Below, in pieces: positions 1 to 64,000 of a DNA stretch of 64,000 bases. Source of the stretch: Verrucomicrobiia bacterium (GTDB taxonomy: Bacteria > Verrucomicrobiota > Verrucomicrobiia > Verrucomicrobiales > Akkermansiaceae); the NCBI GenBank assembly GCA_030432565.1, contig JAUIGV010000029.1:1-64000 (forward strand). Direction: 5' to 3'. Both the position numbers and the translations under genes were made by a program. Position 1 is the first letter of the stretch. Each line of letters opens with the position of its first letter. The notes under the pieces are model-generated. The model was not told the DNA's origin, did not search any database, and saw only the letters and a list, made by a program, of their open reading frames with translations.

Positions 1-90
1 CCTTCTTTACAATCGAGTGCATCCACACAGCAAATTAGGCTTCCAGAGTCCTGATCAATTTTCCATGAACTACCCGAGATCTGAAAGTAA

Positions 91-453
91 CATTCAAAGT
101 GGTCCAGAAATGGTGACCCGATCAGCTTTGGCGTCGATATCGCTGGAGAAGAATGTGAACTCAATTCGGGGAGAAGTTTTTTGGACAAACGATGGCATCA
201 CATTGTCGCCAGCTGGGGAGCTTCGACCATTGATCTTTTTCTTGATGGCAAACTGGTGGGTCGCCACCACACCTCTTCTCAACCCATCGACGAAAAACTG
301 ACCGGACGCTTTGTTCGCTTTGGCAAACCGGGATCAGATCTGCGATTGGCAGGAATGGTCCCGTTTAAGGGCCGGCTCGATGAACTGGCGACGTGGAATC
401 GCGCGCTCACCCACGCGGAAGTGCTTCATCAATACGAATCAGCCCGCAGGTAG
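91..453 (+). pseudogene. C-terminal LamG (concanavalin-like) domain fragment, 5' part missing or decayed
   Basis: The reading frame gives a recognisable LamG/concanavalin-like C-terminus: a W-x-R-N-G-D-P-I-S-F-G-V-D strand, the KRWHHIVASWG strand, the LFLDGKLVG strand and a final GRLDELATWNRALT segment, ending in a stop at 451-453. Such modules occur at the ends of secreted PVC proteins. In the same frame there are stops at 52, 82 and 88. The only usable initiator is a TTG at 181, inside the domain. The other two frames upstream do not read as a convincing LamG start. I therefore treat it as a remnant or frameshifted gene end that extends off the window. A sequencing error near 90 is the alternative. 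Confidence 0.5.
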
Positions 454-684
454 AAGAAGACGTCTGAGGGATTGGCAGGCCCGGCCAACAAGTTCCGAGC
501 TCTCAGATTTGCAGCCTCGCCTGTCCCGGCCGGCGGGCACCTCGACCTTTCCACTGAAAACAATCGTAACCTTCGTTGTCAACCGGCCCCGGCATTGAGA
601 TCGTCGCCACCGATCTCGTATCCTCAAAACCCCTTTCCTCACTTTCCCACTTGCTTCCCACTTCGCCACCCTCAAATCTCCGCC

Positions 685-2226
685 ATGCGAATATTCCTTT
701 TCCTAGTCTTTGCGCTTCCCCTTCCCGCGGCGGACAAGCCAAACATCCTCTTCATCCTTGCCGATGATCTCGGCATCAACGATCTCTCCTGCGAAGGCTC
801 CACCTTCCAGGAGACGCCAAACATCGACGCCATCGCCAAGAGCGGCATGCGCTTCACCAATGGCTACTCGACCTGCCAGGTGTGCTCTCCTTCACGGGCC
901 TCCATCATGAGCGGCCAATACCCCGCCCGCATCGGAATTACCGACTGGATCGGAGCAGCCACCGGAACGAACTGGAAACGCAACGACCGGATTCTTCCAC
1001 CCGTGAACGGCGCCCAGCTCCCGGCAAAAATCACCACCGTCGCCGAGGCACTCAAGTCAGGTGGTTATCGTACTTTCTTCGCAGGGAAATGGCACCTCGG
1101 CGGCGAAGGCTCGGGCCCCGAGGACCACGGCTTCGAAGTCAACAAAGGCGGCTACCACTCCGGCTCCCCGCGCGGTGGATACTTCTCCCCCTTCAACAAC
1201 CCCAAGCTCGACGACGGCCCCGCCGGCGAAGTCCTGCCCATCCGTCTGGCAAAGGAAACCAACAACTTTATCAGCCAACAAAAATCCAAGAAACCATTCT
1301 TCGCCTTCCTTTCCTTCTACTCGGTTCACGGCCCCATCCAAACTTCCCCTGATCTTTGGGAGAAGTATCGCAAAAAAGCGACCGCGGCCGGACTGGTCAA
1401 AGAGCGCTTCAAAAACGACCGCACCCTCCCCGTCCGCCAAGTCCAGGACTGCCCGATATATGGCGGCATGATGGAGTCCATGGATAACGCCGTCGGCCTT
1501 GTCATGAACAAGATCAAGGAACTCGGCCTCGCTGATAATACCATTGTCATTTTCACCTCCGACAATGGCGGCGTTTCCTCGGGCGATGCCTTCGCCACCT
1601 CCTGCCTCCCACTCCGCGGCGGGAAAGGGCGCCAATGGGAGGGCGGCATCCGCCAGCCCTACTACATCGTGGCCCCCGGCGTCACCAAACCCGGTTCAAC
1701 TTCCAGCCAATTTGCCACCGGAACCGACTTCTATCCCACCCTCCTCGAACTTGCCGGACTCGAACAACTTCCGACCCACCACGTCGATGGCATCTCGCTT
1801 GTTCCCGCACTAAAAGGAGGCCACTCCGGGCGCGTTCTTTACTGGCACTACCCGCACTACGGAAATCAGGGGGGTGAACCCTCCGGCATCATTCGCGATG
1901 GCGACCACAAACTCATCCGCTATTACGAAGACGGTCATGAAGAACTCTACAACGTCAAAACTGATATTGGCGAAACCAAGGATCTGGCACCCGAAAATCC
2001 CGACCTTGTCAAAAAACTCTCGGCTGAACTCTCGGCTCACCTCACTGAAGTCGGTGCCAAAATCCCCAAGCCCGACCCTCGCTTTGATGCAGAGAAAAAG
2101 GAACAGCAGATCAAATCGCTTCATACCAGGAAAAAGGCCCAACTTGAAAAGCAGCACGCCAACTTCCTCCAACCCTACTACAAGCCCAACAATACCTGGT
2201 GGGGTGCGTTGCGAGCCAAAGACTAA
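685..2226 (+). CDS. Secreted sulfatase (formylglycine-dependent, arylsulfatase family)
   Basis: Predicted to hydrolyse sulfate esters outside the cytoplasm. The chosen ATG gives a 513-residue protein starting with a clean signal peptide (MRIFLFLVFALPLPA) followed at once by the sulfatase core strand PNILFILADDLG, with D27-D28 as calcium ligands. The formylglycine motif C-S-P-S-R has its modifiable Cys at residue 67. Further landmarks are the GKWHLGG lysine/histidine segment, VIFTSDNGG with the Asp-Asn metal ligands, and WEGGIRQP. An open frame runs upstream to 472, but it would put about 70 low-quality residues before the signal peptide. The Cys-type motif needs a maturase, and none is present here. 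Substrate cannot be read from sequence; family S1 is secure. Confidence 0.93.
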   Translation: MRIFLFLVFALPLPAADKPNILFILADDLGINDLSCEGSTFQETPNIDAIAKSGMRFTNGYSTCQVCSPSRASIMSGQYPARIGITDWIGAATGTNWKRNDRILPPVNGAQLPAKITTVAEALKSGGYRTFFAGKWHLGGEGSGPEDHGFEVNKGGYHSGSPRGGYFSPFNNPKLDDGPAGEVLPIRLAKETNNFISQQKSKKPFFAFLSFYSVHGPIQTSPDLWEKYRKKATAAGLVKERFKNDRTLPVRQVQDCPIYGGMMESMDNAVGLVMNKIKELGLADNTIVIFTSDNGGVSSGDAFATSCLPLRGGKGRQWEGGIRQPYYIVAPGVTKPGSTSSQFATGTDFYPTLLELAGLEQLPTHHVDGISLVPALKGGHSGRVLYWHYPHYGNQGGEPSGIIRDGDHKLIRYYEDGHEELYNVKTDIGETKDLAPENPDLVKKLSAELSAHLTEVGAKIPKPDPRFDAEKKEQQIKSLHTRKKAQLEKQHANFLQPYYKPNNTWWGALRAKD

Positions 2227-2639
2227 TCCCCCGCGATACTCCTCAATCTTCTTAGCATCATCCTCACCGTCCCAATCCTGCCTGTTCCCGGGTGGAAGCA
2301 GGTGCAGCCTGAACCGACTGCATGAGTGACCAATTTATTTTCACTTCAATCTTCTTCCCCCCAACAATCTTCATTCTGTTTTTTAACCTCTTGATCAAGC
2401 CGTGGCTCGCGCGCTTTTTCGCCAAAGACAGACTCGCATCTCAAGCTTACAAATTATTGTCACCCGGGCCACTCGTGCTGACCCCCGACCACCCCCTAGC
2501 TCAGGCCCCTGGGCCGAATTTTCATTCCCCAAAATCTGGTCGAACTTCATCAAGCAGGATATGACACAATGACAATCTTCTCACGTTCCAATCGAATACA
2601 GGGTCGCACCTTCGGAATTCCGCTCTAACCTCCCAACCG
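2227..2639 (+). other. Intergenic region without a convincing gene
   Basis: The stretch separates the first sulfatase from selO. A short open frame at 2322-2564 encodes one hydrophobic segment followed by a Pro/Ser-rich tail and shows no family resemblance. A weak CCTGC...GCAGG inverted repeat near 2275-2310 has no T tract. It probably holds the selO promoter, but I could not identify one. Confidence 0.4.
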
Positions 2640-4037
2640 ATGGTTCTCCCTTTCCAAAACACCTACGCACGCCTGCCCGGGAGCTTCTTTGAAAAAGCTC
2701 AGCCCACTCCCGTCGTTCAGCCCTCTCTTATTGTGCTGAATGATGAATTGGCTTTAACACTCGGAGTCGATCCGGAGTTTCTTCGCAGCAAAGAAGGTCT
2801 CGCAATCCTTGCGGGTAATGCCATTCCCGAAGGAGCCGAACCTCTCGCAATGGCCTACGCCGGCCACCAATTCGGCGGCTTCTCTCCGCAACTCGGTGAC
2901 GGCCGCGCCATCCTGCTCGGCGAGATCGGCGGCAAGGACATTCAGCTCAAAGGGGCCGGACCGACGCCCTTTTCCCGCCGGGGCGATGGCCGCTCCGCTC
3001 TTGGTCCCGTCCTCCGCGAATATCTTGTCTCGGAAGCAATGCACGCGATGGGCATCCCCACCACCCGCGCCCTCGCCGCCGTTGCCAGCGGGGAGTTGGT
3101 CCTCCGCGAGGCTCCCGAAAAAGGAGGCATCTTCACCCGCGTCGCCAGTTCGCATCTCCGCATTGGCACCGCGCAGTTCTTTGCCGCACGCCGTGATCTT
3201 GAGAGCCTGAAGGCCTTGGTCGAATACGCCAATCGTCGCCACTATCCCGGGACTACCGGTGCCCTCGGACTTCTTCAAAAAGTCATCACCCGCCAAGCGG
3301 AACTCGTTGCGAAGTGGATGGGCGTGGGCTTCATCCACGGAGTCATGAACACCGACAACATGAGCCTCTCGGGCGAAACCATTGACTACGGTCCCTGCGC
3401 TTTCATGGACCACTTTGATCCCGCCCGGAAATTCAGCTACATCGATCAGCAGGGCCGCTACGCCTATCAAAACCAGCCCGGCATCGCCCAATGGAATCTC
3501 ACCCGCCTCGCCGAAGCTCTTCTCCCGCTCATCGATAACGACGCAGAAAAAGCGGTCGAACTGGCCAAGGCTGAGCTCGAAAACTTCCCCGCACTTTTCA
3601 AGGCGGCCTACCACGAAGTCTTCTCGAAAAAGATTGGCCTCGTTCAGAACAAGGACGAGGAATTGATCCAATCCCTTCTCGATCTCATGGCGAAGGAGAA
3701 GGCCGACTTCACCCTCGTCTTCCGCTGTCTCGGCGAGGGGCGCGAGAGCTTCCTAGCGCAATTTCAAAACGACGCGAAAGCCCGGGAATGGCACGATCGT
3801 TGGCAGACCTCGGGCGAGCCGGACACCTCACTCATGCACACCATGAATCCGGCTTTCATCCCCCGAAATCACCGCATTGAAGAGGTCATCGAAGCTGCCA
3901 AACAGGACAACTTTTATCCCTTCCGGGAACTCCTTCGGGTCCTGCAACGACCTTACCTGAACCAACCCGAATTTTCGAAATACCAACGTCCGCCCGCTCC
4001 GGACGAGGTGGTCTGTGCCACCTTCTGCGGAACTTGA
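2640..4037 (+). CDS. selO: Protein adenylyltransferase SelO (YdiU/UPF0061 family)
   Basis: SelO is a pseudokinase-fold enzyme that transfers AMP from ATP to protein Ser/Thr/Tyr residues and is linked to redox stress. The 465-residue product has the family length. Landmarks are AGHQFGGFSPQLGDGRA (from residue 74), the QLKGAGPTPFSRRGDGR loop, and HGVMNTDNMS with D239 followed by IDYGPCAF with D249, which match the catalytic and metal-binding Asp pair of the family. The C-terminus is TFCGT. That terminal Cys lies where animal SelO carries selenocysteine; here it is an ordinary TGC codon. No signal peptide, so cytoplasmic. It lies 55 bases upstream of the GH63 gene in the same direction. Identification is firm; its protein targets are unknown. 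Confidence 0.93.
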   Translation: MVLPFQNTYARLPGSFFEKAQPTPVVQPSLIVLNDELALTLGVDPEFLRSKEGLAILAGNAIPEGAEPLAMAYAGHQFGGFSPQLGDGRAILLGEIGGKDIQLKGAGPTPFSRRGDGRSALGPVLREYLVSEAMHAMGIPTTRALAAVASGELVLREAPEKGGIFTRVASSHLRIGTAQFFAARRDLESLKALVEYANRRHYPGTTGALGLLQKVITRQAELVAKWMGVGFIHGVMNTDNMSLSGETIDYGPCAFMDHFDPARKFSYIDQQGRYAYQNQPGIAQWNLTRLAEALLPLIDNDAEKAVELAKAELENFPALFKAAYHEVFSKKIGLVQNKDEELIQSLLDLMAKEKADFTLVFRCLGEGRESFLAQFQNDAKAREWHDRWQTSGEPDTSLMHTMNPAFIPRNHRIEEVIEAAKQDNFYPFRELLRVLQRPYLNQPEFSKYQRPPAPDEVVCATFCGT

Positions 4038-4091
4038 AAAAACCTCTCGATCAATTGACACAGACTCGAAAATGTCTGCTAGGTTCCGCCC

Positions 4092-6764
4092 GTGAATTTG
4101 GAAAAACAACGTCTTCAGGAAGACCATGACCGCATCGCCAATTGGAAGCGCTGGGGCCCGTATCTTTCGGAGCGCCAATGGGGAACGGTTCGTGAAGACT
4201 ACTCGGCTGATGGTAATAGCTGGAACGCCTTCAGCCACGACGATGCCCGCCGCCGCGCCTACCGCTGGGGCGAGGACGGCTTGCAAGGATGGTGCGACCG
4301 GAAATGCCGCCTCTGTTTTTCGGTCGCCCTTTGGAACGGGAATGATCCGATTCTGAAGGAACGACTCTACGGCCTTACCGGGCATCAGGGCAATCACGGG
4401 GAAGACGTTAAGGAAGTCTACTTTTACAAGGACAGCACCCCAACCCACTCGTATACCAAGGCTCTCTACCGCTATCCTCAAAATGCCTATCCCTACAGCA
4501 ATCTCTGGCAGGAAAACGAGAAACGCGGTCGGGACGAGAGCGAGTATGAGATCGAAGACACCGGGGTGTTTGAGGACAACCGATTCTTTGACGTCGTTCA
4601 GGAAGTTGCGAAGCGCAATGACAACGACCTTTTCTGGCGGATCACCGCGACCAACCACGGACCGGACAGCGCCCCCCTTCATATCCTCCCCACCGTTTGG
4701 TTTCGCAATACCTGGCGCAAGGGTACCGGCGAGGATGCCGGACTTGCGAAACCATCGATCAAACTGGAAGGAGATCACCTCAAAATCTGGCACGAAGAAC
4801 TGGGTGACTTTGAGTTCCACGTCCAATCAGATGGCCTCGAAAACTGCTGGCTTTTCACCGAGAACGAAAGCGACAACCAAACGCTCTTTGGAACAGAGAA
4901 CTTTGCCAGCCATCTCAAGGACGCCTTTCACAAACTAATCATCGACAAGAACATCGCCGCTGTTTCTCCGGATGAACAGGGCACAAAATCAGCCGCTCAT
5001 TTTATCGCGCAGATTCCCGCCGGAGAATCCGTGACCGTTATTTGCCGCCTTAACGCCACCGGCTCCGGCATCTCCGGCCTCGAGGGTTCCGACGAAGTCT
5101 TCACAGACCGAATCGCCGAGGCTGATCAGTTCTATAACGATATCATCCCCGAGGAAACCACCACCGAGGAACAGAAGGTTTTTCGCGAGGGATACGCCGG
5201 GCTGCTTTGGACCAAACAATTCTACTACTACATCATCGATGACTGGCTCAAAGGCAGCAAGGATGCGCCGCGACCGGAGGACGCCCGAAAGTACGGCAGA
5301 AATAGTAACTGGGAACATCTGTATGCGCGCGACATTCTCTCCATGCCCGACAAGTGGGAATACCCCTGGTTCGCGGCGTGGGACACCGCCTTCCACATGA
5401 TTCCTTTCGCCTCCATCGATCCGGACTTTGCGAAGCACCAGCTCCTGCTGTTTCTTCGCGAATGGTACATGCACCCTAATGGCCAGATTCCCGCTTACGA
5501 ATGGAACTTCTCCGACGTCAACCCTCCCGTCCACGCCTGGGCCGTTTGGCGGGTCTACAAGATCGCCGATCCCAAAGGCAACCGCGATCTCGACTTCCTG
5601 GAGCGCGCCTTCCAGAAGCTTCTTCTCAACTTCACCTGGTGGGTCAATCGCAAGGACAACGAAGGCCGCCACGTCTTTGGTGGCGGCTTCCTTGGACTTG
5701 ACAATATCGGCATCTTCGACCGCTCCCACGGACTCCCCGGAGGTGGGAAATTAAATCAGGCCGACGGCACCGCCTGGATGGCGTCTTTCTGCCTCACCAT
5801 GCTCTCCATCGCCCTCGAGCTCGCCCAAAAACGTCCGGCCTATGAGGATATTGCCTCCAAGTTCCTCGAACACTACATCGAGATATGTGACGCCATCAAC
5901 ACCCTCGGTGGCAGCGGCCTCTGGGACGAAGAGGACAAGTTCTACTACGACCAACTCGTCGTTGACAGCGGTCATTCCATTCCGCTCAAAACCCGCTCGC
6001 TGGTGGGTCTCCTACCCATCATGGCCACGACCGTGCTCAAACAATCGCAGATCGATGCGCTCCCCGGGTTCAAGCGCCGCATGGAATGGTTCATGAAGAA
6101 CCGAACCGACATCATGAAGTATGTCAAATTCCGGCACGTCGAAGGGGAAAAAAACCCCGGTCGCTGGCTCATCTCCATTCCGGATGAAAACAAGCTCCGC
6201 GCGACCCTCACCCGCATGCTTGACCGCAATGAATTTCTCTCTGATTTCGGCATCCGCTCCCTCAGCAAGGCCCATCGAAAAGCCCCCTTCACCTTCGAAA
6301 CCCACGGGCAAACTTATAGCGTGGAATACACTCCGGGCGAATCCACCACCGAAATGTTTGGCGGTAATTCCAACTGGCGCGGGCCCATCTGGTTCCCCAC
6401 CAACTTCGTCCTCATCGAAGCGTTGGAGCGCTACCACTACTTCTACGGGGATGATTTCACAATCGAGTATCCCACCGGTTCGGGAGAACAAATGACCCTT
6501 CGCGAAATCTCCATCGATCTCTGCGAACGCCTTATCAAACTCTTCATGCCCCGGCCTGATGGTTCGCGCTTCTTTGTCGGAGCCCATCACCCACATCGAG
6601 GCGATCCGCTCTGGGATGACCATCTCCTTTTTCACGAATACTTCCACGCCGAGACCGGCAAGGGATTGGGTGCCTCCCACCAAACCGGTTGGACTTCCCT
6701 CGTCGTCCGTCTCATTCGTGAACGTCATCAAAAACTCCTCCACTTTGACAACCGGGATTCGTGA
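4092..6764 (+). CDS. Cytoplasmic GH63/MGH1-type glycoside hydrolase
   Basis: Predicted (alpha/alpha)6-barrel glycosidase related to GH63 alpha-glucosidases and mannosylglycerate hydrolases. The 890-residue product begins at a GTG codon preceded by a short AGG; no signal peptide is seen. The N-terminal part (about 1-330) has the beta-rich domain with WERQWGTVREDYS-like and GHQGNHGEDVKEVYFY motifs. The barrel carries WDTAFHMIPFA, GNSNWRGPIW and, near the end, HAETGKGLGASHQTGWTSLV, all typical of bacterial GH63 'glucosidase' proteins. The usual family length is about 850-900, so it looks complete. Substrate is uncertain: alpha-glucosides or glucosyl/mannosyl-glycerate compatible solutes are both possible. 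It follows selO closely and could share its transcript. Confidence 0.85.
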   Translation: MNLEKQRLQEDHDRIANWKRWGPYLSERQWGTVREDYSADGNSWNAFSHDDARRRAYRWGEDGLQGWCDRKCRLCFSVALWNGNDPILKERLYGLTGHQGNHGEDVKEVYFYKDSTPTHSYTKALYRYPQNAYPYSNLWQENEKRGRDESEYEIEDTGVFEDNRFFDVVQEVAKRNDNDLFWRITATNHGPDSAPLHILPTVWFRNTWRKGTGEDAGLAKPSIKLEGDHLKIWHEELGDFEFHVQSDGLENCWLFTENESDNQTLFGTENFASHLKDAFHKLIIDKNIAAVSPDEQGTKSAAHFIAQIPAGESVTVICRLNATGSGISGLEGSDEVFTDRIAEADQFYNDIIPEETTTEEQKVFREGYAGLLWTKQFYYYIIDDWLKGSKDAPRPEDARKYGRNSNWEHLYARDILSMPDKWEYPWFAAWDTAFHMIPFASIDPDFAKHQLLLFLREWYMHPNGQIPAYEWNFSDVNPPVHAWAVWRVYKIADPKGNRDLDFLERAFQKLLLNFTWWVNRKDNEGRHVFGGGFLGLDNIGIFDRSHGLPGGGKLNQADGTAWMASFCLTMLSIALELAQKRPAYEDIASKFLEHYIEICDAINTLGGSGLWDEEDKFYYDQLVVDSGHSIPLKTRSLVGLLPIMATTVLKQSQIDALPGFKRRMEWFMKNRTDIMKYVKFRHVEGEKNPGRWLISIPDENKLRATLTRMLDRNEFLSDFGIRSLSKAHRKAPFTFETHGQTYSVEYTPGESTTEMFGGNSNWRGPIWFPTNFVLIEALERYHYFYGDDFTIEYPTGSGEQMTLREISIDLCERLIKLFMPRPDGSRFFVGAHHPHRGDPLWDDHLLFHEYFHAETGKGLGASHQTGWTSLVVRLIRERHQKLLHFDNRDS

Positions 6765-6850
6765 TTGGCCTTTAGAAAAGCCCGCCTTTCTTGTAAGGGA
6801 CAGCTTGAACCAAATCGGACAGGATGCAGGCCTTCAAAAAAAGGAATGAT

Positions 6851-7243
6851 ATGACTGAACAAACCGCTTCGTTTTTACTCACCCCAAAGTGGCCCGTCGG
6901 CCTGCCCAATCATTGTGAGCACTGCGGCAACGGATACGACATCCGCTTTGCCCTCGAAATAGGCCCAGGACGCCTCGGTCGCTTCCTTCGTAAAATCGCG
7001 CCATGGATGACGGTGGTGATGCTGGGGCTTATGTTCGCAACCAAGCTTTCGTTCCTGGGAATGGGAGGGAATGGCGGCATGATGGCCTTTGCAGTGGCCC
7101 TCATTCTCCCATCCATCGTCCTCTGGATCATCGGTGGAATTCTCCCGACCAAGGCCCGCCTCTATTGCTTCAAATGCAATCGCGAGGATTACTTCCATCC
7201 GCCCGAATTCCTCGACAATCGAATTCCCAAGGTCTCGGAATAG
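6851..7243 (+). CDS. Small membrane protein with CxxC knuckles flanking transmembrane helices
   Basis: I recognise no named family. The 130-residue product starts at an ATG with AAGGA about six bases upstream; an upstream in-frame ATG at 6824 lacks such a site. An H-C-E-H-C pair (C22, C25) lies near the N-terminus, then two hydrophobic segments (about 44-65 and 68-92), then C-F-K-C (C106, C109) close to the C-terminus. The two CxxC pairs could form one zinc ribbon if both termini are on the same side of the membrane, which two helices would allow. It sits between the GH63 gene (86 bases) and a sulfatase (38 bases), all in one direction. Function unknown. Confidence 0.7.
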   Translation: MTEQTASFLLTPKWPVGLPNHCEHCGNGYDIRFALEIGPGRLGRFLRKIAPWMTVVMLGLMFATKLSFLGMGGNGGMMAFAVALILPSIVLWIIGGILPTKARLYCFKCNREDYFHPPEFLDNRIPKVSE

Positions 7244-7281
7244 CTGGACGACTGCCCGCAATTCAGAAAGGCTTTCTCCTC

Positions 7282-8706
7282 ATGAAGAAGATTTTTCTCT
7301 CACTCCTGATTCTTCCCGGCGTTCTCCTGGCAGACGAAAAGCCAAACGTCATCTATATCCTCGCCGATGATCTTGGCCTCGGAGATCTCTCGATTTATGG
7401 ACAGGCCAAATTCAAGACGCCCAATATTGATCGAATTGGCAAGGAAGGCCTGAAGTTCACCGCCCACTATTCCGGCAACACCGTTTGTAGTCCTTCCCGC
7501 GCCGTCCTCATGACCGGACAACAACCCGGTTCAGTCTATCTCCGCGCCAACGTCACCGAGAACGAAGTCGCTCCGCTTGACCCCAAGCTCACTGTTCTTC
7601 CCGAGGTCTTTAAAGCAGCCGGATACAACACCGGAGCGTACGGAAAATGGGGGCTTGGCCACACGCACGCTCCCGGCAACCCCAATCCTCTCACTCATGG
7701 CTTTGACGAATTCGTCGGTTGGAAGAGCCAAATGATTGCCCACACCTACTACCCGACCACCTACGTCCATAACGGAAAAGAGAAAGCGCTAAAAGACGGC
7801 ACATACGTTCACGACCTCATCATGAACCACGCCATGCAGTTCATTGAGTCCAACGCCAAATCAAAAACTCCCTTCTTCTGCTACATTCCAACCGCCGTTC
7901 CCCACGCCGCGATGCACGCGCCCATGGAACTTCACGAAAAGTGGCGTAAAAAACTTCCGCAATTCGACAAGGTCATCGGCAAATACAAAATCCACCGTGG
8001 CGATGGCACCGAAATTGTTCCCGATGTCATTAATCCCATTGCCGGCTTTGCGGCCATGGTCGAAAATCTCGATAACCAAATCGGAGACATCCTCGCTCTC
8101 CTCGAGCACTATGGGATCGATGACAATACCCTCGTCATTTTCACTTCCGACAACGGAGCCCACCGTGAAGGCGGGCACGATCCCGACTTCTGGAATTCCA
8201 CCGCCAACCTTCGCGGCATGAAACGTGACATGCATGAAGGTGGCATCCGCACTCCCATGCTCGCCCGCTGGCCCGCCGTCATCGAGCCCGGGCGGACCAC
8301 CGGTCACATCAGCGCCTTCTGGGACATCCTCCCCACCATGGCCGAACTCACCGGCCAGCCCGTCCCGGCCCAGTCCGATGGCATCTCCTTCCTTCCCCTT
8401 CTCAGTGGAGAGAAGCAGAAAAAGCACGACTTCCTTTACTTCGAATTTGGCATTGGAGATTCACAATACATCCACTCCCAAGCCATCAGAAAGGACAATT
8501 GGAAAGCCTTCCGCCAAATCATCAAAGGCAAAAAAGGTCAGCCTTCGACAATGGGCCCTCTCGAAATCTACGACCTCGAAAAGGACCCCTTCGAGAAAAA
8601 CAATCTCGCCAAAGAGAAACCCGAATTGGTCGAAGAAATGATGGGCCTCATCGAAAAAGCGCGCACTCCCCTCCCGGGTCAACCCACGGCGGGAGCGATG
8701 AATTAA
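7282..8706 (+). CDS. Secreted sulfatase (formylglycine-dependent, arylsulfatase A-like)
   Basis: A second exported S1 sulfatase, 474 residues. The chosen ATG is preceded by AGAAAGG and opens a signal peptide (MKKIFLSLLILPGVLLA), followed by PNVIYILADDLGLGDL with D29-D30. The formylglycine motif C-S-P-S-R has its Cys at residue 69. GKWGLGHTHAPG, VPHAAMHAP, VIFTSDNGAHREGGHD and MHEGGIRTPM are further family landmarks. The frame stays open upstream to 7003, but that part overlaps the preceding gene. The region between the catalytic motif and the DNG motif resembles arylsulfatase A-type enzymes with the HREGGHD loop. It ends 29 bases before a convergent gene. The substrate is unassigned. Confidence 0.93.
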   Translation: MKKIFLSLLILPGVLLADEKPNVIYILADDLGLGDLSIYGQAKFKTPNIDRIGKEGLKFTAHYSGNTVCSPSRAVLMTGQQPGSVYLRANVTENEVAPLDPKLTVLPEVFKAAGYNTGAYGKWGLGHTHAPGNPNPLTHGFDEFVGWKSQMIAHTYYPTTYVHNGKEKALKDGTYVHDLIMNHAMQFIESNAKSKTPFFCYIPTAVPHAAMHAPMELHEKWRKKLPQFDKVIGKYKIHRGDGTEIVPDVINPIAGFAAMVENLDNQIGDILALLEHYGIDDNTLVIFTSDNGAHREGGHDPDFWNSTANLRGMKRDMHEGGIRTPMLARWPAVIEPGRTTGHISAFWDILPTMAELTGQPVPAQSDGISFLPLLSGEKQKKHDFLYFEFGIGDSQYIHSQAIRKDNWKAFRQIIKGKKGQPSTMGPLEIYDLEKDPFEKNNLAKEKPELVEEMMGLIEKARTPLPGQPTAGAMN

Positions 8707-8735
8707 AGGACGAGTCCTCTCAAACAAAAACCTCC

Positions 8736-11700
8736 CTACCGGCTGATCGCTCTCACCCGCACAAAGAACCGGTCACCGGGAAGGACTGTCGCCGTCCAAA
8801 CCTCCGGTTCACGACCACTGAGTATGAAACCTTCCGAAGACCAGGTCTTAAGGTCGGCACTCCACTCAGGAACGACCATCACGTCGTCAGCCCCGGGAGC
8901 CAGTGGGATCGTCATCGTCAATTGTTCCAGGTCAAACGCCGGATCACCGGTCAAGGCATAGCTCAAAAGCCCACCACCTTCGTAAGGCACCACATCGCTT
9001 TCTCCGGGGTTCCCACCATCGGCAACACTGCTCCGCCAGCTCCTGGGATCGGCATGGTCCGGGACACCCGAGGGATCGATTAAGACGAGACTTCTTCCCG
9101 CCCCATCCGCCTGGACAGACCATGGAAAGCTGTCGTCGTAGTTTAATTCGCGCAGAGTCATTTCGTCCCCATAGGAAAGAGTCACCGACTCTCCGCCATT
9201 GCTTAGTCCACCCGAAAAATACTCCCCCGTCACCGGAAGAGCATTTCCGTAGACCGCCTCAAATGCGGCAACATTGCGCACCAACAAAACGTGTTCACCC
9301 GGGCCAAGGGCGCTGATTGTTCCTGCTGAAAAATCGAACTCAATACCATCCGTAAAGCGCAACGGCCCCAGTAGGAGTGTCTCATTGCCAACATTCATCA
9401 ACTCAATAAATTCCAGCTCACCATCACCTTCCGGATGATACATGATTTCACTGATCACCAATCCCGCGAGGTAAGGAGCAAGGTCAGGATGCCCCGCAAT
9501 GAACGAATGAGGTTCCGACCAATGACTCCACCTCCCACTGCTATCCTGATGACGAACACGGGCACGATAGCTGCTTCCGGACTTCAATACGCCGGGTGGC
9601 ACAGCCTGGCTGCTGTCAAAAACACCTAACACTCCGCTCTCCCAAATGGCGTCCACTTCATAGGGTTGCTCCACCCCCGCCTCGTAATTTGGAGCAGCGG
9701 GATCCGAGACCTCGGCAATTCGCCAACTCATGGCGGAAAAGGTTCCGGCCCCGTTGGGATCAGCGAAGGCCGTGCTCGAAAAAGCCAAAGCATCGGTCGG
9801 ATAGCCAACGGCTCCCGAATAGGTAATCACCGGAGTGGTCGGGATATTGTTGTCCGCAACTTCGTCCACGAGGTTGTCGTAGCCGTATCCGCCAGGTTGC
9901 ATGAACTTCCTTATGTAGTCCATTTGCCCTTCGTGATCTGCTGAGATGAGAGTACGGGTATATGTCCGACCGGCTGGATCCGAACTTCCCGTAAGGACAT
10001 TATAAGATCCCTTGAACTGGCCGGGTGTCCGGGGGTTGTAGTCCCAGGCAAAAAGGTCCATATCAGCGAGAGTGAGGGGCTGCCCGGTTGGATTGACGAT
10101 CTCGACCAACTCGGACATGACGGTATCGACGGCCTTGGCATTAAAGAGAAGATCGAGCACCTCACGCTGTTGGTTTTCAGCCTCAAGTACATTTTGGGGA
10201 TAGCGGGGGTCGATGCACAATCGGAAGCGATCCCACGTATAATACTTGGGGGTTAGTTGAAACATGGTGTCGCAATCCCACGGCATCATGGTCCACTTTC
10301 CTGTCTCGGGATTGTGATAATAATAACCTTGCCGACCATCCCGCTGATCATAGTGAGTCACGGCTTCGGCAACCGCCTTGTAACGCCCGTAGCTCGCGAC
10401 GTCTGTATTCTCGTGCCACCATTCCTGGGTCTTGCCAGTCGTCATGGCACTGCGAATGGCACTGAAATCTCCCGGCCCTTTGGGCTCATCTGAGCCCTGG
10501 TTGTCCTGCTGAATTTCGGCGTCCAGTTTGTAGACATTCCCATCGGGCAATCCACGATCTTTGAGAAAGCGACCGCTTGGCACCTCGACACTGTGATAGA
10601 GTCCCCAAAGATCGCCCCGGTATTGATCATTACCGGATTGTTCAAGCGATTCATCGATTACTCGAAAGTGAAAATAACTCGTCCGGCTTGAAGGAACTCC
10701 CGCAAGGTCAAAGAGTCGATATGTGATGCATTCATCCACTCCGGCCATTCCTCGGTTCACGTAGGTCCAGGGTGCGGTGCCACCATTGACTTTCATGTTG
10801 CGCCAGGGCGAATCCACTTTTTTGCCAAAATTATCGCGCGCTTCAAATTCATGCCCCCGGTTGAAGCGAAAGTGCCACTTGTTCTTGCCGGTTCGATAGG
10901 TCGATCCTTCGCCCCGGATGTTGAATCTGATGTGATCGTAAACCCGGCCGTCATAGATCATCGTCCCCCAAAATCTCGTATTGCGAGAACCCGATGAATA
11001 TTGGCAATTCGTGACATCCTGGGCCGTCGCGATCAGGTGATAGACCGGAACCGTCTCCAAAACCTGGCTGGAGAAGGTTTCCGCCGTCGTCACCCCTGGT
11101 CGTGCTGACGCCGTCCACGAAGGTACCCCATCGTAACAGAAGTAGGCAAAATTCGGCTGTGGATCATCAAATAAGGGAACGACAACCTCACTCCCGCCCC
11201 CGCTGGTCGCTCTGATCCGATATCGGATGAGACGACGGTGAGCCTGCTCCGAAGCGGGAATCATCGCGGTAAAACGATCGTCACCGGCCTCAGAATCCCC
11301 GTTCATACCATCATCTCTCATCACGAGGTCTTCCCATCCGTTTTCGTAACCGGCATCCGTCAACCTGACATAAGCTCCGGGTTCGACCACCTGATAGGAA
11401 AGCGTCACTCCGGCAACTCCCACAAGCCCTGTGACCTTTGCCGTGATCTCCACCTCTTGACTGGAAACCGGCTGCTCGGGGAAGTGTTTGACCTGCCGGA
11501 TCTGCGGAGGAGGCAAAAGACTAAAGGTGGCATTGGGAGCGCCTGGACTGGGGTCTGCCAAATCAGAACCCGGAGGCGGAGTCTCCAACCCGGCATCAAT
11601 CGATAAATCTCCGCTGCCTGGATTTGAATTGAACACTTGAATGGCAATCGTATTTGTTCCCGGCTGAAGATAGGAGCTCGTCCCCCCAATCACGGTTTCC

Positions 11701-13634
11701 TCCCAAGCCGCTTCATGACTCTGCGCGAACCCGGACGGTGGAGGAAAAGGAATCTCTCCACTCGCAAGCGAGAACCGCTCCACTTCCTGTCCGTTGATAT
11801 ACACGACACAACCATCATCAAAATATGCCCGTAGAAGAAGGGATGACGGAATCCCCGAGCCTGGAGCGATCGTAAATTGCCGTCGCAAAAACAAGCTAAT
11901 ATAGTTACCTTGCATTCCCGAGATCACCGTTGCGTCGTCACCGTCTCCATAGCCGATGGGAGTTTGCCCGGAGAGCCACTCTCCATCCACCGTTTCATCA
12001 TACCCATTCTCAGTCCAGTTCTTCCCGGATCCATCATTCGCAGGCAGGCTGGTTCCAGGCCGATAACTCCAATCCGTGCTCCCGGCGGACAAAAAAGTGA
12101 CCTCGGGACCATTGTAGCCGGATCTCGCGCTCCGCCACGAACCACCCAGATCGTTATCCAATTGAGGATTGATCAACTCCATCGAAGGGCCTTCTCCCTG
12201 CGCCGCCGTCGGCCACGGAAACCCCACCCCATAGTCCACTTTATCAACGGTGGCTCCCGTGGCATCACGCAAACGGATTTCCTCGCCGTCGTTGCTTAAA
12301 CGTCCCGCCCAAGGTCCAAGGGCCGTAACGCCAAACTCGCTCTGCAAGACCGCGGGATCCTCGCCAACGACAAGATATCCTCCTGGCGACAACACCACAC
12401 TCGGAAAGATAAATGCCACCCCCTCCGTCAATTCCCACCCCAAAAGATTTACCGATTTGCTTCCCTGATTGTAGAGTTCGACAAACTCCGCACGCGACGT
12501 TTGATCCTCGGGATCGAAGTGGATTTCGTTGATGACGATGGCATTGGAGGATCCCACAATGACCGGCTCACTGTTTTCATCAGTCGGGTCACTCCCCCCC
12601 GCAATCTCAATCCCATCACCGTGGGAATCGCCGTCGCTGTCCCCGGAATTGGGATCGCTCCCCGGCTGGGCGGAACCCGTAAAAGGCAAATCGGGATTCT
12701 CAATCCCATCGCTCAAACCATCTCCGTCGCTGTCAAAAAGATGCGGATTTGTGCCCGTCGCCACAGCACTCGTCCAGATTCCCGCGTTATTTTCCACGCC
12801 GTCCAACAAACCATCATCATCGCTATCGGAATTCCTGGGATCTGTTCCTGTATCACTCGGTCCGGCCCAAACTCCGCTGCCCGATTCCACGCCATCTTCC
12901 AAACCGTCATCATCCGAGTCTGGATCCTGTGGATCAGTTTCTGCCTGGAATTCCTCCAGATTTGACGACCCATCGGCATCAGCATCACCTTCCGCATCAT
13001 CAAGATCCTTGTTCAATCCATTCGAATCCTCCCACTCATCCGGCATTCCATCTCCGTCGCCGTCGGGCAGCACTGCATTCATCGGGCCAATCGCAATCGC
13101 ATCGGCAAAAACATAAGTCGTCCCCGACGCCGAGGCATCGTCGTTCAGAGTGACCGTCAAGTTTCCATCGCTCACCGTTGCCCGTCCCAACAAGGCAAAG
13201 TTGATCGATCTCCCACCGCCATCCTGTAACACCAAATCCCCCGGATTCCCCGCCCGCATATTCTTGATCACTGCCCCAACGCCGTCACTCACTTGAAAGG
13301 GAGCGTCGGTCGTTAAATTTCCCTGGGCTCCATTTCGCCACGAAGCATAAACATCAACCTCCCCATTCGCCAAACCGGTGAACTCCCACACCGCTTCGGT
13401 ATTGCTTCCCCCTCCATTATCCCAACGGCGGTCGCCGTTCCAGGAGTCGGCCTGACCGGTATCCTGACCGGCAAAAGGTCCCGCGGTTTCCGTGTATCCA
13501 GGCGCACCATCGCTGTTGTCAATCACCAGGAATTGGTCTCCGCTTTCATCAACCACGGTCTCTTGAGCATTCGCAGACAAGCCGGCCGACAGGAAGAGAA
13601 TCCCCGGAGAGATCAAAGAGAGGAAATACTTCAT
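8736..13634 (-). CDS. Giant secreted multidomain protein: golvesin-like module, TSP3 repeats, two lamin-tail domains, CotH-like domain
   Basis: A 1,632-residue exported protein. Visible order: signal peptide (1-23); one golvesin-like module (about 25-185) with WNGDRRW and YASWRNG; acidic DxDxDG TSP3 calcium repeats (190-355); lamin-tail domain 1 (360-505, VINEIHFDP...EFVELYN); a jelly-roll-like GYGDGDDAT module (510-690); an Ig-like linker (705-830); a CotH-kinase-like domain (855-1165) with FNIRGEGSTYRTGKNKW and MPWDCDTMF; lamin-tail domain 2 (1390-1540, VISEIMYHP...EFIEL); and a C-terminal verrucomicrobial module (1555-1632). No PEP-CTERM signal. CotH relatives phosphorylate secreted proteins, and non-spore formers often fuse the fold to lamin tails; whether this one is active is unknown. 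It starts 17 bases after the upstream gene's stop, so they are probably cotranscribed. Confidence 0.88.
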   Translation of the reverse strand: MKYFLSLISPGILFLSAGLSANAQETVVDESGDQFLVIDNSDGAPGYTETAGPFAGQDTGQADSWNGDRRWDNGGGSNTEAVWEFTGLANGEVDVYASWRNGAQGNLTTDAPFQVSDGVGAVIKNMRAGNPGDLVLQDGGGRSINFALLGRATVSDGNLTVTLNDDASASGTTYVFADAIAIGPMNAVLPDGDGDGMPDEWEDSNGLNKDLDDAEGDADADGSSNLEEFQAETDPQDPDSDDDGLEDGVESGSGVWAGPSDTGTDPRNSDSDDDGLLDGVENNAGIWTSAVATGTNPHLFDSDGDGLSDGIENPDLPFTGSAQPGSDPNSGDSDGDSHGDGIEIAGGSDPTDENSEPVIVGSSNAIVINEIHFDPEDQTSRAEFVELYNQGSKSVNLLGWELTEGVAFIFPSVVLSPGGYLVVGEDPAVLQSEFGVTALGPWAGRLSNDGEEIRLRDATGATVDKVDYGVGFPWPTAAQGEGPSMELINPQLDNDLGGSWRSARSGYNGPEVTFLSAGSTDWSYRPGTSLPANDGSGKNWTENGYDETVDGEWLSGQTPIGYGDGDDATVISGMQGNYISLFLRRQFTIAPGSGIPSSLLLRAYFDDGCVVYINGQEVERFSLASGEIPFPPPSGFAQSHEAAWEETVIGGTSSYLQPGTNTIAIQVFNSNPGSGDLSIDAGLETPPPGSDLADPSPGAPNATFSLLPPPQIRQVKHFPEQPVSSQEVEITAKVTGLVGVAGVTLSYQVVEPGAYVRLTDAGYENGWEDLVMRDDGMNGDSEAGDDRFTAMIPASEQAHRRLIRYRIRATSGGGSEVVVPLFDDPQPNFAYFCYDGVPSWTASARPGVTTAETFSSQVLETVPVYHLIATAQDVTNCQYSSGSRNTRFWGTMIYDGRVYDHIRFNIRGEGSTYRTGKNKWHFRFNRGHEFEARDNFGKKVDSPWRNMKVNGGTAPWTYVNRGMAGVDECITYRLFDLAGVPSSRTSYFHFRVIDESLEQSGNDQYRGDLWGLYHSVEVPSGRFLKDRGLPDGNVYKLDAEIQQDNQGSDEPKGPGDFSAIRSAMTTGKTQEWWHENTDVASYGRYKAVAEAVTHYDQRDGRQGYYYHNPETGKWTMMPWDCDTMFQLTPKYYTWDRFRLCIDPRYPQNVLEAENQQREVLDLLFNAKAVDTVMSELVEIVNPTGQPLTLADMDLFAWDYNPRTPGQFKGSYNVLTGSSDPAGRTYTRTLISADHEGQMDYIRKFMQPGGYGYDNLVDEVADNNIPTTPVITYSGAVGYPTDALAFSSTAFADPNGAGTFSAMSWRIAEVSDPAAPNYEAGVEQPYEVDAIWESGVLGVFDSSQAVPPGVLKSGSSYRARVRHQDSSGRWSHWSEPHSFIAGHPDLAPYLAGLVISEIMYHPEGDGELEFIELMNVGNETLLLGPLRFTDGIEFDFSAGTISALGPGEHVLLVRNVAAFEAVYGNALPVTGEYFSGGLSNGGESVTLSYGDEMTLRELNYDDSFPWSVQADGAGRSLVLIDPSGVPDHADPRSWRSSVADGGNPGESDVVPYEGGGLLSYALTGDPAFDLEQLTMTIPLAPGADDVMVVPEWSADLKTWSSEGFILSGREPEVWTATVLPGDRFFVRVRAISR

Positions 13635-13651
13635 TGGAAGGGTTGGAAACG

Positions 13652-15379
13652 TTAACGAATCTCAACCCGGAAAAACACCTGCTTGCGGTCCGAGATCCCG
13701 GCTGACGAAAGAGTATAAGTCCGTGTTGTGCTATCCCCTTCGTCAGCCCCGGCACTATCGTCGAGATCACCGGACCAATCAATCATATCGTACGAAAACA
13801 CCACCACATAGGTTGCATTCGGCTTCGAATTCCAGGTCAGGGTCACCGAATCGTCGGCCGGCGAATAATCCACCCCGGTGATTACGAGTCCACCCAAGGC
13901 ACCCAGATTGTTGATGGGGCCAATCGCAATGGCATCGGCAAAAATGAAACTATTGAGATCACCCGGCCCCGTCACGCTGTCATCGACCGTGACTTCCAGC
14001 GTTCCGTCAGCGACGCCCGCCTCGCCAAGAAGAGCAAAATTCACGTCACTCGCCCCGTCATTCAGCACAATCCCCGGAAAGGCCTCCGCTCCCAGTGCCT
14101 GATCCAATTCAACCACCGGACCATCATCACTGATGGTATATTTTGCGGTGCTGACGTTGGCTTGCGGGAAATTTTTCCAGGAGGCATAAACTGAATAAGT
14201 CCCGCTCGCGAGTTCGTTAAAACTCCACGTCGCAGTCGTCTGATCGCCATCGTTTCCCCACCGCCTATCGCCTCCCCACGAATCATTCATCACGTTTGTG
14301 GTGTCCTGTCCTGCGAACAAAATCCCCCCCTCCGAATAGCCAAAACCTCCTTCATCCACCATCCCGTCGCCATCGGTATCGATGCCATTATCAATGATCA
14401 AATAGACATTTCCCTCTCCATCCATTACTTGCTGAAAGTTGGCCACGTTCGGATCGGTCGCGTTTGCCAATTCCGCCGCATCATTGATCCCATCACCATC
14501 AGAGTCCGCCTGATTCGGGTCGGTCCCGGTGTCGTTGGCATCCACAAAGACTCCCGTGCCGGTCTCAACTCCGTCCTTTAAGGTATCATCATCACTATCA
14601 TCGTCATTGGGGTCCGTCCCCCGATCCTTAACCTCGGCACCATCTTTTAAACCATCATCGTCACTGTCATCGTTGGTGGGATCGGTTCCGGCCTCAAATT
14701 CCTCCAAATTGCTCAGATCGTCCATATCGCCATCTTCATCCGCATCTCCGGCATCGTTCTTATCAAGTCCAAACTCATCCTCAAAATCATCCGGCATGCC
14801 ATCTCCGTCAAAGTCAAGAATCACAATCGGCCCCAGCGCAACCGCATCCGCGAAAATAAAGGAATTGGCAATAGCTCCGGTCACACTGTCATCGACCGTG
14901 AGCGCAAATTCCCCGTCCGAAATCGTCACCTGCCCCAGCGAAGCAAAGTTAATATCTCCCGCGCCGTCATTGAGTACGATCCCCGGCAAAGCGGAGGCCC
15001 CTCCGCTCTGATCAAGATCCACCTCAACGAACCCGTCGGTCCCGGTGTAGTGCGCCGTGCTCACATTCCCCTGGGGGTCGTTTCGCCATGACGCATAAAT
15101 GTCATAGATCCCATCAGGAACACCGGAAAAAGACCACACCGCCGTCGTTGCCGTCCCGTCATTTCCCCAGCGGCGATCGCCGTTCCATGAATCGGCCTGC
15201 CCCGCATCACCACCACCAAAGGCACCCGGCTCTGAAAAATTCTCGTTTGCCGAACCATCACTACTGGCATCGATGACGAGATAATTATCCCCGCCTGCAT
15301 CTTCTACCTGCAGGATTTCTGCGGAAACCAAGGCTCCAAAACAAAAAAACGATGCCAATAGAATAAGTGGGCTCTTCAT
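13652..15379 (-). CDS. Secreted protein with two golvesin-like modules separated by TSP3 calcium repeats
   Basis: A 575-residue exported protein with a signal peptide (about 1-20). Two modules of about 165 residues (24-184 and 318-488) are clearly related: both contain DSW-x-GDRRWGNDG, YASW(R/K)N, (D/E)LDQ-x-x-GA, PGIVLNDG and FIFADA-x-A-x-GP. They resemble the golvesin/Xly carbohydrate-binding-like fold, and the match is moderate. Between them lie acidic repeats (186-312) of the DSDDDGLKDG type that should bind calcium. The C-terminal part (499-575) is the beta-rich TLTWNSKPNATYVVVFS module common at the ends of secreted verrucomicrobial proteins. Likely role: surface or extracellular glycan or matrix binding. 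It precedes the lamin-tail/CotH gene by 17 bases, so the pair looks like an operon. Confidence 0.85.
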   Translation of the reverse strand: MKSPLILLASFFCFGALVSAEILQVEDAGGDNYLVIDASSDGSANENFSEPGAFGGGDAGQADSWNGDRRWGNDGTATTAVWSFSGVPDGIYDIYASWRNDPQGNVSTAHYTGTDGFVEVDLDQSGGASALPGIVLNDGAGDINFASLGQVTISDGEFALTVDDSVTGAIANSFIFADAVALGPIVILDFDGDGMPDDFEDEFGLDKNDAGDADEDGDMDDLSNLEEFEAGTDPTNDDSDDDGLKDGAEVKDRGTDPNDDDSDDDTLKDGVETGTGVFVDANDTGTDPNQADSDGDGINDAAELANATDPNVANFQQVMDGEGNVYLIIDNGIDTDGDGMVDEGGFGYSEGGILFAGQDTTNVMNDSWGGDRRWGNDGDQTTATWSFNELASGTYSVYASWKNFPQANVSTAKYTISDDGPVVELDQALGAEAFPGIVLNDGASDVNFALLGEAGVADGTLEVTVDDSVTGPGDLNSFIFADAIAIGPINNLGALGGLVITGVDYSPADDSVTLTWNSKPNATYVVVFSYDMIDWSGDLDDSAGADEGDSTTRTYTLSSAGISDRKQVFFRVEIR

Positions 15380-15451
15380 TATGCAGGGTTTATCAGATTC
15401 GGTTCTGATCAGAAAGTTGAAAAGAAATCAGGACATCGAAACCGTCACCTC

Positions 15452-18400
15452 TCACTCGCTTTTCAAAGCATTTAACCTATCCCTCAAATCCGCATTCTTC
15501 CTCGCTTCCGGCAAAGCCAAGGCTCTCTCTAAAACCGTCATTGCTTCCTGCTCCTCGCCATTGGCCTGCAGGCATTGCACCAAGGTGGACAATACCCCGG
15601 CATTGCCAAAATTACCTGCCTCCGCCGCCCGCCGGGCAAATTTCAAGGCCTCTGTCTGATCCTCCAAAATTAGATTTTCCGACAACACCCGCGCCAGCCC
15701 ATGCAGCGCCATGACCCGGTTTGGATCCAGGCTCAAGGCCTTCTGAAAATACTCCCTCGCTTCATGGGCCCGTCCCGCGTCCAGGCACCGGATGCCGGCG
15801 TTCGAGAGCACTCCCGGAAAAAGTGGCTGTGGCTCCATGAACCGGGCGTAGCGAGTCACCAAATCTCTTCCCTCCTCAAAAAATCCTCTCTGAAACAAAC
15901 GATCTGCGAAGTTGAGCATCACAAAGTTCTTCGGCGCAAAGTGCCAGCGCCCCTCAAATGGCAGGGTCCCCTTTCGCCGCTCCTCAAAAGGCAAAGCCAA
16001 TCGCTCCATCTCCGAGATTGCCTGCTCCGGCAAAACCTTCCCCTTGTAGATCGCCACCAAACGCCAATTTTGATCAATCAAGAAGCTGGTCGGAACCGGC
16101 AAAGGTCGCTGGGCCACCAGCAATTCATCATTCGTCAATTGCAGAAACCTCACCAGGGACTCTGTGGCGTTTCCGGAGAAAAATGGGAACCTCATCCCAT
16201 TCAGTCTTCTCGCCGCCTCTCTCGAGGCCTTCTTTCCTCCTTCCAGACCATCGACATTCAGCACGATGACGCCCAGCCCCGCTGCCTCAAACTGGCGCCT
16301 GGCATCGGCAAGCTCACTCAACTCCTCCAGACACGCCTCACATTCAGCCGACCACAAATTCACCAAAAGCCCACGCCTCTTCCCAAGAGGTTGATCAAAC
16401 AACTCCACCGACTCGCCCGCATTCGACTCGTATTTGAGAAGTGGCAAAGGCAGGGGAATCCCCAGAACGATCCCGTTCGTCCGACCGGATTCCGGCAAAT
16501 CCTCCGGTATCACCGACACCGGTTCCACTCCCGGATTGGAGAATGACACCGCTCTTCCTTCCCCCTCCTTGAGGCGATACGCCTCTCCGGATTTCAAACC
16601 CGAAAATTCCTCCTCATCCCCGCCCGGCCAACGCACCGTGACCGATTTCACCTCATTTTCCCCGAAACCAAAATGCAGCCACTTGCTCGACTGCGACAGA
16701 TACCCTTCGCCCGCTCTCAAGGTCTTCGTCACTGGTTTCCCGCTCATCGCCATCACGGTGACCCTGGCCCCGATGGCATCGCGATTGCACTTCGTTCCCT
16801 CGAGCAGCAGCCGTAGGGACCTCCCCGGCCACTTTGCTTCATTCCGAAAAAAGCGCACCTGGGGTCCCGACCGGTTCGACATCCACAAATCCAAATCCCC
16901 ATCCTGATCCCAATCGCAAAACGCCACCCCCGTTCCATCCTCCGGCAAACTCAATCCGCTCACTTCCGAGATATCCGCAAAGCGACGCCCACCACCGGTA
17001 TTCAAAAATCCACAATGTCGCTCCCGGCCGCTAAAACTCCGTCCCTGCCGCAGCAAGGTCACCAACTCGTCGTCGCTCGATCCCGGCAACTGTGCAAAAC
17101 CCGCCCCAAACGTTCCCCTTATCCCTTCCTGCGACCCGACCGATCGCCAGTAAAAGCTTCACAAATCACCGGTATCCGGCGCGGTGACATAGCCATTCGC
17201 AACCACCACATCCTCCCACCCATCGTTATTCAAATCTCCAAAAACCGAACTCCAGGCCCATCGCGCCGTCTCCACCCCGCGCACCGCACCCACCTCTTGA
17301 AAAGTCCCGTTGCCCAAATTCTCAAACATCGAATTCCCCTTCACAAACCGCCGGTAAAGCCCCTTCTCTTCATCGGCCAACCAAGGCCGGAATTTCTCCT
17401 GCGTGAAAATCCGCCCGCCCGCCGAACTGAACATATTCCCCACATACAAATCCATATCACCATCCCGATCATAATCAGCCCAACTCGCCGACATCCCCGG
17501 CCCCGCGTCCACCACCCCCGCAGCCGAAGCTACCTCCACAAACTGTCCCCCTTCATTTCGATAGAGGCAATTATGCCCGTAATCATTCGCGACATAGAGA
17601 TCCTGATCACCATCGTTGTCGTAATCCTCCCACGCCGCGGCCAGACTATGCCGCCTATTCTTCGCATCCAGTCCCACCTCTCTGGTAACGTCCCGAAAGG
17701 CCCAGCCCTTCCCCTCCGCCTGACCACTTGAAAAAAGCACGTTGGCCCCACCATCGTTCGAGTTGTGCAAAACCCCGCTTCCCCGCACCTCGCCACGCCT
17801 CGCCCCCGCCCTCGCATAATCAAAACAAAGATAAAGATCCAGATCCGAGTCCCCATCGAAATCCACTGCAGTCAGGGACTCGACGTCCTCATCCGCCGTC
17901 TTAAGGACCGCCCTCCTGACAAACTTGGCTCCTCCGGTATTCTCCAGGATCAAGAGCCCTGAATTTGTCGCCAAGGCCAAATCACCATCTCCGTCGTTGT
18001 CCAAATCCACAATCAAGGACGCCGAGGTGAAATCCAGCCAATCCGCACCCGATTCCGTAGACACATCCCGCGCCGTCCCATCCGCCTCATGCAAGAACAA
18101 GCGGTTCGGCAAACCCGATGGCTGGGGCACATACAGGTCATCCCTTCCGTCACCATTCACATCTCCCACCGCCACTCCCGAACGCTGGCCCAAAAACGAC
18201 CCGTGAAAAATTTCGACCCGCTGCAACCATTCATCCAGCCCAAACCGTAACTGTTTACGCCAGGAATCGTTTCCTCCCAGAACTTCCTCCTCCCGATTCA
18301 CAAACCAGGGACCTTCTCCTCCCCTCCACACCACTTCTTCAAAATCCTCGACCACCAGCGACTTCAAATAGAGCTCCCCATCCCGCCGCGCCCAATCACA

Positions 18401-18964
18401 CCGCCACTCCGCCCGCTGCTGAACCCTGCCACTCCCGGTGATATTCCCCGATGATTCAAACCGAATTCTTGTGACCAATACTCCGCTCTTCTCCTCAACC
18501 CGGAAAACCTTGAACAACTCATATTCGGGCTGTCCCTCCTCGTAAACCGCAAGCAAGGATTCCACCGACTTTGAAAAGCCATCCATCCCCACCTTTAACA
18601 TTTCCCCCGATTTCCCCCTCGAGACAGTTACTCCGTCTTCCTCATATTTGACCTTCAGCTCCGTCGGACGCAACGGAGCCATCTCGAAGCCTTCCAAAAG
18701 TCGCTTCCCACTCTCCAGGTGCACCAACCCTTTGATTGCCGACTTCACCTCCTCGGCAGTCTGCTCGCTCTCCCACTCGACTCCCGGGGCCGTCTCGATC
18801 ACAGGCTGCCCTACCACCGACACCAGCACATTCGCGCCATCCCGCATTTCCCTCGTAGAATCATCGCCTTCGTTTTCTCCAGACACCGCTCCTTCCTTCT
18901 CCCCACACCCGCAGCATAGAATCCCCGACAATCCTGCCAAGCCTAGCCATCTTCCCCTTTTCAT
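15452..18964 (-). CDS. FG-GAP/UnbV (CRTAC1-like) lipoprotein with thioredoxin-like and TPR domains, interrupted by one in-frame TGA
   Basis: Read through one TGA (17159-17161, residue 602), this is a 1,170-residue exported protein. The ATG at 18962-18964 opens a signal peptide with cysteines at the end of its hydrophobic core (ILCCGCG), so a lipoprotein is likely. Residues about 260-600 hold FG-GAP/VCBS repeats (VGDVNGDGRDDLYVP, ADYDRDGDMDLYVGN). After the TGA come another repeat, an ASPIC/UnbV domain (715-790), a TlpA-like thioredoxin fold with a CEAC site at 875-878, and TPRs (1020-1170). The part after the TGA has no ATG or GTG start in a sensible place, only a TTG at 17087-17089 inside a domain. 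Either the TGA encodes selenocysteine or the gene carries a fresh nonsense mutation. Domain calls are secure; the reading of the TGA is not. Confidence 0.75.
17129..17161 (-). other. In-frame UGA followed by SECIS-like hairpin
   Basis: The UGA (17161-17159) interrupts GDL-UGA-SFYWRS. Starting nine bases after it, the RNA can fold into CUG, a bulged G, CGAUC, loop GGUCG, GGUCG, CAG: eight pairs, one of them G-U, with a one-base bulge. Counting the U of UGA as 1, GGUC lies at 21-24; in the E. coli fdhF SECIS it lies at 22-25, also in the apical loop. The bulged base is G rather than the U seen in E. coli. This supports, but does not prove, selenocysteine insertion. Confidence 0.45.
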
Positions 18965-18977
18965 CTGCTTTAAATAC

Positions 18978-19002
18978 AAAAAAAGAGGCAGCTTAAGCCA
19001 CC
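18978..19002 (-). terminator. Rho-independent terminator after the PEP-CTERM gene
   Basis: On the minus strand a six-pair stem (GGTGGC / GCTGCC with two G-T wobbles, loop TTAA) is followed by TCTTTTTTTG. It lies between the PEP-CTERM gene and the FG-GAP/UnbV gene, so these two are probably separate transcripts. Confidence 0.6.
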
Positions 19003-19034
19003 CCTGAATTCAGATTCAATGAACCGGTTACCGT

Positions 19035-19655
19035 CTACCGGCGGCGGCGCAAGAGAGGAAGCAAACCCAAGCCCAAGAGGGCAATCCCGCTTGGTTCGGG
19101 AACAACGGACTGAATCGCCACCGCATCCGCAAAAATAAAGGTATTAACCGCTATCCCGGTGATGCCATCATTGACGCTCAAGGAAAAATCGCCATCGGCA
19201 ACCGCCACCTGGCCAAGACTGACAAAGTTCACATCACGGATGCCGTCGTTCAAAACAACTCCGGGAAAAGCAGCAGCTCCCGGGGCCTGATCAATGGTGC
19301 GCAACCCAAAACCGTCCGTTCCGATATACCGAGCGTTGCTAACATTAGCTTGAGCTCCATTTCTCCATGAAGCGTAGACTTCATAAACTCCGTTATCCAA
19401 TCCTCCGAAAAGCCAAGTCGCTTCAGTCGATGCTCCATCATTTCCCCACCGACGGTCACCTCCCCAGGAATCAGGCTGAGCCGTGTCCTGTCCGCCAAAC
19501 GCTCCCGGCTCTGAATAGCTGGCGTCAGAAGCTCCCGCGAGCAGGTTGTTCGAGACTAAAAAATCACCGCCGGGACCGGCCACCGTGATGACCGCCGCTG
19601 TCGCTGAAAAAGGCAGCGCGACTGCCGCGAGAAAGAAGATTGACCCAAGTTTCAT
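19035..19655 (-). CDS. PEP-CTERM protein with a single golvesin-like module
   Basis: A 206-residue exported protein. It has a signal peptide (about 1-20), one module of the same type as its downstream neighbours (DSWGGDRRWGNDG, YASWRNGAQANVS, PGVVLNDG, FIFADAVAI), and a textbook C-terminal exosortase signal: VPEPSGIALLG, a hydrophobic stretch and RRRR. Exosortase would cut at the PEP motif and release or display the module at the cell surface. The exosortase gene is not in this window. Compared with its neighbours it is the minimal version: no TSP3 repeats and no extra domains. A terminator follows it. Confidence 0.9.
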   Translation of the reverse strand: MKLGSIFFLAAVALPFSATAAVITVAGPGGDFLVSNNLLAGASDASYSEPGAFGGQDTAQPDSWGGDRRWGNDGASTEATWLFGGLDNGVYEVYASWRNGAQANVSNARYIGTDGFGLRTIDQAPGAAAFPGVVLNDGIRDVNFVSLGQVAVADGDFSLSVNDGITGIAVNTFIFADAVAIQSVVPEPSGIALLGLGLLPLLRRRR

Positions 19656-20013
19656 TGGAGAGTTCTATCGCCACGGATTCCGGCGACAAGAAAAAAGGAC
19701 CCCAAAATCACGCAGGGCGATCAAGTTGGAAAGAGGATGGATTCACGGCAGGCGCAGCTCAAAAGGGCTAAACGACGTTTTTTTTGGTAATGATTTCGCG
19801 TATCAGTCTTTGATCCTTACAACACTGCCTGTTGGTTTTCCCTGGCTTGATCACCGCGAAGAAGTGTCGGGGATTAAACCCTTTTGATTTGGCTCGAAAA
19901 ATGGGCTTACACCCAACTCCGGTTCCGCGCCCATCAAACCGAATCAAATTCTTTCCAACCCAAAGCAAAATACAGACAGCCCAGCCAAGCTGTGAGTGTC
20001 ATGAATCTTAAAC
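19656..20013 (-). other. Intergenic region upstream of the PEP-CTERM gene
   Basis: No open frame with plausible content on either strand. The region should hold the promoter of the PEP-CTERM gene, but I could not pick out -35/-10 boxes. A T8 run lies at about 19780-19787 on the plus strand without an adjoining stem. Confidence 0.4.
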
Positions 20014-20613
20014 TCAAATCTCATCACGCTTCAACTCGACGAGTCTCCCCTGGCAAAATTTCGCGAGGAAGTCGTAATCCTCGTCTCCCTTCGAAACTAG
20101 GATCGACACTTCCCACTCCGCCTCATGGGAATCCAACTTGATATCAAGAATGTAGAGTTCCCAGGGCTTTTCCGGAACGCCGCCATTCTTCATGGCAACG
20201 AGCGCAGCCCTCAGGCCCTCGGTCCACTGCCGCCAGGTATCGACGATCTCGATCAAGGAAGACCTCTGCATGATCGTCGGTTCATGCGTTCCCTCACCTC
20301 GCAAAAAAAGCGGTTCTTCCACCTCCGTCAGATCGAGAATCGACAGCCAGCTGTCCCGGAACTTTGTCAGTTCGCCAAAATCCGGATCGAGGCATTCCTC
20401 AATCACTTTGGTCCCTCTCTTGAATCTAAAGTTCATCACCAGCAATCCCACCATCGGAATAGCCACGATTCCCGCGTAGAACGAATCCACAAGCGTCCAC
20501 CCCAGCCAGCGAAACACGGCAGAGCCGACCAGAATACCGGGAATGAGAATGACCACCCAATCGAGGATCTCACCGATCCGCCCCTCGGTTTTTTTCCATC
20601 GCGAAGTCGCCAT
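20014..20613 (-). CDS. Hypothetical protein with two transmembrane helices and a cytosolic C-terminal domain
   Basis: No recognised family. From the ATG at 20611-20613 (MATSRWKKTEG) the product has 199 residues: a short basic N-terminus, two hydrophobic segments (about 17-35 and 40-58) and a soluble remainder rich in Glu, Trp and Asp, with a WRQWTEGLRAALVAM helix. An alternative ATG at 20691 adds 26 residues and has GGAAG eight bases upstream, but leaves only 44 bases to the divergent gene's start against 122 for the shorter version. The start is therefore uncertain. It is divergent from the large fusion gene. Confidence 0.65.
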   Translation of the reverse strand: MATSRWKKTEGRIGEILDWVVILIPGILVGSAVFRWLGWTLVDSFYAGIVAIPMVGLLVMNFRFKRGTKVIEECLDPDFGELTKFRDSWLSILDLTEVEEPLFLRGEGTHEPTIMQRSSLIEIVDTWRQWTEGLRAALVAMKNGGVPEKPWELYILDIKLDSHEAEWEVSILVSKGDEDYDFLAKFCQGRLVELKRDEI

Positions 20614-20735
20614 TGCTCGCGAGCTTTCATCAGCCAACCAAAACCTCAAGCCCCAAACCTGTCCGCACTTGGAATACAAAAATCGCCTCATCTGATTGCT
20701 TCCGCCAGCCTCACATGATGAGATGGTGTGAAGTC

Positions 20736-23700
20736 ATGAGATCACTCCCATCATTCACCACTCTCCTCGGCGGCATCCTTTGCTGCCTCCTCGCACTCTG
20801 GCTCAATCTTCCGGCCGATGACTCCGTGCCGGTTGAAGCACCGCTTGAAGCAGGCGCTCACGTGCAAGATGTCACTCCACCCTTCGATTCCCTTCTCATA
20901 AACGGCGGCTTCACCGAGCGACGTCGTGGCAAAATGAACCCAGGTGATCTCAAAGCCCGCTGTTTTGTCCTCCGCCGCGGAGACACCCGCATCGCCATCG
21001 CCGTTGTCGATAGCTGCATGATCCCCCGTGATGTCTGTGACAAAGCCAAGCAACTCGCTTCCAAAGCCACCGGCATTCCCGTTGAAAACATCCTTATCAC
21101 CGCCACCCACACTCACAGTGCACCCAGCACAATGGACTACTGCCTCGGCACCATGGCTGATCCCGCTTACACCGAGTTCCTCCCTCCAAAAATCGCCGAA
21201 GGCATCACCCAGGCTTTCCAAAAACTCGAACCCGCCCGCATAGGATGGCAACAAGTCGCAGCCACCGGATACACCCACTGCCGACGCTTCATCACCCGCC
21301 CCGACCAAATCCTCACCGACCCCTTCGGCGAAAAATCCGTCCGCGCCATGATGCACCCGGGTTATCAGAATCCCAACTACATCGGCCCCTCGGGCCCGGT
21401 CGATGACGAGCTCTCTCTCCTCTCCATCCAAACCCTCGATGGCAAACCCCTCGGTGTCCTCGCCAACTTCTCAATGCACTACCACAGCGGGGGCGGCCCG
21501 GCCGACTACTTCGGACTCTACTCCGATCGCCTCGCCGAACAACTCACCGTCGATGGGCACACCCCGGTCTGTGCCATGACCCAGGGCACCAGCGGCGATC
21601 TCTACCGCGTCGATTATCGTGGAGAAAAGAAACCCGATGACATCTCACGCTACACCAACGATCTCGTTCGCATGTCACAAGAGGCCTTGAAAAGAACAAC
21701 CTATCTCAATGCCCCCCAAGTTGGGATGACCGAGGACATCCTCACTCTCAAACGGCGCCTCCCCGATCAAAAACGGCTCGCCTGGGCCGATCAACTCCTT
21801 GAAACAATAAAAGGTCGTCGTCCCAAAAACAGACCCGAAGTTTACGCCGAGCAAGCCCGCTATCTCGACGCCAACCCCACTGAAAAAGTCGTCCTCCAAT
21901 CCCTCCGCATCGGCGACCTCGCGATCACCGCGACTCCGAACGAAGTCTACTCCATTACCGGCCTCAAGCTCAAAGCCCGTAGCCCCTTTCACTCCACCTT
22001 CAACATCGAACTCGCCAACGGTGCCGCCGGATACATCCCGCCTCCCGAGCAACACGCTCTCGGCGGATACACCACCTGGCCCGCCCGCACCGCCGGACTC
22101 GAAATCGAAGCCGAACCAAAAATCGTCGATACCATTCTCAAACAACTCGAGTCCCTCTCCGGCCAACCCCGCCGCCAAGTCACCACCCGTCAGAGCACTT
22201 ATGCCAAAACCATTCTTGCGGACAAGCCCCTCGCTTACTGGCAGTGTGAAGAGTTCGACGGCAACACCATCACCGACTTCTCCGGACACAACCGCCACGG
22301 CATGATCGATGGACAAGTCGCCTATCATCTTCCGGGACCCGAGCAAAAATCACTCGAGGGAATAGCACACAACGCCTCCCTTCAACTCGTCGGTGGAACA
22401 GTCTCGGCCACTGTTCCAAACGCGCGAAGCCTCACCTTTTGGTTCTGGAATGGCATGATTACTGCCGCTCGCGACAACACCGGCGACCTCGTTCAAAACA
22501 ACAACCTTCGCCTCAGGATCGGTGGAAAAGGAGATGGCAAGTCCGAAGGCCACCTCATCCTCCAATCCCCGAATCAAACCTTCACCGGAACGTCTCTCAT
22601 CAAACGACATCATTGGCATCACCTCACCGCTTCCACCGATGGTGAAACCATCTCGATCTTCCTCGATGGCCAAGCCGAAATCACCGCCCCTCTTCCCGGC
22701 CTTCCTTCGAATCACTGGCACTTCGGAGGCACCCTCCCCATCGAAGGACGCATCGATGAAGTCGCGTGGTTCGCCACTTCCCTCACTCAAAGAGACGCCG
22801 CCCGCTTCTTCACTCTCGCCAGCACCCGGGACTCCAAGCCTCTCTCCCCGGCCGGTTCCCTCAAAGCCATTCACGTCCCCGATGGATACGAAGTCCAACT
22901 CGTGGCCGCCGAACCCCTCGTCCAGGATCCCGTCGCCATCGACTGGGCTCCGGACGGTCGTCTCTGGGTCGCTGAAATGGCCGACTACCCCTCCGGCATC
23001 AACGGAAAACCCGGTGGACGGGTTCGTCTCCTCAGCGACACCGACAACGATGGCGTCTTCGACCAATCCTCTCTCTTCCTCGAAGGCCTCAACTTCCCCG
23101 CCGGTATCATGAGCTGGAAAAAAGGCGCCCTCATCGCCGCTGCTCCCGACATTATCTATGCCGAAGACACCAATGGTGACGGCAAAGCCGACCTCCGGAA
23201 AATCCTCTTCACCGGCTTCAAGCAAGGCAACCAACAACTGCGCGTCAACGGCCTGAGCTGGGGTCTCGACAATCACGTTCACGGAGCCAATGGCAGCCAT
23301 CATTCCGGCTACGCCGCCGGAACCAAAATCACTTCACCGGTTTCAAACCAAACCTTCAATCTCGGCAGCTTTGATTTCCGAATGCAACCCGACCAAGGAA
23401 TCCTCGAACCACTTTCCGGACCCTCGCAATTCGGTCGAACCCGCGACGATTGGGGCAACTGGTTCGGCGTCCAAAACAGCTTTCCCCTCTGGCACTACGT
23501 TCTCGAACAACGCTACCTCGCCCGCAATCCCGACTTCGCAGCGCCCGACCCGCGACGCCAGCTCTTCCCGCGAAACCCGCCCGTCTTCCAAGCCACCCCT
23601 TCGCAAAAGCGCTTCCACAGTTTCAACAACTCCGGACGTTTCACCAGCGCCTGCTCGCCCATGATCTATCGGGACGACCTCCTTTTCCAGGACGATCAAA

Positions 23701-25577
23701 TTCACGCCTTCACCTGCGAACCCTTTCACAACCTCGTTCAGCACATGATTCTCAAACGTGACGGTTGCACCTTTACCGCCGAACGAGCGAGGGGTAAACT
23801 CGACTTCTTCGCCTCAGAAGATCGCTGGTCGCGTCCGGTCATGGCACGCACCGGACCCGACGGAGCCCTGTGGGTCGTCGACATGTATCGCTACATGATC
23901 GAACACCCCGACTGGCTTCCCAAGGAAGGCCAGTCCGAAATGCAAGAACACGAAAGAAAAGGCTCCGCCCACGGCCGCATCTACCGCGTCTTTCCCAAGA
24001 ACAAGAAGCCCGCCGCCTTCCCTCGCCTCGACAAGGCCAGCCCAACCCAACTCGTCGCCCATCTCGCTCATTCCAATGGCGTCGTCCGCGACCTCGCCCA
24101 CCGTCTCCTTGTCGAAAAGAAGGCCGTCTTCGTCACTGACCTCCTCATCAAAGTCGCAATGACTCTCCCCGATCCCAAAGCCCGCCTTCATGCCCTATGC
24201 GTCCTCGATGGCATCGATCGCCTCACTCCGAACCTCCTCTCTTCCGCCCTCTCCGACGCTCATCCCCAAATCAGAAGACACGCCCTCCGCCTCGCCGAGT
24301 CACGCTGGCAAGAAGACCCCAAACTCCTTACCGCTGCTCTCAAGCTCAGCGACGATCCCGAACCCGCCGTCCGCCTCCAGGCCGCTTGCTCGCTTGGCGT
24401 TTCAAGTTCCCCTGACGCCGGAAAAGCCCTCGCTCGAATCGCCGTAAAAGATCACGCCTCTCCTTTCGTTCGTGCCGCCGTCTTTGCATCGGCCCACCTC
24501 CACTTCGATCACCTCGCCAGCGCCGCTCTCGAGAATGGCATCCTCATCGACGAACTCATCAAACTGGGCGGGAAACAAAAATCACTCAACGCCCTCATCA
24601 CCCGCCTCGCCACTCCGGGAAAGAACGGCTTCACCGCTGATCAATTCAAAGCTCTTGGCACCTGGCTCGATCACAATCCAAAAGCCATCTCAAAACTCAA
24701 CCAAGCCATCACCGCCGCCCGCCAAATCGCTGCTGACAAAACCTCTCCCATCCCTCTCCGCGTCGCCACCATTTCTCTCCTCGGCAGACAAACTTCGGAC
24801 CAAGCCCTTCTCTCAAGCCTGCTCACCAAGAATTCCCCCTCCTCTCTCAAGCTCGCCTCCATTGATGCCCTCGCCCGCATAGCTCCCTCGAACCTCCCCG
24901 AAACTCTTCTTCAAAACTGGCCCACTCATTCAACGGACGAACGCACCCGCATCATCGACGTCCTCTTTCGTCGATCAGCTTGGACGAAAGCCACCCTGAC
25001 TGCCCTTCAAAACAAAACCATCTCTCCCACCGACCTCGACGCCTCCCGCCGCCAACTCCTCCTCACCCATTCCGATCCCGCCATCCGCGAACAAAGCTCT
25101 CAGCTCCTCCAATCTTCTTCCAAAAAACTCACCTCATTCCTCCCCGCTCTCAAACTCAAGGGCGACAAAACTGCAGGCCGCAAAACCTTCGACCAACTCT
25201 GCGCCGTCTGTCACCTCCCGGCAAAAGGCCTCCCCGCAAACGGCCCCGACCTCCGTTCCATCAGCGACCGTAGCAAGGAAGGACTCTTCACCTCTATCCT
25301 CGACCCGAATCAGTCCATCGATCCCACCTACGAAAGCCACCTCGTCACCCTCCCCGACGGCTCCACCCTCTTCGGACGCATCCTCTCCCAAAACCAAACC
25401 CACCTCACCCTTCGTCAACTTGATGGCTCCGACCGCCAACTCTCTCGCAAGACCCTCAAGTCGCTCCAAAAAACCGGACGCTCCCTCATGCCCGAAGGAC
25501 TCGAATCAGCCATGAGTCGGCAAGACCTCGCCAACCTCATCAGCTTCCTGCAAGGCTTTGGGAATGAAAGGAAATGA
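20736..25577 (+). CDS. Ceramidase-like / LamG / PVC-type haem-binding dehydrogenase fusion with HEAT repeats and cytochrome c
   Basis: A 1,613-residue exported protein. After a hydrophobic leader (1-26), residues about 40-480 resemble neutral/alkaline ceramidase: QDVTPPFDSLLINGG, CFVLRRGDTRIAIAVVD, ITATHTHSAPS and the GTSGDLYRVDY loop. Residues 500-690 are a LamG domain (WHHLTASTDGETISIFLDG). From 705 it is a PVC-type membrane-bound dehydrogenase: a six-bladed propeller opening with LKAIHVPDGYEVQLVAAEPLVQDP, HEAT repeats (1100-1470), and a cytochrome c domain with C-A-V-C-H at 1489-1493 and the usual VVTLPDGSTLFGRIL-like tail. The haem protein suggests periplasmic oxidation of sugars or alcohols. 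Two further in-frame ATGs lie at 20715 and 20718. It converges on the next gene with 10 bases between. Substrates are unknown. Confidence 0.85.
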   Translation: MRSLPSFTTLLGGILCCLLALWLNLPADDSVPVEAPLEAGAHVQDVTPPFDSLLINGGFTERRRGKMNPGDLKARCFVLRRGDTRIAIAVVDSCMIPRDVCDKAKQLASKATGIPVENILITATHTHSAPSTMDYCLGTMADPAYTEFLPPKIAEGITQAFQKLEPARIGWQQVAATGYTHCRRFITRPDQILTDPFGEKSVRAMMHPGYQNPNYIGPSGPVDDELSLLSIQTLDGKPLGVLANFSMHYHSGGGPADYFGLYSDRLAEQLTVDGHTPVCAMTQGTSGDLYRVDYRGEKKPDDISRYTNDLVRMSQEALKRTTYLNAPQVGMTEDILTLKRRLPDQKRLAWADQLLETIKGRRPKNRPEVYAEQARYLDANPTEKVVLQSLRIGDLAITATPNEVYSITGLKLKARSPFHSTFNIELANGAAGYIPPPEQHALGGYTTWPARTAGLEIEAEPKIVDTILKQLESLSGQPRRQVTTRQSTYAKTILADKPLAYWQCEEFDGNTITDFSGHNRHGMIDGQVAYHLPGPEQKSLEGIAHNASLQLVGGTVSATVPNARSLTFWFWNGMITAARDNTGDLVQNNNLRLRIGGKGDGKSEGHLILQSPNQTFTGTSLIKRHHWHHLTASTDGETISIFLDGQAEITAPLPGLPSNHWHFGGTLPIEGRIDEVAWFATSLTQRDAARFFTLASTRDSKPLSPAGSLKAIHVPDGYEVQLVAAEPLVQDPVAIDWAPDGRLWVAEMADYPSGINGKPGGRVRLLSDTDNDGVFDQSSLFLEGLNFPAGIMSWKKGALIAAAPDIIYAEDTNGDGKADLRKILFTGFKQGNQQLRVNGLSWGLDNHVHGANGSHHSGYAAGTKITSPVSNQTFNLGSFDFRMQPDQGILEPLSGPSQFGRTRDDWGNWFGVQNSFPLWHYVLEQRYLARNPDFAAPDPRRQLFPRNPPVFQATPSQKRFHSFNNSGRFTSACSPMIYRDDLLFQDDQIHAFTCEPFHNLVQHMILKRDGCTFTAERARGKLDFFASEDRWSRPVMARTGPDGALWVVDMYRYMIEHPDWLPKEGQSEMQEHERKGSAHGRIYRVFPKNKKPAAFPRLDKASPTQLVAHLAHSNGVVRDLAHRLLVEKKAVFVTDLLIKVAMTLPDPKARLHALCVLDGIDRLTPNLLSSALSDAHPQIRRHALRLAESRWQEDPKLLTAALKLSDDPEPAVRLQAACSLGVSSSPDAGKALARIAVKDHASPFVRAAVFASAHLHFDHLASAALENGILIDELIKLGGKQKSLNALITRLATPGKNGFTADQFKALGTWLDHNPKAISKLNQAITAARQIAADKTSPIPLRVATISLLGRQTSDQALLSSLLTKNSPSSLKLASIDALARIAPSNLPETLLQNWPTHSTDERTRIIDVLFRRSAWTKATLTALQNKTISPTDLDASRRQLLLTHSDPAIREQSSQLLQSSSKKLTSFLPALKLKGDKTAGRKTFDQLCAVCHLPAKGLPANGPDLRSISDRSKEGLFTSILDPNQSIDPTYESHLVTLPDGSTLFGRILSQNQTHLTLRQLDGSDRQLSRKTLKSLQKTGRSLMPEGLESAMSRQDLANLISFLQGFGNERK

Positions 25578-25587
25578 CTCCCGGTGT

Positions 25588-27225
25588 TCAATCAACAGGG
25601 TTCTCAAAAAAGCCGCGCTCTTTCATCCAATCCCACGCTTCATTACGTTGGCCACTGGGCTTCAGAAGCCAACGATCCGTGTGGGGATGAATGTTCGTTT
25701 GCGTGGGGTAGATTCCGAAAATAGCGCGAGTGTCGACATCCAGAAAAGTGACATGCTCTGCGTCTGGAACAACCTTACGGACATCGCTCGTCCCTCCGTT
25801 CTGACAGATTAATACCGGCTTACCATTGAGTCTCTTCAAACGCTTCGCGGCTTCTTTGCGATAGTCTGCAAGCGGGGCACCCCACTTGGTTCCCCGCCAT
25901 TCCCTGACTCCGTCGTAGTGATCATGAGTCACGAAACCCGACCAAAGAGCCGCAATCTCATCATCGTGTAATCCGATGTAATTGACCGCAATCGCTCCAC
26001 GCGAAAAACCACAGAGAATCACCCGGTTGGGATCAATGCCATAATCGGCAATGATTTGCGGAACGACCTTCTTGGCATAGGCCACGGTAGCTGCTTCATC
26101 ACCCCACCAGTTGGGCTGATTGCCCTGACCCCCGGCATCCACAAATGGAAGGTTCAACCAGACCGCCTCACCGGCACTCAATCCATACCCCAAAACCGAA
26201 TCCTCAACCCGCCCACTGGACCCAAGCGAGGGAGCTCGATTCCCGGAGTATTCCACGATCAGCGGATACTTGGTTCCAGTCTCCTTCCAATTGGAAGGAA
26301 GATAAAGGGTATGGTGAACCTTCGTCCCGGAGTAATCAGGAGCAGTGACCGAGACCCGCTTCCCCGGAGCGGGATCTCCCTTGGTTACCTTTGGTGCGCG
26401 GAGAGTTTGATGACGCCTGACCTGATCAGGAAAATCTTTCTCATATTGCTTCAAAAGCGCAGGCGCATCATTGGTCATCACATAGATGGCTCCCCGAACA
26501 ACCTTCTCCTCACCCGGTTCCAGCCCACCGATTCGGAAGTCCGAATGCAAGCAACGAATCACTCCCTGAAAAAGCTCCTGATAGGGATCCCAGGCCGTCG
26601 CCATCAACCATTTCTCGTCAGCTGAAAGGCAACCGATCAATCCATTCGAGGGCCGATCCGATGACAGTGGACGAGGATTCACATCCGTCTTTGGCACATG
26701 ACAGGGGCACCAAACCTGGCCAGGCACATAGCGCGCTTTCGTCGCCCAATTGGCAGTCGGCATGAAAGTTTGTTTGCCATCGAGAAACACAAACGAATTC
26801 TTTAGGTAAGCATACTTGTCTTCATCATCCTGGGTTCCGGTAAACTCTCCCACCCTAATGCAAGGCTGTCCCCAATGAGCCTCGGATTTTTTATCAGTGG
26901 GATTCTTCGCAGTGAGGTGAAACAAGATCTTCTCACCCTCTACCGTGATCAGGTGATCAACAATCACGCCATCGGCCAATTCACACCTCAGTTTGATCTC
27001 ACTATCCGTAGCAGAAAGAAGCTTTGTTTTATGCCCGATGACAGTTTCGTTCCAATCCCGGTCAGTTGATCCCGGACGACAGTAAGCCTCGAGATACCAA
27101 ATCTCGAGCGGCCCCTCCGGAATTCGGTCATCCTTGATTGTCAGTAAGTTCTCCTTCCAGCCAATCGTCAGCTTTCCAGAAAGAACTCCGCAGAGAAAAA
27201 GAAGTAAGAGAGAGACCAATCGCAT
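25588..27225 (-). CDS. Secreted alpha/beta hydrolase with N-terminal beta domain
   Basis: A 545-residue exported protein. The signal peptide (MRLVSLLLLFLCGVLSG) is followed by a beta-rich N-terminal region of about 280 residues resembling a galactose-mutarotase-like or carbohydrate-binding fold, including CHVPKTDVNPRPLSSDRPSNG. The C-terminal half is an alpha/beta hydrolase: YPLIVEYSGN, an ILCGFSRGAIA nucleophile elbow (Gly-Phe-Ser-Arg-Gly), and a late NIHPHTDRWLL that could supply the His. The architecture fits a glycan esterase or peptidase-like hydrolase, but I cannot assign a substrate. A coiled-coil gene lies 41 bases upstream in the same direction, so they may be cotranscribed. Confidence 0.75.
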   Translation of the reverse strand: MRLVSLLLLFLCGVLSGKLTIGWKENLLTIKDDRIPEGPLEIWYLEAYCRPGSTDRDWNETVIGHKTKLLSATDSEIKLRCELADGVIVDHLITVEGEKILFHLTAKNPTDKKSEAHWGQPCIRVGEFTGTQDDEDKYAYLKNSFVFLDGKQTFMPTANWATKARYVPGQVWCPCHVPKTDVNPRPLSSDRPSNGLIGCLSADEKWLMATAWDPYQELFQGVIRCLHSDFRIGGLEPGEEKVVRGAIYVMTNDAPALLKQYEKDFPDQVRRHQTLRAPKVTKGDPAPGKRVSVTAPDYSGTKVHHTLYLPSNWKETGTKYPLIVEYSGNRAPSLGSSGRVEDSVLGYGLSAGEAVWLNLPFVDAGGQGNQPNWWGDEAATVAYAKKVVPQIIADYGIDPNRVILCGFSRGAIAVNYIGLHDDEIAALWSGFVTHDHYDGVREWRGTKWGAPLADYRKEAAKRLKRLNGKPVLICQNGGTSDVRKVVPDAEHVTFLDVDTRAIFGIYPTQTNIHPHTDRWLLKPSGQRNEAWDWMKERGFFENPVD

Positions 27226-27266
27226 CGACGCGAGTTTACCGACCCGCCCTCACAAAGCGAAGGCTT

Positions 27267-27794
27267 TTACTTCCTCAACTCTTCATAGCGGGCTTCCAAA
27301 GACTTGATCTTCTCAATCAAGGCCTTCCCCTCATCACCGGAATCGGCCACGAGACGATATTGTAACGCCTCCACCTTCTTCCGCTGCGCCACCGAAGCAG
27401 CTTGCAGATCCTGAATCTCCTTCAGCTTAAAGCCATCGCGCGTCAACGCGCCATCGGCATCGCGCTTCGCCCGCTGGGCTGCCTTGATTGCCCCGGCGTC
27501 CTTCGCCTTCAAGGCCGCTTGATACGCAGCCTTGGCCTCGTCACGAGCCCTCCGCTGAGCCGCAAGCCCAGGGTGCTCTTCGATTCCCTTACCGACAGCA
27601 CTGATCGCTTGATACGATTTCTTCTGCTCGGTCTTCAACTCGTCGTTACCTGCTTTGCGAATTTCGGAAATCCGCTTTCGGTAGTCTTTCTTAAGCACAC
27701 CCAACTCCTTAAAAACATCCGCACGTTCATCGGCAAAAAGTGAAAGCGGAACCACAGCACAAGAAACCAACAAGAAGGCTAAAATCATCTTCAT
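27267..27794 (-). CDS. Secreted coiled-coil protein of unknown function
   Basis: A 175-residue protein with a signal peptide (about 1-21, ending SLFA) and an otherwise almost wholly helical, Ala/Lys/Glu/Arg-rich sequence (AKAAYQAALKAKDAGAIK and similar) that predicts a long coiled coil. The C-terminus, KSLEARYEELRK, keeps the heptad character. No enzymatic motif. A second ATG two codons downstream (MILAF) is possible. It could be a periplasmic spacer or OmpH-like chaperone, but low-complexity helices make any such match unreliable. Confidence 0.7.
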   Translation of the reverse strand: MKMILAFLLVSCAVVPLSLFADERADVFKELGVLKKDYRKRISEIRKAGNDELKTEQKKSYQAISAVGKGIEEHPGLAAQRRARDEAKAAYQAALKAKDAGAIKAAQRAKRDADGALTRDGFKLKEIQDLQAASVAQRKKVEALQYRLVADSGDEGKALIEKIKSLEARYEELRK

Positions 27795-27901
27795 TTGAGT
27801 TCAGGGTAGTCCTCTCCATGAAGTGAGAAAGCATAAAAACTCCCCAGGCCAAACACCGAAAAGACGATCACTCCAGAATGGCAAAGTTCGGTTGAAGTCG
27901 T

Positions 27902-27973
27902 AAATCCACGATTCAAGTTCTCAAATCCACGAGACTGTTCGCTGGACGCATCCAGCGAAATCAGGGACCCTGA
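27902..27973 (+). promoter_or_regulatory. Direct repeats and two tandem hairpins upstream of the PDZ-DUF6288 gene
   Basis: In the divergent intergenic region, AAATCCACGA occurs at 27902-27911 and 27923-27932, a spacing of exactly 21 bases (two helical turns). Then follow a perfect nine-pair hairpin (TTCGCTGGA at 27938-27946, TCCAGCGAA at 27951-27959) and TCAGGG-A-CCCTGA at 27961-27973, ending ten bases before the start codon. The repeats look like an operator; the hairpins could control translation. No T tract, so a terminator is unlikely. Confidence 0.45.
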
Positions 27974-27983
27974 ACGCTGGAAT

Positions 27984-30900
27984 ATGAGAACGATATCTTC
28001 AATCCTCTGCGCTCTCTCCTTTTCGGGAGCGCTCACGACTGCCACCGCAGAGAGCTTCTACCAAAATCCCAATGGTCTCTTTTCAACCCGGCCCAGCGAA
28101 AAGAAATCACTCCAAACCATCGATCGTTTTGGCCCCGTCGGAATCGGCATCGAACTCATTCAGCCCGCCTTCACAATGCGCATCAAGAATGTCGAGGAAG
28201 GTTCACCTGCCGCCGAAACAGGACTCTTAAAGAAAGGACAGATCATCGAAAGCATCAACGGGCAGAAGCTCGCCGACATTGATCCGCGGATCCAACTCGG
28301 CCAGATCCTTGCCGCCGCCGAGGCCTCCGACGGACTCATCCAATTTGTCGTCAAAGGAGAAAGCAAACCGGTCACGGTAGAAATCCCCGTCCTTGGAGCC
28401 TATAGCAAAACCTGGCCCCTTGATTGTCCCAAGTCAGACAAGATCGTGCGCCAGGTCGCCGACTATCTTTCCAGGCCCGAATCCACCGAAGGTCTCGGCG
28501 GCATCGGAATGCTCTTCCTCCTTTCAACCGGGGACGACAAGGACCTCGAAGTCGTCCGCGAGTGGGCCCGAAACGTCAAACCCCATTCCTATCCCTGGTA
28601 TATCGGTTACGGTGGAATTCCTCTCACCGAGTGCTACCTCCGCACCGGCGATCCCAAAATTCTCGAGAATATTCAGGACTGGGTCGACAACGCGGCCCGC
28701 ACCCAACACAACGACGCCTGGGCCGGACGCGGCTCCGCTCTCACCAGCTACGGCAGCGGCCACCTCAATGCCTCCGGCACGTGCGTGGTGACCTTTCTCC
28801 TCCTTGCCAGGGAATGCGGAGCCGATGTTCCCGACCACACCTTCGACGGAGCCCTGAGACACTTTTACCGCTACGTCGGACGTGGAAATAACCCCTACGG
28901 CGACGACCGGCCCGAAGTGGGCTTTGTCGATAATGGCAAGAACGGCAAGCTCGCCTTCGCGATGGCTGCCGCCGCCGCCATGGCAGGTGAGGATTCCCTC
29001 TATGCAAAGGGACGCGACCTTTGTGCCATGCAGAGTTTTTACACCACCACTTTCATGCTCCACGGCCACACGGGCGGTGGCATTGGCGAAATCTGGCGCA
29101 GCGCTGCGATGGGATTGCTTTACGACAAGAAGCCTGCGCAATACCGCGACTTCATGGACAAGCGAAAGTGGCACTATGATCTCTCTCGCCGCTACGATGG
29201 CTCGTTTGGCATCATTGGTGGAGGCGGATACGACAAGGAACAGTGGGGAGTCGCTTACCCTCTCACCTACACCATGCCCCGCAAAACCCTCCGCATTACC
29301 GGAGCTCCTCCCACGAAGTTTTCGAAACGCTACGAACTCCCGAAACAACCCTGGGGAACGGAAGCTGACAATGCTTTCCTTTCCCACGAAGCGGTCCCGG
29401 GCAAAGACGGCAAAAAGCAGGACCTCTCCGGCGAAACCCTTGCTCGTGATTCCAGTATGCCATTCCTACGGCGCTTCCATGGCGAGGAGCAACCCGGCGA
29501 TGATGATATCCGCCGCTACATTCATCATCCCGACTACTGCATTCGCTTCGTCGCCGCTATGAAGACCGTCGGCGTCAACAGCGGCTATATCGGCTGGCGC
29601 AAGCCCGGCGGCAAGGTGCGTTCGGAACTTGTGATGGAATTCCTCCAACACGATGATCCCCGTGTCCGGCAAATCATGTTCAAAGCCATCGCCCAAACCG
29701 GCGGGGTCAGCGATGAGATTTTCGAACTCGCCGTCAAGGCAATCAAAGATGACAGGGAATCCTGGTCGATTAAAGACGTCGCTTTGCAAATCATCGGAAA
29801 GGGAACGGCCGAACAAATCATTCCCCTCGTCGACACTCTTCTCCCCTACCTCAAGCACGAAGAAGCGTGGCTTCGCAATGCCGCCCTCACCGCACTCACT
29901 CCGGTAGCCGGTCACGAAGCGTGTTTCGACAGGGTCCTCCCAGCCATCGGCGAACTCGTCCGCACCAACCAACGCGTCTCGGTCACCCGCGGCTTTGCCC
30001 CCGCCATCCGGGCTCAAATCAAGGACGCCGGACCAGCGGTTCAGGCTCTTGCTACCAAAACCCTCCGCGAAACCTACACGGGATACGCCGGAAAAACGAT
30101 CTCGGTGAGCGGACAAAATCTCAAACCCACTTACGAGTTCCACCTTGAGGCGATCGCCGAATCACTCGCCGACGTTCCCGGGGGACTCGACGCCCTCTAC
30201 GAAATCGCAAAGCAGCGGAAGCCCAACGAGATTCTCCCCTACAAGGAATTCTTCCTCGCCGCCGACTCCAGCAAGTTTGGTCCGAAGCTCAAGGCTGCAA
30301 TAAAGCCCATCATCATGGACGAACTGGTGCCGGAGTTTGTCGGTAAGAACCGGGTCAGACTCCGCGAACTCGCCGCCGCCGAAACCCAATCCGCCCGCCC
30401 CGGCGGAAAAAGCGACGTTCTCGATGGGCTCGCCGCTCTTTACGACCGTGCTGGCTTCGCTGACTTCGACTGGACCATGTTTGCCGACCTTCGCACTGCC
30501 GAATGGTCCCACCATTCCTTCGACCCGATTCCAGCCGAGCAAGTTCCCTTTGATCAACTCATCACGCGCTACCGCGAAGTGACCCTACCCAAGGGAATGG
30601 AAAACTGGTTCACCCCTGGTTTCGACCCAGCCAAATCCGGCTGGAAGAAAGGAAAGAGCCCCTTTGGAAACTACGATGGCAAGCTTCCCTCCCGCCCCAT
30701 CACCAAATGCTCCGATGGCTGCGTCGGTCCGCACTGCTTCGGAGCCACTCCGGTCAATACCCTTTGGGAAAAAGAAGTTCTCCTCATGCGGGGAACCTTT
30801 AAAATCCCGCCCCTCAAGGATGGGCATCGCTATCGAATCATGATCAACGATGGCAACCACGTCGGGGCCGGTGGCGGCCATATCATTTACATCAACGGCA

Positions 30901-31571
30901 AAGCTCTCATCGAAACCAAACAGGGTAATGGCCGCGGGTCCGGCGGAGTGCCCAAAGGAGCCTTCATCACCAGAGAATTCCTCGATGACTTCAAAGGCGA
31001 TGACGTCACCATCGCCCTCAAAACCTTCATTCGCTACAACGATAAATATAAGGTCAAACCAACTGTCAAAATCCCGCAGGGAAAAATCAGCCTTCACCTC
31101 GAAGAACAAAAAATCCCACCTATGGGCGACCACCTCGTTACCAAATCCGCCGCCGTCGTGCCCATGCTCTCGTCTGAATGGCAGGCCAACCTCAACCCCG
31201 AAGATGCCTCGCAAAACCCGGATGAATTCCTCTTCCGCTGGGATGGCAATTTCCGCCAAAATCAAAGGCTCGCAGGGACCTGGAATCTCATCACCGAAGT
31301 CGACGAAATCCCGAAGTTCGACCCCGAAGCGAAAAACCCAAAGGCCCGCCGTCCAGACTTCACCACCATCACTTTCCAAGAAAACGGCACCACCGATAGC
31401 CCCACCCGTGTTTGGTCAGCCGACACCCTCATGGACCTCGACAAATACCAGGCGCTCAAAATGAGAATCTCTCTCGATGCCGAAACTGAATACCTCTTTA
31501 TCGAAGCCGGCGGCTTCAGCAACCGCCACAAACCGGATTGGAAAAGCAAGTGGTATGTCTTCTCCAGATAG
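27984..31571 (+). CDS. Secreted PDZ and DUF6288 protein with HEAT repeats
   Basis: An 1,195-residue exported protein. Signal peptide (1-22, ending TATA-ES); PDZ domain (about 50-135: GIELIQPAFTMRIKNVEEGS, AAETGLLKKGQIIESINGQKL); a DUF6288 helical domain (about 150-470) with LRTGDPKILENIQDWVD and GHTGGGIGEIWRSAAMG; HEAT-like repeats (about 510-720: DPRVRQIMFKAIAQTGG, LKHEEAWLRNAALTAL); and a C-terminal jelly-roll-like region with YRIMINDGNHVGAGGGHIIYINGKAL, which resembles a ligand-binding module. DUF6288 proteins are common in Planctomycetes and Verrucomicrobia near sulfatases, as here, but have no established reaction. The domain resembles alpha/alpha-barrel epimerases or lyases by inference only. 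The next sulfatase starts 38 bases later. Confidence 0.82.
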   Translation: MRTISSILCALSFSGALTTATAESFYQNPNGLFSTRPSEKKSLQTIDRFGPVGIGIELIQPAFTMRIKNVEEGSPAAETGLLKKGQIIESINGQKLADIDPRIQLGQILAAAEASDGLIQFVVKGESKPVTVEIPVLGAYSKTWPLDCPKSDKIVRQVADYLSRPESTEGLGGIGMLFLLSTGDDKDLEVVREWARNVKPHSYPWYIGYGGIPLTECYLRTGDPKILENIQDWVDNAARTQHNDAWAGRGSALTSYGSGHLNASGTCVVTFLLLARECGADVPDHTFDGALRHFYRYVGRGNNPYGDDRPEVGFVDNGKNGKLAFAMAAAAAMAGEDSLYAKGRDLCAMQSFYTTTFMLHGHTGGGIGEIWRSAAMGLLYDKKPAQYRDFMDKRKWHYDLSRRYDGSFGIIGGGGYDKEQWGVAYPLTYTMPRKTLRITGAPPTKFSKRYELPKQPWGTEADNAFLSHEAVPGKDGKKQDLSGETLARDSSMPFLRRFHGEEQPGDDDIRRYIHHPDYCIRFVAAMKTVGVNSGYIGWRKPGGKVRSELVMEFLQHDDPRVRQIMFKAIAQTGGVSDEIFELAVKAIKDDRESWSIKDVALQIIGKGTAEQIIPLVDTLLPYLKHEEAWLRNAALTALTPVAGHEACFDRVLPAIGELVRTNQRVSVTRGFAPAIRAQIKDAGPAVQALATKTLRETYTGYAGKTISVSGQNLKPTYEFHLEAIAESLADVPGGLDALYEIAKQRKPNEILPYKEFFLAADSSKFGPKLKAAIKPIIMDELVPEFVGKNRVRLRELAAAETQSARPGGKSDVLDGLAALYDRAGFADFDWTMFADLRTAEWSHHSFDPIPAEQVPFDQLITRYREVTLPKGMENWFTPGFDPAKSGWKKGKSPFGNYDGKLPSRPITKCSDGCVGPHCFGATPVNTLWEKEVLLMRGTFKIPPLKDGHRYRIMINDGNHVGAGGGHIIYINGKALIETKQGNGRGSGGVPKGAFITREFLDDFKGDDVTIALKTFIRYNDKYKVKPTVKIPQGKISLHLEEQKIPPMGDHLVTKSAAVVPMLSSEWQANLNPEDASQNPDEFLFRWDGNFRQNQRLAGTWNLITEVDEIPKFDPEAKNPKARRPDFTTITFQENGTTDSPTRVWSADTLMDLDKYQALKMRISLDAETEYLFIEAGGFSNRHKPDWKSKWYVFSR

Positions 31572-31609
31572 CCGCATCTCAGGCAATCCCCCTTCGAACC
31601 GATCTCGCT

Positions 31610-33118
31610 ATGACAACCCCTCCAAGGACCATCCCGCTCGTCATCGGCGTGCTCACTCTCATCGCCCACGTGATGGCCGCTTCACCAAACATCATCCTCA
31701 TGATGGGCGACGACCACGGATGGGAGGAAACCGGATACAATGACCATCCCCATCTCAAGACTCCCGTCCTCGATGAGATGGCAGCCACCGGCCTGAAGTT
31801 CGAACGCTTTTACGCCGCCCACCCGAACTGCTCGCCGACCCGAGCGAGTTTTCTCACCGGCCGACACCCCAACCGCATGGGAACATTCGCGCCAGGGTGG
31901 TCCATGCGACCGGAGGAGATCACCATCGCTCATCTCCTTTCAAAATCAGGTTACCACTGCATGCACCTCGGCAAGTGGCACGTCGGAACCGTTAAATCGG
32001 GATCGCCCCTGAACCCCGGCGCGATGGGCTTTCATGAATGGCTCTCACACGACAACTTCTTTGAACTCGATCCTTCGCTTTCCCGCAATGGAGCACCTCC
32101 TAAGATCTTCAAAGGTGAAAGCTCGGAAGTTCTCATTCGCGAGGCCATCGCAGACATCGATCGCTCAATCAAAGCCGGAAAGCCGGTTTTCCAGGTGATC
32201 TGGTTTGGCTCGCCACACGAACCCTACAGCGGGCTCGCGAAGGATCTCGCTCTCTATGATGATTTGCCCGCGAAATACTCGAAGCAAGTCAGCCTCACTT
32301 CGAACAAAACCGGCACCCGGACCAAGCGCCCTCAAGGCGAGGTTCTCCGCGAACGCTATGCCGAGATCACCGCGATGGACCGGGCCATCGGCATTCTGCG
32401 AAACCATCTCAAAAGAATCAATCTTCGCGAGAACACCCTGCTTTTCTACTGCGGCGATAATGGCACATCGCCCGAAAGCGCATTGGGCCTGCCTCACCGG
32501 GGCGTCAAAGGCGACATCTATGAGGGTGGCACACTCGTTCCCGGAATCATCGAATGGCCTGCGCGTATTCCGAAGCCCCGCACCACCCGTTTCCGATCAT
32601 CCACCAGCGACCTGCTCCCAACTCTCGCTGCCATCGCCGGACAAGATCTTCCAGACCGCCCCATCGATGGTGTCAGCCTCATGCCCGTAATCGACGGCAA
32701 GTTCAATGCACGCCCCGCTCCCATGTCCTTTTGGAAGTTCGACACGAAGCGGCTGACCAGCTCTAGGCCAAAACCCTACCTCCCTGAAAAATTGCAGGAG
32801 GGCACCACCCCGCTCGTGAAGCTGAGTGGTGGTCGCGCCACTCGCAACTTCCGGAACCTTCGTTACCCGGCCGTCAACATGACAGATCTTCGCGGGCCCC
32901 GTTCCATCATTGAGGGCAATTTTAAATTCATCATTCGTGAAAAGAATGGGAGCAAGCCCATGGCTGAATTGTTTAACTTGAAGGTCGATCCCGCTGAGAA
33001 AACCAACTTGATTGACCAAGAGCCCGCGCTTGCCCGCAGGCTCCAAGCCGAGCTTCTCGAGTGGCAAAAATCAGTCCTCAAGAGCCTCACCGGAGCAGAC
33101 TACCAAAACAAAAAATGA
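31610..33118 (+). CDS. Secreted sulfatase (C-S-P-T-R type)
   Basis: The third S1 sulfatase, 502 residues. The ATG chosen gives a signal peptide (MTTPPRTIPLVIGVLTLIAHVMA) directly before SPNIILMMGDDHGWEE, with D34-D35. The formylglycine Cys is residue 74 in C-S-P-T-R; the Thr variant is normal. GKWHVG, GSPHEPY and YCGDNG follow as active-site segments, and the metal-ligand Asp-Asn pair is in CGDNGTS. An open frame continues upstream into the end of the previous gene. It overlaps the FAD oxidoreductase by ATGA, so the two are probably translationally coupled. That pairing suggests one substrate pathway, unidentified. Confidence 0.93.
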   Translation: MTTPPRTIPLVIGVLTLIAHVMAASPNIILMMGDDHGWEETGYNDHPHLKTPVLDEMAATGLKFERFYAAHPNCSPTRASFLTGRHPNRMGTFAPGWSMRPEEITIAHLLSKSGYHCMHLGKWHVGTVKSGSPLNPGAMGFHEWLSHDNFFELDPSLSRNGAPPKIFKGESSEVLIREAIADIDRSIKAGKPVFQVIWFGSPHEPYSGLAKDLALYDDLPAKYSKQVSLTSNKTGTRTKRPQGEVLRERYAEITAMDRAIGILRNHLKRINLRENTLLFYCGDNGTSPESALGLPHRGVKGDIYEGGTLVPGIIEWPARIPKPRTTRFRSSTSDLLPTLAAIAGQDLPDRPIDGVSLMPVIDGKFNARPAPMSFWKFDTKRLTSSRPKPYLPEKLQEGTTPLVKLSGGRATRNFRNLRYPAVNMTDLRGPRSIIEGNFKFIIREKNGSKPMAELFNLKVDPAEKTNLIDQEPALARRLQAELLEWQKSVLKSLTGADYQNKK

Positions 33119-34851
33119 GCCTTCCCCTCACATTTTCAAAACCCTGCATAACGAATCCTTCCTGCTCACACCTGCAACCATGGATCGGCTTGCTCGTCAT
33201 TCTTGCTCTCAGCATCTCCGGCCTCAACGCAAACGCTGATTCGGTTCGCTACCAACCTGAGGTTAATAAACTCGAACCCAAAACCCTGGAATGCGACGTG
33301 GCCGTTTATGGTGGCACCCCCGCCGGAGTGACTGCCGCAATTCAGGCTGCCCGACTGGGCAAGTCCGTCATTTTCATCTCCTTCAATGGATTTGTTGGCG
33401 GAATGACCTCCGGCGGACTCACTGCGACCGACCTTGGCGAGAAGGAATCCATCGGCGGCATGGCCCTCGAGTTCTACAAACGCGTTGGCAATCTGAAGGG
33501 ATTCAAACCATCCAGGGCAGAGTCTCTCTACCGGGCCATGATTGAGGAAAGCAAGCTCACCCTCCTTCTCAACCGACCACTCGTTTCGGCGAAGATCGAG
33601 TCGGGGCGAATCATTGTAATTGGCTTGCAGAGCGGCGAAACAGTCCGGGCCCGCATGTTTATTGATGCCACTTATGAAGGGGATCTGCTCGCAGCCGCCA
33701 ATGTGTCCTATCAGGTAGGGAGAGAGCCCTCGTCCGCTTACAACGAATCCCTTGGCGGACAATGGCAGCAGATTTCCTGGAAGAACACCTACCAATTTTG
33801 TCGTCTTCCAATTAGTCCTTTCAGCGATCCAGAAAACCCGAGATCCGGACTCCTTCCGGAAATCGCCACAGATCCCGCCGGGAAACCTGGCGAAGGAGAC
33901 TTCAAGGTCCAGGCCTACAACTTCCGCACTCAGGTTTCCAAAGCCAAAGACCGAATTCCTTTTCCAAAACCAAAAGACTACGATCCCGGACGCTACGACC
34001 TGCTCGCACGCTTCCTGAATCTCAACCCGGAAGTACGATGGGCCTTGAACTACACGGTCAAACCAATGACCGACGGACCGGTCCAACTTCGAAACGGCGA
34101 CAGCAACAACGCAGGCTCGTTCTCCACCGACTATGTGGGCGGAAATTACCAATGGCCGGACGGCACTTACAAGCCCGGCTCATTTAAGACAATCCAGTCA
34201 CCCCGTCGCGGCCTCACGGTTTCGCTGCCCAAGCTCTATGAGATCCGCGAAAAAATCTTTCAAGACCACGTCAATTACCAACAAGGCCTTTACTACTTCC
34301 TCGCAAACGATCCCCAAGTCCCTGAACCCCTGCGCAAGCGGGTAAAAGCATTCGGACTGGATCCCGGGGAATTTCCAGGGACCGGTCACTGGCCGCATCA
34401 GCTTTACATTCGCGAAGGCCGGCGGATGGTTTCCGACTACGTCATGACCCAGGCCAACTGCGAGCGCGAATGCATCGCACAGGACTCCATTGGCCTCGCG
34501 TCCTATCCTATGGATTCGCACTTCTGCCAACGGGTTGTCGTCGAGGAAAACGGTCACACCACCGTCCGCAATGAGGGAGGCTTTGGACACCCGTGCAAGA
34601 AAGGCCCCTATCCTGTCTCCTATCGATCCATCGTTCCCAGAGAGAATGAATGTACTAACCTGCTCGTGCCGGTTTGCCTGTCCTCCTCACACGTCGCATT
34701 TGGCTCCATTCGCATGGAGCCCGTCTTCATGATCCTCGGCCAAAGCGCGGGCACCGCCGCGACCATGGCCATCGATAAAGACGTTCCGGTGCAGCAGGTT
34801 GATTATGAAGAATTGAAGCGGGAACTGCTCAAGCTGGGCCAGAAGTTATAG
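33115..34851 (+). CDS. Secreted FAD-dependent oxidoreductase (FAD_oxidored family)
   Basis: A 578-residue flavoprotein. The start ATG overlaps the sulfatase stop (ATGA). An N-terminal hydrophobic segment (about 22-40, ending NANA) looks like a long signal peptide or anchor. The FAD-binding beta-alpha-beta unit follows: CDVAVYGGTPAGVTAAIQAA, then the strand KSVIFIS and the GGMTSGGLTATDLG loop. The family is usually described as FAD-dependent xanthan-lyase-like oxidoreductases; FIDATYEGDLLAAANVSY is its standard second motif. Late motifs are RRMVSDYVMTQANC and FMILGQSAGTAA. Family members are frequent in polysaccharide clusters of PVC bacteria but the oxidised substrate is unknown. Coupling to a sulfatase suggests processing of the same glycan or its sugar. 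Confidence 0.88.
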   Translation: MSLPLTFSKPCITNPSCSHLQPWIGLLVILALSISGLNANADSVRYQPEVNKLEPKTLECDVAVYGGTPAGVTAAIQAARLGKSVIFISFNGFVGGMTSGGLTATDLGEKESIGGMALEFYKRVGNLKGFKPSRAESLYRAMIEESKLTLLLNRPLVSAKIESGRIIVIGLQSGETVRARMFIDATYEGDLLAAANVSYQVGREPSSAYNESLGGQWQQISWKNTYQFCRLPISPFSDPENPRSGLLPEIATDPAGKPGEGDFKVQAYNFRTQVSKAKDRIPFPKPKDYDPGRYDLLARFLNLNPEVRWALNYTVKPMTDGPVQLRNGDSNNAGSFSTDYVGGNYQWPDGTYKPGSFKTIQSPRRGLTVSLPKLYEIREKIFQDHVNYQQGLYYFLANDPQVPEPLRKRVKAFGLDPGEFPGTGHWPHQLYIREGRRMVSDYVMTQANCERECIAQDSIGLASYPMDSHFCQRVVVEENGHTTVRNEGGFGHPCKKGPYPVSYRSIVPRENECTNLLVPVCLSSSHVAFGSIRMEPVFMILGQSAGTAATMAIDKDVPVQQVDYEELKRELLKLGQKL

Positions 34852-34852
34852 C

Positions 34853-35221
34853 AACCCGCCAAACCTTCTCCCACAGTCACATCAAGGAATCTCCGGCAGA
34901 CTCTTTCCGAGTGAATTCGCCGACCTTCCCGGTTTCACCCGTGACCGGCGCTGGTTGATCAGCGAATTCATCTTCAACGATAAGGCCAACAAGCTCACCA
35001 ACCACGAAGGCTCTCGAACCATCGATGGCTCCCGCCAACAAGTCATCGCCGACCACGGCGTGGGACTCGACACCCGCTTCGATGGCGGCAGTCGCCGCCA
35101 AAGCATTACCCATCCCTTCCTCCTCCCGACCAAGACCGGAGTGCGCTAGAACGATAACGAATCACTCACCGACGGATATCTGCTCGCCTGGGTCCCATCT
35201 CATCATGAATGGCTGCATTGA
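34853..35221 (+). pseudogene. Possible decayed gene remnant after the FAD oxidoreductase
   Basis: One forward frame reads as protein-like sequence for about 120 codons with a single internal TAG at 35147-35149: it contains GFTRDRRWLISEFIFND, NHEGSRTIDGSRQQ and, after the stop, SLTDGYLLAWVPSHHEWLH, ending at TGA. There is no ATG start; the frame opens just after the oxidoreductase stop, and only a TTG at 34955 could initiate. I recognise no family. It may be the eroded tail of a deleted gene, or noncoding sequence with C-rich codon-like bias. Confidence 0.3.
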
Positions 35222-35260
35222 TCTTCCACTCCCGCTTGGCCGATCAAAAAACAAACTACC

Positions 35261-36571
35261 CTACTCCTCATCCCGGCCCTTCACCGAATTTCGCCAGGCT
35301 TCCGCCTCTGCCCTCTCCCGTGCAGCCCAGGCACGATAGACCAACTCAATCATTTCATCTCGTTTCTCTCCCTCCAATCCCTCCGCCCATTGCTTCGTCG
35401 CCTCAGGCTCTTTCCAAAAAGCCGCCGAAGATGCTTCTGACAAAAAACCTCGATTCAACGCGCCCTCTGTCTCCGCCAGAACCCGCCGTGCTTCCGTCGG
35501 ATTTTGCTGCCCCAGCGACCGACCGACTCGATACCACAATTGAATCCCCATCTTCATTCCGCCCCGCTCTTCCGCCCAGGCCTTTTCAAACGCCCCCAAA
35601 CCATCCTTCCTGGTCTTCGACTCGACAAAGGCTCGCGCCGCCTGTTCCCGCACTCCACCCGCCGGCAAATGATCAACGATCCTCTCCGACTCGTCCGGGT
35701 CCCTACCAAAAGTCGCTGAAACCACTCCCGAAACAGCCTTGGCCAATGCCATCCCACCAAGGTGATCGCCAGCCCACTCCAAGGCCTCTCCAGGATTCTC
35801 CCTCGCCATCCCGGACACCAGCGACACTCCATATTTCACCAGCAGATCACGATTTCCTTCGGTCCCCAGCACCCCTGCCACCCAGGCCAACTCGACCTCA
35901 TCATTGAGCCTCCGGGGAATCCCTTCCGAGAAGAAGGCCACCTCCGCTCTCCGCCTTTCATTTCCCTGCAATCCCTCCAACCAATTCCGCGCGCCCTGCC
36001 AATCCTTGTAAACCCATCCCGCCATGGCATACCTCCAGAGATCCTCTTTCATATAACTCTCAGGCAAGCTCTCAACTCTCTCCACCAAGGACGGCCCCAC
36101 CGCGAAATTGAACTCGCGATAAATATCTCCGCCAAATCCAGTTTCGTGCCAACTTCCGACCGAAATAATCTCATCCAACCTTTCTCCCATCGCCTGCAAA
36201 GCATCGGGATCCGCCTCTTCCTCAAATAGAAAACAGAGAAGGTAATGCCGTCCACCCGCATCATTCGCTTTGGGTGAGGTCTTCATCGCCTCAAAAGCTG
36301 CATCCGGATCCACTCGGAACCACTCCCGAAAGAACTCCCGTCCCTCATGCCATCTCCCCGGTTTCTCTTCCACTTCCCGTAACCTCCTTGCAAAATCTTC
36401 CGACTCTCCTCCATTCGTTTGTATCCTCGTCCTCTTCGTCGCTCCGACCTCACTCCCCCCTCTTTTAACTGGCACCTCTTTCGGTTTCTGGTGCTCTTGA
36501 TTTATCGAAATCACGCGGGCACCGAAGTAACCCAGAACAACCGCTAGCAATGGTAAAACATAAGACTTCAT
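35261..36571 (-). CDS. Membrane-anchored alpha-helical repeat protein (second gene of a coupled pair)
   Basis: A 436-residue protein with an N-terminal hydrophobic anchor (about 4-20). The rest is helical, with repeated units of about 35-40 residues that use conserved aromatic and small residues: WFRVDPDAAFEAM, YKDWQGARNWLEGL, ENPGEALEWAGDHLGG, QNPTEARRVLAE, KEPEATKQWAEGL. These resemble TPR/Sel1-like or HEAT-like solenoids that are abundant in Verrucomicrobia and unnamed. Its ATG overlaps the stop of the larger upstream gene (ATGA), so the two should be made together. No enzymatic motif seen. A protein-interaction scaffold outside the membrane is the most I would infer. Confidence 0.72.
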   Translation of the reverse strand: MKSYVLPLLAVVLGYFGARVISINQEHQKPKEVPVKRGGSEVGATKRTRIQTNGGESEDFARRLREVEEKPGRWHEGREFFREWFRVDPDAAFEAMKTSPKANDAGGRHYLLCFLFEEEADPDALQAMGERLDEIISVGSWHETGFGGDIYREFNFAVGPSLVERVESLPESYMKEDLWRYAMAGWVYKDWQGARNWLEGLQGNERRRAEVAFFSEGIPRRLNDEVELAWVAGVLGTEGNRDLLVKYGVSLVSGMARENPGEALEWAGDHLGGMALAKAVSGVVSATFGRDPDESERIVDHLPAGGVREQAARAFVESKTRKDGLGAFEKAWAEERGGMKMGIQLWYRVGRSLGQQNPTEARRVLAETEGALNRGFLSEASSAAFWKEPEATKQWAEGLEGEKRDEMIELVYRAWAARERAEAEAWRNSVKGRDEE

Positions 36572-38448
36572 TTCACTAAAACCGCACGCAACGCCTCCCT
36601 CTCAGGGTTCGAAATCCCATCCCCCTCCAAGGCCCTTATCGCCCCTTCCGGGTCTACTTCCGCCCACCAACCAAGAACAGACTCCCTGGCCTCCCGTCGC
36701 AAATCCTCATCTCCAATCATTCCACCCCACTCCCATGTCGATGCTGGATCAAGTTCTCCCGCGCCAGCCACCAGTCCCGATATCACGCTGTCTCGAATCC
36801 CCCCTTCCGAAAGCTCCCCAAGATATCGCGTAACTGCCACCGGATCCTGTTTCGACCACCCCCGCGACACCTCCTTCATCGCCATCACCTGATCTTCCCC
36901 GGGCAAATCCCGCGCCCACTTGAGCGCCCCAATTGGATCAATCTGGCCCCAATAAGATCCCAGTCGACCCATTGCTCTGGCCCTCTCCCCATCATCGCTC
37001 ACCTCACTCAATCTCGCGGCAAACTTTCCTGGATAAACCTCCGGAGAATACCCCCAGACGTCTCCCGCTTTGGGCTCTTTTTCATAGAGCGCCGCCACCG
37101 CTGTTCCATACTCTTCAATCGGCAACGCTTGCACAAAATCCTTCGCCAAAGAGTTCTTCCGATGGTCTTTGAAAACCTCCCGCACAATCGCGCTCCTCTC
37201 TTCTCCGGGCAAAAGCCGCTCAATCATCTTCGCCGCCTCCAAAGGTTGCTTCACAGCCAGCCCCCTCAATAAACCAGCCATCGCCAAGATCTTGGTCCGG
37301 CTTTCCTCCTTTCCCGAAATCACCTCTGCAATTTTCACCACATCCTCCGCGCTCCCACCTTCCCAAATAGCTTCCATTACCCGCTTCCTCAAAAGCTCAT
37401 GCCCACTTTTCAAACGCGCAATTTCATCAAAGACTGCCGTTGGTGACAGCTCCCCGTCTCTCATTCTTTTTCCGATAATCTGTCCCACCGTTCCCGCAAC
37501 ATAGACTGATCCCCGCCGGTCAAACCAACTCAGGGCCGCCGAAAAATCCACCAGGGTCAACTCCCGTGCAAGTAACCGTGAAACACTGTTTGTCGCATAG
37601 ATCATGGCTTGGCTTGGCTTCTCCAAAGCCGCCCATTCATCAAGAACCACCACCACCGCCTTGGGATCAATCTTGACCCACGCCTCCATGACTCCCTCAA
37701 GGGCATAACGAGCCACCCCCTTGTCCAAACTCTCAGCCCACTTCACCGCAGCGTCCGCTCCCTCTTCCATTTTCACCGCGCCCAGCAGTTTTAAAACTTC
37801 CCTCGTTCGATACTCCATCGATTTCCCCTCCTCTGCGATCTGCTCCATAATCACCTCTTCCACGTCATTCGTCCGTGCTCGCATCAGGGACAACCATTCC
37901 TCAGTTCTTTTCACTCCCCAGGGCAACTCAAAGCTCTTTGTCCTCCGGAGATAATCCAAAGTCACTTGGGGCTTATCTCCCTTCAGAAGCTCCTCCAAAA
38001 CCATCGGCTTCATTTTCTTCAAGTTCCCAGACTCCCGGATCGCGATCATCGCCTTCTCCGCATCAAGTTCCATCCATTTGGAAAACACCACCGGCAACAA
38101 CTCCCACCCGGCATTTGCCGTCCCGAGAAAGGCAAGGGCTTCCTCCGGATAAACTTCCGCCCACCGCCGCACAAGCATCTCCTGTAATTCAAGCTTCCTC
38201 GCGACCTCGCTGTTGCCCAACTCACCAAAAATCTTTTTGAATTCCTCCCCCGTCCCGATCCGGCGAATCCGCTCTCCCCAACCCTCAAACACGGGATCAA
38301 GTTCCGCCACATTTCTCTCTTGGCCATCCACCACCTTCCGCTTGCTTGAAGCGATCTCTCCCTGACCCTCAGTTCGCATCCCCGGGCGATCCCACCCAAC
38401 GAAAGTACCCAGGAAAAACCCGAGAACTGATCGCAATAACACTTTCAT
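36568..38448 (-). CDS. Large alpha-helical repeat protein with N-terminal anchor (first gene of a coupled pair)
   Basis: From the ATG at 38446-38448 the product has 626 residues, opening MKVLLRSVLGFFLGTFVG, a hydrophobic anchor or signal peptide; MVE-MKV (38457) is an alternative three codons upstream. The rest repeats the same type of unit as the next gene: DPKAVVVVLDEWAAL, IDPIGALKWARDLPG, QDPVAVTRYLGELSEGG, LDPASTWEWGG, VDPEGAIRALEGDG, each with a D-P-x-x-A turn followed by a helix and usually a Trp or Leu. The frame is open to 38700, which overlaps the start of the divergent gene, so the longer version is unlikely. Paralogy with the downstream gene is clear at motif level. Function unknown. 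Confidence 0.72.
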   Translation of the reverse strand: MKVLLRSVLGFFLGTFVGWDRPGMRTEGQGEIASSKRKVVDGQERNVAELDPVFEGWGERIRRIGTGEEFKKIFGELGNSEVARKLELQEMLVRRWAEVYPEEALAFLGTANAGWELLPVVFSKWMELDAEKAMIAIRESGNLKKMKPMVLEELLKGDKPQVTLDYLRRTKSFELPWGVKRTEEWLSLMRARTNDVEEVIMEQIAEEGKSMEYRTREVLKLLGAVKMEEGADAAVKWAESLDKGVARYALEGVMEAWVKIDPKAVVVVLDEWAALEKPSQAMIYATNSVSRLLARELTLVDFSAALSWFDRRGSVYVAGTVGQIIGKRMRDGELSPTAVFDEIARLKSGHELLRKRVMEAIWEGGSAEDVVKIAEVISGKEESRTKILAMAGLLRGLAVKQPLEAAKMIERLLPGEERSAIVREVFKDHRKNSLAKDFVQALPIEEYGTAVAALYEKEPKAGDVWGYSPEVYPGKFAARLSEVSDDGERARAMGRLGSYWGQIDPIGALKWARDLPGEDQVMAMKEVSRGWSKQDPVAVTRYLGELSEGGIRDSVISGLVAGAGELDPASTWEWGGMIGDEDLRREARESVLGWWAEVDPEGAIRALEGDGISNPEREALRAVLVK

Positions 38449-38641
38449 CTCTACCATCCTGACGAGTTCACGGCGCCATTGCAACTTCCCCTCGGTAAAC
38501 AGTTTGTAAACCCCGGCCCACCCCCGCTGAAGACGCCCAATTGAAAGTCCCAACGATGATTCATGCCCCATGCTCGCCCACATCTGAAAGCGAGCCGCTT
38601 GCAACGCGTAATTTGACCGACGACACTCCGGAAAATCTTCG

Positions 38642-41137
38642 ATGCTCAAAACAACAACTTTTCTCACCGTGCTTCTTGGCAGCGCGCAGCTGTTCGCCAC
38701 ACCTCTCGTAAACAGTAGTGACGACTGGCGTTACTTCAAGGGGTCCGTCGCCCCCCCGATCAACTGGCAATCCATTCCTGACGCCTCACTCGATGCCTCC
38801 TGGCTGACCGGCCCGGGAGGAATAGGATACGGCGACGGGGACGATGCCACCGAGCTCACCGACATGGAGGACGGATACCGGACGGTCTACATCCGGAGAT
38901 CTTTTACCGTCAACCCCGGTGATCTTGATCCTGGAGATGAAGTGATTCTGACCATCGATTACGATGACGCCTATGTGGCCTACCTTGATGGAGTTGAGAT
39001 TGCCCGCAGTTCTCTTGCGCCCGGATCCGTTGGCACGGAACCGGGCCACATGGACGGCCCCTCGACGGTTCGAGAAGCCGGCGATCCGGAAACCATCAAA
39101 CTTGGAACAGTCTCCGGAATTCTCTCCGATGGGGTCCATGTACTCGCGATCCTCGGCATGAATGAAAGCCTTGGCTCTTCCGACTTCTCTCTCATCCCCA
39201 ATCTCGAAACACAGGCACCGCCACCGCCTCTTCATTGGACCATTGAAGACAGCCCCATCATCCTCACCAGTTCATACACCGTCGCCAGCGGCCAGACTCT
39301 CACCATCGATGCCGGGGTCGAGGTGCAGTGCCCATCTGGAGTCAATGCGATCAACTGCGCAGGTCGCATCATTGCCAACGGAACCGAAGCCCAGCGCATT
39401 CGTTTCATCCCATCAACACCCGGTGGCACCTGGGGACGGCTTAACCTCACCGGCCCCGAAGAATCCAGCCTCCTTTACTGTGACTTCGAAAGAGCAACGT
39501 CCGATGGAATTTTGCGCGTGCGCGACTCCGATCTCCGACTCGAGCACTCCCGCTTCATCGACGTTGACGAGCAAATGGTCGATCTGGTCGACAGCTCCTG
39601 CACCATCCGCCATTGCGAATTCGACAGCATCACCAGCGGCGAACTTCTTCACTTCACCAACATGCCTTCCGATGGACACGCCCTCATTGCCAGCAATCGC
39701 TTTGGCATTCCCGGCGTTCCGGCGACGAGCGGCTACAATGACATCATTGACTTTACCGGGGGAAACCGTCCCGGCCCCATTGTTCGATTTATTGGCAATG
39801 TTTTCCTGAGCGGAGTCGACGACGTCTTCGACATGGATGGAACCGATGCCCATATCGAGGGCAACATCTTCTTCGATGTCCGCAAGGAATCCGCACGCGC
39901 CTCGAGTTCCAGCCCGATCACCACAGGCAAGGCAGATGGAAATGACTCCGAACTCGTCATCGCGCGAAATTTCTTCGTCAACTGCGAGCACAACGTTCTC
40001 ATCAAAGACTCCGGCACCATTTTGATGCAAAACAACACCACACTGACCATTACCGACAATCCGGTCAGCACCAACACAGACTCCGGAGGTGACGAGGACC
40101 CCGGCATTATCATGTTTGGTGAACCTTGGCGGGATGACCCTTATGGCGCGGGTGCCTACTTTCAGGGCAACATCGCAGCAGACCTGCAAATCGAGACGCC
40201 CTGGCCTATCTTCACGGAAGCCCAGGCCAATGTGGGAACCTTCTTGCGCCGCGATTTTAATTGTCTCGAGAACTTTCCCCAGCCCGGCACCGGAAACCTT
40301 TCGGCAAATCCTCGCTTCGTGGATACAACGAACATCACTGCAGCCAACATTCTTCAAAAGCTCGCTTTGCAGACAGGCAGCCCATGTATTGGCACCGGAC
40401 CAAATGGGCTCGACATGGGCGCTGTTGTTCCAGCAGGAGCAAGTATTGCCGGAGAGCCAGACGAAACCACCAGCGAGACCTCGGCGACACTAACCATCGC
40501 CGGCCCGGGGATCTGGGTCTACAAATGGCGGATCAACGAAGGACCCTGGAGCAGTGACATTCCTCTCGTCCCTCAGGCGGTCCTGGACGGGGAGCCACTC
40601 ACTCCCACTCTCTTTGACAATGCTCCTCCCATCGAGTTGACCGATCTGGCTGACGGCACCTACACCGTCGAAGTTCTCGGCCAGAACAGCGCCGGTGATT
40701 GGCAGGAAACTCCCACGGTTTCAAAAACATGGACCGTCCAAAACGGCCTTCAAGACACCGACATGGACGGAATGCCGGACGATTACGAAAATGCCAATGG
40801 CTTCGACTTTGAAAATCCCGATGATGCCAGCGAAGACGCCGATGGCGATGGGATTTCAAACCTCGGCGAATACATCGCCGGAACCGATCCCAGGGATCCC
40901 GCCAGCGTTCTCGCGCTCAGCGCATCGCTTTCCGGAAATGACATTGCGCTCAGATTCGAAGCCGTTGCTGGAAAGTCTTACCAAATCCAAAGCAGCGCCA
41001 CTCTCGAACCCGGATCGTGGACGCCGGTCGAAACAATCCTGAACCCCACGCCCGGGTTGCAAGATTTCATCGACACGAACGCTACGCAAGTTAACAAGAA
41101 ATTCTACCGCCTCGTCACCCCGGTTCCTGCACCCTAG
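38642..41137 (+). CDS. Secreted beta-helix protein with TSP3-type calcium segment
   Basis: An 831-residue exported protein. After the signal peptide (1-19, ending LFA), residues about 22-195 form a jelly-roll-like module with GYGDGDDATEL, YIRRSFTV and DDAYVAYLDGVEI; the same module is in the lamin-tail/CotH protein. Residues about 200-600 look like a right-handed parallel beta-helix: ASGQTLTIDAGVEVQ, GRIIANGTEAQRIRFI, EGNIFFDV, IARNFFVNCEHNVLI. Then come an Ig-like segment, a TSP3 calcium motif (DTDMDGMPDDYENANG ... DADGDGISNLGEYIAGTDP) and the C-terminal module with GKSYQIQSSATLEPGSWTPVE. The beta-helix could be a glycan lyase or hydrolase, or a passive adhesin; no catalytic set was recognised. 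A strong terminator follows. Confidence 0.8.
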   Translation: MLKTTTFLTVLLGSAQLFATPLVNSSDDWRYFKGSVAPPINWQSIPDASLDASWLTGPGGIGYGDGDDATELTDMEDGYRTVYIRRSFTVNPGDLDPGDEVILTIDYDDAYVAYLDGVEIARSSLAPGSVGTEPGHMDGPSTVREAGDPETIKLGTVSGILSDGVHVLAILGMNESLGSSDFSLIPNLETQAPPPPLHWTIEDSPIILTSSYTVASGQTLTIDAGVEVQCPSGVNAINCAGRIIANGTEAQRIRFIPSTPGGTWGRLNLTGPEESSLLYCDFERATSDGILRVRDSDLRLEHSRFIDVDEQMVDLVDSSCTIRHCEFDSITSGELLHFTNMPSDGHALIASNRFGIPGVPATSGYNDIIDFTGGNRPGPIVRFIGNVFLSGVDDVFDMDGTDAHIEGNIFFDVRKESARASSSSPITTGKADGNDSELVIARNFFVNCEHNVLIKDSGTILMQNNTTLTITDNPVSTNTDSGGDEDPGIIMFGEPWRDDPYGAGAYFQGNIAADLQIETPWPIFTEAQANVGTFLRRDFNCLENFPQPGTGNLSANPRFVDTTNITAANILQKLALQTGSPCIGTGPNGLDMGAVVPAGASIAGEPDETTSETSATLTIAGPGIWVYKWRINEGPWSSDIPLVPQAVLDGEPLTPTLFDNAPPIELTDLADGTYTVEVLGQNSAGDWQETPTVSKTWTVQNGLQDTDMDGMPDDYENANGFDFENPDDASEDADGDGISNLGEYIAGTDPRDPASVLALSASLSGNDIALRFEAVAGKSYQIQSSATLEPGSWTPVETILNPTPGLQDFIDTNATQVNKKFYRLVTPVPAP

Positions 41138-41143
41138 AGTGCA

Positions 41144-41177
41144 ACCTCAGGCTCTCTGGTCGGGCCTGAGGTCTTTT
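41144..41177 (+). terminator. Rho-independent terminator after the beta-helix gene
   Basis: A perfect nine-pair stem, ACCTCAGGC (41144-41152) with GCCTGAGGT (41164-41172), 11-base loop, then CTTTTTG. It begins seven bases after the stop codon and separates the beta-helix gene from the sigma-factor gene. Confidence 0.85.
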
Positions 41178-41219
41178 TGCTCGCTCCCTTTTCAAGATCG
41201 GCGAAACTTGATGTAGCTT

Positions 41220-41933
41220 ATGACGAGTTCTTTTCCGATAACGCGCTGGACCAGGGTGTTAACCATGCGCGAGGACGATGCCGAGGCATCTGAAGAAGCG
41301 TTGGCGGAAATCTGTCACACTTATTGGTCGCCGTTATATGCCTTCGCGCGGCGCTCGGGAAATTCACCACAAGATTCCGAGGACCTTACGCAGGGATTTT
41401 TTCGTCTCCTGATCGAGAAAGAGACCTTGGCCAAGGCGGATCCGGCAAAGGGGAAATTGCGCTCCTTTTTGCTGGGAGCGATGAAGAACTACCTTCGCGA
41501 TGAATGGGCGCGGCGCACCGCTCTTAAGCGTGGCGGGATGATCGACCTGATCCCGATCAACGTTGACAAAGAAGAAGAGCATTACCAGCTGGAGGTCGCG
41601 AGCGAAGAGCAAAGCCCTGACCAAATCTTCGACCACCAATGGGCATTGACCTTGCTGAACCGGGTTTTCGAGGAGGTCAGGACGTATTATTTGGCAAAGG
41701 GACAGGAGGACATTTTTGACCAGCTCCACCAATACCTAACCCCCCGGCAAAGAGGATCTGACTACCGCGAAGCTGGCGCCCAACTTGGAATGAAAGGGAG
41801 CTCGGTCCGGGTCGCTCTTTTCAGAATGAGGCAACGCTATGCCGAGACCCTCCGACAAAAAATCCTTGAGACCGTTTCATCCGAGGAGGAAGTTGCGGAG
41901 GAGATCAGGGCTCTGCGACAGTCTCTGCGCTAA
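41220..41933 (+). CDS. ECF-type RNA polymerase sigma factor
   Basis: A 237-residue cytoplasmic sigma-70 family protein. Region 2 spans about 20-95: ALAEICHTYWSPLYAFARRSG and SEDLTQGFFRLLIEKE, the typical core-binding helix with D-L-T-Q-G-F-F. Region 4 is about 165-215, with YREAGAQLGMKGSSVRVALFRMRQRYAE, a helix-turn-helix that reads the -35 element. This variant, with a long region between sigma 2 and 4, is the type found next to Ser/Thr kinase genes in PVC bacteria. Here the kinase lies 4.2 kb away in the same direction, with two opposite-strand genes between. No anti-sigma factor is adjacent, so control by phosphorylation is plausible but inferred. Its 3' end overlaps the convergent gene by 29 bases. 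Confidence 0.85.
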   Translation: MTSSFPITRWTRVLTMREDDAEASEEALAEICHTYWSPLYAFARRSGNSPQDSEDLTQGFFRLLIEKETLAKADPAKGKLRSFLLGAMKNYLRDEWARRTALKRGGMIDLIPINVDKEEEHYQLEVASEEQSPDQIFDHQWALTLLNRVFEEVRTYYLAKGQEDIFDQLHQYLTPRQRGSDYREAGAQLGMKGSSVRVALFRMRQRYAETLRQKILETVSSEEEVAEEIRALRQSLR

Positions 41934-44900
41934 GACGGAAAAAGGTCGTTTGATCTTCCTCCGCCAACTCCCAGCAGACTTTCCCATCGACCACCTCTCC
42001 GGGCGTGGTGAAAGGATTCCAGATAGCAGAAGGACCGAGTCCATCTCCCTGCTCTACTGAAATTTTAAAGAAGGGATCGCGCGCCAGGTCAGGGTATCGG
42101 ACGATCACCGAATCGACATCTTTAATCACTTCGAGCGCACGATAGTCGGGCTGGGTGGGGTCGGTACCAAGAGCTGCTTCGATGAGGTTGGAGAGACCAT
42201 CAAGGTCAAAGTCATCCCCCGGCGCAACATGGGAATGCAGGGAGATCCCATCGCTCAAATTGGCGTCCATGATACGGCGTTCAAAGGAGTCCCGCAAAAA
42301 GTCACCATCAAGATCATCAACAAGGAATTCGCGACTCCCCGATCCCAAAGTGTAGACTTTGGTCTGCCCCGCATAGACACGGATGGCCCCGCTCACCGTC
42401 CCCTCGATGGTAGAGCTCGCTTCGCGATAGAAACGTGACCCCAGCGACTGTGAAGAAGCACCCACGATGTTGGCGGCGTATATACCAGTGTCGGAATTCA
42501 GCCCGGAAGTCGTGATGCCGGTGGAAACCGGTTGATGTCCGAGGATTAACCCATCGGCATTGAGCTCAAGCAAGTTGCCACTCGAAGTCGTTTTCACGAG
42601 ATAGATGGCGCCATTGCGCAGCGGATCCGGGTGATCCTTGTTCCCGACATCATCAGCACCACCCTGATGACCTGGCAAATTGTCAGCAAGGGTTGCTTCT
42701 GCCGAAGTCAGGAAATCCACGATGGGGTCCCAGCTGGGATGGCCGGTATTGAGAACCTTGGCAATGGGATCGATCCCAATGGGACCGAAGGCCCCGGAAT
42801 GCTTCAGCGGGACATAGTAGACACGGGCCCCAAGGTTTTCGAGGCTCGCGCTACTGCAGGTCACCACGGTGTCACTTTGATTGTAGGCCCCCAGGCCGAA
42901 ATCGTTCGTCCCAACAACAGTGAGGGTTCTGGGAAGTTCTTCGCGCTGAGCAAGGTCACTCCACTTTTGATGGAGTTTCCAGGTGACCAAAGCCCCGTAT
43001 TCAAGGTCCTTTGCCTGGTTGTTGAGAATCACCTGCCCCGGCAAGGTGTCCGCAAAAAGCCCGCCATAGCTCGGTGTTCCGAGAGTGATGAGGCGGCGAA
43101 TCTTTTTCTCTTGCAGAGCATAATTCCGGGCCACCAATCCTCCCATACTGTGCGCGATAACATCGCAACGGGCCACCGACAAACCGGAATCTTCCGGACT
43201 ATCGAGAAACTCCTGGAGCTGATCGGCAAGACTCGGCTTCTCCTCATCGGTGATGAATTCGCGATAAGCTTCGTCGACCCGGGGAGCATTGTTGACGTTA
43301 CTCGTTTCGTAGAAAAAGTGCCGCACCGGACGTTCCAAAGTGGTCTCGAGCAAGATTGGAAGATCACCAAAAGTCTCGCCCGATTTGTCACTCCACCCGT
43401 GGATGACGATGATAGGATCCGCGCTTCGCACCATCACAGGTTGGTTCACAACAGCGATTCCTCCCTCGTCTTCCGCATCCAGCCATTCCGCAGTGACGTC
43501 GCGCCAGGTGCCTGCGATCTTCACTTCAACTTCAAGGTAGAGATAGTAGTCGCCGATATTCGCGGGGACGGTCCAGGGGATATTGAGTTCTTTCTCCGAC
43601 TGCCCGACCCGCAGGGTGAGCGAGCCGATGGAGGTGAGACCGGAGGTGCTTTGGCTCGTGTTGAAACTGGCCGTGAAGCGAACCTCCTCGGTGAGATTAA
43701 AAAGAGTGGCGTAGTCGGAATCCATCTCCGCGACAAGATTTACAAAGGCCTGGTTGCTCGGATTGAAGCAACGTGAAGATGTCATGGTGGTAAAAGGATC
43801 TTCATCCCCGTCGCCATCGCGATCACGCAAACGCGGGTCATCAAACTCAAAGCCATCCCCTTCGAGATACGGGTGGTATCCGTAGTCACTGAGATCGAAT
43901 GAGAACATAACCGGATTAAGAATGGTGACCTCGATCGTGTTGCTGAAATTATTGGCTTCATCTTCCTCGGCAAACTCACGGTCGGTGTCAGCTTCCACCG
44001 CGATGTAATAAGTTTCACCAATCGTGGCATCGTCGGGAACTTCCACAGTGCGCAATTCGTTCGAGCTTTGTCCGCTGAGCATGATGCCGAGTGGCTCGCG
44101 TTCCAGAAGGCGGTCATTCCGGTTCACGATGGCATCACTGGACCAGCGCACTCCTTGCTGGGAAAAATCGAAAAGGTCGGTCGCGCCGCCGCCAATATTT
44201 CGAGCGGTCCATTCGAGGTTAATGTTGTCTCCGGGGAATGCGGAAATTCTGGTGCTTTTGGAGGTGAAAGCGGCAGAATTGGCCTGAAGCTCCTCCGCTT
44301 TAAGGTCCGGACCACGCGGGGTAAAACTCCCGGCGAGACTGGTATTGTTGGACTCATTACTTTCGGCGACCTCGGAATTGTAGTCCATGATCACTCCGAG
44401 GTAGTAGGTCTGTCCGACATTAAGATTGTTGGGAATCGTGATGGTGCGGAGTTCCCGCGTACTGGCTGCCAGGACTCCACCCAGTGCGCCGAGAGGTTCG
44501 ATTTCCAGAAAGGTGTCATTGCGATCGATGGTGGCGTCAGTCGAAAGCATGACCGCTTGGTCGCTTGCCCCCACCGGAGTGTCGTCGCGCGAGCGGGCGG
44601 TCCATGACACCGTGACGAGGTCGCCCAGATCAGGATTGGAATCATTGATACTCAAATCCGTCGCGTAGAGATCTTTGGCCCGGATGGTAATGGCAACGGC
44701 CGGGCTGGAATTATTGCTCTCATTACTCTCATCGCGGCGGTCATTGTAGTCCGCAATCACACCGATGTAGTAGGTGCGGCCCCGGGTGACGGAGCTCGGA
44801 ATACGCACCGTTTTGACTTCCGGTGAGGAATCGGCAAAAACTCCTCCGAGCGGTCCGAGCCCCTCCACCCCGAGGCGAACATCATCGCCATCACCAATCC

Positions 44901-45099
44901 GGGTGTCAGTGGAGAGAACGACGGCCTGGTCCGAGCTCCCGATATATTTTCCAGTGCGATTGATCGCCGTCCAACTCACCGTGATCAGATCCCCGGGGTC
45001 GGGCTTGGTGTCGTTCACCGAAACGCCTTGTGCATCGAGATCACCTGCCGAAAGCGGGGCGATGAGAAGAGTGAGAAGAAAAATCAGTCGGAGCTTCAT
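41905..45099 (-). CDS. Secreted CARDB-repeat protein with lipase/esterase alpha/beta hydrolase domain
   Basis: A 1,064-residue exported protein. Signal peptide (1-18); three CARDB-type Ig-like domains (about 20-140, 142-262, 265-395), each with PDPGDLITVSWTA-like, SSDQAV-like and YYIGVI/YYLGV strands and an E-S-N-E-x-N-N end; a linker with an acidic DRDGDGDED segment (426-434); then an alpha/beta hydrolase (about 560-780) with IIVIHGWSDKSG and HSMGGLVARNY (nucleophile S651), similar to PGAP1/lipase-like esterases. Near the C-terminus are DDFDLDGLSNLIEAALGTDP, a calcium-type repeat, and the common secreted verrucomicrobial tail. The likely role is an extracellular esterase or lipase. It begins inside the stop of the upstream gene (ATGA) and converges on the sigma-factor gene. 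Confidence 0.85.
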   Translation of the reverse strand: MKLRLIFLLTLLIAPLSAGDLDAQGVSVNDTKPDPGDLITVSWTAINRTGKYIGSSDQAVVLSTDTRIGDGDDVRLGVEGLGPLGGVFADSSPEVKTVRIPSSVTRGRTYYIGVIADYNDRRDESNESNNSSPAVAITIRAKDLYATDLSINDSNPDLGDLVTVSWTARSRDDTPVGASDQAVMLSTDATIDRNDTFLEIEPLGALGGVLAASTRELRTITIPNNLNVGQTYYLGVIMDYNSEVAESNESNNTSLAGSFTPRGPDLKAEELQANSAAFTSKSTRISAFPGDNINLEWTARNIGGGATDLFDFSQQGVRWSSDAIVNRNDRLLEREPLGIMLSGQSSNELRTVEVPDDATIGETYYIAVEADTDREFAEEDEANNFSNTIEVTILNPVMFSFDLSDYGYHPYLEGDGFEFDDPRLRDRDGDGDEDPFTTMTSSRCFNPSNQAFVNLVAEMDSDYATLFNLTEEVRFTASFNTSQSTSGLTSIGSLTLRVGQSEKELNIPWTVPANIGDYYLYLEVEVKIAGTWRDVTAEWLDAEDEGGIAVVNQPVMVRSADPIIVIHGWSDKSGETFGDLPILLETTLERPVRHFFYETSNVNNAPRVDEAYREFITDEEKPSLADQLQEFLDSPEDSGLSVARCDVIAHSMGGLVARNYALQEKKIRRLITLGTPSYGGLFADTLPGQVILNNQAKDLEYGALVTWKLHQKWSDLAQREELPRTLTVVGTNDFGLGAYNQSDTVVTCSSASLENLGARVYYVPLKHSGAFGPIGIDPIAKVLNTGHPSWDPIVDFLTSAEATLADNLPGHQGGADDVGNKDHPDPLRNGAIYLVKTTSSGNLLELNADGLILGHQPVSTGITTSGLNSDTGIYAANIVGASSQSLGSRFYREASSTIEGTVSGAIRVYAGQTKVYTLGSGSREFLVDDLDGDFLRDSFERRIMDANLSDGISLHSHVAPGDDFDLDGLSNLIEAALGTDPTQPDYRALEVIKDVDSVIVRYPDLARDPFFKISVEQGDGLGPSAIWNPFTTPGEVVDGKVCWELAEEDQTTFFRLSAETVAEP

Positions 45100-45968
45100 T
45101 GATTGAGGGTGTGTGAAAGTTGGCTGAGGCGGGCGGTCAGGAGGTTCCGGAGATGCTCTTTGGTGGGAGCGTCGGGGAGCAGGGCCAACGCTTGGGCACT
45201 GCGCTGGAGAAGTTCCACGCTTTGGGTATCAGTAAAGATTTTCTCCAGCGTGGAGATTTCAAGAGCATCGCCGGAAAGGATGAGAGGAGGAACAATCACG
45301 GCCAGGGAGGTAGCCCAACGGTTGGGGTCCTCACTCATCTCGCAAGCCGATGTCAAAAGGGCGGCCTTGGAATTTCGGGACTGGGAGAGAGCCGCAAGAA
45401 AAGAGGCACGAAGACGATCGTCACTGCTTCCGTCAGAGAGAGCGGCGAGCCGGGAAATGGTTTCCGGACCCTCATCAAAAATGATCAAGGTGTGAGCGAG
45501 ATCCGGCTTGGCAGAGAATTCAACGGCCTGAGACTCCAAAGTTTTTTCGAGAAGGGAAATCATCACCTCTTTGTCTTCGGGCAAAGCCGCCTTCCCGGCC
45601 TTTCTTAAACAACCCGCCAGATAGGCCCGGTATTCCGGAGGAGAACCGGGGTCTGCGACTTCGCTGACGAAGAAGGCAAACGGGGGATCCGCCTTCCAAA
45701 GTTTGTCAAAATCCACCATCCGCCGGGCCCGAACAAAGCGAGAGACTCCCGGCTGAAAGCTGGCCCGCAATCCCGTGGCGGCCTCTGAAAGCTCAGAAGA
45801 GAGCGGCGGAACCGTTGGTCGAAACGAAGAAGGCGTGGGAACCACCTGCGCGACCGGAGCACGATGCCGGACCAGCTCACCCGCCGATTCCGGATGAGCC
45901 GTTTTCGGCCGACAATTGAACCCGAAATAGATCAGGAGAATCACTAGAACGGCAAGTGCGGGCTTCAT
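45096..45968 (-). CDS. Membrane-anchored helical protein of unknown function, coupled to the CARDB-lipase gene
   Basis: From the ATG at 45966-45968 the product has 290 residues: a single N-terminal hydrophobic segment (KPALAVLVILLIYFGFN), a Pro-rich linker, then a helical domain with HEAT-like pairs (DDRLRASFLAALSQSRNSKAA, LLQRSAQALALLPDAPTKEHL). TTAGGA precedes the start by about six bases; another in-frame codon at 45986 would add six residues. Its stop overlaps the start of the CARDB-lipase gene (ATGA), which suggests that the two products act together. It is divergent from the kinase gene across 116 bases. Family not recognised. Confidence 0.7.
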   Translation of the reverse strand: MKPALAVLVILLIYFGFNCRPKTAHPESAGELVRHRAPVAQVVPTPSSFRPTVPPLSSELSEAATGLRASFQPGVSRFVRARRMVDFDKLWKADPPFAFFVSEVADPGSPPEYRAYLAGCLRKAGKAALPEDKEVMISLLEKTLESQAVEFSAKPDLAHTLIIFDEGPETISRLAALSDGSSDDRLRASFLAALSQSRNSKAALLTSACEMSEDPNRWATSLAVIVPPLILSGDALEISTLEKIFTDTQSVELLQRSAQALALLPDAPTKEHLRNLLTARLSQLSHTLNQ

Positions 45969-46004
45969 ATCGGTTCCTAAGGACAAGGAGGGCTTGCGTT
46001 ACAA

Positions 46005-46041
46005 CGGGATCACAATTTTCTTAATTTTTTTAACGATCCCG
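46005..46041. promoter_or_regulatory. Inverted repeat in the divergent promoter region of the kinase gene
   Basis: CGGGATC (46005-46011) and GATCCCG (46035-46041) form a perfect seven-base inverted repeat around 23 AT-rich bases, with half-site centres 30 bases apart (about three turns). The position, between a divergent anchored-protein gene and the kinase gene, fits an operator. A simple AT-rich promoter core between chance repeats is the alternative. Confidence 0.35.
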
Positions 46042-46084
46042 GCGCAAAACCGTAGGAAGCTTGAGAGAGAAAAACGGCGGATCA

Positions 46085-47899
46085 ATGGATAATCACGAAA
46101 CAAAGGACGCCTGCAAAGGCTGTGGGAAACCGCTTGGAAAAAGTGGTTTTTCCTGGCTCTGCCCGGCTTGTTTTTTCGCGGAAATCTCCGGCACCCTTCT
46201 CGCCACCCCTCCCGAAGCGGTCACGAGCCTCCTCCTGCCTTTACCTGAAGACCTTCATCTGATCTTCCCCGAACTGGAAATACGGCGATTGGTCGGACGC
46301 GGTGGCATGGGCGCTGTTTATGAAGGGTATCAAGAAGATCTCGAGCGCCGCGTGGCCTTGAAAATTCTCCCTCCCGAAAGCGCGCAGGATTTGGAATTTC
46401 GCGAACGCTTTCGCCAGGAAGCCTCGACCCTTGCGCAACTTGATCACCCGAACATCGTGCGCCTTTTCGACTTCGGAGAACGCCAGGGATACTTTTACAT
46501 GATCATGGAATTTGTGGACGGGGAAACTCTGGCCACACGCATGACAAGGGAATCGATACAAACGGAGGAACTCACTTCATTGCTCGAACAATTGTGTGCA
46601 GCCCTGGCCTATTCCCATGTCCACGGTGTCGTGCATCGCGATATCAAACCGGCCAATATTCTCCTTGAGGAAACAGGCATGGTGCGGGTCGTGGACTTCG
46701 GCCTTGCCAAGGCCACCCGCCATCCGCAGCACGATTGGGGACTGACCCGGACCCAGGTCTCGATCGGCACCCCGCAATACATGGCTCCCGAACAGTTCGA
46801 GCAAAACGCCGTCATTGATCACCGTGCCGACATTTATTCGGTCGGAGTCATCCTTTACGAAATTCTCACCGGGAAGCTCCCCACCGGTCACTTTGCCAAG
46901 CCTTCTCAAAGCAAACGGAGATGCCCGAAGCGCTTCGATCAAATCGTTCGCAAGGCCCTGCAACAGAATCCGGATGAACGCTATCAGGATGTCACTGAAT
47001 TGGCACTCGCCTTGCGAAAAAAGAGAAATCTCCTCCCCTCGGTCGTCCTCTTTGTCATCGCACTGAGCGCGCTTGCTTTCGTTTTGGTCAATCGTTCGAA
47101 AGGACCGCCAGAGACGGTCGGGCAGGCGCCTGAACGCATTCTGGAAGTTCAATATGACGCCGGTCTCGCGGGCCGGGTGGATCCCGTTGACCAGGGCTGG
47201 AAACCTGATGAAATCAAACTGGGCGCGGGAGGAAACGCTCGCGCCACGAGCAGTGACGCTGGTGAAGTATGGCGTATTGATGACTGCCTGATCGATGAGT
47301 CCCACGACCTTCCAACCTATCGTTACATCATCAATGACCCCAAGGAAACCGCACGTCGACTCTTCCAAAACGGGTGGGAATTCAGCTTCACCTACCGGAT
47401 TGAGAAGCAGGCGGGAAGCTCCGACTACGCCGCCTTTTGCGGCTTGAGGATCTCAAGCAAGGCCGCCCCGCCGGAGTGGGAAATCACCGAGGGAAAATCG
47501 GCACGCATCGGCTTCTATCTAGGCCGGACATATGATGGCTTTCTCTTTCGCCGGAAGTATCTCGGCGACTTCATTGCACGGAATCTCGACCCCGCCCCTC
47601 AACTCGGCCACAAGAGTCGAACCAACGCCTTCACCAAGACCAGCAGCGAACCGGGCGCATGGCACACCGTTCGTGTCGTGGGCGAAGCACAGTCGCCGGG
47701 ATTCGATTGGTATCTCGATGGCGAATACGCAGGAAGCGGACGTGTCTCCGACGAGGAAATGAGTGACGTCGCAGACCCCATCCACGTCATCTTCTACTCC
47801 GGCTCCCCCGGGGAAGTCGAACGAGTCACCGACTGGCGAAAGATCACCCTTCACAGCGGAATTCGGAATCAATCTTCTCCAGTGTTACGTCAGGAATAA
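46085..47899 (+). CDS. Transmembrane Ser/Thr protein kinase with N-terminal zinc ribbon and extracellular LamG-like domain
   Basis: A 604-residue Pkn2-type kinase. N-terminal zinc ribbon with C10, C13, C26, C29; kinase domain about 65-312 with glycine loop GRGGMGAVYEG, the lysine in VALKIL (K93), catalytic HRDIKPANILL (D186), DFG at 204-206 and the APE-type APEQ motif; one transmembrane helix (about 315-337); and an exported C-terminal domain (about 350-590) with WHTVRVVGEAQ and FDWYLDGEYAGSG, a concanavalin-like fold. All catalytic residues are present, so it should be active. The outside domain could sense a glycan. With the ECF sigma factor upstream, it may be part of a signalling pair. 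An in-frame TTG at 46061 is a weaker start. Confidence 0.88.
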   Translation: MDNHETKDACKGCGKPLGKSGFSWLCPACFFAEISGTLLATPPEAVTSLLLPLPEDLHLIFPELEIRRLVGRGGMGAVYEGYQEDLERRVALKILPPESAQDLEFRERFRQEASTLAQLDHPNIVRLFDFGERQGYFYMIMEFVDGETLATRMTRESIQTEELTSLLEQLCAALAYSHVHGVVHRDIKPANILLEETGMVRVVDFGLAKATRHPQHDWGLTRTQVSIGTPQYMAPEQFEQNAVIDHRADIYSVGVILYEILTGKLPTGHFAKPSQSKRRCPKRFDQIVRKALQQNPDERYQDVTELALALRKKRNLLPSVVLFVIALSALAFVLVNRSKGPPETVGQAPERILEVQYDAGLAGRVDPVDQGWKPDEIKLGAGGNARATSSDAGEVWRIDDCLIDESHDLPTYRYIINDPKETARRLFQNGWEFSFTYRIEKQAGSSDYAAFCGLRISSKAAPPEWEITEGKSARIGFYLGRTYDGFLFRRKYLGDFIARNLDPAPQLGHKSRTNAFTKTSSEPGAWHTVRVVGEAQSPGFDWYLDGEYAGSGRVSDEEMSDVADPIHVIFYSGSPGEVERVTDWRKITLHSGIRNQSSPVLRQE

Positions 47900-47984
47900 G
47901 ATCGCCACGGCATTTCATTTCGAAATAATATCCATCGTTACAAAAAAATCCCCAACTGAATCTACCAACTTCTCTCCGTCATTT

Positions 47985-49103
47985 ATGAACTCGCTAAAAA
48001 CAACATCTTTCCTCGCTCTGGGAGCTCTATTCGCCTTTCAAACTGTATTGGCAAAACGGCCCAAACCACCCGTCCGGGCCTTCGATGCGCCGGGCGCTCC
48101 CGAGTTCGTCAGACTCGATGGCAAGCCAGGCGTAAACCCACCCGTTGACGCCACCGGCAACTACGTCATCGGCCCCGACTACAAGCTCGCTCCCGAGCGC
48201 AGCGCAAACAAGGACGTGCCCAAAGGAATGATCTCGCAATTCACCATCGATTCCAAAACCACCAAACTCCTCAATCCAGGCATCGCCCGCAAGGAGTTCG
48301 GCAAGGTCGATCCGAGAAACCCCAAGACCTTGATCGTCGAAACTCACGAGATCGATTACACCCGCAAGATCACCGTCTATGTGCCCGCGCAGTATAAAGC
48401 GGACAGTATTGCTCCCTTCATGGTTTGCCACGATGGCCCCAAGGGAAAACCCAACCAGACCATCTTTAACATCCTCGACAATCTCATCGCGCAAGAGCGT
48501 ATCCCTCCCATCATTGTGATCCAGATTGCCAATGGCGGTGGCGATGCCCAGGGCCATCAGCGGGGCAAGGAATATGACAATATGTCCGGAGTCTTTGCCG
48601 AATACATCGAGACTGAAGTCCTTCCCCGGGTGGAGAAAAACTGCGGTGTCAAACTCACCAAGAATCCCGACGGACGGGCCGCGATGGGAAACAGCTCGGG
48701 CGGATCAGCCGCCCTCATCATGGCCTGGTATCGAAACGACCTCTATCACCGGGTCCTCACCACTTCCGGAACTTTCGTCAACCAGCAGTGGCCTTTCGAT
48801 CCAAAGACGCCGGGTGGGGCCTGGGACTTTCACGACAAGCTCATTCCCAACAGCCCGAAGAAGCCGATCCGCCTCTTCCTGGCCGTTGGCGACCATGATC
48901 TCCTCAATCCCAACGTAATGCGTGATGGCATGCACGACTGGGTTGAAGCCAACCACCGCATGGCCAAGGTCCTCAAGGCGAAAGGCTACGAATACCAATA
49001 TCTCTTCTGTCAGAACTCAGGCCACAGCGTTAACAATGCCAAAGCCCAGTTCCTCCCCCACGCCATTGAGTGGGTCTGGCACGGCTACCAAAAAGAAAAG
49101 TAG
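47985..49103 (+). CDS. Secreted esterase (esterase D / Fes-like family)
   Basis: A 372-residue exported alpha/beta hydrolase. The ATG selected gives a signal peptide (MNSLKTTSFLALGALFAFQTVLA). The catalytic domain (about 125-370) has ITVYVPAQYKADSIAPFMVCHDG, the nucleophile elbow AAMGNSSGGSAAL (Gly-Asn-Ser-Ser-Gly), the acid strand FLAVGDHDLLN and the histidine in QNSGHSVNNA. This is the putative-esterase family (PF00756-like) that includes feruloyl and acetylxylan esterases and Fes. Its residues 45-120 form an N-terminal extension without a clear fold. The frame is open upstream to 47763, inside the kinase gene, which I reject. A terminator follows. Confidence 0.88.
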   Translation: MNSLKTTSFLALGALFAFQTVLAKRPKPPVRAFDAPGAPEFVRLDGKPGVNPPVDATGNYVIGPDYKLAPERSANKDVPKGMISQFTIDSKTTKLLNPGIARKEFGKVDPRNPKTLIVETHEIDYTRKITVYVPAQYKADSIAPFMVCHDGPKGKPNQTIFNILDNLIAQERIPPIIVIQIANGGGDAQGHQRGKEYDNMSGVFAEYIETEVLPRVEKNCGVKLTKNPDGRAAMGNSSGGSAALIMAWYRNDLYHRVLTTSGTFVNQQWPFDPKTPGGAWDFHDKLIPNSPKKPIRLFLAVGDHDLLNPNVMRDGMHDWVEANHRMAKVLKAKGYEYQYLFCQNSGHSVNNAKAQFLPHAIEWVWHGYQKEK

Positions 49104-49117
49104 GAATCACCCGCTGC

Positions 49118-49139
49118 AGCCGGTGACCCGGCTTCTTTT
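49118..49139 (+). terminator. Probable Rho-independent terminator between convergent genes
   Basis: Stem AGCCGG (49118-49123) with CCGGCT (49128-49133), four-base loop TGAC, followed by TCTTTT. It serves the forward esterase gene; no T tract lies on the other strand. Confidence 0.6.
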
Positions 49140-49179
49140 CCAGCGGTCGTTCACTCCTCCGATATTGTCCTGGGAAACT

Positions 49180-50622
49180 CTACTTCTTCACATCAAAGCA
49201 AAAGACCAAGTCCTGGTCCCGCAGGTAAAGTTTTCCATTGAGCACCACCGGGTGGGTCCACACTTTACCATTGGTTCCCTCTCTGAGCTTGGTCTCTTTC
49301 GGCATCGGGAACCGGCCCTTTTCACTGTAGCCATCCGGGGTAGCGACGGCGAGAAAGACCGAGCCTTCGGATTCATCCACACAATAGAGCATCCCATCCG
49401 CATAGTGAACCGCGCCTTTTTGGATTCCATTTCCACTCTCGTTCCACTTTCGTTCCCCCGTCTTGAAGTCCTGGCAAATCAGTCCTCTTCCATCTGAGAA
49501 TCCGTAGAGGTAGCCGTCCACCAAGACGACTCCGCCGTGGTGGTTTTTCATCTCCTTGTTTTCCCACACATCCTTGGCTTCAGCCCCCGTGATATCGACC
49601 AACTTGCAGCCCGCCCCATAACCAGAAGTCATGTAAACTTTTCCGTCCTGATAAATCGGAGTAGGAATGACGGCGGTCCTTCCTTTGGGCCACTTGGAAG
49701 TCCAGAGCAACTTGCCGGTCTCGGCATCGACTCCGGCCAGGGTCTTCATAAAGAGCTGGACGTATTGTTTCTTCCCATTCACTTCTGCAATAATCACAGA
49801 GGAATACTCAGCTCCATCTGTCAGACCCTTGCTCCGCCAAATCGTTTTTCCGGTCTTTTTGTCCAAGGCCGCAATCGCGCCATCCTTGCCTCCGGGAGTG
49901 ACGATGAGCCAATCTCCATCCACCAAGGGAGATTCGGAGTAGCCCCATTGCGGCACCTTGCCACCAAAATCCCCGACCAATTCCTTGCTCCACATCTTCT
50001 TACCATCAGTCGCATCGACCGCCGCAAGAGAACCGTTCGCACTGATGGCATACACGACTCCGTCGCTCACCGTCGGAGTCCCGCGCGGACCACTTCCCCA
50101 ACCCGTGGAATAGCCCTTTTCGGGATCCTTGCCAAGATCCGCAGTCCAGAGTTCCTTTCCGTCTTTTTCGCTGAGACAAATGATCTTGGCCTGCCCGTCG
50201 AATGATCCCGTGTAATAGACCTTACCGTCCACGATCGCCGGACCACTGTATCCTTTCCCGCAATCACTGTACTGCCAAAGAAGCTTCGGCCCTCCCTCGG
50301 GCCATTCCTTCAACAAACCCTGATCAGGCGAGTGATCGGTCCGGGAGGCTCCGCGGAAGGTCGGCCAGCCTGTCCCCCCCCCGGCCTTGCCCTCGGAAGC
50401 CACAAAATCCTGATCCGCTTTTGACAACAATTTCAAATCAATTTTGACCACCTTGCCATTGGAACGCTTTACGGAAACCTTCCCGTCATTCACTTCCACG
50501 AAGTCGCCCTCCAAAGCACGACCAGTCTTTGCATCAGTCCAGGTGCGACCGGAGGCAGTCGGAAATCCCAAAAAAAACAGGAGCATGCTCGATGCTGCGA
50601 GTGAAGAACATTTCAATTTCAT
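49180..50622 (-). CDS. Secreted PQQ-like beta-propeller protein with N-terminal SHD1 domain
   Basis: A 480-residue exported protein. From the ATG at 50620-50622 it has a signal peptide (MKLKCSSLAASSMLLFFLGFPTASG), an SHD1-type domain (about 26-75: RTWTDAKTGRALEGDFVEV, SVKRSNGKVVKIDLKLLSKAD), then an eight-bladed quinoprotein-like propeller with repeated tryptophan-docking motifs: GKELWTADLG, GKKMWSKELVG, GKTIWRSKGL, GKLLWTSKWP, GERKWNESG. Such proteins are usually called PQQ-binding-like or BamB-like; the SHD1 fusion is characteristic of Planctomycetes and Verrucomicrobia. No PQQ-ligand set could be confirmed, so a scaffold role is as likely as dehydrogenase activity. Open frame continues to 50748 without a better start. 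Confidence 0.85.
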   Translation of the reverse strand: MKLKCSSLAASSMLLFFLGFPTASGRTWTDAKTGRALEGDFVEVNDGKVSVKRSNGKVVKIDLKLLSKADQDFVASEGKAGGGTGWPTFRGASRTDHSPDQGLLKEWPEGGPKLLWQYSDCGKGYSGPAIVDGKVYYTGSFDGQAKIICLSEKDGKELWTADLGKDPEKGYSTGWGSGPRGTPTVSDGVVYAISANGSLAAVDATDGKKMWSKELVGDFGGKVPQWGYSESPLVDGDWLIVTPGGKDGAIAALDKKTGKTIWRSKGLTDGAEYSSVIIAEVNGKKQYVQLFMKTLAGVDAETGKLLWTSKWPKGRTAVIPTPIYQDGKVYMTSGYGAGCKLVDITGAEAKDVWENKEMKNHHGGVVLVDGYLYGFSDGRGLICQDFKTGERKWNESGNGIQKGAVHYADGMLYCVDESEGSVFLAVATPDGYSEKGRFPMPKETKLREGTNGKVWTHPVVLNGKLYLRDQDLVFCFDVKK

Positions 50623-50820
50623 GATGCAACTAGATAAACTGTAGCGCCCCCTTGTGAAAGCCGTAAAATATTTCGATTTCACGGGCAGCCCCGCTGAGCA
50701 CCGGTCCTGATTCACGGCAACCCTCAGAATTCGATCATGAGCCGGCAAACCTCTGCGATTGAAAACCCACCGCCTAAATGGTTGGGTAGGAACGTGAAAT
50801 TAGTCGGCATGTTTAAGGCT

Positions 50821-50869
50821 GAGCCCCACTGCTCCGGAAATCGCCATGAAATCGCGGCGAATGGGGCTC
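50821..50869 (+). promoter_or_regulatory. Nested hairpin upstream of the metallophosphoesterase gene
   Basis: GAGCCCCA (50821-50828) pairs with TGGGGCTC (50862-50869). Inside, TCGCC (50841-50845) pairs with GGCGA (50856-50860). The structure ends 39 bases before the start codon and has no T tract, so it is more likely a leader element than a terminator. The rest of 50623-50908 shows nothing recognisable. Confidence 0.3.
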
Positions 50870-50908
50870 CCGCAACGATCCCAGCCTGGGTAAAGATCAC
50901 ACAAAGAC

Positions 50909-51997
50909 ATGAAAACGAGAATAAGCCTCCGAATTTTTTTCGCCCTCTGCCTCTCCTGCGTTCCCCTCAAAGCAGTCGAACCCGGTCCCTGGACCTTTGT
51001 CAGCATTCCTGACTTCCTCAATTTCGACATCGAATACCCCCAGGAAGGTTGGGAGGACGCACTCGGCTTCATCATCGAATCAATGAAGAAAGAAGAACCC
51101 GCTTTCGCGATGGTCGCGGGTGATCTCGTCATGGGACATTGGGGCCCGACAAAGGAAAGCGTCAACAAATGGGCCGACCTTTACTACCCGCAGTGGACCA
51201 AGCGCTTCGCCGATCACGACCTCAAATTCTACACCGCCATTGGTGATCACGAAATCGGCGACAACCCGTGGCGGGGGCAAAAAGCCGCCCTCATCCCAGT
51301 CTACAAGGACGCCTTCCGACGTCATCTCAAGATGCCCCCCAACGGGCCCGACCACATGAAGGGAACCGCCTTTTACTGGCTTCATCAAAACGCCCTTTTT
51401 GTCTCAGTCGACGTCTTCGAAAAAGGCCCAAGCAAGCAAGGCGAAATCGCGGCCGGAGTTACCGGCGAGCAACTCAAGTGGTTCGAGGGAGTCCTCAAAA
51501 AACACCGCGACCAAGTCGCTCATATCATCGTGATGGGCCACACCCCCGTCCTAAGGCCCGTGCGGACCTTCAGCTCCTCCGGCATGCTCACCGAGCAAGG
51601 CCCGGAATCGGCTTTTTGGAAAACGATGGTGAACTACGACGTCGACCTCTACCTTTGCGGTGAAGTCCACGCTGTGACCTGCAAACAACAAGACGGCATT
51701 CAACAAGTTTCACACGGCGGACTCCTGGGTCGCACCGACAAACCAAACTACATGCTCGTGACGGTGAAGAAGGACCGCCTCGATGTCACCCTCAAGGAGA
51801 TCGATCTCGTCAACGGAAAGGGCCGCCTGTGGCAGCAGAAGAAAAGCAAAGGCCCTTGGGATACCATCACTATTACCGACACTCGCAAGAAGCGAGGCTT
51901 CACCCCCATCGGGCACGTCACCATCCTCAAAAAAAACGGCGAAAAATCGTTCGAGTCCATCGACGGATTCTTCGACGAGACCAACAACCCCAGGTAA
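50909..51997 (+). CDS. Secreted metallophosphoesterase
   Basis: A 362-residue exported calcineurin-like phosphoesterase. Signal peptide (MKTRISLRIFFALCLSCVPLKA). Metal-site motifs in order: the first Asp in FVSIPDFLNFD (usually D-x-H, altered here), MVAGDLVMG (G-D motif), AIGDHEIGD in place of the usual G-N-H-E, VMGHTPVL (G-H motif) and CGEVHAVTC (G-x-x-H motif). The first motif lacks the expected His and the third has Asp for Asn, so metal binding may differ from the standard, though the fold is clear. Function within the class (phosphodiesterase, acid phosphatase or sugar-phosphate hydrolase) is not visible. The SASA gene starts six bases after its stop, so the two form an operon. Confidence 0.82.
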   Translation: MKTRISLRIFFALCLSCVPLKAVEPGPWTFVSIPDFLNFDIEYPQEGWEDALGFIIESMKKEEPAFAMVAGDLVMGHWGPTKESVNKWADLYYPQWTKRFADHDLKFYTAIGDHEIGDNPWRGQKAALIPVYKDAFRRHLKMPPNGPDHMKGTAFYWLHQNALFVSVDVFEKGPSKQGEIAAGVTGEQLKWFEGVLKKHRDQVAHIIVMGHTPVLRPVRTFSSSGMLTEQGPESAFWKTMVNYDVDLYLCGEVHAVTCKQQDGIQQVSHGGLLGRTDKPNYMLVTVKKDRLDVTLKEIDLVNGKGRLWQQKKSKGPWDTITITDTRKKRGFTPIGHVTILKKNGEKSFESIDGFFDETNNPR

Positions 51998-52003
51998 AAT
52001 CTC

Positions 52004-54778
52004 ATGATCCTCAAAAAACTCAGCATCCTCCTGCTTCCCACTTTCTCAAGTCTCGCCGCCCTTGAACTCGGCCCGCCCTTTCGCGATCACGCCATCCTGC
52101 AGCGTGAAATGGAAGTTCCCGTTTGGGGATGGAGCAAACCGGGCACGGAAATTTCGGTTAAGTTCGCTGGCCAGGAAAAATCCGCCACCACCGGAGCCGA
52201 CGGCAAGTGGAGGCTGGAGCTTGCCCCGCTGAAAGCCAGCGCCACCCCCGCCCAACTAGTCGTTACCGAAAGGTTCGACGATGGTTTGGGTGAAGAAATC
52301 ACCCTCAAGGATATCCTCGTCGGCGAAGTCTGGCTTGCGTCCGGCCAATCGAATATGCAATGGATCGCTTCCAAGTGTGATGTCGGCCGCACTCTCCAAA
52401 AGCAAATCGCGGCGCGAGTGGAATCCGGAGAGGAAAAGCCCCCCATCATCCGTGAGTCCAAGATCACCAACTATTTTGCCACCCTCCACCCCATCGAGCA
52501 CGCCGAAGCTGAATGGAGTTCCGAAAGCGGGAACTTCAGCGCCATTGCCTACGCCTTCGCCTACGAGCTTCATCGTACCTTAAAGGTGCCCATTGGCATC
52601 CTCAACTGCTCCTTCAGCCAGACCTCCATCCAGGCTTGGACCCCTCGCGTTGGCTTTGCTGGTGGCAAGAGCGATTACACCAAAGCACTCTACCGCCAGA
52701 TCCGCGAAACCGACCCGAGCACGCCCGAGCACAAGCAGGCCTGGACGAAATTCTATCAGGACATCGAGGACACCCTCAAAGCAAATCAGGTCCGCGTGGC
52801 AGACGGCCAGGAAGCCCTTCCAATTCCAACCAAAACTCCCGGCAACATGTCAGGAAACCGCGATGCTTCCTGGCTCTTCAATGCCCGCCTTCACCCCATG
52901 ATCCCTTACGCAATTCGCGGTGGGATCTGGAACCAGGGCTACGCCAATATGGGCGAAGGCCTCACCTACTACGAAAACCTCCACAGCCTGATCGGCGGGT
53001 GGCGCGACCACTGGAACCGCCCGAATCTCCCGGTCTACTTCCACCAGTTCTACTGCCCCGGCCAAAAGGGCGGATGGGACAACTCTCCCAGCATTGGCAG
53101 CACAGCCGAGATGCGACTTGGCACCGCGATGGCGCGCGACATTCCCCACACCGGCATGGCCAGCCAGATCGACATCACCGGTGCGATCCACTACACCAAC
53201 AAAGCCCTTCCAGGCCAACGCCTCGCCCTCCACGCATTCAAGAATCAATATGGTAAACAAGTCGTCGCCGATGGTCCCATCTACAAATCCTACTCGGTCG
53301 ATGGCGACAAAGTGACCATTGAATTCGAGAACGCCGAAGGCCTCGTCGTCGCCGAAACCGGAACCAACAGCAAAAGCGGCCTCGCCAAACCCACCGTAAT
53401 TCCAAACGGCGACAATCAGGTAAAGCTCTTCTACCTCGCCGACAAAAATCGTGTCTGGCATCCCGCCCAGATGAAGATCGACGGAAACCGGGTCATCGTT
53501 TCCTCGCCCGCGGTCCAAGCCCCGCGCGGCATTTCCTACGGCACCGGAGGAATCGGCTTCCAGGCCAATCTCTACAACGCAGCCCTCCTCCCGACCACGC
53601 CCTTCATCGTCTTCGACCACAAGGTCGTCACCAGCAAGACCTGGCCCGATGAAGCGCTCAAAGTCCCCGGAAAAGAAATCGACCCCGGCACCGTGGGCCT
53701 CATTTACGAGTATCGCAGGATGCCCATCCTGAGCACCCAATTCCGCGACAACGCGGTTCTTCAGGCCGGCAAGCCCCTCAAGATTTGGGGCTCGGCAGTG
53801 CACGACTGGGGCTACGAAGCCGAGGGAAAAGCGGTCATCAAGTTTAGCTTCGATGGAATCCAAAAAACGATCCCCGTCACTCCCGGCATGAAGGAATGGC
53901 AGATCACCCTCCCCGCAATGAGAGCAAGCGCCGAACCCAAAACCCTGAAGGTCCGACTCGAGATCGATGGTGAACTGGCCCACGAACGAATCGCAGAAGG
54001 CATCGTGCTGGGCGAGGTCTTCTACATTGCGGCCCCTCCCCTTCAGGGAAAATTCCCGGTCGCTGAAAAGTCCACCAACCTCGTCCGCATGATCACCCGG
54101 AAGGCCAAACGATTCAGCCACAATCGCCCCAGTCGTTTCAGCGTCTGCGTTTCGACCACCCCCAAAAACCGCTTCGCCAGTGAATGGACCGACGCCTCCG
54201 GATTCGCCGCCGCCCTTGGGCATCGCATCGGTAAAAAAACCGGTCACCCCGTCGGCATCATCTTCATGCAAACCGCCACAACCGAAGGCGTGAGCATCGC
54301 CAGTTGGCTCCACCCCGACGATCTCAAACTCGCCCCCAGCCTGATGGACGACTACAAGGACCTCGCCGCCGTCCGCCCCGGCAATTCCTACTACGCCGCC
54401 AACGCCCGACGTTACATCAAATCCTGGCAAAGCTACTGGAGTGAATACGTTCCCAAGCTCATCGAAACCAAAGCCGTCCCCGACGAAGCCGCCTGGGGCA
54501 GCTATCCATCACTTGCCGCCAACGTCACCAGCAAAGCCTCCGAAGTCTACAACGTCATGACGCACTCCTTCGCGCCAACAACCATGAAAGGAGCAGTTTT
54601 TATCACCACCGAGACCATGGAAAAAGAGGCAGGCGATAAATTCGGAGAGCAAATGGTCGCTCTCTACCAGTCCTGGCAGAAACCCTTCGGCCTCAACGCC
54701 AACGTCCTCGCCATCCCCAAAACCAAGGCCACTGAAAACACCACCCTCGACAAACTCGCCACCACCCTCACGGAGTAA
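52004..54778 (+). CDS. Sialate O-acetylesterase-like (SASA) protein, internally duplicated with an inactive second copy
   Basis: A 924-residue exported protein. The first half is a normal SASA/SGNH esterase: signal peptide (1-18), a beta domain (22-108: FRDHAILQREMEVPVWGWSKPGT), GQSNM with catalytic Ser116, NCSFSQTSIQAW and GGIWNQGYANMGEG. From about residue 575 the pattern repeats: FRDNAVLQAGKPLKIWGSAV, a VLGEVFYIAAPPLQ strand where VGEVWLASGQSNMQ stands in copy 1, and FMQTATTEGVSIASWLHPDD matching ILNCSFSQTSIQAWTPRVGF. The catalytic GQSNM is lost in copy 2. The family is usually 450-650 residues. Predicted to remove acetyl groups from extracellular glycans. It follows the metallophosphoesterase by six bases and is followed by a terminator. 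Confidence 0.87.
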   Translation: MILKKLSILLLPTFSSLAALELGPPFRDHAILQREMEVPVWGWSKPGTEISVKFAGQEKSATTGADGKWRLELAPLKASATPAQLVVTERFDDGLGEEITLKDILVGEVWLASGQSNMQWIASKCDVGRTLQKQIAARVESGEEKPPIIRESKITNYFATLHPIEHAEAEWSSESGNFSAIAYAFAYELHRTLKVPIGILNCSFSQTSIQAWTPRVGFAGGKSDYTKALYRQIRETDPSTPEHKQAWTKFYQDIEDTLKANQVRVADGQEALPIPTKTPGNMSGNRDASWLFNARLHPMIPYAIRGGIWNQGYANMGEGLTYYENLHSLIGGWRDHWNRPNLPVYFHQFYCPGQKGGWDNSPSIGSTAEMRLGTAMARDIPHTGMASQIDITGAIHYTNKALPGQRLALHAFKNQYGKQVVADGPIYKSYSVDGDKVTIEFENAEGLVVAETGTNSKSGLAKPTVIPNGDNQVKLFYLADKNRVWHPAQMKIDGNRVIVSSPAVQAPRGISYGTGGIGFQANLYNAALLPTTPFIVFDHKVVTSKTWPDEALKVPGKEIDPGTVGLIYEYRRMPILSTQFRDNAVLQAGKPLKIWGSAVHDWGYEAEGKAVIKFSFDGIQKTIPVTPGMKEWQITLPAMRASAEPKTLKVRLEIDGELAHERIAEGIVLGEVFYIAAPPLQGKFPVAEKSTNLVRMITRKAKRFSHNRPSRFSVCVSTTPKNRFASEWTDASGFAAALGHRIGKKTGHPVGIIFMQTATTEGVSIASWLHPDDLKLAPSLMDDYKDLAAVRPGNSYYAANARRYIKSWQSYWSEYVPKLIETKAVPDEAAWGSYPSLAANVTSKASEVYNVMTHSFAPTTMKGAVFITTETMEKEAGDKFGEQMVALYQSWQKPFGLNANVLAIPKTKATENTTLDKLATTLTE

Positions 54779-54825
54779 AGGAGGCTCCCGCCATCCAGGC
54801 CCCTGCGTAGGCGACCCATCACACT

Positions 54826-54847
54826 CCGGGGCACTGCCCCGGGTTTT
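54826..54847 (+). terminator. Rho-independent terminator after the SASA gene
   Basis: Stem CCGGGGC (54826-54832) with GCCCCGG (54836-54842), three-base loop, then GTTTT. It closes the metallophosphoesterase-SASA operon. Confidence 0.65.
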
Positions 54848-54915
54848 ACGCTCTGTGGGATCTTCCCAAAAATTTCCGCCCGCAACAATCCCCGCCCACC
54901 GGGGTTCCATCCTCC

Positions 54916-56025
54916 ATGAAATCCATCTCAGCCCTCTTCCTCATTTCCGCGTCCCTCTCTTTTGGCCAGCAAGATCAGTTCGAAAAATGGGATCTAAACA
55001 AGGACGGCAAACTCTCAAAAAACGAACTCCCAAAACCTCTCCAAAAAAACTTCGCAAAGGTCGACACAAATCGCGACGGGTCCATCTCCAAAGAAGAACA
55101 CAAGGCTTTCCGCTCCCGCAATCCCCGGCCCCAGGCAAAAGCGCCTGAAAACATCACCATCTCCTCCGATCTCTCCTACGCCGCCAACGACAACCCGCGC
55201 CAGACCCTCGATCTCTATCTTCCCAGGCTTTCCGAAAAAACAAGCACCACCAAACCCCTCCCCGTCATCGTCTTCATCCACGGCGGCGCCTGGCGGGCGG
55301 GCGACAAGCGCTCCGGCCTTGGACGCCTCGCGCCTTTCGTTGCCAGCGGCAACTACGCCGGCATCAGTATCGGCTACCGCCTGACCAACGAAGCCCAATG
55401 GCCCTCGCAAATCCACGACTGCAAGGCTGCCATCCGCTGGATCCGCGCGAACGCCAAAAAGCACAACCTCGACCCCGGAAAAATCGCGGTCTGGGGCAGC
55501 TCTGCCGGCGGACATCTCGTCGCGATGCTCGGCACCTCCGGCGAGGTTGAAGCCCTCGAAGGTAAGATCGGCCCTCACCTCGATCAAAGCAGCCGAGTCG
55601 ACGCAGTCATCAACTTCTTCGGCCCCTCCGAAATCCTCACCATGGGCGACCACCCGAGTTCCATGGATCACAACGCACCCGACTCTCCCGAATCAATCCT
55701 CCTCGGCGGTCCCGTTCTGGAGAACAAAGAACTAGCCCGCAGCGCTTCTCCAATCACCCACATCACCAAAGACGACCCACCCATCCTCAACGTCCACGGC
55801 ACCGCCGACCGCCTCGTGCCCTATCCCCAGTCAGTCACCTTCCATCAAAAACTCATTGCAGCCGGAGTCTCCTCCAACCTGATCACTATCACCGAAGGCG
55901 GTCATGGAAACTTTGGCCAAGCCACCCCTCAAGTGAACGGCGTCGTCTCCGCCTTCCTCTCCAAATACCTCCTCGCAGACAAATCGGTCAACATCACGAA
56001 TCAGGAATTCCAGACCAAACCCTGA
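54916..56025 (+). CDS. Secreted EF-hand carboxylesterase (alpha/beta hydrolase, BD-FAE-like)
   Basis: A 369-residue exported protein. Signal peptide (MKSISALFLISASLSFG), then two EF-hands with complete calcium loops: D26 to E37 (DLNKDGKLSKNE) and D50 to E61 (DTNRDGSISKEE). The hydrolase domain (about 95-350) has the oxyanion HGGAW (122-126), nucleophile elbow GSSAGG (194-199, Ser196), the acid in HGTADRLVPY and the catalytic His in EGGHGNFG. The architecture, EF-hand dimer plus HGG-type carboxylesterase, is widespread in PVC and marine Bacteroidota near polysaccharide genes and is thought to deacylate glycans or plant esters. Two terminators bracket it, so it is probably monocistronic. Confidence 0.9.
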   Translation: MKSISALFLISASLSFGQQDQFEKWDLNKDGKLSKNELPKPLQKNFAKVDTNRDGSISKEEHKAFRSRNPRPQAKAPENITISSDLSYAANDNPRQTLDLYLPRLSEKTSTTKPLPVIVFIHGGAWRAGDKRSGLGRLAPFVASGNYAGISIGYRLTNEAQWPSQIHDCKAAIRWIRANAKKHNLDPGKIAVWGSSAGGHLVAMLGTSGEVEALEGKIGPHLDQSSRVDAVINFFGPSEILTMGDHPSSMDHNAPDSPESILLGGPVLENKELARSASPITHITKDDPPILNVHGTADRLVPYPQSVTFHQKLIAAGVSSNLITITEGGHGNFGQATPQVNGVVSAFLSKYLLADKSVNITNQEFQTKP

Positions 56026-56143
56026 ATACTCTTCATCACTTTTGTTCACCGTTCAAGATTCACATCCCCCCTGATCATGCCCAATAAATCCGAAGAAACG
56101 TCGAAGTGATCACTGGTGAAATCTTGCGATCCAGCCTCCGACA

Positions 56144-56175
56144 GGCTCCCGGAAGGCCGGGGGCCCTTTTCTTTT
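56144..56175 (+). terminator. Rho-independent terminator after the EF-hand esterase gene
   Basis: Stem GGCTCCCGG (56144-56152) with CCGGGGGCC (56157-56165; one T-G wobble), four-base loop, then CTTTTCTTTT. Confidence 0.8.
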
Positions 56176-56252
56176 ATCTCTGGATAAGTCCTGGTCATGG
56201 GGTGGGATTTTGTCTTGACCCGACGCGACCGGCCTTGTGATCTGTTAGAGAT

Positions 56253-57803
56253 TTGAAAAAGCACACCGAGAGATTTCACGCCATGGATTCAACCCGTGCC
56301 ACAGCTTTGCTGCTCGGGATTCTTTTTCACACTGTTTGGACCTATATGCCTGTTTATGCCAGGGCTCCCATCATCGATGTGAGTGGAAATGTTTTTTGGA
56401 GTTATTTTTTCTATACCTCTCATATTTTCCGGATGCATCTGTTTTTCCTAATTGCGGGCTTCTTTGGAGCGATGTTGATCGGTCGTTACGGGAGGAGTGG
56501 TTTTATAAAGCACCGGCTTGTCCGGTTGGGTGTCCCCTTGCTCGTGTTTTTCATTCTCTTGAAACCATTGTTTGCCCTGACCTGGGCACTCGGGGCTGAC
56601 CATTCCGGAGCCTACGTCGGTCCGGAGACGGCAGTCTCTGAGGCCTGGGTGGAGATCGTCTCCGGCCAGATTTGGATTGACGGGGGATTGACTCATTTGT
56701 GGTTTCTCTACTACCTCCTGCTTATCTGTCTGTTGGGCACGGTATTATGCCCTGTGATCGGGCGGGTGGCCGGTAAATTTCCCGGAGATCTGTCCAAGGT
56801 GGATCGCTTTCTTGAGCTGGCTTTCACCCGGTTTTGGGGTGTGCTGGTTCTCGCCCTGCCTGTCGGGATTCTTCTCTACCTTGATGGCAACCCGTTTGGC
56901 ACGAGCACTCCGGGGGCAAAAATCGACGTCCTCGTTTTGGCGATCTACGGCTTCTTTTACGCGGTGGGTTGGGTGATTCATCGTCAAGCCCATCAGGTTT
57001 CCACCTTGTTTTCCGGATGGCGCTGGAGGTTACCTATCGGCCTCTTGCTTTCCATGGGCTTGTTTGTTTGTTTTGCTTTCGCCAATAAGCCACTCATCAG
57101 GGATTGGCCTTTGCTCAGGTCGGAAATGGCCAAGGCAGTCGAAGGACGACAGAAAGACCCGGTAATTTTGGAGGTCTTTTCCTTCGTGCCCGACAAGTTT
57201 CACGACTATTTGACTGAAGGAAAAACCGAATATGAGAACTTGAACCAAAAGGAGGCTGTCATTGCCTCGATCGATCGAGCTCTCCATGCAGAAGAGCCAA
57301 AACGGATCGACCCTGACAAAGGGCGGGTCGACCCTGACAAGAAAGAACGGCAGTGGAGGAACTATTTTAAGAACCGGAGACAGTTGTCCAAAGAAGCCCC
57401 GGAGTTGTTTGGTCCTCCGCAGAGGTTCCAGAAAACCGGAGCCGAAAAGTGGATGGCCTTCGCCTATTTCTATGGGTATGCCGTTTGCCTTTGGCTCTTC
57501 GTGATTGGCACATTGTCCTTCTTCCAGAGGTTTTGCAATCGGCATAGTCCGGTGTGGCGATACCTCTCAGAAAGCTCGTACTGGGTCTACATCCTGCACA
57601 TGCCCCTCATCCCCCTTTTGCAGGTTGCCACCGGGCTTTGGCCGGTCTCTTCGCTGATTAAGATCCCGCTGGTCGTCGGGACCGGCCTGCTGATCTGTTT
57701 GCTCTCCTATCATTATCTCGTGAGGTCAACCTTCGTGGGCGTGATGCTCAACGGGCGGAAGCATCCCTTCACGCCCAACCCCCTCACGGCGATGAAAGGT
57801 TAG
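56253..57803 (+). CDS. Membrane acyltransferase 3 family protein (OpgC/OafA-like)
   Basis: A 516-residue polytopic protein with about ten hydrophobic segments. The N-terminal signature ERFHAMDSTRATALLLGILFH contains the conserved R-x-x-x-x-D-x-x-R and the catalytic His of acyltransferase 3 enzymes, so the TTG at 56253 is preferred to the ATG at 56283, which would cut the signature. FFLIAGFFGAMLIGRYG, WFLYYLLLICL and the late YLSESSYWVYILHMPLI (S-Y-x-x-Y-x-x-H-M) are further landmarks. Between helices, about residues 285-400, is a long hydrophilic insert with the repeat RIDPDKGRVDPDKKE. It should transfer acetyl or succinyl groups onto glycans or lipids. Its codons use more T and G endings than the neighbouring genes, which may indicate transfer. 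Confidence 0.8.
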   Translation: MKKHTERFHAMDSTRATALLLGILFHTVWTYMPVYARAPIIDVSGNVFWSYFFYTSHIFRMHLFFLIAGFFGAMLIGRYGRSGFIKHRLVRLGVPLLVFFILLKPLFALTWALGADHSGAYVGPETAVSEAWVEIVSGQIWIDGGLTHLWFLYYLLLICLLGTVLCPVIGRVAGKFPGDLSKVDRFLELAFTRFWGVLVLALPVGILLYLDGNPFGTSTPGAKIDVLVLAIYGFFYAVGWVIHRQAHQVSTLFSGWRWRLPIGLLLSMGLFVCFAFANKPLIRDWPLLRSEMAKAVEGRQKDPVILEVFSFVPDKFHDYLTEGKTEYENLNQKEAVIASIDRALHAEEPKRIDPDKGRVDPDKKERQWRNYFKNRRQLSKEAPELFGPPQRFQKTGAEKWMAFAYFYGYAVCLWLFVIGTLSFFQRFCNRHSPVWRYLSESSYWVYILHMPLIPLLQVATGLWPVSSLIKIPLVVGTGLLICLLSYHYLVRSTFVGVMLNGRKHPFTPNPLTAMKG

Positions 57804-58187
57804 GAGCGGATATATACCACCCTTTCCGTTTCCAATCTGCCGATTTACTCGCGAGAATTGCGGCCATTCATGCCAGGCGCCGTTTGAGGGAGATCCGTAG
57901 AACCAATCGATCTTAAATATGTTATGAACATTTTCACTTTGTTGCCGAGGGTCGCATCTCACTTCAAGTTACGGGATATCGGCGAGAATAGTGAATTTTT
58001 AGTGTTGGCGGGTGGGTTCAATATCATGCGGGCAACTTGGAACAGCCAAGGGCTTGGCTGATTGCAAGGAGCCTTTGACCAATGGCAGGGGGGCTGTGTC
58101 CCAGCTTATAGCAGTCACCCACGTATCCCCGTTGAAATTCCATTACCAGGGTCCTCGGCAGGCCTGTGTTCGTCGCGGCAGACGCTC
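57804..58187 (+). other. Intergenic region without a convincing gene
   Basis: No coding content recognised on either strand. A perfect hairpin CAGCCAAG-GG-CTTGGCTG lies at 58043-58060 without a T tract. The region lies between the ends of two convergent genes. Confidence 0.4.
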
Positions 58188-59798
58188 CTACTCTTTTCCC
58201 AAAATTCTGGCGGCCTCCTTGTGGATTGTTGGTTCGCCACCGTTCAAAAGGTTTACCAACTTGCGTGCCATGGCATCACCGGTGAGATACCAGAATTTGG
58301 CGCTGCCATGGTAATGGACGGGATCTTTGCTGACCGCGCGATCAAGGACCTCTCCGGCTTTTTTGTATTCCGGGCTCTCTTCCCCATACGCTTCCTTCAC
58401 CGCCGCTTTGAACCCTAGTTCGATGGGGTAGTATTTTACCGTATTGACAAGATCGACTGTCCCCTTGAGGTCGGGGTGCTCCGAGGCGTGGAGCATGCCA
58501 CGGTTGACCTCACCGTCAAAAGTCGTCCGCTCCCAGGCGGAGTGACCGAGAAGCCCGCAGACCACCGGCAGATTCGGGGCCTTCACTTCCTCACGAAAGT
58601 CCCGGATGAAAGCGACGAGCTGTTTGCCGTAGTCCTCATTACCGGCATCGTTCCACCCCTGAAACCAGACCAGTCCCAATAAGTCATAGCCAGCCTGGGG
58701 ATCGTAATCCGGATGGTATTTCCCCGGATCATCCAGCACTTCGCGAATGTGCCTGGTCACTAGTTTCCAATTAAGTCCGGTCGGTTCTTCCTCCGTGGCC
58801 AGGGATGGTGGACGGAAGTCGCCCTGCAAACTCTTCCCGCCCCAGGCGCATTTGATGAGAAGGACGGGACCGTCGACCATTTGCTCAAAGCTGATGCCAA
58901 AGGGATACTCCGGGCCGCAATTCGTGGCGAATTTCGAATACCCGAGGGAGAGCACGCCATGGGTGATGCCATCCGGCTTGTGGCCCGTGGGCTCGCCCGC
59001 GACCGCGCCCAAGGCGCTGATGTGGGTGCGCTCTGCAATCGGCAGGTTGATCCGCTCTCTCACCATTTTGGCGTAGGCCAGACGGTTCTTGTGGGTGATC
59101 CGGCCCATGTCTTTGATGGCTTCATCCAGGCCATCGAAGTCTTCGGGCCTGGTGTCTTTCAAAAAAATCCTGCGCACCCGCTTTAGGTCTTCGGCGATGG
59201 CTTCGTCGCGCCTGGCGATCAGTCCCACCGCAACCTTTGGATGCAGTTTGTTTTGCGGTGACTCGATGTGCTCCGCCATTCGTTTGGAGACTTCTTTTTC
59301 CCTGAGTTTTTCACCGAGGAACCTCCCCATGTTGGATCGGAATTGTCCGTCCTCATCGACGGGCGCAGGCCCCCATTCTTCCGTCTTCCATTCGCTTTTT
59401 TTGCCCGATGCGATGGCCGCTCGGCTAAAATTGTCGTAGACCCTTCCGCGCCACAACTTCAGGATGGCCTTACGTTCCGCCATTAACGCTTTGCCCTTCG
59501 CGTTGAATTCTGCCGAGTCTCCGCGGGCGAACATGAGCCCGCTCCAATAAAACTGACCACCGTTGTAGCCATCGGACTTGACCGTCGCGGTCCCGGGTGG
59601 CGGGACGTAAAGCGGCCGGGTGAGATACCAGGCCGTTCGGGGGTGGGCGTAGCCGACCATATTCGACTGCCCGATGAGAAAGACAATCTTGAGCGGTTTG
59701 CGGTCGGACTCCTGCGCGTTGAGACCGGAGTGGGCCACCAGCAAAACCATGGAAGCCAACCGCAAGGTCCTGCTGTGGAAGGTGCGGTTCCGAATCAT
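58188..59798 (-). CDS. Secreted SASA/SGNH carbohydrate esterase (GQSNM type)
   Basis: A 536-residue exported protein. Signal peptide (about 1-28, ending GLNA); a possible inner start is MVLLVAHS. Then FLIGQSNMVGY with catalytic Ser45. A large insert of about 150 residues with many charged residues (about 100-260) separates this from the second conserved block: LIKCAWGGKSLQGDF, VWFQGWNDAGNEDYG (the usual GQGE-type loop, here FQGWND) and, near the end, VHYHGSAKFWYLTGDAMA, which carries the His of the catalytic pair. It should remove acyl groups from an extracellular substrate. The insert is not typical and may be an extra substrate-binding region. It is the largest of three GQSN-type esterase genes here after the duplicated one. 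Confidence 0.85.
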   Translation of the reverse strand: MIRNRTFHSRTLRLASMVLLVAHSGLNAQESDRKPLKIVFLIGQSNMVGYAHPRTAWYLTRPLYVPPPGTATVKSDGYNGGQFYWSGLMFARGDSAEFNAKGKALMAERKAILKLWRGRVYDNFSRAAIASGKKSEWKTEEWGPAPVDEDGQFRSNMGRFLGEKLREKEVSKRMAEHIESPQNKLHPKVAVGLIARRDEAIAEDLKRVRRIFLKDTRPEDFDGLDEAIKDMGRITHKNRLAYAKMVRERINLPIAERTHISALGAVAGEPTGHKPDGITHGVLSLGYSKFATNCGPEYPFGISFEQMVDGPVLLIKCAWGGKSLQGDFRPPSLATEEEPTGLNWKLVTRHIREVLDDPGKYHPDYDPQAGYDLLGLVWFQGWNDAGNEDYGKQLVAFIRDFREEVKAPNLPVVCGLLGHSAWERTTFDGEVNRGMLHASEHPDLKGTVDLVNTVKYYPIELGFKAAVKEAYGEESPEYKKAGEVLDRAVSKDPVHYHGSAKFWYLTGDAMARKLVNLLNGGEPTIHKEAARILGKE

Positions 59799-59939
59799 AT
59801 CGGTTCATAAGTGCACGAGGCCCGAAACCTTTCAAGCCATCCGGGATTTGGCCCAATCTCGATTCCCTGCTTTTTTGGAAAAATCCCACCTATCCACCTT
59901 GAAATTCCCTCCCCGAAATCCTTGGTGAATCACAGCCCT

Positions 59940-60431
59940 TCAGTCAGGTGATGATTTGATCTGAAGCTCCGGCCAATCGGTGGTCCCGTCTTTTTCGCGA
60001 GTGAATTCAAGGCCGGGGGACGACTGGATGATAATTTCCGCAGTTGTATACACAATACACTCATCCATCAAATGGCCGCCAATGGTGTGGCCGGTGCCAT
60101 CGCTAATGGAAAGGTGAAGGTGGCTTCCGTCGGTCGAGAGAGTTCCGGAAAGACTCACGATTTCAAAGTGCCCCGAGCCCTTGCTGCCCGCCGACATGTT
60201 GGCAAAGCGAAGATGATAGTCCGTGAGCGAGCCCGCGCAGGAAGCAATCCAGCCTGCCTTGATCCCTTTGTCGTGGACAAAGGCCTGAATCGACTTCCTG
60301 AGATCTTCTCCGGGTTTGAGTCGGATGGCGTAAGTGATTGTTTGAGGCACAAGCTTTTCGGTTTTCTCGCCGCAACCAGCGGACAGGAGTAAAACCAAAA
60401 CCGGAACGAGTGAAAGGCGAATCTTGATCAT
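59940..60431 (-). CDS. Exported lipoprotein with PPC (DUF296) domain
   Basis: From the ATG at 60429-60431 the product has 163 residues with a lipoprotein signal: MIKIRLSLVPVLVLLLSAGC, a lipobox L-S-A-G-C. The rest is a PPC/PCC domain (PF03479): YAIRLKPGEDLRKSIQAFV, GIKAGWIASCAGSLTDYHLRF, EIVSLSGTLSTDGSHLHLSIS, and GGHLMDECIVYTTAEIII. Cytoplasmic relatives include AT-hook proteins and single-domain bacterial proteins annotated as DNA-binding. Export makes DNA binding unlikely here, and the His-rich conserved sites (H-L-H, G-G-H-L) suggest a metal or small-molecule site. An upstream frame to 60524 adds a low-quality N-terminus without a signal. Confidence 0.82.
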   Translation of the reverse strand: MIKIRLSLVPVLVLLLSAGCGEKTEKLVPQTITYAIRLKPGEDLRKSIQAFVHDKGIKAGWIASCAGSLTDYHLRFANMSAGSKGSGHFEIVSLSGTLSTDGSHLHLSISDGTGHTIGGHLMDECIVYTTAEIIIQSSPGLEFTREKDGTTDWPELQIKSSPD

Positions 60432-61010
60432 CGATGGAAATGCCTTGTTGTGATGTGCCCGCGGTGCAGGACCCACCGGGTGCGCGTTGGGATGGTAACG
60501 CCGGTCCACGGCCTTGTCGAACAAGGTTGATGGTGGAAAGGCGACTCAGGAGACAGCCGGCAAAGAGGGACCATCCCATGATCGTGATTGCATTCATGCC
60601 CGGGATCTAGCAGACCGATGCCTCCTTGCCCGTAAAGTCGAGGTAAAATTCTCTTCACAAACAGACTCTTTTATATCTTTGTTTCCTCCCGCAAGGTTAG
60701 CCGGGAAGGCCTCAGGCCGCCATGGCTTCGGCTTACTGGATTTTGCAGGAATCCGGGATCATTTGCCGAAGATTAATGACTCCCGTCTTGACGGACGCGA
60801 CTGCTTTAGGGTGCTTGAGCTCTCGCTGGACTTTCTCAACTTGTTCTTTGATGACCGCGTTGTCTTTTGTGATACGCCGCCGGAAAATCCAGTTCTCCAT
60901 TTCCAACAGGATCACGTTTAAATTGAGAGCTCCACTAACATGAAACCATAAATCCCGGCAGCCAGTCCTTGATAGAGGCCCCTCGATACGAAACAGCACC
61001 GCTGTAAACT
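60432..61010 (-). other. Intergenic region with one doubtful small open frame
   Basis: A 55-codon frame at 60733-60900 (minus) starts with ATG and encodes a charged helical peptide (NAVIKEQVEKVQREL, then KAVASVKTGVINLRQ); it has no recognised relatives and could be a real small protein or a remnant. A short GGCCT-C-AGGCC palindrome lies near 60706-60716. Otherwise nothing recognised. Confidence 0.25.
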
Positions 61011-61766
61011 CTACTTCTTTTGAAGTTTGAGCATTTCCTCCGCATAGCGTTCGCCGAGTTTGATCATGCTTTCGGCATCGAAGTGCCAACGGTCCATGGT
61101 CTTGAGCCCTTTTGCGATAGCGACCCCGGTCCGGGGAACGCTGTCAGGAAGCTTGGCGATCTCTTCGTTGATTTTTTCACCTTCCTTAATCTGCCCTGCC
61201 ACGAACAAGAGGTCGGGGTCTTTGAGATCCTTGCGGAGCTCCTCGACGAGAGCCTGAAGCTTGGGGAGATAGCTACCGGGATCACCGCTATTGGATTCGC
61301 CCTGGTGCCAAAGCACCCCTTTCAAGGTGCCGGTTTTTTGAGCTATCTGGGCTCGCTTTACGATGTCTTTGTAAAATGGTGTTTCGGGTGCCCATTGCTC
61401 GATCTTACTCCCTCCCTTGGCATTGACAACAAGGCCGATGGTCGTCTTAGGATTTGCTTTCTTCATCGCCCTCGCAAAGGAATAGCCGGGATTGAGCTTC
61501 TGCATGCCGAGACCTTTCCGGATGGTGGAATAACGGTTGAGTGGATTCCTGGCTCTCTCCCATTCATTGGAGGCATTGAGGAGAAGGCACCCCTCGATCT
61601 CTTTGGCGGCCGTCCCATCAATTGGTGCACGCCCGGCCATATTCGATTGGCCAATCAGAAGATAAACGTGGAGGTCATTTCGAGCAATGTCCCCGGCGCC
61701 TGTCCGGGCGTTGGCAGAGGACACAAAAACGAAGAATACAATGGTGATCAGTTGGAGTGGTTTCAT
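61011..61766 (-). CDS. Small secreted SASA-type acetylesterase
   Basis: A compact, complete 251-residue member of the sialate O-acetylesterase/acetylxylan esterase group. Signal peptide (1-20, ending ANA). Block I, HVYLLIGQSNMAGRAP, with Ser41; GLVVNAKGGSKIEQW (the usual oxyanion Gly and Asn); GVLWHQGESNSGDPGSYLPKL, the classic HQGESN block; and DRWHFDAESMIKLGERYAEEML with the Asp-x-x-His pair. All catalytic elements are intact, in contrast to the second copy in the 924-residue protein. Likely removes acetyl esters from plant or algal glycans outside the cytoplasm. No close neighbour in the same direction upstream, so probably monocistronic. Confidence 0.92.
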   Translation of the reverse strand: MKPLQLITIVFFVFVSSANARTGAGDIARNDLHVYLLIGQSNMAGRAPIDGTAAKEIEGCLLLNASNEWERARNPLNRYSTIRKGLGMQKLNPGYSFARAMKKANPKTTIGLVVNAKGGSKIEQWAPETPFYKDIVKRAQIAQKTGTLKGVLWHQGESNSGDPGSYLPKLQALVEELRKDLKDPDLLFVAGQIKEGEKINEEIAKLPDSVPRTGVAIAKGLKTMDRWHFDAESMIKLGERYAEEMLKLQKK

Positions 61767-61901
61767 TATTTCTTTTTCGAATCAGACCTGAGGGCAAACC
61801 TCCGGAGTCCTCGTAGACTGACAGGATCATCGCAGAAGGTCCCGCCAAATGAATCTTTTTCCCCCTTGAGAACGAACGTGGCAGGAACCTAGTCTCCGAA
61901 C

Positions 61902-62423
61902 ATGTTTAAGACCGTCCTCCTACTTGTCCTGCTAACTCTCACCCCCGCCTCCCTTTTGGCCGGATCCCGCGGAGTCGACCTGGCTTTTTTAGATGCCACC
62001 ACCGGTAGCCGCTCAAAAGCCAGCTTGCGCCTTGCCGAACTCCTCGAAAAAGACATGCGAGAACTCTACCTCTCTCCAAAGGTCGCCACTCTTTTTCCGT
62101 GGAGTGAGCTTGAGCTTAAGTTGACCGTCCTGAACACCAAGAGCAGCGGGATACGCTTTGATCGTCTCCTGAATACCCAGAACGAAGACAGAATCACCAG
62201 GCTCTTCGAAACCGGTAAAGTGCAGGACGGACTCATCGTCTTTTTCCACGATGAAGCCAATGGGTTTGCCCGCTTCAAGCTTTACACCCGGGATGGCTCT
62301 GAAGCTTTGCTACTCCGACTTCCGCTCGAAGACAACAAATCCCCCATGCCCAACTCTCTTTTGAAAGGCCACCGCCACGGTGCGCTCGCCGCCATTGGCG
62401 CAGCTGTACGCTGGACTCCATAG
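61902..62423 (+). CDS. Hypothetical secreted protein
   Basis: A 173-residue protein with a signal peptide (MFKTVLLLVLLTLTPASLLA) and no recognised domain. The mature part begins GSRGVDLAFLDATTGSRSKAS, contains alternating helix and strand segments (LRLAELLEKDMRELY, DGLIVFFHDEANGFARFKLY) and ends HGALAAIGAAVRWTP. Base composition and signal peptide support a real gene. It is divergent from the small SASA gene (136 bases). Confidence 0.7.
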   Translation: MFKTVLLLVLLTLTPASLLAGSRGVDLAFLDATTGSRSKASLRLAELLEKDMRELYLSPKVATLFPWSELELKLTVLNTKSSGIRFDRLLNTQNEDRITRLFETGKVQDGLIVFFHDEANGFARFKLYTRDGSEALLLRLPLEDNKSPMPNSLLKGHRHGALAAIGAAVRWTP

Positions 62424-62564
62424 CCGCGATCAATGATAAAACCTCCTCATTCGTAGCCACCTTTATCACGATGGGATTATCACCCAGCGCAAGGGGCTCA
62501 GTGAGAAAAATGAGATCGTCTCGCTTCAAGCGCTCGAATCCAAGATCTCACAATCGCCCCCTCC

Positions 62565-62632
62565 GAAAGAAAGACCTTGCCGAGGATCACCCCGGCAAGG
62601 TCAAAGAATGAAAAAACAGCGGGCAACCCCGC
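62565..62632 (-). terminator. Tandem Rho-independent terminators after the DUF1080 gene
   Basis: Read on the minus strand, GCGGG-GTTG-CCCGC (62619-62632) followed by TGTTTTTT starts 17 bases after the stop codon. A second, perfect ten-pair stem (62573-62582 with 62593-62602) follows, then TTTCTTTC. Two stems in series make efficient termination likely. Confidence 0.8.
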
Positions 62633-62649
62633 AAGGACAGTAAAGACAA

Positions 62650-63531
62650 TTAGTCCTCCAAAGGGCGCACCCAGATATTGCGGAAACGGACGGGATTACC
62701 ATGGTCCTGCATCGACAAGGGCATCTTGTCAGGATGAGCCTTATACTCTGAAGCGGCGTGGGGCCCACGCCACCCTGTTCCGCCACTCAGCACGGTGTGA
62801 TCTTGAATCAGTACTCCGTTATGGAGAACGGTGAAGGTCGCACGCCGGGTCACTTTGCCCTCCTTGTCAAAGAGCGGACGGTGGAAAATAATGTCATAGC
62901 TCTGCCATTCCCCGGGCTTCCGTGAAGCGTTCACCAAAGGCTTGGACCTCCCGTAAAGTGCTCCCGCCTGGCCATCGGCGTAGGTCTGGTTTTCGTAGCT
63001 GTCAAGAACCTGGATTTCGTAGGTCCCCATCAAGAAAACCCCGCTGTTTCCGCGCCCCTGACCATCGCCCTGAACCTTCGCCGGAGAGGCCCACTCGATA
63101 TGAAGTTGGCACGACCCAAACTTCTCTTTTGATTGCACATATCCCGCACGGCGAACGGACTCCATGGCGCCGTCGACGACCTTCCACTTACTGGGACCAC
63201 CTTTGGTATCCGTCCAATTCGCGCTGAAGGAATCCGCACTTCCATCAAAAAGCACAACCGCATCGGAGGGAGGAGCGCCGGGCTTGTCACCCGGTGTCAC
63301 CACGGGAGGAAGAGGTTGCTTGCTCGTGTCGGTTTCATGAACCTTCACGCCATCAATATACATGTAAACCGATTCCCTGCCGTTCGCGTCCTTCTTTGTC
63401 TCAACCTTAATCTCAGGTTTGGTCATATCCTCCTGGGCATGGAGGGAAGGTGCGGCGGCACCCAGCGCGAGCGCTGCAGCGGGAGTTGTGAATCGGAATA
63501 GGTCTGCCAGGGAAGATTTGCTTTTTGCCAT
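62650..63531 (-). CDS. Secreted DUF1080 (3-keto-disaccharide hydrolase-like) protein
   Basis: A 293-residue exported protein. Start ATG at 63529-63531 (MAKSKSSLADLF); a GTG three codons upstream is possible. The signal sequence ends about residue 33 (SLHA-QE). A short strand domain (35-85) with IDGVKVHETDTS precedes the DUF1080 jelly roll (about 95-290): VVLFDGSADSF-x-x-NW, SKWKVVDGAMESV, FGSCQLHIEWASP, RGNSGVFLMGTYEIQVLDSY, GALYGRSKPLVNASRKPGEW and VLHNGVLIQDH. Members cleave 3-keto-glycosides or bind sugars, and occur with oxidoreductases that make 3-keto sugars. Two terminators follow. Assignment to the family is firm, activity inferred. Confidence 0.9.
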   Translation of the reverse strand: MAKSKSSLADLFRFTTPAAALALGAAAPSLHAQEDMTKPEIKVETKKDANGRESVYMYIDGVKVHETDTSKQPLPPVVTPGDKPGAPPSDAVVLFDGSADSFSANWTDTKGGPSKWKVVDGAMESVRRAGYVQSKEKFGSCQLHIEWASPAKVQGDGQGRGNSGVFLMGTYEIQVLDSYENQTYADGQAGALYGRSKPLVNASRKPGEWQSYDIIFHRPLFDKEGKVTRRATFTVLHNGVLIQDHTVLSGGTGWRGPHAASEYKAHPDKMPLSMQDHGNPVRFRNIWVRPLED

Positions 63532-63587
63532 GGGGAGCACTCTACGATTTCACCGCCCAGCGGGTCAACTTCCGATCCTGCCGCCAA

Positions 63588-64000
63588 TCACTTCAGCGTT
63601 TTAATCCACTGAACGAGGGCTTTTTGTTCCTCATCCACCAAGTTCAAATTCGGCATGGCAGGCGGATAACCAACAGGAGCTTCCGCAAGTGGATCACTGA
63701 TCGCACGAAGAAGGTAGGCCTCATCAATCGTCGTCTCGACTGTCTTGCCATCACGAATCACTTTTTGTTTACGGTCGTAAATCCCTTTTAACGAAGGCCC
63801 GGCGAGGCGGGAACCATCAAGCGAATGGCAAGCCGCACAAACCGCCGCAAACTGGGCCCTGGCGTATTCCATGGGTTGATCTTTTGCTGAAATCGATTGA
63901 GCCACCTGTGTATTCGCTCCCCCGCCTTGATGACGAATCATGGTATACCAGGCCGTGGTTTTGTAGAGCGGAAGACTCTCCACCTTGACTTCGATGACCC
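63588..64000 (-). CDS. Cytochrome c domain protein, 5' end outside the window
   Basis: The C-terminal 137 residues of an exported haem protein. The frame is open to the window edge; a GTG at 63981-63983 is only an arbitrary start. It holds ARAQFAAVCAACHSLDGS with the haem-binding C-A-A-C-H, then LAGPSLKGIYDRKQKVIRDGKTV, AYLLRAISDPLAEAPVGYPPAMP with the Met ligand, and LVDEEQKALVQWIKTL. The pattern matches the mobile cytochrome c domain at the end of cytochrome oxidase subunit II or a free-standing class I cytochrome c. Its N-terminal part cannot be judged. It lies 56 bases upstream of the DUF1080 gene in the same direction and may share its transcript. Confidence 0.85.
   Translation of the reverse strand, partial: VIEVKVESLPLYKTTAWYTMIRHQGGGANTQVAQSISAKDQPMEYARAQFAAVCAACHSLDGSRLAGPSLKGIYDRKQKVIRDGKTVETTIDEAYLLRAISDPLAEAPVGYPPAMPNLNLVDEEQKALVQWIKTLK

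Follow-up and report, generated by a model that had tools for sequence, protein, structure and literature searches.

The window analysed is a stretch of 64,000 nucleotides from a Verrucomicrobiia bacterium (contig JAUIGV010000029.1). A gene at 15452–18964, coded on the minus strand, carries a single in-frame TGA at 17159–17161, and in translation its reading frame is unbroken on both sides of that codon. The initial annotation had described the gene as one protein save for a single TGA at codon 602. This description, which had left out the strand, stands, except that the number of sense codons 3' of the TGA is 568 by coordinates and not 569. The FG-GAP, UnbV, CEAC, and TPR elements that it had named are all present: FG-GAP repeats, UnbV_ASPIC, AhpC-TSA, and TPRs are matched in Pfam, and CEAC is read in the translation. 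Foldseek matches for the protein include ResA and TlpA structures; the structure listings were drawn on for likeness to CRTAC1 and ResA/TlpA only. The features of the gene are as follows.

15452–18964, minus strand: putative selenocysteine-containing CRTAC1/UnbV-TlpA-TPR gene, with the internal TGA taken as read through; ATG at 18964, final stop TGA at 15452–15454
18902–18964, minus strand: N-terminal signal-like sequence with a Cys-rich end (MKRGRWLGLAGLSGILCCGCG), a putative lipoprotein export signal judged by eye
16559–18334, minus strand: CRTAC1-like FG-GAP beta-propeller and UnbV/ASPIC domain (model residues 216–807)
17159–17161, minus strand: in-frame TGA, proposed selenocysteine codon (codon 602 counted from the ATG; residue 607 of P0001)
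17129–17150, minus strand: SECIS-like hairpin of lower stem, bulged base, upper stem, and loop (fold -13 kcal/mol)
17142–17146 with 17132–17136, minus strand: 5-bp upper stem of the hairpin
17137–17141, minus strand: loop GGUCG of the hairpin
16580–16777, minus strand: UnbV_ASPIC domain, PF07593 (residues 735–800; 59.7 bits, Pfam cut-off 23.4)
16058–16444, minus strand: TlpA/ResA-like thioredoxin domain, AhpC-TSA, PF00578 (residues 846–974; 39.5 bits, cut-off 26)
16331–16342, minus strand: CEAC (CxxC) site in the thioredoxin-like domain (Cys 880/883), read in the translation; proposed in-cis reductant of selenocysteine
15677–15784, minus strand: TPR repeats (residues 1066–1101; Pfam)

The predicted structure of residues 216–807 has a pLDDT of 86.4 and superimposes on murine CRTAC1 (9etn_A) with a Z score of 41.3 and an rmsd of 2.2 over 460 aligned residues. 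In this model, the position encoded by the TGA lies at the start of a helix (606–615).

Conservation of the TGA and of a hairpin behind it

Related genes were sought in one genome per species across 84,980 species, using peptide patterns that lie outside the TGA site, and 79 related loci were kept. The TGA occurs at this codon in 75 of the 79 loci, in all 80 alignments there that hold the motif, which is the finding that the initial annotation had named as support for selenocysteine (Sec). The remaining 25 alignments that span the site are to FG-GAP proteins that lack the motif and share at most 29.2 % identity. The host genome itself has eight TGA copies (seven besides this gene), all at the same column; 27 of its other 28 matches are without a stop and one has TAA. 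Among the 150 Planctomycetota matches listed, 132 have TGA and 18 have no stop, so that every interruption is a TGA; its place at the site was confirmed for the 50 TGA sequences fetched. Distinct sites with the TGA at this codon number 133. Codons in the homologues are fixed beyond codon usage. The Leu codon before the TGA is TTG in 98 of 117 cases, with 15 % expected.

From the single sequence, a hairpin had been proposed nine bases after the TGA that has a bulged base and presents GGUC in its loop. It was recovered as described, with its first base at the ninth base past the TGA, one bulged base, and the GGUC 17 bases past the UGA, and it proved to be conserved and covarying in homologues. 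Taken alone, the hairpin of the window beats shuffled sequences by only 1.92 sd, and it is the comparison across homologues that places it above chance. A hairpin with the conserved G-U loop and at least five consecutive pairs occurs in 103 of 114 distinct TGA sites, against a mean of 11.3 and a maximum of 20 of 114 under synonymous-codon resampling, and in none of the 18 relatives without TGA. Covariation in the stem amounts to 38 double-changed cells versus 9.5 in shuffles; pairs changed on both sides number three, no more than in shuffles (2.6). RNAalifold returned no consensus pair on all 114 sites; the three registers in which the hairpin is found are the probable cause. By overall folding energy, TGA sites (mean -10.7, null -7.7) are not separated from non-TGA relatives (-2.6 to -14.6), and among the folding measures only the fixed hairpin separates them. 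A scan of positions 17080–17230 against Rfam gave no match to a SECIS family up to E 10. An extended stem, in which the TTG before the UGA pairs with bases 31–33, was also considered. Of the 98 TTG sites, 56 pair in full, and none of the 35 other sites does; as TTG is kept when its partner changes, covariation is not supported here.

The search for selA, selB, selC, and selD that the initial annotation had suggested as a check found all four: SelA, SelB, SelD, and a tRNA-Sec with anticodon TCA are present in the host genome, whose SelD gene itself contains a TGA. A search for RNase P served as the control for the genome search. Of 50 family-bearing genomes from several phyla, 40 have a SelB above the cut-off, as have 25 of 387 sampled genomes of the host's own phylum, which are not a matched control for the former. 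Among Planctomycetota, 55 of the 57 genomes that carry a TGA copy have SelB, versus 11 of the 20 that lack a match. SelB is also present in three genomes for which every listed copy is non-TGA.

Based on the conservation of the UGA, the covarying hairpin at the place of a SECIS, and the whole Sec machinery in the genome, we infer decoding by SelB and tRNA-Sec. The earlier proposal of a Sec codon is therefore supported, and the internal TGA is very probably decoded as Sec.

Relatives without the TGA and competing explanations

The initial annotation had expected Cys as the alternative residue at the site. Cys was found in none of the 18 best non-TGA relatives, all of which have E, A, Q, N, R, or D; by the rule set out in that annotation, such residues would favour mutation. 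The lack of a Cys homologue among the relatives examined counts against the Sec reading, as the literature treats Cys homologues as the rule; for homology-based discovery they serve as a working criterion and do not define a selenoprotein. According to a 2025 paper, all known selenoproteins now seem to have them (PMC12013277). The same paper describes glycine reductase selenoprotein A (GrdA), which was once held to be without Cys homologues and differs from the present family in that these have since been reported (PMC12013277). On a tree with some weak nodes, the non-TGA relatives are nested among TGA clades, and parsimony requires only three changes between Sec and non-Sec, and nine changes of CxxC. 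Because they are nested in this way and lack both the hairpin and the CxxC, the non-TGA relatives look as if they had lost a function that depended on Sec.

Had a Cys or Trp codon been changed here by nonsense mutation, or misread in sequencing, the gene would be a pseudogene. The stop itself is what such a reading predicts, and downstream of the TGA a long open frame runs from TTG 17089. However, a chance nonsense mutation cannot account for 133 distinct sites that share a TGA at this codon, every interruption among the listed Planctomycetota matches is a TGA, and the fixed codons and covarying stem are further marks of constraint; conservation across phyla refutes the pseudogene, which is practically out of the question. 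The UGA could also be read as another residue, by Trp insertion or near-cognate suppression, or act as a regulated stop with short and long products and no Sec. The UGA-A context and the strong preference for TTG before the TGA are in keeping with readthrough of this kind. Against it stand the presence of SelB in most of the family-bearing genomes examined (40/50; 55/57 in Planctomycetota) and a hairpin whose loop and spacing resemble the E. coli fdhF SECIS and which is not found (0/18) when the TGA is absent. Moreover, the gene itself terminates in TGA, so TGA is not generally Trp here. Readthrough without Sec is accordingly very improbable.

If the residue is Sec, it may still serve as a metal ligand, a structural residue, or a partner of another protein, and not be reduced by the fused thioredoxin domain. 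The alignment columns show no invariant Cys near Sec, which fits this alternative; a resolving Cys adjoining Sec (the Cys of SFSGxERxC) was considered and rejected as not conserved. Further, seven Sec members have no CxxC in the range of 200–330 residues downstream of the site; there are Sec members with a thioredoxin-like domain and no CxxC (L058, L164, and L165) and others without a recognised thioredoxin domain (L104 and L177). On the other hand, CxxC is present in that range in 127 of 134 Sec members versus 0 of 18 non-Sec members (counts in which kinship is ignored, and behind which parsimony puts only the three and nine changes given above), and 14 of those 18 have a recognisable thioredoxin domain without CxxC. 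Sec acting apart from the thioredoxin domain is somewhat less likely than not. That the TGA is decoded as Sec and that the residue is in some way functionally coupled to the CxxC domain is highly probable. A relay between Sec and CxxC within one chain, proposed because the two are jointly absent in relatives, is the more specific claim, and we lean towards it only slightly.

Proposed function and comparison with known systems

The gene's product is very probably a selenoprotein and is probably exported. It is proposed to work as follows: SelB and tRNA-Sec would decode the internal UGA as Sec, so that, given a supply of selenium, the cell would make the full protein of ~1170 residues. Sec, placed at the N-terminus of a helix within the CRTAC1-like beta-propeller, would be redox-active, and the CxxC of the fused TlpA-like domain may return it to the reduced state in cis. 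On balance, we are inclined to regard the family as an ancient, multi-copy, Sec-only redox family whose Sec cannot be exchanged for Cys; upon its loss the site would drift to D, E, N, Q, R, or A, the SECIS would vanish, and the CxxC would be lost. If this is true, the CRTAC1-type propeller is a new scaffold for selenium chemistry with the electron donor on the same chain.

A 2026 inventory, which covers 119 families of prokaryotic selenoproteins (PMC13188914), does not include the family in the part consulted, and a prior listing is possible in the supplementary selenoprotein table of PMC4807772. A search of literature listings, together with passages of PMC9312934, PMC5330540, PMC2398784, PMC9012183, and PMC8938466, found no Sec-containing CRTAC1/UnbV family in print, and no NCBIfam model covers the Sec region. 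It is very probably an unlisted, widespread bacterial family, related to human CRTAC1, with Sec at an apparent stop. Homology-based discovery of bacterial selenoproteins leans on Cys homologues, and this family, with eight copies in one genome, seems an exception; its absence among the inventoried families might be due to the lack of Cys homologues. In that case, Planctomycetota and Verrucomicrobiota use selenium more than has been estimated, and annotation is likely to split such genes into two pieces. The family also offers a direct test of what Sec does beyond Cys, and a clue to the function of bacterial CRTAC1/UnbV proteins. No conserved neighbour gene emerged from the loci of the first scan, in which the largest cluster comprises 16 ORFs in 12 loci and no other occurs in more than five; two of three examples from the largest cluster are FG-GAP-like by eye.

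Like the bacterial SECIS of the E. coli fdhF type, the present hairpin lies directly past the UGA, contains a bulged base, and carries GGUC in its apical loop, with similar spacing; unlike it, the upper stem has at least five pairs, the loop is usually GGUCG, three registers occur in the family, and Rfam gives no match for positions 17080–17230. The fold of GrdA is unrelated to that of the CRTAC1-like protein. With CRTAC1 and the ASPIC/UnbV family (PF07593) the protein shares the FG-GAP beta-propeller and UnbV domain, and it differs from CRTAC1 by its Sec-bearing segment, C-terminal TlpA-like domain, and TPRs. To our knowledge, CRTAC1 has no annotated Sec. A ResA/TlpA-like domain is shared with TlpA/ResA-like selenoproteins (UGC-containing TlpA; NCBIfam NF041054, WAxxUGC_long), a model that two family members match far under its cut-off (49.0 and 29.7 versus 300). 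By its name, NF041054 has Sec within the thioredoxin motif, whereas here a CxxC occupies that place and the proposed Sec lies 200–330 residues upstream, in the propeller.

Gene architecture and conservation of the TGA

The internal TGA that the initial annotation had put forward as a selenocysteine (Sec) codon lies in the first of the following two genes of the window.

18964 (ATG) to 15452-15454 (stop), minus strand: Sec gene, with the in-frame TGA at 17159-17161
2640-4037: SelO adenylyltransferase gene, with a Cys near the C-terminus (VCATFCGT) and an ordinary TGA stop

Judged by eye, the SelO gene gives no sign of Sec. Downstream of the Sec gene, on the same strand, 8736-13634 encodes a large protein in which lamin-tail domains occur together with a CotH kinase domain. 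Residue numbering follows the read-through protein of the Sec gene, which puts the TGA codon at 607; counted from the ATG, it is codon 602. The domains recognized by Pfam are FG-GAP repeats, UnbV_ASPIC, AhpC-TSA, and TPRs, the last three all being C-terminal to the TGA. A structure model predicted from 51 sequences, with Sec entered as Cys, has a mean pLDDT of 86.4 and a pTM of 0.88. Among known structures it most resembles murine CRTAC1 (9etn_A), with 460 residues aligned at an rmsd of 2.2 and a Z of 41.3; CRTAC1 ranks first in a second structure search too. The model's thioredoxin-like domain is matched by ResA and TlpA structures. In the predicted model a helix at 606-615 begins at Sec, with a block pLDDT of 70-75 there, followed by a stretch below 50.

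One genome per species, from 84,980 species, was scanned with six peptide patterns, none of which covers the TGA. The scan found 84 stretches encoding a relative, and the best 80, which represent 79 distinct loci, mostly from metagenome bins, were kept. TGA occupies the site codon in 80 alignments spanning it, in 75 of the 79 loci and at identities down to 28.4 %. The remaining 25 site-spanning alignments are to FG-GAP proteins at no more than 29.2 % identity, and none of these 25 has the motif tryptophan or a Cys at the site. Among the four loci without the TGA, L072 stops short of the site, and the other three, L094-L096, encode distant FG-GAP proteins. The motif around Sec is DL[U]SFFWRQVV, and the invariant columns of the 51-member alignment include D605, L606, the U column (as C), W611, V614, S650, and E653. 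By record titles, the loci belong to Planctomycetota, Verrucomicrobiota, Lentisphaeria, Acidobacteriota, Aminicenantes, Armatimonadetes, and one Thermodesulfobacteriota bin. One planctomycete contig carries two TGA family genes in tandem (L091:5357 and L091:9226).

A SECIS-like hairpin downstream of the TGA

When 133 distinct TGA sites are laid out codon by codon (bases counted with TGA as 1-3), the main register pairs bases 16-20 with 26-30 and 13-14 with 31-32, leaving base 15 bulged and a loop that is usually GGUCG. GU is found at bases 22-23 in 131 of the 133 sites, and GGUC at 21-24 in 100. Codon choice is skewed in the same region: compared with the genes' own codon usage, Ser codons at +9 are TCG in 98 % (23 % expected) and Val codons at +8 are GTG in 94 % (32 % expected). 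Some excess occurs at +11, +13, and +17, and none at +12, +14 to +16, or +18.

At least five consecutive pairs form in 103 of 114 distinct sites in any of three registers (91, 7, and 5 sites), which were picked after the data were seen. A synonymous null that resamples codons from each gene's own usage and allows the same three registers reaches 11.3 of the 114 sites on average and at most 20 in 200 draws. The hairpin is present in none of 18 non-TGA relatives, in line with the null for sites without selection. The mean folding energy of TGA sites is -10.7 vs -7.7 kcal/mol in the null; it does not clearly set them apart from relatives lacking TGA, which span -2.6 to -14.6 kcal/mol.

The main register also covaries. 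Double-sided changes that keep a pair number 38 cells vs 9.5 in shuffles, and paired cells amount to 87.5 % vs 81.3 %, and none of 500 shuffles reaches either value. Counted by pair, double-sided changes do not rise above shuffles (3 vs 2.6). Slid-register controls give at most 16 double-changed cells and at most 56.8 % paired. Pair 20-26 is A-U in 78 sites and G-C in 19, so that replacement of Gln by Arg at +6 tends to go with replacement of Val by Ala at +8. RNAalifold over all 114 sites returned no consensus structure, and Rfam SECIS models have no match up to E 10 in 17080-17230 of the window. Compared with shuffles, the window hairpin has a modest z of -1.92, and seven other folded examples range from -1.14 to +0.72; such single folds thus carry no evidential weight.

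The Leu codon just 5' of the TGA (17162-17164) is TTG in 98 of 117 cases vs 15 % expected, and the Ser that follows is coded by AGY in 121 of 123. Both preferences amount to a context constraint, unexplained by the hairpin.

Sec machinery, relatives without TGA, and the CxxC motif

The host genome encodes SelA (489.1 bits, cut-off 267.9), SelB (315.6 bits, cut-off 242.25), SelD (386.7 bits, cut-off 125), and tRNA-Sec (54.4 bits, gathering score 47; tRNA-SeC with anticodon tca by ARAGORN). SelD has one in-frame TGA in the context SCGG[U]ASKLG (L110:1531-1533) and is itself a candidate selenoprotein. A search of the host genome with the window protein gave 36 matches: 8 with one TGA, always in the same column, 1 with TAA, and 27 without a stop. 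The motif segment is missing from the four non-TGA host paralogues examined (L105-L108).

Across several phyla, SelB is above cut-off in 40 of 50 genomes holding a family locus; in five of the 10 misses SelB has no match whatever at E 1e-40, which could happen in fragmentary bins. Sampled genomes of the host's own phylum have SelB above cut-off in 25 of 387, an unmatched control because the 50 genomes span several phyla; the family is detected in 2 of the 387, both SelB-positive (full-length profile, E 1e-100, two candidates scored per genome). A short core profile (E 1e-12, 11 candidates scored per genome) matches 103 of 392 Planctomycetota genomes. The 150 Planctomycetota matches listed comprise 131 with one TGA, 1 with three, and 18 with no stop, and none has TAA or TAG; all 50 retrieved TGA matches (30 + 20) have it at the site. 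Among Planctomycetota genomes, SelB passes its cut-off in 55 of the 57 that hold a TGA copy, in all 3 whose listed matches are without TGA, and in 11 of 20 without a family match. SelB is thus generally common in Planctomycetota, and near-universal alongside the family.

The 18 no-stop sequences among these listed matches (down to about 2e-20) have E (6), A (4), Q (3), N (2), R (2), or D (1) at the Sec site, with Cys and Trp both absent. Another five rows that show a residue in this column are misaligned repeats or a paralogue lacking the motif. In a midpoint-rooted FastTree of 150 members, several nodes of which are weak, non-TGA sequences are nested inside TGA clades, and parsimony gives 3 Sec/non-Sec changes and 9 CxxC changes.

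Of 134 Sec members, 127 carry a CxxC 200-330 residues C-terminal to the site; of 18 non-Sec members, none does. These counts leave out L071, L077, and L132, whose contig stretches end too early. The domain profile recognizes a thioredoxin-like domain in 14 of the 18 and not in L156, L160, L161, or L162. Of the seven Sec members without this CxxC, L163, L104, and L177 have no thioredoxin match, and L058, L164, and L165 have the domain without CxxC. The seventh, L168, has three TGA in its match and is cut by another stop 20 codons past the site (L168:2132); it may be a pseudogene or carry an extra Sec. Sec and CxxC are jointly missing in at least two separate clades of the tree, and the CxxC counts are not independent of kinship. 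It is mainly because of this joint absence that the CxxC is proposed to serve Sec.

Proposed mechanism and comparison with known selenoproteins

The UGA is conserved, the hairpin is conserved and covarying, the Sec machinery is present, and Sec and CxxC are absent together. Very likely, these genes form a real and new selenoprotein family built on a CRTAC1/UnbV scaffold. In the proposed mechanism, SelB would bind the hairpin and bring Sec to the UGA, and the protein would be exported as a lipoprotein. The position of Sec at a helix N-terminus may lower its pKa; Sec would be oxidized by a substrate and then reduced by the TlpA-like domain. This domain would itself perhaps be recharged by a donor of the DsbD/CcdA type. 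None of the neighbour genes of family loci indicates a substrate, and the chemistry of the family's Sec is offered as a testable hypothesis.

In a literature search that left out preprints and most subscription papers, no paper joined selenoprotein with UnbV, and those joining selenoprotein with FG-GAP or CRTAC1 concern unrelated subjects by title and abstract. In ten members searched against NCBIfam (June 2026), the Sec region falls under no model. Table 1 of a 2026 inventory of 119 selenoprotein families (PMC13188914) has no entry for such a family; a study of Planctomycetes selenoproteins (PMC4807772) gives its candidates in a supplement, which lies outside this comparison. Since, by a statement in PMC12013277, every known selenoprotein now seems to have Cys homologues, a family lacking such homologues would stand as a genuine exception.
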